The notes beneath the pieces are model-generated. The model was not told the origin of the DNA. It was given only the letters and a program-made list of their open reading frames with translations, and did not search any database. From contig CANKGI010000006.1 in the NCBI GenBank assembly GCA_947481365.1, positions 1 to 32,451 of the forward strand: DNA of 32,451 bases, given 5' to 3'. Shown piece by piece: positions 1 to 32,451 of this stretch (positions within the stretch are counted from its first letter, which is position 1; every line of letters starts with the position of its first letter). The stretch comes from Bacteroidota bacterium (GTDB taxonomy: Bacteria > Bacteroidota > Bacteroidia > UKL13-3). A program made the translations under genes and the position numbers.

Positions 1-54
1 CAAGGCTGTGATTGTGGTTACAGTAAATTTAACTGTTAGTCGGTTTGTTTTCAT
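1..54 (-). CDS. N-terminus of a divergent protein truncated by the left window edge (MKTNRLTVKFTVTTITAL..., possible signal peptide)
   Basis: ATG on the minus strand at 54-52, open frame of 18 codons to the edge; Lys/Arg then hydrophobic-leaning N-terminus; divergent to the 326 operon. Confidence 0.4.
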   Translation of the reverse strand, partial: MKTNRLTVKFTVTTITAL

Positions 55-123
55 TTATGTTTATTTATGTTTTAAATTTTTTTGTTATGAGTTGCCGAAT
101 GTATTTTTTTGTATTTAATATGT

Positions 124-143
124 TTGTAGAATATCAACTACAA
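124..143. promoter_or_regulatory. Hyphenated inverted repeat TTGTAG-AATATCAA-CTACAA, putative operator
   Basis: 6-bp arms with 8-bp spacer; same TTGTA/TACAA half-sites as the neighbouring repeat. Confidence 0.4.
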
Positions 144-145
144 GC

Positions 146-168
146 ATTGTAAAAATATATTTTACAAT
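146..168. promoter_or_regulatory. Hyphenated perfect inverted repeat ATTGTAAAA-ATATA-TTTTACAAT, putative operator
   Basis: 9-bp arms with 5-bp spacer read directly; lies in a divergent intergenic region. Confidence 0.45.
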
Positions 169-325
169 TAAATGAATCTTTTAAAAGGTAATAATGATAA
201 GGGTTTTGGACTAAAACGGGATTATTTAAAAGACGATTATTTCTTAAAAAAAAAGCTGCAAAATGGATAATTGATATAATTTTATTCGATTAGCCGATAT
301 TTATTAATTTTACCGAAACTTTAAC

Positions 326-976
326 ATGAATAATTCTTCTCCATATATTCTTTTAGCCGATGACCATGTTATCATCAGGCGAGGATTAAAAGTTTTGCTT
401 GATACAAATTTTGTTGAAAGCAGAATTGAAGAATGCGATTCTGTAAAAGATTTGATGCAACTTATCGAAACGCATCCCTTCACTCATTTAATACTCGACC
501 TTCAGTTAATCGATGGAAATGTGATGGATGTAATTCAAGAGATTAAAAAGAAATTCAAGAAACTTCCTATTTTGATTTATTCGATGAGTTCGGAGGAAAT
601 ATTTGGTACAAGAACTTTGCAATTTGGTGCCGATTCGTTTTTGAGTAAACAAAGCAATGAACAAGAAGTAATAAAAGCATTGAATTTATTTTTAAACGGA
701 AAAAAATACATCAGTCAGGAGTTACAAGATTTTCTAGCAAATCAGTTAAATAAAAAAACAAAAACACAAAACCCTTTTATGGATTTATCCGACAGAGAAA
801 TTTTGGTGTTAAATTATTTATTGAGTGGTGAAACTGTAAAAGATATTTCAACTAGGCTCGACCTTAAAGCTACTACTGTTGCAACATATAAAGCACGAAT
901 TTTTGATAAACTGAATGTTACAAATATTCTCGAGTTAGGTAATATGGCAAAACTTTATCGTTACAATAAATCCTGA
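326..976 (+). CDS. LuxR/NarL-family response regulator
   Basis: Receiver domain with DD pair, LILDLQL phospho-Asp and K in SFLSKQ; C-terminal LuxR HTH (LSDREILVLNYLLSGETVKDISTRLDLKATTVATYKARIFDKL). Confidence 0.93.
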   Translation: MNNSSPYILLADDHVIIRRGLKVLLDTNFVESRIEECDSVKDLMQLIETHPFTHLILDLQLIDGNVMDVIQEIKKKFKKLPILIYSMSSEEIFGTRTLQFGADSFLSKQSNEQEVIKALNLFLNGKKYISQELQDFLANQLNKKTKTQNPFMDLSDREILVLNYLLSGETVKDISTRLDLKATTVATYKARIFDKLNVTNILELGNMAKLYRYNKS

Positions 977-3900
977 TGTATAGTTCAAGGTTTGTATTCA
1001 TTTTTTTAATTTTTATTGAAATATTATTTTTTAATAAAAATATAAATGCTCAATCTAATCAGCATTTAATGATTACAAATTTTACATCAAAAAATGGTCT
1101 GCCACAAAACAGTGTAAATGATATGATTTTTGATTCGGGGTATTTGTGGATCTGCACCGAAGCGGGAATTGCCCGATATGATGGAATTGGATTTACAACG
1201 TATAATATTTCGAATACACCTTTTATTTTAAACGACCATTTTAAGTTTATTATTCCTACAACTAAAAACGAAAAGATAGTATTTTCATCAAATGGAAATA
1301 TTTTGCAGATTAAAGCAAATCATTTATTTCAAATTCAAAATAAGGATCAAAGAAAAATTAATCCAATTAATATAAATGGAGGAGTTTTGTCACTTGATAT
1401 GATTACTCATTTTATCTCACCAAACTTTATCAAGCTACAGCAATATTATAGCTATATACCCTCTTTTTTACCAATCAATCAGCATCGTTTTTTAATAAAA
1501 GGAAAAAGAAGTATTTTTTTATTTAACGAGGAAAATAAGTTAATCCCCATTTCAACCAACGGGAAAAAGGTGTCGTATCTGTTTTCATTTAATGATGTAA
1601 ATTATATAACAGATGAAGATAATTTGCTTTATAAAATTGATGTCGAACATGGTTTACTAGTAAGAAAATATTTTGTAGGAGATGTTACCAAAATTTTGAA
1701 TAGTAAGTCCGATGGTCAATATGAAGTTTACTGGAAATATGGAGAAAAATCAGCTGCTCTGAAATTAGGCGAAAAAATATTTCTTATAAATGGAACTGAT
1801 AAAAATGGAAATTTAACTACCGATTTGATAGTTGATCAAACACCACAAAACACTTTAATTAAAACAATTTTATATGATCATAAATCCAAACAATTATTTG
1901 TTGGAACTGAAACAAAAGGGTTGTTTGTTTACAAGAAAAAAAACATTCAATCATATACATATGAAGAGAAAGATGGACTAGGTAATAATAATGCATATTA
2001 CGCCATGTCAGCTCTCGATTCAAATACCATTTTAACCAATTATGGGCGTATGTTTTCAATACATGGAGCCGAAAAAGAATTAACTGAATTAGCAAAATTG
2101 AATCGTGAGAGTTTTATTATCGACCATAAACATGTTTTCTGGTATGCAGTAAATGACACGATTTTTAATTATGATTTTGTTTCAAAAAAGAAGAGTTTGG
2201 TTTTTTATATCGACAGTAATTATGTGTCTACATTTTTCGAATCGGGAGATACCATTTGGGTTGGTTCTGCAAAACAAATAGGATACATATACAAGAATGT
2301 TTATCACAGTTATTTTAAATTTGAAAGGAATATATTTTCAAAACCTGAGAATATTATCCGAGGACCAGATGGCAATATTTGGTTTAGCAGTTGTAAAGGA
2401 GTTTTCGAATTAGTTCATCATCAAAACAATCTTACTGCGGTTTGTTTAATACCAGATATTTGTGCCCGATATCTTTATCAATACAACAGCAAAGTTTTTG
2501 TTGCAACATACGGAAACGGATATTACATATTTGATCATGGTAGTTTTAAAAAAATGCCACTTGATGAAAATGCTTTTCTTTCAATTGCACACAGTTTTCT
2601 GATTGATAAAAATAATTTCTTATGGATAAGTTCTAACCACGGTCTTTTTAAAACTTGGATGACAGATGTTTTGAATTACCTAAATGATACTTCATCTAAA
2701 ATTTATTATCATTATTTTGGAGAAGATGATGGTTTAAGAAATATAGAATTTAACGGAGGTTGTTTTCCCAATAGTGCAGTTTTAAAAAGTGGCTATTTCT
2801 GTTTCCCTACAATGGATGGTGTTGTATTTTTTGATCCATTGACAACAGACAACGGAGTTCAGAATGAAAATATATTTATTGATAAAATAAATGTTGACGG
2901 TACTTTACTTGATTTGAATCGACCATTAATTATTAAACCAAACTCAGAAAATATTGTATTCAAGTTGTCGACACCTTATTCGGGAAATAAACAAAATTTA
3001 AGTATTGAATATAAACTAAATGGATTTAACAAAAATTGGATTAAACTTCGTGAAGGTGTTTTTGATATTGGGTTCTCTAATATTCCTTCGGGAACATATC
3101 TGCTTCAAATCAGAAAAGGGATTGGCTTAGGTTCAAAAAATTATATTGAGAAAAACATCACATTTACAGTAAGTAAAAAGTTTTACGAAACTTATTGGTT
3201 CATATCACTCATGTTTATCTTGTCTGTTTTTTTTGTGTGGGCTTTTGCAACTTTATATTACCGCAACCTAAAACGTGCAAACTTAATTCTCGAGAAAAAA
3301 ATTAGTGTTCGTACAAATGAGTTGAATTTGCTAAACGTAGAGTTAAGAACAAATCTTGATAAATTACAAGCATCAGAAAAAAGTTTAAAACAATCTGTAA
3401 ATGTAAAAAACAAGCTCATCTCAATTATATCTCACGATATTATAACGCCACTTCGATTTATTTCCATGGTTGCTCGTAATGCATTTAACAGTGATTCGAA
3501 ACAGTTAAATGATATTATAAAAGATATTGGAGGCACATCGCAAAAATTGTATTCGAATGCACAAAATATTTTAAACTGGATCAAACAGCAAAATCAACAA
3601 ATTGAAGTAAAAAAATCGAACATTGCTGTTAATCCACTGGTTGAAGAATTGGTGGAAATGGTGAGAGAAATGGCATTTAATAAAGAGAATACCATTTTAA
3701 ATTTAGTTTCGCTTGATGATGTAATCAAAACAGATAAAAATATTCTTTCCATCATCCTTCACAATTTAATTTCGAATGCCAACAAATATTGTTCGGGTGC
3801 AAAAATTACCATTACATCATTTAAAGAAAATGAAAAATATCGAATTGCAGTTGAAGATAATGGAAATGGAATTTCTGAAAATATTTTATCACGTATAAAC

Positions 3901-4062
3901 AATATCAGAAACAATAAAGAAATTGATTTATCTGAAAATGCCCTAAACGAAACCGGTTTAGGATACATTATTATTTTTGAAATGCTAAGGCAGATTGATG
4001 TCGATATAAAAATTGAAACTGTTCTGTTAAAAGGAACTAAAGTTATTTTGTTGTTTTCATAA
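976..4062 (+). CDS. Two-component regulator propeller sensor histidine kinase (periplasmic propeller, Y_Y_Y domain, TM, HisKA, HATPase_c)
   Basis: NGLPQNSVNDMIFDSGYLWICTEAGIARYDG propeller repeats; IEYKLNGFNKNWI Y_Y_Y; TM near WFISLMFILSVFFVWAF; IISHDIITPL H-box; NLISNANKY, DNGNGIS, GLGYII ATPase boxes; TGATG overlap with the upstream regulator. Confidence 0.92.
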   Translation: MYSSRFVFIFLIFIEILFFNKNINAQSNQHLMITNFTSKNGLPQNSVNDMIFDSGYLWICTEAGIARYDGIGFTTYNISNTPFILNDHFKFIIPTTKNEKIVFSSNGNILQIKANHLFQIQNKDQRKINPININGGVLSLDMITHFISPNFIKLQQYYSYIPSFLPINQHRFLIKGKRSIFLFNEENKLIPISTNGKKVSYLFSFNDVNYITDEDNLLYKIDVEHGLLVRKYFVGDVTKILNSKSDGQYEVYWKYGEKSAALKLGEKIFLINGTDKNGNLTTDLIVDQTPQNTLIKTILYDHKSKQLFVGTETKGLFVYKKKNIQSYTYEEKDGLGNNNAYYAMSALDSNTILTNYGRMFSIHGAEKELTELAKLNRESFIIDHKHVFWYAVNDTIFNYDFVSKKKSLVFYIDSNYVSTFFESGDTIWVGSAKQIGYIYKNVYHSYFKFERNIFSKPENIIRGPDGNIWFSSCKGVFELVHHQNNLTAVCLIPDICARYLYQYNSKVFVATYGNGYYIFDHGSFKKMPLDENAFLSIAHSFLIDKNNFLWISSNHGLFKTWMTDVLNYLNDTSSKIYYHYFGEDDGLRNIEFNGGCFPNSAVLKSGYFCFPTMDGVVFFDPLTTDNGVQNENIFIDKINVDGTLLDLNRPLIIKPNSENIVFKLSTPYSGNKQNLSIEYKLNGFNKNWIKLREGVFDIGFSNIPSGTYLLQIRKGIGLGSKNYIEKNITFTVSKKFYETYWFISLMFILSVFFVWAFATLYYRNLKRANLILEKKISVRTNELNLLNVELRTNLDKLQASEKSLKQSVNVKNKLISIISHDIITPLRFISMVARNAFNSDSKQLNDIIKDIGGTSQKLYSNAQNILNWIKQQNQQIEVKKSNIAVNPLVEELVEMVREMAFNKENTILNLVSLDDVIKTDKNILSIILHNLISNANKYCSGAKITITSFKENEKYRIAVEDNGNGISENILSRINNIRNNKEIDLSENALNETGLGYIIIFEMLRQIDVDIKIETVLLKGTKVILLFS

Positions 4063-4090
4063 CCCAACATTTATTTACATCTTCGCTGAG

Positions 4091-5425
4091 ATGACAAAAC
4101 TCATTCGTGGTTTAAATTTACGACAAGCTGTTGCTATCAATATGATTGATATGGTTGGCATTGGCCCATTTATTACCATACCATACATTATTGGTGCAAT
4201 GAGCGGACCGCAATGTATTTTAGCATGGTTGCTTGGTGCAATTTTGTCGCTTATGGATGGCTCGGTTTGGGCCGAACTGGGCGCAAAATGGCCCGAAGCA
4301 GGAGGGAGTTATGCATTTCTGCAAAATCTTTTTGGCAAAGAAAAATGGGGGAGATTGCTTTCGTTTTTGTACATATGGCAAACAACTTTTCAGGCTCCAC
4401 TTGTTATCGCATCAGGTGCAATTGGTTTTGCCCAATATTTAACTTACCTCATTCCGTTAGATACGATACAACAAAAAATTGTTTCGGGTACACTCATTAT
4501 TTTCATTACGTTTTTATTGTACCGCAAAATATCCGACATCGGAAAAATATCCGTAGTACTCGGAATTATTGTTGTTGGTACCATTTTGTGGTTAATCGTT
4601 TCGGGATTAATGAATTTGAATTTTCAAATGGCATTTACATTTAATAAAGATGCGATGGATTTTACACCTGCGTTTTTTTTCGGATTGGGAACAGCATCTA
4701 CTAAAACAGTTTATTCGTTCTTGGGATATTATAATGTTTGCCATTTAGGCTCAGAAATAAAAGCCCCGGAGAAAAATATACCACGAAGTATTTTTATTTC
4801 TATTGCAGGTATCACCATTTTATATCTGTTCATGCAAGTTGCTATTTCAGGAGTAATTCCTTGGCAACAAGCAAAAGATTCGCCCTTTATTGTGAGTGCA
4901 TTTTTCGAACAAATTTATGGAAGTACAGCAGCTACTTTTGCAACAGCTTTGGTTCTAATTATTGCGGTATCATCTCTTTTTGCTGTTATGCTGGGATACT
5001 CGAGAGTGCCATATGCTGCTGCAGTTGATGGAAATTATTTTTCAGTTTTTGCCAAAGTTCATCCCACAAAAAATTTTCCCAATTATTCGCTGATAATTTT
5101 AGCCTCGGTGGCTTTTGTTTTTAGCTTGTTGTTTAAAATGAAAGAAGTGATTACGGCAATTATTGTGATGCGAATTATTATACAGTTTATCGGACAAAGT
5201 ATTGGATTGATGCTCTTGCATTACAAAAAGAAAGACTTGCATTTGCCATACAGAATGTTGTTTTTCCCTATTCCGCCAATTATCGGAATCATTGTTTGGG
5301 CTTTTATTTTTTTCTCAGCAGAATGGGAATTTATAGCCGGTGCCATCACATTTATTTTTATCGGGATTTTACTTTTCTTGTTTCTGTCCAAGCAAAAAAA
5401 TAAATGGCCTTTTGAAATTTTATGA
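4091..5425 (+). CDS. APC superfamily amino acid permease
   Basis: About 12 hydrophobic segments; N-terminal NLRQAVAINMIDMVGIGPFITIPYIIGAMSGP typical of APC permeases. Confidence 0.9.
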   Translation: MTKLIRGLNLRQAVAINMIDMVGIGPFITIPYIIGAMSGPQCILAWLLGAILSLMDGSVWAELGAKWPEAGGSYAFLQNLFGKEKWGRLLSFLYIWQTTFQAPLVIASGAIGFAQYLTYLIPLDTIQQKIVSGTLIIFITFLLYRKISDIGKISVVLGIIVVGTILWLIVSGLMNLNFQMAFTFNKDAMDFTPAFFFGLGTASTKTVYSFLGYYNVCHLGSEIKAPEKNIPRSIFISIAGITILYLFMQVAISGVIPWQQAKDSPFIVSAFFEQIYGSTAATFATALVLIIAVSSLFAVMLGYSRVPYAAAVDGNYFSVFAKVHPTKNFPNYSLIILASVAFVFSLLFKMKEVITAIIVMRIIIQFIGQSIGLMLLHYKKKDLHLPYRMLFFPIPPIIGIIVWAFIFFSAEWEFIAGAITFIFIGILLFLFLSKQKNKWPFEIL

Positions 5426-5997
5426 CAAACACATTCAAATATTTTATAATGTATAAACCATACGGGGTGCTTAGTCAGCGCGACACGAAAGGTTATAAAA
5501 AGAAAATAGGCCTTGATGAATTTTATCCTTTTCCTAAAGGTGTTTATCCTGTAGGAAGATTAGATGAAGACAGTGAAGGATTGTTGTTGATGACTTCGGA
5601 TAACAAAATGAGTATTCATATTCGCAGTGCAAAAATTGAGAAAGAATATTGGGTGCAGGTTGATGGTATCATTACAGATGAAGCTGTAAAAAAATTACAA
5701 TCAGGAGTGACCATTACTGTTGATAAAATACCCTATCAAACTTTGCAATGTGATGCGCATCTTTTAATAGACGAGCCTGTTTTACCCGAACGGTTTCCTC
5801 CATCTCGAGCAGGCAGACATAGGCCGGGTTCTTGGGTTTCAATCACATTACGCGAAGGTAAATTTCGTCAAGTTCGAAAGATGACAGCAGCAGTTGGTTT
5901 TCCAACTTTGCGATTGGTACGTGCTAGAATTGGTGAAATGAAAATAATAGATTTTAAACCTGGAGATGTTATCGAATTAGAGCGTTTTGTTTTATGA
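5422..5997 (+). CDS. rluE: rRNA large subunit pseudouridine synthase, RluE/RsuA family
   Basis: MYKPYGVLSQ, GRLDEDSEGLLLMTSD catalytic motif, GKFRQVRKMTAAVGFPTLRLVR; ATGA overlap with the permease. Confidence 0.88.
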   Translation: MTNTFKYFIMYKPYGVLSQRDTKGYKKKIGLDEFYPFPKGVYPVGRLDEDSEGLLLMTSDNKMSIHIRSAKIEKEYWVQVDGIITDEAVKKLQSGVTITVDKIPYQTLQCDAHLLIDEPVLPERFPPSRAGRHRPGSWVSITLREGKFRQVRKMTAAVGFPTLRLVRARIGEMKIIDFKPGDVIELERFVL

Positions 5998-6803
5998 TTT
6001 TTGAAATCGAATTAGAAAAATTTCTTCACCAAGAAAATTTGGTCTTCAGTAAATCAGATTCAGTTTTTCCATTCTATAAAATAGAAAACCATCATCTTGT
6101 TTTGCATTGTATTTCTTTAAAAAAGTTTTCAAAGGCAAAAATAAGTGATTCATATTTTGCAGATATCTGTGATGATTTGATTTCTAAAAAAATGAAAGTG
6201 ATTCATTTGTGGGAGGATGTTTGGCAAAATGAAAATGAATTGGTTAAAAATCGCATATTAGCTGTTTGTGGGAAGTCGAAACGCATACATGCACGCCAAA
6301 CAGAGGTTAAACGGCTGAACAAAAAGGAAACGGATGCTTTTTTAAATGCAAATCATTTGCAACACACAACCAATGCCTATTATAAGTATGCTTTGATGCT
6401 AAAAGACGAATTAGTAGCCGTGGCAACTTTTAGTAAAAGCCGAGTGATGAATGATGGTCCAGTATTATATCGTTCGTATGAGTTGGTAAGGTTTTGTAGT
6501 TTGAAAGGAACTACTGTAAATGGCGGTTTAAGTAAATTATTAAAACATTTTATTGTTGAACATCATCCGGCACACATCATGACTTATGCTGATAAAGACT
6601 GGAGTTCAGGAGAGAGTTATACCAAAAACGGGTTTGCCTTTTTGGAGAAATTACCGCCACAATTCTTTTTTATTCATCCCGATAAAATGATTCGAATATA
6701 TGCTCATCGTTTAGATTTAACGGAAAAGGAATTGTTGGCAAAAGGTTACCTTAAAATAGTTAATTCGGGTAATGCTAAATTTATTCTCGACAGAAGAAAA
6801 TAA
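5994..6803 (+). CDS. Stand-alone protein with a degenerate VSR/Hef-like N-terminal half and a C-terminal phage-type Mom-like (GNAT-fold) domain
   Basis: VIHLWEDVWQNENELVKNRI resembles the ...IhIFEDEW..k.eivkSRi segment of phage VSR-like/Hef-like endonucleases; ELVRFCSLKGTTVNGGLSKLLKHFI...IMTYADKDWSSGESYTKNGF resembles the associated Mom-like domain; ATGA overlap with rluE. Confidence 0.6.
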   Translation: MIFEIELEKFLHQENLVFSKSDSVFPFYKIENHHLVLHCISLKKFSKAKISDSYFADICDDLISKKMKVIHLWEDVWQNENELVKNRILAVCGKSKRIHARQTEVKRLNKKETDAFLNANHLQHTTNAYYKYALMLKDELVAVATFSKSRVMNDGPVLYRSYELVRFCSLKGTTVNGGLSKLLKHFIVEHHPAHIMTYADKDWSSGESYTKNGFAFLEKLPPQFFFIHPDKMIRIYAHRLDLTEKELLAKGYLKIVNSGNAKFILDRRK

Positions 6804-6835
6804 AGCGATTACCTTCGCAGTCTAATATCAAATTC

Positions 6836-7762
6836 TTGAATACGAATCATAATCTTATAATTATACTTGGCGCAACGGCAACAGGTAAAACAAAACTTGC
6901 CGCACATTTGGCATCACAGCTTAATACCGAAATCATTAGTGCAGATTCTCGTCAGGTGTATCGTGATATGAATATTGGTACCGGAAAAGATCTGGATGAA
7001 TATGAAGTGAATGGGAAACACATTCCATATCATCTTATCAATATTATTGAAGCAGGAGATGAATATAATTTGCATTTTTTTCAGCGTGATTTTTTTGAAA
7101 CCTACAATGAAATTACTTCTAGAAATTTGATTCCAATTTTATGTGGTGGAACAAGTATGTATATTAATGGAGTGATGAGAGGCCATGCACATACACCGAT
7201 TCCCGAAAACAGAGAATTAAGAATTCAACTTGAGGGAATGGACAAAAAGCAATTGGTAGAGTATTTTATTGCATTGCCCGAAACACCATATAAAAGCAAA
7301 GCTGATACATCAACAATCATTCGCATTCTACGAGCAATCGAAATATGTACTTGGGAACAAACAAATATTCGTGAAGAAAATGAATCGTCAAAAAAATTAA
7401 ATCCGATAATTTTTGGGTTAGACACTGATACAGAAATTAGAAGGAAAAAAATTGAAGAGCGTTTGATTTATCGTCTTAAAAACGGAATGATAGAAGAAGT
7501 TCAGTCATTACTTACTAAAGGTGTGAGCGAACAAAAATTGATAGCTTACGGACTCGAATATAAATTTGTTGTGTTACATCTTCAGAAGGTATTAACGTTT
7601 GATGAGATGCAAAAACAACTCACTATTGCCATTCATCAATTTGCAAAACGACAAATGACATTCTTTAGAAAAATGGAACGTGAGGGCGCAAAAATTAATT
7701 GGATTGATGCTGCTTTATCATTGGAAGAACAATTAGCGCAAATAAATTCTCTTTTGAAATAA
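6836..7762 (+). CDS. miaA: tRNA dimethylallyltransferase
   Basis: P-loop GATATGKT, ISADSRQVYRDMNIGTGK, LCGGTSMYINGVM; TTG start implied. Confidence 0.92.
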   Translation: MNTNHNLIIILGATATGKTKLAAHLASQLNTEIISADSRQVYRDMNIGTGKDLDEYEVNGKHIPYHLINIIEAGDEYNLHFFQRDFFETYNEITSRNLIPILCGGTSMYINGVMRGHAHTPIPENRELRIQLEGMDKKQLVEYFIALPETPYKSKADTSTIIRILRAIEICTWEQTNIREENESSKKLNPIIFGLDTDTEIRRKKIEERLIYRLKNGMIEEVQSLLTKGVSEQKLIAYGLEYKFVVLHLQKVLTFDEMQKQLTIAIHQFAKRQMTFFRKMEREGAKINWIDAALSLEEQLAQINSLLK

Positions 7763-7783
7763 AATATTTAAATTGCAAACAAG

Positions 7784-8074
7784 ATGAGTTCAAAAGATAT
7801 AATCAATTTTTTAAAACACGAAAAGCAAAACCTAAACAAACAGTTTGGAGTTGTTGATATTGCTGTGTTTGGCTCATTTGCTAAAAATGAAAATGTGAGT
7901 TCGAGTGATGTCGATATTTTAGTTGAATTTGATAAAGTTAGTTTTGATAAATACATTAAACTGAAAATATTTTTAGAGAATAAACTTGCTGCAAACATTG
8001 ATCTTATCAGAAAAGGACCGCACCTTTCATCAGATTTTCTTTCATCCATAGAAAAAGATCTGATTTATGCCTAA
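7784..8074 (+). CDS. mntA: MNT-domain nucleotidyltransferase, MntA-type antitoxin
   Basis: GSFAKNENVSSSDVDILVEF matches GSx10DxD minimal nucleotidyltransferase; overlaps a HepT-like gene by 8 nt. Confidence 0.88.
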   Translation: MSSKDIINFLKHEKQNLNKQFGVVDIAVFGSFAKNENVSSSDVDILVEFDKVSFDKYIKLKIFLENKLAANIDLIRKGPHLSSDFLSSIEKDLIYA

Positions 8075-8438
8075 TCAAAAAATTATTCACGATAGGCTGA
8101 AATTAATTCTCGAATCAATTAATCTTATTCTAGAACGAACTGAACGAATAAAAACTGCCAAAGATTTTGTGAAAGATAAAGATGGAATTGAGTTAATGGA
8201 TTCGATTGCTATGCGTTTGCAGATGATAGGTGAAAATGCAAAACGAATTAATAAAGAACAAAATAACTTTTTTGAATTAAAACTAAATCTTGATCCAGAT
8301 TCAATTATTCGGTTCCGCGATTTTATTTCTCATCATTACGAAAAAACTGATTACGAAATCATCTTTGATATTTGTATTCATCATATTGTTATGATGAAAA
8401 AGCAGATAGATGATTATTTTTTGGAACATAAATCTTAA
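8067..8438 (+). CDS. hepT: HEPN-domain (DUF86) toxin, HepT-like RNase
   Basis: RDFISHHY matches RX4HXY of HepT; helical protein directly overlapping the MNT gene. Confidence 0.88.
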   Translation: MPNQKIIHDRLKLILESINLILERTERIKTAKDFVKDKDGIELMDSIAMRLQMIGENAKRINKEQNNFFELKLNLDPDSIIRFRDFISHHYEKTDYEIIFDICIHHIVMMKKQIDDYFLEHKS

Positions 8439-8455
8439 ATAAAATCTAAATCAAC

Positions 8456-8614
8456 ATGTCAACCTGCGGATACATTTGCCCCAAATGCGAAGGAAGAGGA
8501 TTTCTGGATGACGGAACTCCTTGCGATTGGTGTGCTGTTGAGGTAAAAAGTGAAAATGTAAAGTCAGAAAGTGATGATGAGGGAAGTGTGAAATTGATTA
8601 ATGACAACAGCTAA
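8456..8614 (+). CDS. 52-aa four-cysteine (DnaJ-type zinc finger-like) microprotein
   Basis: Read manually: MSTCGYICPKCEGRGFLDDGTPCDWCAVEVKSENVKSESDDEGSVKLINDNS*; CxxCxGxG followed by CxxC; below the length cut of the ORF track. Confidence 0.65.
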   Translation: MSTCGYICPKCEGRGFLDDGTPCDWCAVEVKSENVKSESDDEGSVKLINDNS

Positions 8615-8658
8615 TTATCAATTTATCGTATCAACAAATCACCACACCATCATCTCTC

Positions 8659-8676
8659 TCCCGATAGCTATCGGGA
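8659..8676. repeat. Perfect 18-bp palindrome TCCCGATAGCTATCGGGA between convergent gene ends
   Basis: Self-reverse-complementary; located between the + stop at 8614 and the - stop at 8684; possible bidirectional terminator or iterated palindrome. Confidence 0.7.
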
Positions 8677-8683
8677 TAATCAA

Positions 8684-9370
8684 CTACAACATGGCAACAT
8701 GTAGCAATTCATTTTCCTCATCCATTTCAATATGTTGAGCAATTTTAATATCATTTAATGCTTCACTAACTTCATTTATTCTCATACGCACACTTGCACG
8801 TTCACGATAAGCTTCAGCAAATTCGGGGTAAAGTGTAATGGCTTTGTTTAAGTCGCTAACCGATGCATCATATTTTTCAAAGCGCTTTAAAATAAGTGCA
8901 CGCCAGTAGTAATTGTATTCGTTATGCGGACATTGAATAATGGCTTTATTGATGTAAGTGAATGCCATATCAAAATCGTACTTATAGAAGAATAATTCGG
9001 ATAAAAGCAAGTTATAATCGGCCTCAGTATCTTTACAAAGTTTGATGGCACGATCACAAAAATCAATCGCTATATCAAATTCAAATTGTAATTTAAATAA
9101 CTCAGCAATGCATGCATATACATGCGGATTGTTTTTGTCAGCTTCACGTGCATCGTGAAAAATTTCGGCTGCCGATTCAATTTGATGAAGGTATAAATAA
9201 CATAATCCTTTTTTTAAGGTTGCATTCATGTTTGTCGGTTCAAACAACAAGAACATATTTAAAAGATGGAGCGCATCTTCATATTTTCCTTTTTGAATCG
9301 CAGTAATTGCATTTTCGTAAATGTTAGCAGGGCTAACTGTTTTTTCTTTGTTGATGTTACGTGTGTCCAT
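8684..9370 (-). CDS. Tetratricopeptide repeat protein
   Basis: Repeated TPR signatures (YENAITAIQKGKYEDALHLLNMFLLFEPTNMNA; DASVSDLNKAITLYPEFAEAYRERASVRM). Confidence 0.9.
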   Translation of the reverse strand: MDTRNINKEKTVSPANIYENAITAIQKGKYEDALHLLNMFLLFEPTNMNATLKKGLCYLYLHQIESAAEIFHDAREADKNNPHVYACIAELFKLQFEFDIAIDFCDRAIKLCKDTEADYNLLLSELFFYKYDFDMAFTYINKAIIQCPHNEYNYYWRALILKRFEKYDASVSDLNKAITLYPEFAEAYRERASVRMRINEVSEALNDIKIAQHIEMDEENELLHVAML

Positions 9371-9521
9371 GTTGTTTATTGGTTTATTTTATGATTCAAA
9401 ATTTCGCCAATACACCGCAGTCTATCTGCGGACAAAAAATATTTTAAATTATTTTTTTGAAACTGAAACAGACAACTCTATCTTTCACTTCAATTTTGAA
9501 TATCGATGTAATTCATTTATT

Positions 9522-9545
9522 ATTTAAAATTCAACATTTAAAATT
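9522..9545. repeat. Copy 1 of dispersed 24-bp repeat ATTTAAAATTCAACATTTAAAATT
   Basis: Identical 24-bp string at 19708-19731; both lie upstream of a gene start. Confidence 0.75.
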
Positions 9546-9555
9546 ACTTATAGCA

Positions 9556-10560
9556 ATGCCCAAAAATAAAAATGCATACATCCGTTACCGCATCATTGAT
9601 GCTTGTTTGCGAAATAAGCAAAAGCCATTTCCAAGTAAAGATGAATTGATTGTAGCTTGTGAAGTGATTGGTCAGGTTTCATTACGAACAATAGAGCAAG
9701 ATATTTATGATATGCAATACGATGAAGAGTTAGGATATTTTGCGCCAATCAGTTTTAATAGAAAGCAAAAAGGATATAGTTACACCGATTCGTATTACTC
9801 AATTAATAAATTTCCGCTTCGAGAGAATGACTTATATGCTTTAGAGTTTGTGCTTTCATTACTCAAACAGTTTGAAGGAATTGGAGCTGTAAAGCAATAC
9901 AGTGAGACATTAAAAAAAATAGAAGAGATCATAAACATTCGTTCTGTTTTTGGCGAAGAACAATATGAAAATTTTATAGAAGTAGAACAAAGTTTAAGTG
10001 CAAAAGGAAATGAATTTTTAAATGATTTGATGATTGCCGTTAAAGAACGGAGGATTGTAAATATAGAGTACAAAAGATTTGGAACAGACGAGTTTAAAAC
10101 CTATGAATACAAACCTTATGTGCTTAAAGAATATCGCAATCGATGGTATGTTACCGGAAAAAATGTAAGTGCCGAAAAAATTGTAACTTTTGCACTCGAA
10201 AGAATTCATAAGTTGAATTTAACTGATACCTATTTTAAAAAAGATCCCGACTTTAAAGCCAAGGAATATTTTAAACATTCGTTCGGTATTTCGGTAAATA
10301 ATGATTTTAAACCGCTTAAAATTTTGTTAAAATTTGATGCCGACCAGGCTCCATTTATTAAAAGTCAACCTTGGCACGAGTCGCAAAAAATACTTGTCGA
10401 TAACAAAAAAGAATTTAGGATAGAGCTTACAGTAATGCCAAGTTACGAGCTTCGTTCGCAAATATTAAGTTATGGTGCAACTGTTGAAGTACTAAAACCC
10501 TCTAATATGAGGGAAGAAATTTCAGATATTCTGAAACAAGCGTCAAAACGATATAATTGA
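9556..10560 (+). CDS. WYL-domain transcriptional regulator
   Basis: N-terminal HTH (PSKDELIVACEVIGQVSLRTIEQDIYDM); WYL region VNIEYKRFGTDEFKTYEYKPYVLKEYRNRWYVTGK; ATG 9556 preferred over the listed 9457 start. Confidence 0.85.
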   Translation: MPKNKNAYIRYRIIDACLRNKQKPFPSKDELIVACEVIGQVSLRTIEQDIYDMQYDEELGYFAPISFNRKQKGYSYTDSYYSINKFPLRENDLYALEFVLSLLKQFEGIGAVKQYSETLKKIEEIINIRSVFGEEQYENFIEVEQSLSAKGNEFLNDLMIAVKERRIVNIEYKRFGTDEFKTYEYKPYVLKEYRNRWYVTGKNVSAEKIVTFALERIHKLNLTDTYFKKDPDFKAKEYFKHSFGISVNNDFKPLKILLKFDADQAPFIKSQPWHESQKILVDNKKEFRIELTVMPSYELRSQILSYGATVEVLKPSNMREEISDILKQASKRYN

Positions 10561-10597
10561 AATATTTCTTTAAATTTGATAATCTTAAAACCAAATC

Positions 10598-11368
10598 ATG
10601 AAAAAACACATACTCCTTTTTACAATCCTTCTAACAATTTTTGGAAAAGCATCTTTATATGCGCAATGCACACCTAATGTTGCTATAAACGATACGATAC
10701 AAAATCCAAATAGAAGCCCATTATTTCCGCCATTATTGCCTTTTGCAACAGCAAATCTTTGGTATAGTCAGGCAATTACTTTTAAAGTTCCGCTTGATTC
10801 AAATATTGTCGTAGGAGGATATTCAACTCATGCGCATATTGATTCGGCAGGTGTGATAAAGATATACGGAATACCAACTGGTTATTGGTATGAATGTAAT
10901 AGAAATAATTGTACATGGCCTGGCGGTACTCTTGGATGTGCGCTATTAAATGGTACAGGCGATTCTACTATGATAGGAACATACAACTTATTAATTTGTG
11001 TTGAAACTTATACTCACATAGGTGTTATTCCTCCTCTTACACCATACAACAGAATTGATACCAGCAGTTATTCATTTAAAATTTTACCAACTGGTGTTTT
11101 CGAAATTGAAACAGTTAAACATTTAAAAGCTTATCCAAATCCGGTAAATGATATTCTTACCATAGAGCTTACAGGTATAGATGGTAAGGATAATACAGTT
11201 GAAGTTTTTGATGCAACCGGACGTATCGTATTTACAAAGAAAATTGACAAGCCAACTTATTTTGCAGCAACAGAAAAAGTTGATTTATCTGAACTTTCAA
11301 AAGGTTTATACTCTGTAGTACTAAGAAGTGATAAAAATGTTTACTTAAAAAAAGTAATGCATAATTAA
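10598..11368 (+). CDS. Secreted protein with T9SS type A C-terminal sorting domain
   Basis: Signal peptide MKKHILLFTILLTIFGKASLYAQ; C-terminal LKAYPNPVNDILTIEL...VEVFDATGRIVFTKKI...LSKGLYSVVLRSDKNVYLKKVMHN. Confidence 0.88.
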   Translation: MKKHILLFTILLTIFGKASLYAQCTPNVAINDTIQNPNRSPLFPPLLPFATANLWYSQAITFKVPLDSNIVVGGYSTHAHIDSAGVIKIYGIPTGYWYECNRNNCTWPGGTLGCALLNGTGDSTMIGTYNLLICVETYTHIGVIPPLTPYNRIDTSSYSFKILPTGVFEIETVKHLKAYPNPVNDILTIELTGIDGKDNTVEVFDATGRIVFTKKIDKPTYFAATEKVDLSELSKGLYSVVLRSDKNVYLKKVMHN

Positions 11369-13695
11369 AACTTCATTCTAAACTGAAGATTGAAAGTGCG
11401 CGGAGACTCCATTCGGGCAGGTCGGATGGCGTATTCAATGTTGTCAATATTATTTACCAAAAAGGCAACAGTAACGTGTTGATTGATTTCATATCCTAAA
11501 CGAATGTTTTGAATCCAGTCACCATTTTTATGTGCATTTTGAAATTCCTGCATCCCTAAAAATCCGTATAACAAAGGATCAATTTTATCAAATGCGCTGT
11601 AATAAAATGCACTATAGCCAAGCATAAATTTGTGGTAGTTTAATTCAATGTCGGCCTTGCCAAGTTTCCTGTTACGATAGGTGAGTGTATTCATTTTATC
11701 GGCATCGGTAAACGAACTAAATGTGCGAAAAAAGCCACTCATGTAATTACCAAAATTTCGTAACGAAGGTTCTACATTTAAATCAACTGGATATGTATAT
11801 GTAAAGCCGCAAAGCGTTCTAATGCCTAGTTCATTAATTTTTCCGTTTCCTTCTAATGTTATTTCTGCTCCTGCTGTTCGGGTAAAATCAATGTTGATTG
11901 CTTTAAATCCAATTTTTGCCGGAACAATTTGAGGAGGGAAAGTTGTTGTGTCGAGATAAGGTTCTGCATATTGGTCAAAATGAAATTCTATCAGATTGCG
12001 GTATTCTTGCCAGAAAAAAGCAAAATCAACACTTGCTGTAAAATTATTTCCAATAGAGAAAAATTGTTTTGCTCCAATCTCTGTATACCAACCGCGCTCA
12101 CTTTTTAAATCAGGATTCGGAAATATGTAGAGTAAACTCAATTTGTCGGAAACAAATCTTTCTGCAACAGTTGGGAAACGATAGCCTTCACCATAGGTTA
12201 ATCGTAAAAAAGTTTTTTCTTTGGGTTGATAATTTACACCTGCACGAAATAAAGGTCGAGGTGTTTCTTCAATCTTACCCAAGGCATTAAATTCATATCG
12301 TAAACCAGCGTTAAAATTAAATTTATGAAATTTATACTCGGCTTGAGTAAATGCTGATGCGGAGTATCCGGTGTGTTCATCTGGATAAACATTTCCAACA
12401 GCCCACATTTGCGAAAGAAATATACCACTAATCGTATTAAATCCCTTGAACCATTGTTTTTGTAAATTGATGTCGAGTGATTGAGTATTTGCTACAGCAT
12501 TTATTTGCCCGCGATTGTAATGAACTGAGTCAACAAAACGAGTAATGTTATAATGTCTAAATCTAATTGATAAGGTATAATTATTCGGTTTAGTATAAAT
12601 AAGATAAGGGTCAATCGACCACATACGATAAAAATCTTGACCCACTGAACCAAGCCATGGTTTATAAAGAGCGCTATCTCCACCACCCCAAAGAAAAAAT
12701 CTCCCTGCTTTTTTATACATGATATTTCCACCGATACCTGCAGTAAGTCCTTTTATTTTTTCAAAACGATAACGAGTTTTAAAATACAATCTTCCTCTGT
12801 ACGAATCGTTCTCTTGAATGTAACTTCTTACCATATCAATATTTCCGCTGGTTACTAAATCTAGTTTCCCAAATTTTTGACGATGAGAAAAAAATGCGCC
12901 ATTGTTAAATGGTTGTGCTGTTTGTTCCCACCATATTCCTTGATTAGTACGAGGATTTCCGGTTATGCCTTGATATGTTTGAATTTTTGTTTCGGGTTTA
13001 TTTGTTGGCCATCCTGTTTGAAGTGTAACAGTGCCACTCGAAGCAGATGAACCATATAAAACTGACGATGGTCCTTTTAATACTTCGATGTTTTGAGCGG
13101 CTTCAATAGGTAAAAAGTCCCATTGCACATCACCAACATCTGGTCCCATTAATGGCATGTCATCTAATATAACCATCACTCGGCTTCCTACATTATACGA
13201 CCATCCGGCACCACCTCTTATTAATGCTTGCCCATCTACAACACTTACACCTGGAACTTTATTTAAAACTTCGGATAAATTATTAGCGTTTGAGTTTGCA
13301 ATTAAATCAGGTTGAATAGATGTGATTGATACAGTTTCCTTTGCGATAATTTTTTCTTGCTTACTACTCGAAATGACCACCCGATTTAATTCATTAACAT
13401 AAGCTTCAATATAAAAATCAGTTTTAACCCTTTCGTCAAAACCAATAGTTACAGTTTGGTATAATGAATTGTAACCAATTTTTGTGATAATAATTTTATG
13501 TTTTCCGGGTTCAACATTTAATTTAAAAATACCTAAGCTATCAGCTTTTGTTGCATTAGTACGGTCAACCTTTACTGAGGCATAAGGCATAGATTCTCCA
13601 GTCTTCGAATCCATAACATGCCCAATAATCAACGATTCTTGAGCAAATAAATTTGAACAATTTAGGAGGAGTATAAAAGCTATAATTTTTTTCAT
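11365..13695 (-). CDS. TonB-dependent outer membrane receptor with CarboxypepD_reg-like N-terminal domain
   Basis: Signal peptide; IIGHVMDSKTGESMPYASVKV; plug NLSEVLNKVPGVSVVDGQALIRGGAGWSYNVGSRVMVILDDMPL and IEVLKGPSSVLYGSSASSGTV; C-terminal FNLQFRMKF. Confidence 0.95.
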   Translation of the reverse strand: MKKIIAFILLLNCSNLFAQESLIIGHVMDSKTGESMPYASVKVDRTNATKADSLGIFKLNVEPGKHKIIITKIGYNSLYQTVTIGFDERVKTDFYIEAYVNELNRVVISSSKQEKIIAKETVSITSIQPDLIANSNANNLSEVLNKVPGVSVVDGQALIRGGAGWSYNVGSRVMVILDDMPLMGPDVGDVQWDFLPIEAAQNIEVLKGPSSVLYGSSASSGTVTLQTGWPTNKPETKIQTYQGITGNPRTNQGIWWEQTAQPFNNGAFFSHRQKFGKLDLVTSGNIDMVRSYIQENDSYRGRLYFKTRYRFEKIKGLTAGIGGNIMYKKAGRFFLWGGGDSALYKPWLGSVGQDFYRMWSIDPYLIYTKPNNYTLSIRFRHYNITRFVDSVHYNRGQINAVANTQSLDINLQKQWFKGFNTISGIFLSQMWAVGNVYPDEHTGYSASAFTQAEYKFHKFNFNAGLRYEFNALGKIEETPRPLFRAGVNYQPKEKTFLRLTYGEGYRFPTVAERFVSDKLSLLYIFPNPDLKSERGWYTEIGAKQFFSIGNNFTASVDFAFFWQEYRNLIEFHFDQYAEPYLDTTTFPPQIVPAKIGFKAINIDFTRTAGAEITLEGNGKINELGIRTLCGFTYTYPVDLNVEPSLRNFGNYMSGFFRTFSSFTDADKMNTLTYRNRKLGKADIELNYHKFMLGYSAFYYSAFDKIDPLLYGFLGMQEFQNAHKNGDWIQNIRLGYEINQHVTVAFLVNNIDNIEYAIRPARMESPRTFNLQFRMKF

Positions 13696-13805
13696 GTGCA
13701 GAAATAAATCGTGTACAATATAAGCGATATTTTAAAAATAGAAATTCAAACACAATTTTTGATTTAAAACGTTATTCGTTTTAGATGATTAATATCATGT
13801 TGTTT

Positions 13806-13825
13806 AATGCAAATACTTTTGCATT
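13806..13825. promoter_or_regulatory. Inverted repeat AATGCAAA-TACT-TTTGCATT overlapping a Bacteroidota-type -7 box TACTTTTG (13814-13821) upstream of citrate synthase
   Basis: 8-bp arms; TAnnTTTG matches the Bacteroidota sigma-A -7 element; no convincing -33 TTG at the expected spacing. Confidence 0.4.
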
Positions 13826-13907
13826 TTTTGTATATGAGAATTTGATGAAAAAATCTAATCAAATACTAATTTAAAAGGTTTATAGAAAGAAAGTAAATAC
13901 ATTACTT

Positions 13908-15230
13908 ATGGATAAGTTAAAGAACAAATTTGCCGAACAGGGAATTCAAAAAGCAACAGAAATTAGAGAGTTTATTAAAGCAAATGGAGATTTTGTTTTA
14001 GGTCAGTACACACTCGACTCTGTTTACTCAGGTGAAAAAGGTATGATAGGCCTCATTACCGAAACATCATTACTTGATGCTGAAGAAGGTATCAGATTCA
14101 GAGGACATAGTCTTCCTGAATTAAAAAAGAAATTACCTTGCTTGCAAGGTTCTGAAGAGCCTCTTCCTGAAGGATTATTTTATCTGATGTTGATGGATGA
14201 ATTGCCAACATATGATGATATGTATGAAGTAGGAAGCAATTGGACAAAACGAGCAATCGTTCCTAACCATGTTTTTGATGTTATTGATGCATTTCCTGTT
14301 AACACACATCCAATGACGCAGTTTTCTGCTGCAATTATGGCAATGCAAACCGAATCAGAATTTGCGGCAGCTTATCGCAAAGGAATGAACAAAAAAGATT
14401 ATTGGGATTACACCTTTGAAGATTCGATGAATTTGATTGCAAGATTGCCACGTGTAGCAGCTTACATTTATAGAAAAACGTATAAGAACGGAGTTCATAT
14501 TGAGCCAAATCCGAAATTGGATTGGGCTGCAAATTTTGCACATATGCTTGGATATGGCGATAACGAATCGTTTAAGGAAATGATGAGAATGTATATGCTC
14601 ATTCATGCTGATCACGAAGGTGGAAATGTTTCAGCACATGCAACACATTTGGTGGGCTCAGCTCTAAGCGATCCATATCTTTCATTCTCTGCAGCTATGA
14701 ACGGACTTGCAGGGCCATTACATGGTTTGGCAAATCAAGAAGTAATTCGTTGGGTACTCGATTTACAAGCAGAATTAGGTGGCGGAAAACCAAGCAAAAA
14801 ACAAATAGAAGAGTATATTTTAAAAACAATACATGATGGAAAAGTGATTCCTGGATACGGACATGCAGTGTTACGTAAAACAGATCCACGCTTTACTGCC
14901 CAAATGGAATTTGCTAAAAAATATATGCCTAACGATGAGTTGGTAAATATCGTTTGGGATATTTATGATATCGCTCCATCTGTATTAGGAACAATCAGTA
15001 AAATAAAAAATCCTTGGCCAAATGTTGATGCACATTCGGGTGCATTATTGGTTCATTACGGAATGAATGAGTATGATTTTTACACTGTTATGTTTGGTGT
15101 ATCGAGGTCATTAGGAGTATTGGCATCACTCATTTGGGATAGAGCACTTGGTTTGCCACTCGAAAGACCAAAATCAGTAACGGTTGATTGGTTGAAGAAA
15201 ACCATTTCCGCTAAAAAAGCTTCAGTATAA
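13908..15230 (+). CDS. gltA: Citrate synthase, eukaryotic/mitochondrial-like type
   Basis: GMIGLITETSLLDAEEGIRFRGHSLPEL, HADHEGGNVSAHATHLVGSALSDPYLSFSAAMNGLAGPLHGLANQEV, PGYGHAVLRKTDPRF, NVDAHSGALL. Confidence 0.93.
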   Translation: MDKLKNKFAEQGIQKATEIREFIKANGDFVLGQYTLDSVYSGEKGMIGLITETSLLDAEEGIRFRGHSLPELKKKLPCLQGSEEPLPEGLFYLMLMDELPTYDDMYEVGSNWTKRAIVPNHVFDVIDAFPVNTHPMTQFSAAIMAMQTESEFAAAYRKGMNKKDYWDYTFEDSMNLIARLPRVAAYIYRKTYKNGVHIEPNPKLDWAANFAHMLGYGDNESFKEMMRMYMLIHADHEGGNVSAHATHLVGSALSDPYLSFSAAMNGLAGPLHGLANQEVIRWVLDLQAELGGGKPSKKQIEEYILKTIHDGKVIPGYGHAVLRKTDPRFTAQMEFAKKYMPNDELVNIVWDIYDIAPSVLGTISKIKNPWPNVDAHSGALLVHYGMNEYDFYTVMFGVSRSLGVLASLIWDRALGLPLERPKSVTVDWLKKTISAKKASV

Positions 15231-15751
15231 TGTTTATTAAAGCCTATAAAAAAAGTATTATTTTATTTATTACAGCCGGAGTGTTCATAATGAACTCCGG
15301 CTGTGGTTTTTATTCGCAAACAGGTGCGTCAATTCCCCCAGATGCAAAATTGTTTTCGGTAAGTTATATTAACAATACAGCCAGTATTGTTGCGCCAACA
15401 TTAAGTTCTGTTTTTACAGAAAAATTAAAGACTAAAATTATTAATGAAACACAATTAAAACTTACTACAGGCGAAGGAGATTTGCATTTTAGTGGTAAAA
15501 TTATTGATTATAAAACGGCACCGGTTGCAGTTCAGAGTAACAGTACAAACTCTACAAACAGACTTACGATTACAGTCGAAATTTCGTTCGAAAACAGAAA
15601 AGACGAAAAGAAAAACTTTACCCAATCATTCACAAACTTTTACGACTATCCGTCCGAAAAAAATCTATCTTCTGTAGAAACGGAACTCATCAATACTATT
15701 TCAGATATGTTGATTCAGGATATTTTTAATAAAGCATTCGTAAATTGGTGA
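15230..15751 (+). CDS. lptE: LptE-family LPS assembly lipoprotein
   Basis: N-terminal hydrophobic segment and lipobox-like MNSGCGFYSQ; SIPPDAKLFSVSYINNTASIVAPTLSSVFTEKLK typical of Bacteroidota LptE; synteny with secG/groESL. Confidence 0.8.
   Translation: MFIKAYKKSIILFITAGVFIMNSGCGFYSQTGASIPPDAKLFSVSYINNTASIVAPTLSSVFTEKLKTKIINETQLKLTTGEGDLHFSGKIIDYKTAPVAVQSNSTNSTNRLTITVEISFENRKDEKKNFTQSFTNFYDYPSEKNLSSVETELINTISDMLIQDIFNKAFVNW
15272..15304 (+). terminator. Strong hairpin (ACAGCCGGAG...CTCCGGCTGT) followed by a T-rich stretch, inside the 5' part of lptE; candidate attenuator/terminator
   Basis: acagccggag-tg-ttca-taa-tgaa-ctccggctgt: 14 bp paired with one 2-nt bulge and 3-nt loop, then gGTTTTTATT. 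Confidence 0.45.
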
Positions 15752-15794
15752 GTTAATTTTTTTTGCTTACTTCGTGCCTCATTAACATATTCTT

Positions 15795-16661
15795 TTGAAT
15801 AAAGCACAATTCATAACATTAATCGAAAATCCCAAAAATCTTGATAAGTCGCATGTAAATGCACTTAAAAATATTGCTTCAGATTTTCCATATTTTCAGG
15901 CCAATCAAATGTTACTTGCAAGGGCATTATTTAATGAAAATCATTATGAATTTGAAAAGCAACTTAGAACAACCTCAGTTTATGTAGCGAATCGTGAAAT
16001 TTTATATAGGTTTTTGAATGATCAACAACAAGCTGATATTGAAGAGACTATAACAGAAACAAATATTAATCAAATAGATGTTAGTGAAGTTTTAGCGGTA
16101 TCGGCAGAATTTAACAGCGTAACTGAAAATGAGCCAGAAATCGAACTTGTTTCTGAGCAAATAAGTAAAGTACAACAATCAGAAATACCTAAAGAAATTG
16201 AAGTTGTAGATGTTGAAATGACATCTCATGTTAATGAGGTTCATTCGTTTTCGGAATGGCTGACATTAAGTTCTGGTAGTAAAATAATTGCTCATGACGA
16301 AGTAGAAATTTCGGTAGAAAAGAATGAATTAACGAAAGAACCAAACCAAACAGGAAAAACAGAAACTATTTTACCGTCTAATATACCTCAGTTTGAGTCG
16401 ATACTCGATAAGTTTATTCGTGAGAATCCCAGTATTAGCAGGCTAAAAGCCGAATTTTATAATCCAGCAAATGTTGCTAAGCAAAGTGTTGAAGAAGATG
16501 AAGATTTGGTTACCGAAACGTTAGCCAATATTTACTATCAGCAAGGGGCATACAAAAAGGCAATTAGGGCATACGAAAAATTATGCTTGATATATCCTCA
16601 TAAAATGTCTTTATTTGCCTCCCTTATTCAAAAAATTAAAGACGAAAATAAAAACGATTGA
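15795..16661 (+). CDS. Conserved Bacteroidota protein of the lptE-secG locus with C-terminal TPR-like segment
   Basis: C-terminal ETLANIYYQQGAYKKAIRAYEKLCLIYPHKMSLFASLIQKIK; position between lptE and secG; TTG start implied. Confidence 0.75.
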   Translation: MNKAQFITLIENPKNLDKSHVNALKNIASDFPYFQANQMLLARALFNENHYEFEKQLRTTSVYVANREILYRFLNDQQQADIEETITETNINQIDVSEVLAVSAEFNSVTENEPEIELVSEQISKVQQSEIPKEIEVVDVEMTSHVNEVHSFSEWLTLSSGSKIIAHDEVEISVEKNELTKEPNQTGKTETILPSNIPQFESILDKFIRENPSISRLKAEFYNPANVAKQSVEEDEDLVTETLANIYYQQGAYKKAIRAYEKLCLIYPHKMSLFASLIQKIKDENKND

Positions 16662-16663
16662 TT

Positions 16664-17023
16664 ATGTTTCTATTCATTGCCATACTGATTATCATCGCTT
16701 GTGTTTTTTTAACACTTGTAGTACTAATTCAAAACCCAAAAGGTGGAGGAATTGCAGCTAATTTCATTGCTCCACAACAAATTATGGGTGCAAAACGCTC
16801 AACCGATGTGGTTGAAAAAGCAACTTGGATTCTTGCAGTAATTCTTATTTCATTTTCATTACTTTCAAACTTTTTTCGCCCAACTGGCGAAAGTGAAACA
16901 GCAACACCTGAATCTCGTTTAAAAGAAAATATTGAAAATACAGCTACACCTGCAGCTCCTGCTCCTCAGCAACAAGCTCAGCCGGCTCAGCAACAACCAG
17001 CTGCGCAACCTGCTACTAAATAA
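16664..17023 (+). CDS. secG: Preprotein translocase subunit SecG
   Basis: Two TMs; LVVLIQNPKGGGIAANF and KRSTDVVEKATWILAVILI; Pro/Ala/Gln-rich tail; ATG at 16664 preferred over the listed TTG 16658. Confidence 0.93.
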   Translation: MFLFIAILIIIACVFLTLVVLIQNPKGGGIAANFIAPQQIMGAKRSTDVVEKATWILAVILISFSLLSNFFRPTGESETATPESRLKENIENTATPAAPAPQQQAQPAQQQPAAQPATK

Positions 17024-17049
17024 TAGCGTAAAGAAATTTATTAATAAGA

Positions 17050-17078
17050 AACGACTCAAATTTGAGTCGTTTTTTTTA
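17050..17078 (+). terminator. Rho-independent terminator of secG, probably bidirectional
   Basis: Perfect 22-bp palindrome AACGACTCAAATTTGAGTCGTT followed by a T tract; lies between convergent genes. Confidence 0.88.
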
Positions 17079-17083
17079 TGTTA

Positions 17084-18670
17084 TTAAAACCTTCTCTGAA
17101 TACTTGCACAAAATCCAAAGAAATAAGGATTTTGATTCACCCAATTTTCATTTGCAGTAATTGATGTAAGGCTATATTTGAATGTTGGCGAAGCCCCAAT
17201 AGTAACCAAATCATTCACTTTGTATGTTACACTTGGGTTAAATTGAGCAAAGAAATTATTCCTAATACCCGGAAAACGATTCTCATCATTTACAATCAAT
17301 ACCCCAACATTATCGTATGAAACATATGCTGCATCAACTTTTGTAATAATCGCATAACTTAATCCTGCTGTCAACTCAATACCAAATTTGTTCTTGTGTG
17401 AGAATGAATATGTAAGTGTTATAGGAATCTCTGTCCAAGTGTATTTGATATGATTGGTATTTGAGTTACCATTGATGATAGAGTCGTTTACATTGGTCAT
17501 CGAAACGCCTGGTTCGCTAATTCCAATATGAATAGAATTTGGCGATACAGTTGAAAATTGAAATGACTGCGAAAAGTTAGTGATGTTTACACCTGCCGAA
17601 ATTTTCCAATGTTCATTTACATGATATCCAAGTAAGAATCCTCCCGACCAATCTATTGATGGAGATTCAATTTTGCTACGCAGTAAAATATTTTCAGCAT
17701 AATTTCGGATGGAGTTTGTGGGTGCTGATAAATGATTATAGCAATATTGCATACCAAGCATTGCATTGATTGAAAAATGGGTTAAACCGTTTTGATTGGA
17801 TTTTTTAGCTACGGTTTTTTTCGTTAAAATAATAGTGTCAAATTGATTTTTGATTTCAGAAATAGTTGAGCTGTTTTTTATTTCTTTATCAGCAGAAATC
17901 AATTTTTTAGTTGCAGTCGTAATGTTACTATCTGGTTTAATATTCGTTTGTGCCAAAAGGTTTTTTTCGTTTTTTACGTCATGATTAGCATCTAGATCAC
18001 TTGTTATTATAGAGTTTGACGACTGATTTATTGAACGACCTACAAATTGAGTGTTGACATTTCGTTTAGATTTTTGATCTATTGGAAGCGCATTTTTATG
18101 TTGTTTATGCTTAACCAACAAAGTTTGTTTTTTTGAAATGGAAGTTTCACTTATTTGCTCAGCAATTTGTTCTATATGTTGCTTGTTTTTATGTGAAACG
18201 AAGTCTTGACTTATTTTTGATATTGTGCTTTTTTTGCTGTCGCTGTTATGATACTTTGTAATAGATTCAGACAGGATATTTTCAGGAATGACAGATATTT
18301 TTTTTGTGGTTTCTGTTATGTTGGAAGCAGATTGATTTAAGATTGTCTTTTCAGTCTGATGACTTAAGTTTTTGTATCCAAAATATGCGGCCGAACCAAA
18401 GAAAATAAGTAAAAGCGGTACCCATAAAAATTTTCTTAAATAATTACTTTCATCACCAGCCAATTTTGTTTCAATATGCTCCCAGCTTTTAGGATTTAAT
18501 GAGGGTGCAAAATTTTCAACTTTTTCTGAAATTATTTTTTCAAAATCATCATTAGGTAATTCATTGGCAATCTTCTCCCACAACGATTCCGAAGGTTTAT
18601 ATTCAGTATCGTTTAGCTTTTTCTTTAGCTTGCTTTTAAATAATTTATTTTGGTTCCTGAAAAGGTTCAT
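17084..18670 (-). CDS. ECF-sigma-associated protein: cytosolic N-terminus, single TM, long low-complexity linker, C-terminal outer-membrane beta-barrel-like domain
   Basis: PSESLWEKIANELP and NPKSWEHIETKLAGD repeats; TM FLWVPLLLIFFGSAAYFGY; S/T/K/N-rich middle; C-terminal alternating strands ending SIQRRF; overlaps the ECF sigma gene. Confidence 0.75.
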   Translation of the reverse strand: MNLFRNQNKLFKSKLKKKLNDTEYKPSESLWEKIANELPNDDFEKIISEKVENFAPSLNPKSWEHIETKLAGDESNYLRKFLWVPLLLIFFGSAAYFGYKNLSHQTEKTILNQSASNITETTKKISVIPENILSESITKYHNSDSKKSTISKISQDFVSHKNKQHIEQIAEQISETSISKKQTLLVKHKQHKNALPIDQKSKRNVNTQFVGRSINQSSNSIITSDLDANHDVKNEKNLLAQTNIKPDSNITTATKKLISADKEIKNSSTISEIKNQFDTIILTKKTVAKKSNQNGLTHFSINAMLGMQYCYNHLSAPTNSIRNYAENILLRSKIESPSIDWSGGFLLGYHVNEHWKISAGVNITNFSQSFQFSTVSPNSIHIGISEPGVSMTNVNDSIINGNSNTNHIKYTWTEIPITLTYSFSHKNKFGIELTAGLSYAIITKVDAAYVSYDNVGVLIVNDENRFPGIRNNFFAQFNPSVTYKVNDLVTIGASPTFKYSLTSITANENWVNQNPYFFGFCASIQRRF

Positions 18671-19217
18671 TTAAAATCTGATAATGTTTGCGTAATACTT
18701 GTTTCATAAAATTTCTTGCTCTCGAGTATTGTGATTTTGAGGTTCCTTCAGCTATATCTAAAATGACTGCAATCTCTCGATGAGTATAACCTTCAATTGC
18801 AAAAAGATTAAAAATCATTCGATAACCTTCGGGCATTTGTTGAATGAGGGTAATAATTTCTTTTTCAGAGATTTTATCTATCACATCCGATTCAAAAACA
18901 CCTTCAACATTTTCGATATCAAGTGACTCCCTAAATTGTCGTGATCGTTGTTTAAACATATTGATGGATGTAAAAATCATAATACGTCTGACCCAACCTT
19001 CAAAACTACCTGCATTCTTAAATGTCGAGATGCTTTTAAATACCTTCAGAAAACCTTCTTGTAACATATCTTCAGCCTCAGCCCGGTCTTTAGCATATCG
19101 CATACAAACACCAAGCATTTTTGATGCAAAATGATCGTATAGTTCCCTCTGGCACATACGATTGCCATTAATACAACCTTTTATTATTTCTAGCTCGTTG
19201 TATTGCATCCTATCCAT
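18645..19217 (-). CDS. RNA polymerase ECF-type sigma-70 factor
   Basis: Region 2 LYDHFASKMLGVCMRYAKDRAEAEDMLQEGFLKVFKSI...FEGWVRRIMIFTSINMFKQ; region 4 IQQMPEGYRMIFNLFAIEGYTHREIAVILDIAEGTSKSQYSRAR; ATG at 19217 preferred over TTG 19220. Confidence 0.93.
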   Translation of the reverse strand: MDRMQYNELEIIKGCINGNRMCQRELYDHFASKMLGVCMRYAKDRAEAEDMLQEGFLKVFKSISTFKNAGSFEGWVRRIMIFTSINMFKQRSRQFRESLDIENVEGVFESDVIDKISEKEIITLIQQMPEGYRMIFNLFAIEGYTHREIAVILDIAEGTSKSQYSRARNFMKQVLRKHYQILNEPFQEPK

Positions 19218-19296
19218 CAAGTCAAATATACAATTGAAATGGTTGTGCTAACGACAAAAAAATCTAAAAAAGACAGATGTTGTCAGATTTTCGGGT

Positions 19297-19344
19297 TAAG
19301 TTTGCCGCCCTATGTGAAAAACTGTCACCTAAAAACAGGTGGCA
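19297..19344 (+). promoter_or_regulatory. Putative groESL control region: -7-like TAAGTTTG (19297-19304) and leader hairpin TGTCACCT-AAAAAC-AGGTGGCA (19323-19344)
   Basis: Exact TAnnTTTG; 8-bp stem with one G-T pair and 6-nt loop about 60 nt upstream of groES; not a CIRCE sequence. Confidence 0.4.
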
Positions 19345-19406
19345 CAACTTATGTTAACTAGGGCTTATAAGAATAATTTAAAATCAATATAAACATATAA
19401 ATCACT

Positions 19407-19682
19407 ATGGCAGTATCATTGAAACCATTGGCAGACAGAGTTCTAGTTGAACCTGCAGCCGCAGAAGAAAAAACAGCATCAGGAATTATTATCCCTGACA
19501 CTGCAAAAGAAAAACCTCAAAGAGGAAAAGTTGTTGCAGCCGGTACCGGAAAAAAAGATGAACCGATGACAGTAAAAGCTGGAGATACAGTACTATACGG
19601 CAAATATGCCGGAACAGAAATAACTGTTGATGGTAAAGAATATCTCATCATGCGTGAGTCTGATATTTTCGCAATTATTTAA
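19407..19682 (+). CDS. groES: Co-chaperonin GroES
   Basis: [44 protein letters not shown]...[30 protein letters not shown]. Confidence 0.98.
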
Positions 19683-19739
19683 TAGCCTTTAGCTGTTAGC
19701 AAAAATCATTTAAAATTCAACATTTAAAATTTAACATTA
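19683..19739. repeat. Short-period repeats between groES and groEL: TAGCNNN x3, then 14-bp tandem TTTAAAATTCAACA/TTTAAAATTTAACA (including copy 2 of the 24-bp repeat at 19708-19731)
   Basis: tagcctt-tagctgt-tagcaaa followed by tttaaaattcaaca-tttaaaatttaaca, read directly. Confidence 0.65.
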
Positions 19740-19740
19740 A

Positions 19741-21387
<1,647 letters not shown>

Positions 21388-21412
21388 GATTTAGAATCTT
21401 AAAATAACAATG

Positions 21413-21454
21413 ACCCGAATCACCCGATTACTATCGGATTGTTTCGGGTTTTTT
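21413..21454 (+). terminator. Rho-independent terminator of groESL
   Basis: ACCCGAA...TTCGGGT outer stem with inner CCGAT-TACT-ATCGG, then TTTTTT. Confidence 0.85.
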
Positions 21455-21491
21455 GTTGAATAAATATATCTTCGAAGTTTACTAAAAAAAT

Positions 21492-22478
21492 ATGTTGATC
21501 GACAAGTTTGGACGTGTACACGATTACCTTAGAATTTCATTAACGGAATCTTGTAATTTACGTTGCAAATATTGTATGCCCGAAGATTATACATTTCCTG
21601 CAGTACTTCCTAAACATTATATGACTGCAGATGAAATAGATCATATCGCCAAAATATTTATCAGACTTGGAGTAAATAAAATTCGTTTAACGGGTGGAGA
21701 ACCTTTGCTGAGAAAGGATGCTAAAAAAATTATCGAAAATTTTGCGAAATATACATCTGTTGATACAAATGAAAATCCGATAAAATTGACCATTACTACT
21801 AATGGAATTTTAGTGCATCAGTTTATTGATGTTTTCCAAAATGCAAATCTACATTCTGTTAATTTGAGTTTGGATACATTGATGCCCGACAGATTTGAAA
21901 ATATTACCAAACGAAATAGCTTTCATAAAGTTCTTTCAAATATGCACCTGTTGTTACAAAATAATTTTCATGTAAAATTAAATGTTGTTGCAATGAAAGG
22001 TGTGAATGATGATGAACTTACCGATTTTATTCAACTCACGCGTGACTTTCCTTTACATGTAAGATTTATAGAATTTATGCCGTTTCAAGGTAATGAGTGG
22101 AATAAAAATAAATTGATTTCTTATAAAGAAATGCTCGACAGAGCTTCACATTTTTTTGAAGTGATTCCATTAGAAAATAAGAAACACGATACTGCCAAAA
22201 AATTCAAAGTGCTCGGACATGAAGGTACATTTGCTTTTATCAATACCATGAGCGAACCTTTTTGTGGAGATTGTAATCGCATTCGATTAACGGCAGACGG
22301 TAAATTGAAAAATTGTTTGTTTTCAAAAGGTGAAATTGACCTACTTACGCCATTAAGAACAGGGGAAAATATTTTGCCGTTGATTCTATCATCAATTGAA
22401 AATAAGCAACAAAAGTGGGGTGGACAGGAGTTGTTTGACAATACTGAAAACCGAAGTATGATTGCAATAGGAGGGTAA
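21492..22478 (+). CDS. moaA: GTP 3',8-cyclase MoaA (radical SAM)
   Basis: SLTESCNLRCKYCMPED, KIRLTGGEPLLRKD, FCGDCNRIRLTADGKLKNCLFS, C-terminal GG. Confidence 0.97.
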   Translation: MLIDKFGRVHDYLRISLTESCNLRCKYCMPEDYTFPAVLPKHYMTADEIDHIAKIFIRLGVNKIRLTGGEPLLRKDAKKIIENFAKYTSVDTNENPIKLTITTNGILVHQFIDVFQNANLHSVNLSLDTLMPDRFENITKRNSFHKVLSNMHLLLQNNFHVKLNVVAMKGVNDDELTDFIQLTRDFPLHVRFIEFMPFQGNEWNKNKLISYKEMLDRASHFFEVIPLENKKHDTAKKFKVLGHEGTFAFINTMSEPFCGDCNRIRLTADGKLKNCLFSKGEIDLLTPLRTGENILPLILSSIENKQQKWGGQELFDNTENRSMIAIGG

Positions 22479-22482
22479 CAAA

Positions 22483-23217
22483 ATGATTCAGGAAATTTAT
22501 TTTTTACTACTTATTGCAATCGTGGCATTTTTATATGCATCAGTGGGACATGGCGGTGCGAGTGGGTATTTGGCACTAATGGTTCTTTTTGAAATCAGTC
22601 CTTTAATCATGAAACCGTCAGCATTATTGCTAAATATTTTTGTATCGGCAATTGCATTTTTTCAGTATTACCGACAAGGTTTTTTTAAATGGAAATTGCT
22701 TTTTCCTTTTATCATCACTTCCATTCCATTATCATTTATCGGTGCAAAAATTCAGATTGATGCGCACACTTATAAAGTAATCTTAGCCACTTGTTTGTTT
22801 GCAGCAATTCTTAGATTGATTGGTGTATTTGGTAAAACTGATATCGAAAATTCGAAAGCAATGAACTTTTCGCTTGCACTGATTATAGGAGGAATTATTG
22901 GATTCATATCAGGAATGATTGGCATTGGTGGAGGAATTTTACTGAGCCCCGTTTTACTTTTATTGCATTGGGCCAAAATGAAAGAATCAGCTGCGGTATC
23001 AGCATTATTTATTTTTTTAAATTCAGCTGCAGGGATTGCTGGAGCATTTTCGTCATTACAAAACATTTCATCACAAATTTATATTTGGGCATTGGCAGGA
23101 ATACTTGGAGGTACACTCGGTGCTTATTATGGCAGTGCCCGTTTTAATAATGTAGTTTTAAAATATATTTTAAGCGTGGTGCTTATTTTTGCATGTATAA
23201 AATTAGTGATTACTTAA
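22483..23217 (+). CDS. TauE/SafE-family sulfite exporter-like permease
   Basis: VGHGGASGYLALMVL and GFISGMIGIGGGILLSPVLLLL, multiple TMs. Confidence 0.88.
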   Translation: MIQEIYFLLLIAIVAFLYASVGHGGASGYLALMVLFEISPLIMKPSALLLNIFVSAIAFFQYYRQGFFKWKLLFPFIITSIPLSFIGAKIQIDAHTYKVILATCLFAAILRLIGVFGKTDIENSKAMNFSLALIIGGIIGFISGMIGIGGGILLSPVLLLLHWAKMKESAAVSALFIFLNSAAGIAGAFSSLQNISSQIYIWALAGILGGTLGAYYGSARFNNVVLKYILSVVLIFACIKLVIT

Positions 23218-24410
23218 TGGTTACTGTTGAAGAGGCTAAAAAATTATTGTGTGAAAATATTCAGCACACAGGTGTAATAGAAGTAAATATTCTCGATTCG
23301 TTGAATTGTGTTTTGGCTTCAACAATTATTTCACCCATCGATTTACCTTCATTCGATCAATCGTCAATGGATGGATATGCAATTAATGCAGGTAATGATT
23401 TAGATAGAAAAGAATTTGAAGTAATTGGAGAAATTAAAGCAGGTGACGATTCAAATATTACGTTAAAAGTTGGACAGGCTGTTCGAATTTTTACTGGTGC
23501 AAAAATTCCTTTACATACTGATTCGATTGTTGTTCAGGAAAAAGTTACAGAAGAGAATGGGACATTATTTTTGCAAGAGAAAATAAAAATTGCAGATTGT
23601 ATTCGTAAAATAGGAACTCAAATAAAATGTGGTCAAATCGCTCTCGAAGCTGGCTCTATAATGAATCCAGCCTCAATTGGTTTTGTTGCTTCATTGGGTA
23701 TTGGTAAGGTTAATATTTTTAGCAAACCAGAAGTTTCCATTATTGTTACCGGTAACGAAATAGTTTCACTTGATGATGAATTAACAAATGCAAAAGTGTT
23801 CGAGTCAAATTCATATACACTAACTTCAGCTTTAAGCCAGATGGGCATTCGTGTTAAAAGTACTCATCTAACTGAAGATGATTTGGAAGTGCTGAAACAT
23901 AAAATAAATACTTGTTTAATAAACGCTGATATTGTTTTAATAACCGGAGGAATTTCGGTAGGTAAATATGATTTTGCTTATGAAGCAATGTTAGCATGCG
24001 GAGTAGAAACAATTTTTTATAAAGTATTGCAAAAACCTGGAATGCCAGTTTTTGCTGGGAAGTTTAGGCGTAAATTAATTTTTGCTTTACCTGGAAATCC
24101 GGCATCAGCATTGGTGTGTTTTTATCAGTATGTTTATCCTTCAATAAAACAGATGCAGGGTTTTCAAAATATATATTTGCCAACAGCAAAGTGTAAATCA
24201 CATAAAGAAATTAATAAAAAAACGGGGAAGGCTCATTTTATTCGTGCTACTTTATCGGATGGTTTTGTAACAGAATTGGATGGTCAGGATTCGAATATGC
24301 TTCGCTCTTTTGCTCAAGCCAACGGATTTATTTATCTTGGAAAGGAAACTGAAAAAGTATTACCCGGAGAAGAAGTTGAATTTCATTTTTTACCTTTTAA
24401 TACGATATAA
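23217..24410 (+). CDS. moeA: Molybdopterin molybdotransferase MoeA
   Basis: DLPSFDQSSMDGYAI, GQAVRIFTGAKIP, GGISVGKYDF, FALPGNPASALVCF; ATG 23217 overlaps the upstream stop (listed 23193 start rejected). Confidence 0.95.
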   Translation: MVTVEEAKKLLCENIQHTGVIEVNILDSLNCVLASTIISPIDLPSFDQSSMDGYAINAGNDLDRKEFEVIGEIKAGDDSNITLKVGQAVRIFTGAKIPLHTDSIVVQEKVTEENGTLFLQEKIKIADCIRKIGTQIKCGQIALEAGSIMNPASIGFVASLGIGKVNIFSKPEVSIIVTGNEIVSLDDELTNAKVFESNSYTLTSALSQMGIRVKSTHLTEDDLEVLKHKINTCLINADIVLITGGISVGKYDFAYEAMLACGVETIFYKVLQKPGMPVFAGKFRRKLIFALPGNPASALVCFYQYVYPSIKQMQGFQNIYLPTAKCKSHKEINKKTGKAHFIRATLSDGFVTELDGQDSNMLRSFAQANGFIYLGKETEKVLPGEEVEFHFLPFNTI

Positions 24411-24638
24411 ATGAAAGTATTACTTTTTGGGATATTATCTGAAATAACCAAAGCAACTGAAATTGAAATAGCTGATGTGCTAACTGTTGATGATTTGAAA
24501 AATCGAATGTATGAAAAGTATCCGATGCTTCAGAACCAGCAGTTTTTTGTTGCAATCAACCATGAAAAATCAATAATTAATGAAAAGATAAAACCCGGTG
24601 ATAAAATAGCATTGTTACCAGCTTTTGCAGGAGGATAA
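24411..24638 (+). CDS. moaD: Molybdopterin synthase sulfur carrier subunit MoaD
   Basis: 75 aa ubiquitin-like, ends IALLPAFAGG; inside the moa cluster. Confidence 0.93.
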   Translation: MKVLLFGILSEITKATEIEIADVLTVDDLKNRMYEKYPMLQNQQFFVAINHEKSIINEKIKPGDKIALLPAFAGG

Positions 24639-24646
24639 ATTCACAT

Positions 24647-25096
24647 ATGACAGAAGAAAAAAAAGAACCTATATTTTTCCAAGAAGGCCCAATTATGCCT
24701 GATAAAATTGCTTCAAGTATTGCTCATCATAGCAAGAAAAAAAATATTGGAGCGCATCAAATTTTTATGGGACAAGTGCGTGAAGACGAAATAAACGGAC
24801 GCAAAGTAAAAGCCATTGAGTATTTTGTTTATCACGAAATGGCCCAAAAAGAAATGGCAAAAATAAGAATTGAAATTTTGCTAAAATATAAATTGACATG
24901 TGCTCATATCATACATAGCCAAGGCATTGTTGAATCAGGTGGAATATGTTTTTTTGTATTTGTTTCGGCACCACATCGCACTGCAGTTTTTGATGCCTGC
25001 ACTGAAATGGTAAACAGAATAAAAAAAGAAGTGCCAATTTTTGGTAAAGAGATTTTTGAAGACGATTCGCATCAATGGAAAGAAAATAAAAATTAA
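24647..25096 (+). CDS. moaE: Molybdopterin synthase catalytic subunit MoaE
   Basis: GAHQIFMGQVREDEINGRKVKAIEYFVYHEMAQKEM; HSQGIVESGGICFFVFVSAPHRTAVFDACTEMVNRIKKEVPIFGKEIF. Confidence 0.95.
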   Translation: MTEEKKEPIFFQEGPIMPDKIASSIAHHSKKKNIGAHQIFMGQVREDEINGRKVKAIEYFVYHEMAQKEMAKIRIEILLKYKLTCAHIIHSQGIVESGGICFFVFVSAPHRTAVFDACTEMVNRIKKEVPIFGKEIFEDDSHQWKENKN

Positions 25097-25097
25097 C

Positions 25098-26015
25098 ATG
25101 CAAGACATTACACATAAAAGCTCAACACTAAGAGTTGCAACTGCACAAGCTGTCGTTAGGGTTGGTGGAAGCAATACAATCGATTTAATTATAAAAAAAG
25201 AAATACCAAAAGGTGATGTTTTTGAAATGTCGAAAGCTGCTGGCTTGCTTGCAGTAAAAAAAACTTCAGATGTAATTCCAGATTGCCACCCCATGCCAAT
25301 TGAGAGTGCAAAATTTTCATTTGATATTTCGGGTTTGGATATAAAAATTATTCTCGAGGTAAAGACAATTTACAAAACAGGAGTTGAGGTTGAAGCGATG
25401 CACGGTGCATCAGTTGCTGCTCTTACCATGTATGATATGTTAAAACCTGTAGACAAAGAAATTGAAATTTGTTCGATTAAATTGATCGAAAAACGTGGAG
25501 GAAAATCAGATTTTATTGATAAATATAAAACGGATTTGACAGCAACAGTTATCGTTTGTTCTGATTCGGTTTCGGCAGGAAAAAAAACGGATAAGGCAGG
25601 TAAAGCAATAATAAAAAAACTTGAAAATTGCGGCATAAAAAATATTTCATACGAAGTAATTGCCGATGATTCAAATATGATTGCAGATAAATTTATTGCT
25701 TATATCAATGCGAAAGTTGATCTGTTGATTTTTTGTGGAGGTACTGGATTGTCAGCTCGAGACAATACTCCTGAAACAATAAAACCTTTGCTCGACAGAG
25801 AAATTTCATCAATAATGGAAACAGCTAGATCATACGGACAGCAACGCACACCTTATGCAATGCTATCGAGAGGTGTTGCCGGAATGAAAAATAGAACGTT
25901 GGTTCTTACATTGCCAGGCTCAACACGTGGTGCCGAAGAAACAATGGATGCACTCTTTCCTCATGTTTTACATATTTTTAGGGTGGTTGAAAACAAGGGG
26001 CACGATAAATTGTAA
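25098..26015 (+). CDS. moaCB: Fused cyclic pyranopterin monophosphate synthase (MoaC) - molybdopterin adenylyltransferase-like (MoaB/Mog) protein
   Basis: MoaC: KAAGLLAVKKTSDVIPDCHPMPIESAKF, EVEAMHGASVAALTMYDMLK; MoaB: CSDSVSAGKKTDKAG, LIFCGGTGLSARDNTPETI, LPGSTRGAEE; ATG 25098 preferred over listed 25041. Confidence 0.93.
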   Translation: MQDITHKSSTLRVATAQAVVRVGGSNTIDLIIKKEIPKGDVFEMSKAAGLLAVKKTSDVIPDCHPMPIESAKFSFDISGLDIKIILEVKTIYKTGVEVEAMHGASVAALTMYDMLKPVDKEIEICSIKLIEKRGGKSDFIDKYKTDLTATVIVCSDSVSAGKKTDKAGKAIIKKLENCGIKNISYEVIADDSNMIADKFIAYINAKVDLLIFCGGTGLSARDNTPETIKPLLDREISSIMETARSYGQQRTPYAMLSRGVAGMKNRTLVLTLPGSTRGAEETMDALFPHVLHIFRVVENKGHDKL

Positions 26016-26142
26016 ATTGGTTTCTGTTTTCCGTAGTTTATTTAAAATTTAACTCAAATTAAATACAGAGTATTTTTAATGCATATTTTCGAAGCGTTTT
26101 TATTTTATTGCGGGAAATTGAATAATTCAAATTTGATTATAG

Positions 26143-26829
26143 ATGATATTTAAAGTGAAGGGTACTCAAAAGATTAGTGTAGTTGTATTGTGTTCTATTC
26201 TAATTATTTTGGCTTGTAAGCATGGAAAAACGGATGACGATGTGATTCCAAAACCAGCAGATACAACTCATGTTTTTGTTAATACCAATGCAATTGACAG
26301 TGTTTGTTTTGACGAACAAATTCTTCCTCTTTTAGTGTCAAATTGCGCCAAATCAGGATGCCATGATACTGTTACTAAGCAATCAGGAATTGTGGTTACA
26401 AGTTACGATTACTTAAAAACGACTTTATCGGGAACATTATTAATGCAATCGTTAAGAGATAGCGGACAATTAGGAATGCCCATTTCAAATAAATTAACAG
26501 CTGATCAGGTTAAATTAATTCAAACATGGGTAAATCAAGGAATGAAACGAGGAATCGATTGTCAAGGTCCATGTGATACATCAAATGTTACTTATAGCGG
26601 TTCGGTTTTTCCTATCATTCAAAATTATTGTTTAGGATGTCATATTTCATCAGGTACATTACTTACAAATTATACTCAGGTAAAAGCAAAAGTTACCGAT
26701 GGTAAGTTATTTTGCACAGTTAGCTGGGCAGGAGGATGCCAACCTATGCCACAAGGTGGTGTGCAATTATCGCAATGTAATATCAGAAAAATAAAAATTT
26801 GGATTGATGCTGGAGCTCAAAATAATTAA
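26143..26829 (+). CDS. Lipoprotein with two putative c-type heme motifs
   Basis: Lipobox ILACKHG; CAKSGCH (CX4CH) and CLGCH (CX2CH), each after the same context (ILPLLVSNC.. / VFPIIQNYC..). Confidence 0.8.
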   Translation: MIFKVKGTQKISVVVLCSILIILACKHGKTDDDVIPKPADTTHVFVNTNAIDSVCFDEQILPLLVSNCAKSGCHDTVTKQSGIVVTSYDYLKTTLSGTLLMQSLRDSGQLGMPISNKLTADQVKLIQTWVNQGMKRGIDCQGPCDTSNVTYSGSVFPIIQNYCLGCHISSGTLLTNYTQVKAKVTDGKLFCTVSWAGGCQPMPQGGVQLSQCNIRKIKIWIDAGAQNN

Positions 26830-26837
26830 TTGAACAG

Positions 26838-28889
26838 ATGAAAAAGAATATAGCTTATTTATTTACTTTATTAATAATGGTTTCGATTGGTGTGAAAATA
26901 TTTGCATCTGCATCGGGACAATCAGGAAAGTCAGGAGCTCCCGGAGAAGGAACCTGTACCTCTTGTCATGGTGGAGCTAGTACTGGAAACATTGCTATTA
27001 CTCACAATATTCCTGCTGGAGGATATGTGTTGGGAACAACATATACTATTACTGTAACAGTTACACAAACAAGTATATCTTTATTTGGATTTGATTGTAC
27101 AATTCTCACTTCTTCAAATACAAATGCCGGAACAATTGTAGTTACCAATTCAACACAAACTAGAACGTTAACAAGTGGTGTTAAAACCAATATTACTCAT
27201 CGCTCGAATGGCGGAACAGGAACAGGTTCACATGCTTTTCAATTTAACTGGACAGCTCCGGCTACAAATATTGGCAATGTAACAATTTATGCAACAGGCC
27301 TGGCAGCAAATGGAAATAATGGAACTTCTGGAGATTTTACTTACGCAACAAGTTTGGTAATTACTCCTAGTGCATCGGCAACAAGTATTGCAACCGGAGC
27401 AATCGCTGGTAGTCCTTTTTGCAATGGTCAAACAGGTATTTCAATTCCATACACAGCAACTGGAACATATACTACCGGAAATATTTTTACTGCACAACTT
27501 TCAAGTTCAACAGGTTCATTTACCACACCCACAATTATAGGAACAGTAACATCAACAACAAGTGGTTCAATAACAAGTAACATTCCAATTCCTAATACTG
27601 CCGGAACAGCCTACAGAGTTAGAGTTGTGTCGAGCACACCAGCAACAACCGGAACTGATAATGGAACAAACCTCACCGTTAATATTTGTGCAACAACTTA
27701 TGTCACCACCGGAACCATTTCAGGAAGTCCGTTTTGTGATACGCAAATTGGAATACTCATTCCATATAATGCTGTTGGAACCTACACAGCAGGAAATGTT
27801 TTTACCGCTCAATTATCAGATGCAACAGGATCATTTTCATTCCCTTTAAATATTGGTTCGTTAACTGCTATAACATCAGGTGTAATTACCAGTTCGGTAG
27901 GAATTCCGGCTATTGCTGGAACGCAATATAGAATTAGGGTTGTTGCAAATACTCCTGTTATCACCGGAACTGATAACGGAGTGAATTTAGCTGTTCGACT
28001 TTGTTATGCAAATTCAATAACAACGAGTGTAATTAGCGGAAGTCCTTTCTGCGAAAATTCAAGTTTCAATGTTTCGGTTCCATTTAATTTTACCGGAACA
28101 TTTACCGGAAATTATACAGCTCAATTATCAGATGCCAATGGAAGTTTCGCCAACGCATTAACAATAGGTACAGGAACAACAAGTCCAATATTGGCAATTA
28201 TTCCATCAAATACAGCAAAGGGAACAGCATACAGAATTAGAGTTGTAAATAATAATCCAAATATATTAGGAACAGATAACGGTGCTAATCTTTCTGTAAA
28301 TACTTGCAACGCAGTTTTGGTAGATACAATATGGAGTGGTCCGTATTGTACATCTACAACATACAATTGTAATGTGCCATTTAAAATTATCGGAACATCT
28401 ACAGGACCATTTATTGCAGAACTTTCAGATGCCAGTGGAAATTTTACAAATGCCACAACTATAGGCTACGGTTATAACCCACCAATTGCTGCTGTAATAC
28501 CCGAAGGAACTTCAATTGGGAGCAGTTATCGTGTGAGAGTTAGAGATATGAACACCGGATTTTTATCTTCGGCCAACACAAATAATTTCAGAATAAACAC
28601 TTGTTTAAATACTGATGTGAATGATATCAGTTTTGACGAAGCAATTCGTATTTATCCTAATCCTAACAACGGAGTTTTTGAAATAATGTTTACCAATACA
28701 TCGGCTATGCCAATTTCTATTGGTGTTTATAATTTAGTTGGTGAATTGTTACAGGAAATAGATTCAACAAAAATCCAATCGAATTCACTACTTCATTTCG
28801 ATAATAGTTCTTTAAAAAGTGGAATTTATTTTCTGAGAATGCAGTCGAATGAAAAAGTGATGATGAAGAAAATCCTGATTCATGATTAG
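26838..28889 (+). CDS. T9SS-exported protein: N-terminal CXXCH plus choice-of-anchor-V-like domain, four ~100-aa repeats, C-terminal type A sorting domain
   Basis: Signal peptide; GEGTCTSCHGGASTG; four repeats ending NLTVNIC / NLAVRLC / NLSVNTC / NFRINTC; IRIYPNPNNGVFEIMF...LKSGIYFLRMQSNEKVMMKKILIHD. Confidence 0.85.
   Translation: MKKNIAYLFTLLIMVSIGVKIFASASGQSGKSGAPGEGTCTSCHGGASTGNIAITHNIPAGGYVLGTTYTITVTVTQTSISLFGFDCTILTSSNTNAGTIVVTNSTQTRTLTSGVKTNITHRSNGGTGTGSHAFQFNWTAPATNIGNVTIYATGLAANGNNGTSGDFTYATSLVITPSASATSIATGAIAGSPFCNGQTGISIPYTATGTYTTGNIFTAQLSSSTGSFTTPTIIGTVTSTTSGSITSNIPIPNTAGTAYRVRVVSSTPATTGTDNGTNLTVNICATTYVTTGTISGSPFCDTQIGILIPYNAVGTYTAGNVFTAQLSDATGSFSFPLNIGSLTAITSGVITSSVGIPAIAGTQYRIRVVANTPVITGTDNGVNLAVRLCYANSITTSVISGSPFCENSSFNVSVPFNFTGTFTGNYTAQLSDANGSFANALTIGTGTTSPILAIIPSNTAKGTAYRIRVVNNNPNILGTDNGANLSVNTCNAVLVDTIWSGPYCTSTTYNCNVPFKIIGTSTGPFIAELSDASGNFTNATTIGYGYNPPIAAVIPEGTSIGSSYRVRVRDMNTGFLSSANTNNFRINTCLNTDVNDISFDEAIRIYPNPNNGVFEIMFTNTSAMPISIGVYNLVGELLQEIDSTKIQSNSLLHFDNSSLKSGIYFLRMQSNEKVMMKKILIHD
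27393..28604 (+). repeat. Four protein-coding tandem repeats (starts near 27393, 27708, 28023, 28323; spacing 315, 315, 300 bp)
   Basis: Recurring SGSPFC...F(T)AQLSDATGSF...GTAYRIRVV...GTDNGxNLxVxxC pattern. Confidence 0.85.
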
Positions 28890-28901
28890 TTAAAAACGTA
28901 T

Positions 28902-28972
28902 TTCGGATTATTCTTTTATCACATCAAAGCTTTTTATTGTGGATAACAGGCATTAGTTATCACAAATCCGAA
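28902..28972. promoter_or_regulatory. Nested inverted repeats upstream of the MFS gene: TTCGGATT...AATCCGAA enclosing TTGTG(G)ATAAC-AGGCATTA-GTTATCACAA
   Basis: 8-bp outer arms and 10-bp inner arms (one 1-nt bulge) read directly in a 103-bp intergenic gap. Confidence 0.45.
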
Positions 28973-28992
28973 TTTATTTCTATTTTGCATAC

Positions 28993-30402
28993 ATGAGCGT
29001 TGAACTAAATAATAAAAAAGTCATCAACTCCTGGGCAATGTACGATTGGGCGAACTCCGTTTTTTCGTTAACAATTGCTACAGCAATTTTTCCTCCGTAT
29101 TACGAAAGTGTAAGTAAAGCAGCAGCAATAGCTTCTGGCTCGGCCATAAACGGTCCTTATTACATTGATTTTCTTGGGATGAAAATTGTAAATGCGGCAC
29201 TTTATTCTTACGCACTTTCAATTGGTTTTTTATTGGTCACATTTTTTAGTCCAATATTATCAGGAATTGCAGATGCTCGCAGAAATAAAAAATCGTTTCT
29301 TAAAATGTTTTGTTACATGGGTTCTACAAGTTGTATGCTTATGTATTTTTTTAATCCATCAACCGTACATATTGGTATCATACTTTTTATCATTAGTCTT
29401 TTTGGTTTTGGAGGAAGTATTGTTTTTTACAATGCGTTCTTACCAGAAATTGCCAGTGAAGATCAATTTGACAGAGTGAGTGCTCGTGGTTTTTCAATGG
29501 GTTATATTGGGAGTGTAATTTTATTGATTGCCAATTTAGTTACCATTATGTTTCCCGAATGGTTCTTTCCAGTTCAGTCAAAAGCAAACGAATTGTTGAA
29601 TGCTTCACCATCTCTAAATGCTGCATCTGCTTTAAGTGAAGCTAAAGATTATTATGTTGGTGTTGCAAGTAGATTAGCATTTGTTTCGGTTGGAATTTGG
29701 TGGGCAGGATTTGCTCAAATTACTTTTAAAAATTTACCCGAAGAAGCTCCAGAAAAAAAATATGAAGGAAATGTTTTTACAAAAGGTTTTCAGGAAATCA
29801 AAAAAGTGTGGATTGAAATTCAAAGCAATGTTGAACATGGAAAAATTCGCAGATATCTGTGGGGTTTCTTTTTTGTGAGCATGGGATTGCAAACTGTATT
29901 GTATGTAGCAAGTTTGTTCGGTTCGCAAGAGTTGCATTTACCCACTCAAGATTTAATCATTACCATTCTTATCATACAATTAATTGCAATACTTGGAGCT
30001 TGGGTTTTTTCTAGAGTTTCAGCTAAACTTGGAAATATTCATACACTCATTATCATGATTATTGTTTGGATAATTATATGCGGTATTGCATATAAAATTA
30101 CTACAGCTGCCGAATTTTATACTTTGGGTGCGTTGGTAGGAATTGTGATGGGAGGTATACAATCAATGTTTCGTTCTACTTATGCAAAACTAATTCCTAC
30201 AACAACAAAAGATCACGCTTCGTATTTCAGTTTTTACGATGTGTGCGAAAAATTGGCAATTGTAATCGGAACATTTAGTTTTGGGATTTTACTTGATGTT
30301 ACAGGAAATATGCGTGCATCCGTTTTGACACTCGCTGTTTATTTTGTGATAGGATTATTTTTTATTATGAGAATTAAAAATTTTAAATCATTGGCGGTAT
30401 AA
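28993..30402 (+). CDS. MFS transporter, UMF1/Atg22-like family
   Basis: KKVINSWAMYDWANSVFSLTIATAIFPPYY; multiple TMs; GGIQSMFRSTYAKLIPTTTKDHASYFSFYDVCEKLAIVIGTFSFG. Confidence 0.9.
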   Translation: MSVELNNKKVINSWAMYDWANSVFSLTIATAIFPPYYESVSKAAAIASGSAINGPYYIDFLGMKIVNAALYSYALSIGFLLVTFFSPILSGIADARRNKKSFLKMFCYMGSTSCMLMYFFNPSTVHIGIILFIISLFGFGGSIVFYNAFLPEIASEDQFDRVSARGFSMGYIGSVILLIANLVTIMFPEWFFPVQSKANELLNASPSLNAASALSEAKDYYVGVASRLAFVSVGIWWAGFAQITFKNLPEEAPEKKYEGNVFTKGFQEIKKVWIEIQSNVEHGKIRRYLWGFFFVSMGLQTVLYVASLFGSQELHLPTQDLIITILIIQLIAILGAWVFSRVSAKLGNIHTLIIMIIVWIIICGIAYKITTAAEFYTLGALVGIVMGGIQSMFRSTYAKLIPTTTKDHASYFSFYDVCEKLAIVIGTFSFGILLDVTGNMRASVLTLAVYFVIGLFFIMRIKNFKSLAV

Positions 30403-31122
30403 ATGAAAGTAGATTTATTCATTCCATGTTTTATTGATCAGCTAAGGCCAGAAACAGCTTTTAATATGATTAAAGTTTTGGAGAAAGCTGGCTGTCAGGT
30501 TAATTATGATGTGAACCAAACTTGTTGCGGACAAGCAGCTTTTAATGCTGGTTTTTGGGATGAAGCACGTGAAGTTGGACAAAAATTATTGAACGAAGTT
30601 TCGAATAGTAAAAATCTAATTAGTCCATCGGCTTCTTGTGTTGGAATGATTAGAAATTCATATGACTTGCTTTTTCAAAATTCATCATATCACAATAAAT
30701 ACCATCAGTTAAAAAAGAAAACTTTTGAACTCAGCGAATTTTTGGTTGATGTGTTGAAAGTTACCAATTTTGGTTCGATGCTTTACGGAAAAGCAACTTA
30801 TCACGATTCTTGCAGTGCATTGCGCGAGTGCCGAATAAAAACACAACCTCGTGAGCTACTTAAAAATGTTCAAGGACTTGAATTGATTGAAATGAAAGAT
30901 ACCGAAACATGTTGTGGTTTTGGAGGTTCGTTTGCTGTTAAGTTTGAACCAATTTCAGTAAGCATGACAGAGCAAAAAATTGAAAACGCAATGGCAACCG
31001 GTGCCGAGTATATTATTTCAACCGACTACTCTTGCTTGCTTCAAATGGATTCGTACATCAAGAAAAAAAATCTTCCAATAAAGATTTTGCATATAGCCGA
31101 TGTGCTTGCGCAAGGACTTTAA
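30403..31122 (+). CDS. (Fe-S)-binding protein, LutA/YkgE (CCG-domain) family
   Basis: LFIPCFIDQLRPETAFNMIKVLEKAGCQVNYDVNQTCCGQAAFNAGF; YHDSCSALRECRI; DTETCCGFGGSFAVKFEPIS. Confidence 0.9.
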   Translation: MKVDLFIPCFIDQLRPETAFNMIKVLEKAGCQVNYDVNQTCCGQAAFNAGFWDEAREVGQKLLNEVSNSKNLISPSASCVGMIRNSYDLLFQNSSYHNKYHQLKKKTFELSEFLVDVLKVTNFGSMLYGKATYHDSCSALRECRIKTQPRELLKNVQGLELIEMKDTETCCGFGGSFAVKFEPISVSMTEQKIENAMATGAEYIISTDYSCLLQMDSYIKKKNLPIKILHIADVLAQGL

Positions 31123-31128
31123 TTGATT

Positions 31129-31230
31129 TAAGATTTTAGATTGACGAATTAAGAATTTATACATTTACTTTGAATTGTAATTTACATCATCAAATAATCA
31201 AATCAACGAATAATCAAATCTAAAATCTTA
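31129..31230. repeat. 14-bp inverted repeat (TAAGATTTTAGATT 31129-31142 / AATCTAAAATCTTA 31217-31230) with an 8-bp-period array just inside and overlapping the right arm (CATCAAAT-AATCAAAT-CAACGAAT-AATCAAAT, 31188-31219)
   Basis: Read directly; intergenic, upstream of the SPFH gene. Confidence 0.7.
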
Positions 31231-31250
31231 CATCACTAATTGTAAATCAA

Positions 31251-32153
31251 ATGACTTTAATAATTCTCGGAATACTCGTAATGTTAGTTGGCACAGTTGT
31301 GTTGGCAAAAAATGAAATTTTAAAACGATTTACATCAACAGTTCGTTCAGTTGGTTTGTTTCTGATTGTTGCCGGTATTGCAACTTCATGTTTCAAGCAA
31401 ATTGATGCCGGACAAGTAGGAGTGAAGATGCTTTTTGGAAAAGTGGAAGATGATGTATTGAGCAGCGGATTAAATTTTATCAATCCGGTTTTAGAGGTAA
31501 AAACGATTGATGTGAAAACGCAAAATTATACCATGAGTGGAGTTCACGATGAAGGTGCAAAAGCTGGCGATGATGCTATTCGTGTTTTATCAGCAGATGG
31601 TTTGGAAGTGACGATTGATCTTACTGTTTTGTATCGTGTGGTTCCTTCAGAAGCACCTCGTTTGTTAAAAGAAACAGGTTTGGATTATAACGATAAAATT
31701 GTTCGTCCTATAACGCGAACTAAAATTAGAGACAATGCTGTTTATTATGATGCAGTAGCATTGTACTCAAGCAAGCGTGACGAATTTCAATCACGTATTT
31801 TTAAAAGCATTGAAGGCGATTTTAATAAACGTGGTTTGATTTTAGAGCAACTGCTTGTACGTAATATTACGTTGCCACTTTCGGTAAAAGCAAGCATCGA
31901 ATCAAAAATAAATGCAGAACAGGATGCACAAAAAATGCAATTTGTGTTGCAAAAAGAACGTCAGGAAGCAGATCGTAAACGTGTGGAAGCACAAGGTATT
32001 GCCGATTATCAACGCATTATTTCAAGCGGATTAACCGATAAACAATTACAATACGAAACCATCAAAGCAAATTTAGAATTGGCAAAATCGCCAAATGCAA
32101 AAGTCATTGTTTTAGGTAAAGGAAATAATCCTTTGATTTTGGATGGGAAATAA
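31251..32153 (+). CDS. Prohibitin/SPFH-domain protein
   Basis: N-terminal membrane segments, IDAGQVGVKMLFGKVEDDVLSSGLNFINP, ADGLEVTIDLTVLYRV, coiled-coil KINAEQDAQKMQFVLQKERQEADRKRVEAQGIADYQRII. Confidence 0.93.
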   Translation: MTLIILGILVMLVGTVVLAKNEILKRFTSTVRSVGLFLIVAGIATSCFKQIDAGQVGVKMLFGKVEDDVLSSGLNFINPVLEVKTIDVKTQNYTMSGVHDEGAKAGDDAIRVLSADGLEVTIDLTVLYRVVPSEAPRLLKETGLDYNDKIVRPITRTKIRDNAVYYDAVALYSSKRDEFQSRIFKSIEGDFNKRGLILEQLLVRNITLPLSVKASIESKINAEQDAQKMQFVLQKERQEADRKRVEAQGIADYQRIISSGLTDKQLQYETIKANLELAKSPNAKVIVLGKGNNPLILDGK

Positions 32154-32158
32154 ATCTG

Positions 32159-32182
32159 ATTTGATGATGAGATAATTTGATA
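32159..32182. repeat. 8-bp-period array ATTTGATG-ATGAGATA-ATTTGATA, inverted relative to the array upstream of the SPFH gene
   Basis: Reverse complement TATCAAAT-TATCTCAT-CATCAAAT shares the unit CATCAAAT with 31188-31195. Confidence 0.6.
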
Positions 32183-32184
32183 TT

Positions 32185-32451
32185 TTATCTCAACAAATAA
32201 ATATCTTTTTTAATTTCATAACTACCATTTGCAATATCAGTGTAATTGATAACTGCATGATACATGCCTTGTTTGCAAGGTACACCATGAGGATTGTTTA
32301 AAACATAACCGTTCCAACCATGGAGATAGTCAGAAGATTCAAATAATAAATTCTCTTGTAAATCAAAAATGTGAGTAGTGATTGATTTCAGATTTATCCG
32401 ATTACTGGGAATTACTTTATAGGTACTATTACATTCCATATCCCCACGCTC
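32185..32451 (-). CDS. C-terminal end of a T9SS type B (CHU_C / gliding motility-associated C-terminal) cargo protein, truncated by the window edge
   Basis: TTHIFDLQENLLFESSDYLHGWNGYVLNNPHGVPCKQGMYHAVINYTD...YEIKKDIYLLR; frame stays open upstream (..ERGDMEC) to 32451. Confidence 0.8.
   Translation of the reverse strand, partial: ERGDMECNSTYKVIPSNRINLKSITTHIFDLQENLLFESSDYLHGWNGYVLNNPHGVPCKQGMYHAVINYTDIANGSYEIKKDIYLLR

What the first reader, a model, noticed from the sequence alone, without database searches (positions are those of the whole stretch)
5994..6803. Chromosomal stand-alone Mom-like/GNAT protein with a degenerate VSR-type nuclease half, coupled to RNA-modification genes
The C-terminal half (ELVRFCSLKGTTVNGGLSKLLKHFIVEHHPAHIMTYADKDWSSGESYTKNGF) looks like the Mom-like domain attached to Hef-like/VSR-like homing endonucleases in tailed phages. 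The N-terminal half keeps the hydrophobic scaffold (VIHLWEDVWQNENELVKNRI) but I see no intact catalytic D/H cluster. It overlaps rluE by ATGA and is 32 bp ahead of miaA, with no phage genes nearby. This suggests a domesticated phage module that may modify or bind nucleic acid, possibly RNA.
Basis: partly seen in the sequence, partly recalled or inferred. Interest (0 to 1): 0.66.

Follow-up and report, generated by a model that had tools for sequence, protein, structure and literature searches.

The report
Tamed phage nuclease–Mom protein partners MiaA2
Bacteroidota bacteria carry a protein descended from phage homing endonucleases that has lost its DNA-cutting site but kept a Mom-like base-modifying domain; it occurs almost only with a second, divergent copy of the tRNA-modifying enzyme MiaA, which points to an undescribed two-gene pathway for modifying adenine, probably in RNA.

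Summary
The gene at 5994-6803 ("X", 269 aa) has a phage Hef-type VSR-like half with no catalytic residues and a Mom-like GNAT half. The AlphaFold model (pLDDT 97) finds phage Hefs over its whole length and, in the PDB, phage Mu Mom first. All 10 phage relatives examined keep the nuclease site; 0 of 91 Bacteroidota copies do. The Mom-like half is under strong purifying selection (dN/dS 0.03-0.18).

The neighbouring "miaA" is not the canonical MiaA, which lies on contig C178. It is a divergent paralogue ("MiaA2") that forms its own clade. In three families, 67/67 X-bearing genomes have MiaA2 and 0/20 X-less genomes do; on a canonical-MiaA tree the two switched together 6 times. MiaA2 usually lies directly downstream of X. 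MiaA2 also occurs without X elsewhere. In seven X-bearing genomes MiaA2 has lost the tRNA-clamping insertion domain.

Best reading: X is a domesticated Hef/Mom protein working with MiaA2 on an adenine, most likely in tRNA. Chemistry and substrate are inferred, not shown. The library searched held no description of this pair.

The parts
5994..6803 (+). Gene X: domesticated Hef/Mom-like protein, 269 aa
   Evidence: ORF; PHROGs; AF2 model and Foldseek; conserved single copy
5994..6266 (+). N-terminal VSR-like (EDxHD-type) nuclease-fold half of X (about residues 1-91); catalytic residues lost, WEDxW loop kept
   Evidence: phage 10/10 keep D, N-G, H, H and K (E in 9, D in 1); no Bacteroidota copy keeps the set (91 examined). 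Foldseek whole-length match to phage Hefs
6267..6800 (+). C-terminal Mom-like GNAT half of X (about residues 92-269); conserved R101, F116, H121, E163, R166, G177-G178, K181, D200, Y209, K262
   Evidence: PDB 8bv8 is the top fold match; dN/dS 0.03-0.18
6836..7762 (+). MiaA2: divergent paralogue of tRNA dimethylallyltransferase MiaA, 308 aa (TTG start), the constant partner of X
   Evidence: Second IPPT gene of the genome; own clade, support 100; catalytic residues kept
5422..5997 (+). RluE-type 23S rRNA pseudouridine synthase overlapping the start of X; linkage seen only in a subset of loci, mostly of the window's family
   Evidence: Pfam PseudoU_synth_2; synteny

Best explanation
X is a phage-derived Hef-type protein (VSR-like nuclease fold plus Mom-like GNAT domain) domesticated in Bacteroidota. 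Its nuclease site is gone and that half now serves as a binding or structural scaffold. The Mom-like half is probably still an enzyme. X works with MiaA2, a second, divergent tRNA adenine-N6 prenyltransferase, as a two-gene system. MiaA2 prenylates (or similarly alkylates) an adenine, most likely in the anticodon loop of a subset of tRNAs, and X binds the same RNA and adds or completes a second modification from an acyl-CoA-type donor. Shown: fold, loss of the nuclease site, selection, co-occurrence and operon-like linkage with MiaA2. Inferred: physical or pathway partnership, the RNA substrate, the acyl-transfer chemistry.
For: Fold: AF2 pLDDT 97.1; PDB top hit Mu Mom, E 3e-6; viral top hits phage Hefs, E 6e-27, TMq 0.89; PHROGs; PF25680 Mom matched by 4 of 61 members. 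Nuclease residues lost in all 91 Bacteroidota copies and kept in 10/10 phage copies, with the two sets on opposite sides of one branch, support 100. Selection on the Mom-like half, dN/dS 0.03-0.18. Partner: the miaA next door is a separate clade from canonical MiaA. X+ genomes have MiaA2 in 67/67 and X- genomes in 0/20 across three families. Six joint switches on the canonical-MiaA tree, 4 of them on well-supported branches. MiaA2 is directly downstream on the same strand in 21/30, 56/77, 18/30 and 8/10 loci, never upstream. Where unlinked, 17/20 genomes still have MiaA2 elsewhere. MiaA2 keeps the residues matching E. coli T19, K23, T24, D42, K56, R217 and K280 (roles in PMC8234997), and Mom-type E163, R166 and D200 are conserved in X. 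Seven MiaA2 proteins, all in X+ genomes, lack the tRNA-clamping insertion domain, as if X supplied substrate binding.
Against: No biochemical data. The CoA-binding loop and the equivalent of Mom S124 could not be placed with confidence. MiaA2 occurs without X in many other lineages, so MiaA2 does not need X. Three X-bearing MAGs show no MiaA2, possibly through incompleteness. The link between loss of the insertion domain and X (7 short copies among X+ versus 0 of 16 X- MiaA2 examined) is not statistically strong.
Confidence: 0.55

Rival explanations
1. X is a non-catalytic RNA-binding or specificity subunit of MiaA2: both old enzyme halves are dead and X only presents the substrate to the prenyltransferase.
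For: MiaA2 has lost the tRNA-clamping insertion domain, including the equivalents of R167 and R170, in seven X+ genomes. The nuclease half is already dead.
Against: Polar Mom-like positions (E163, R166, D200, Y209, K181) are nearly invariant and shared with phage Hefs and partly with Mu Mom, which suggests retained catalysis.
Confidence: 0.2
2. X is a Mom-like DNA-modifying or anti-phage enzyme of the chromosome; its link to miaA2 is a matter of shared transcription only.
For: Mom of phage Mu modifies adenine in DNA, and Mom domains fused to REase-fold domains are reported in jumbo phages (PMC7824862).
Against: X is a single-copy, almost universal gene in its family, not an island gene; no PADLOC match; it switches together with MiaA2 six times.
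Confidence: 0.1
3. MiaA2 and X act on a free adenine nucleotide (cytokinin-like or signalling molecule), not on RNA.
For: Adenylate isopentenyltransferases are relatives (PDB 3a8t, E 5e-14; PF01745 weak match); some MiaA2 lack the tRNA-clamping domain.
Against: Most MiaA2 keep the insertion domain and the residues matching tRNA-binding K56, R167, R170 and K280; X descends from nucleic-acid enzymes.
Confidence: 0.08
4. X is a decaying homing endonuclease that happened to land next to a conserved gene.
For: Phage relatives are homing endonucleases, which often sit beside conserved genes.
Against: dN/dS far below 1 in all 13 species pairs, with the Mom-like half as constrained as MiaA2; co-loss with MiaA2 even when unlinked; all sampled Bacteroidota copies form one group separate from phages.
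Confidence: 0.02

Closest known systems
Phage Hef-type homing endonucleases (phrog_3339, phrog_559; e.g. Campylobacter phage Hefs, RaK2 Hef)
   Same: Same order of VSR-like half and Mom-like half; about 31-33% identity over 99% of X; TM 0.8-0.9
   Different: Phage proteins have extra N-terminal segments (about 485-590 aa in all) and an intact nuclease site; X has neither and is a conserved chromosomal gene
Mom of phage Mu (PF25680, PDB 8bv8)
   Same: GNAT fold; conserved E, R, D, G, Y and F motif positions align; top PDB match
   Different: Weak by sequence (X falls below the PF25680 cut-off in the window's family; the one match above it, in G022, is a separate true Mom gene); extra dead nuclease half; partner is a MiaA, not Com
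Canonical MiaA (TIGR00174, PDB 2zm5/3foz, 2qgn, 3crm)
   Same: MiaA2 matches above the NCBIfam cut-off and keeps the catalytic residues
   Different: Separate clade; GTGKD, YHLID and GLEYK signatures; E. coli H67 mostly Tyr; an extra Arg at 213; a second gene beside the canonical one; sometimes without the insertion domain
Jumbo-phage Mom-REase fusions (PMC7824862)
   Same: Same two-domain idea: Mom domain plus restriction-nuclease fold
   Different: Proposed there as DNA protection plus attack, with an active nuclease; here the nuclease is dead and the gene is cellular

Membership tests
Hef-type homing endonuclease | Sequence and fold homology over both halves | tested here: met
Hef-type homing endonuclease | Intact VSR/EDxHD-type catalytic residues | tested here: not met
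   complete set in 0/91 Bacteroidota copies, intact in 10/10 phage copies
Hef-type homing endonuclease | Mobility or homing (patchy insertion) | tested here: not met
   Nearly universal single copy in the family; all sampled Bacteroidota copies on one side of a branch from phage copies
Mom family (GNAT) | Mom-like GNAT fold | tested here: met
   8bv8 top hit; PHROGs phrog_1384, 2e-8
Mom family (GNAT) | Match to PF25680 above the curated cut-off | tested here: not met
   Window protein has no Pfam match; 4/61 relatives weakly
Mom family (GNAT) | Adenine-N6 modification of DNA from an acyl-type donor | not testable with these tools
   Needs LC-MS or an enzyme assay
MiaA (neighbour 6836-7762) | TIGR00174 above cut-off and catalytic D, T, K, R residues | tested here: met
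   (185.8 bits versus cut-off 148.65)
Canonical MiaA orthologue (neighbour 6836-7762) | Groups with the single MiaA of X-less Bacteroidota | tested here: not met
   separate clade, support 100; canonical gene is on contig C178
Anti-phage defence system | Match to known defence models | tested here: not met
   PADLOC: no match for X

The most novel reading that the evidence does not exclude
X and MiaA2 make an undescribed hypermodified adenosine in Bacteroidota RNA, a prenyl-type group from MiaA2 plus a Mom-type group from X, on a tRNA set or position distinct from canonical MiaA; X is a phage nuclease/DNA-modification protein recruited into the host's translation machinery.
Probability: 0.35. 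Interest if true: 0.87.

Novelty: new variant of a known kind. Interest (0 to 1): 0.72.

Why it matters
A second MiaA with a dedicated partner of phage origin would be an overlooked branch of tRNA (or other adenine) modification. It spans Pedobacter, Larkinella, Runella, Emticicia, Solitalea and many uncultured Bacteroidota, and it is hidden because both MiaA copies receive the same database name. It would also be a case of a phage DNA-attack and DNA-modification protein turned into a cellular modification factor. It gives a directly testable prediction: a nucleoside present in X+ MiaA2+ species and absent from close X- MiaA2- species such as the G351/G372 pair of one genus.

Tried and rejected
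Decaying homing endonuclease: rejected by dN/dS. Defence island gene: rejected by single-copy conservation and no PADLOC match. Canonical miaA as partner: rejected by paralogue counts and tree. rluE as the main partner: rejected, since the linkage is seen only in a subset of loci, mostly of the window's family. A strict one-to-one MiaA2-X pair: rejected, since MiaA2 also occurs without X (no hidden X in the MiaA2+ X- genomes rechecked). Sequence search of the PDB with the X profile: no hit. Direct profile alignment of X with the single Mu Mom sequence by hhalign: not significant overall (0.2% probability), though it aligned the FADxxxxxG..Y motif. Viral contig scan with the single sequence: no relatives; with the mixed alignment A3: not possible. 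Literature searches for Mom-like/Hef and for miaA1/miaA2 paralogues: nothing on this pair; the Mom papers looked up by id were not held, so Mom active-site roles could not be checked.

Full report
OBSERVATION. The ORF at 5994-6803 (+) is real: 269 aa, ATG start, overlapping rluE by ATGA and ending 32 bp before a miaA-family ORF. It has no Pfam match but strong PHROGs matches to homing endonucleases (1e-52 and 3e-44) and a weaker one to Mom-like DNA modification proteins over residues 93-239 (2e-8). In phages, 401 records hold relatives; Campylobacter phage Hefs align at 31-33% identity over 99% of its length. I call the gene X.

FOLD. AlphaFold2 with 61 natural sequences gives pLDDT 97.1, pTM 0.91. 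Foldseek against the PDB puts phage Mu Mom (8bv8) first, followed by ordinary GNATs. Against viral models the best matches are Hef or 'endonuclease-like' proteins with TM 0.89 normalised to X, so both halves match. Conserved polar positions E163, R166, D200, G206 and Y209 of X line up with E108, R111, D149, G156 and Y159 of Mu Mom. The CoA-loop region, including Mom S124, could not be aligned with confidence.

DEAD NUCLEASE HALF. In 10 of 10 phage proteins the N-half keeps D, N-G, H, H and K (E in 9, D in 1). None of 91 Bacteroidota copies keeps that set. The WEDxW loop that ends the domain is kept in most (76-83 of 91 for E, D and W). Bacteroidota copies and phage copies fall on opposite sides of one branch with support 100; only ten phage sequences were used.

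NOT A DECAYING SELFISH GENE. In 13 close species pairs dN/dS is 0.03-0.18 for the Mom-like half, 0.16-0.66 for the N-half, and 0.08-0.36 for MiaA2.

DISTRIBUTION. All but one of the 35 genomes of the window's family searched (own genome included) carry X, as one copy or, in one fragmented genome, two partial pieces; none of the 23 genomes from other families of the class sampled did, and all but one of these were rechecked with a profile. The genome collection holds 405 relatives; the best 80 are all Bacteroidota (Larkinella, Runella, Pedobacter, Emticicia, Flexithrix, Solitalea, Prevotellaceae MAGs and others). X is present in 40 of 81 genomes of family f25 and 68 of 81 of f31, which I take to be the families of Pedobacter and of Larkinella/Runella from gene similarity. 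In an even sample of 297 genomes of the phylum, 6 passed the threshold and 5 were strong. Lower-ranked relatives were not seen, so absence outside Bacteroidota is not shown.

THE PARTNER IS A SECOND MiaA. The window's genome has two IPPT genes: a canonical one on contig C178 (E 7e-79) and the one beside X (E 8e-52). A tree of 63 canonical and 53 divergent sequences separates them with support 100. I call the divergent clade MiaA2. Counting IPPT genes in three families, every X-bearing genome examined has MiaA2 (31 in the window's family, 14 in f25, 22 in f31: 67/67), and none of 20 X-less genomes has (for some genomes the class is read from the score and position of the hit rather than from the fetched ORF). 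On a tree of canonical MiaA from 77 of these genomes the X state changes at least six times, four on well-supported branches, and MiaA2 changes with it each time. Four to six events are few for a formal test, so the co-occurrence is strong but not a proof.

LINKAGE. MiaA2 lies directly downstream of X on the same strand (within 600 bp) in 21/30 loci of the window's family, 56/77 of named genomes with enough sequence, 18/30 of f25 and 8/10 of f31; it was never upstream. Of 20 genomes where it is not next door, 17 have it elsewhere (14 full, 3 short); three MAGs show none. rluE is next to X or shortly after miaA2 only in a subset of loci, mostly of the window's family.

MiaA2 WITHOUT X. In the 297-genome sample about 38 genomes have a MiaA2-class gene but only 5 have a strong X. 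No hidden X was found in the MiaA2+ X- genomes rechecked (G041, G284, G292, G068, G072, G128, G091, G210). So X goes with MiaA2, not the reverse, and MiaA2 is the wider element.

WHAT MiaA2 TELLS US. It keeps the residues matching E. coli T19, K23, T24, D42, K56, R217 and K280, which PMC8234997 lists as catalytic, DMAPP- or tRNA-binding. It differs from canonical Bacteroidota MiaA at fixed positions: GTGKD for GTAKP, Y mostly for H67, an extra R213, and GLEYK for VGYxE (the GLEYK and GTGK motifs were also used to sort sequences, so their fixation there is partly by construction). MiaA2 length is bimodal: nearly all have 123-132 aa between GGTGxY and GLEYK (two longer), seven have 73-87. The short ones lack most of the insertion domain that, with the core, forms the tRNA cleft (PMC8234997), including the R167/R170 equivalents. 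All seven are in X-bearing genomes and none among 16 X-less MiaA2 examined; this is suggestive only.

MECHANISM. MiaA acts on N6 of adenine in RNA (PMC8234997); Mom acts on adenine N6 in DNA (PMC7824862). A pair made of both, co-inherited and usually co-directional, is best explained as two steps or two subunits acting on one adenine or one RNA, most likely tRNA. The nuclease-fold half would be a binding scaffold. These last steps are inferred.

NOVELTY. Jumbo-phage Mom-REase fusions are known (PMC7824862). I found no description of a cellular, nuclease-dead form or of a MiaA2 clade tied to it in the open papers searched; subscription papers, including those looked up, were not available.

Noticed in passing
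window 7784-8438 (+): A nucleotidyltransferase/HepT pair (PF01909 and PF01934; MNT/HepT-type toxin-antitoxin) lies just downstream of miaA2; the nucleotidyltransferase is also found after miaA2 in the same-genus genome (L031).
   Followed up: no
L245, L246, L247, L248, L328, L329, L330: Seven MiaA2 proteins in X-bearing genomes of several lineages lack about 40-50 residues of the tRNA-clamping insertion domain.
   Followed up: partly
L255-L258, L260-L270, L232: MiaA2 without X in other lineages of the phylum; in most of L258 and L261-L270 it sits between a sensor-kinase-like gene and another conserved gene of about 430-460 codons, so it may have a different partner there.
   Followed up: partly
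G018 and G004 (L159/L240, L233): Two X-bearing genomes show only MiaA2 and no canonical MiaA (98% and 91% complete), which hints that MiaA2 may replace it.
   Followed up: no
L129 (G022:C38:795-1397): A genuine Mom-family gene (PF25680, E 3e-58) in a same-family genome, apart from X.
   Followed up: no
window 326-4062: A LuxR-type response regulator followed by a large sensor kinase with two-component-regulator propeller repeats, upstream of the permease-rluE-X-miaA2 run.
   Followed up: no
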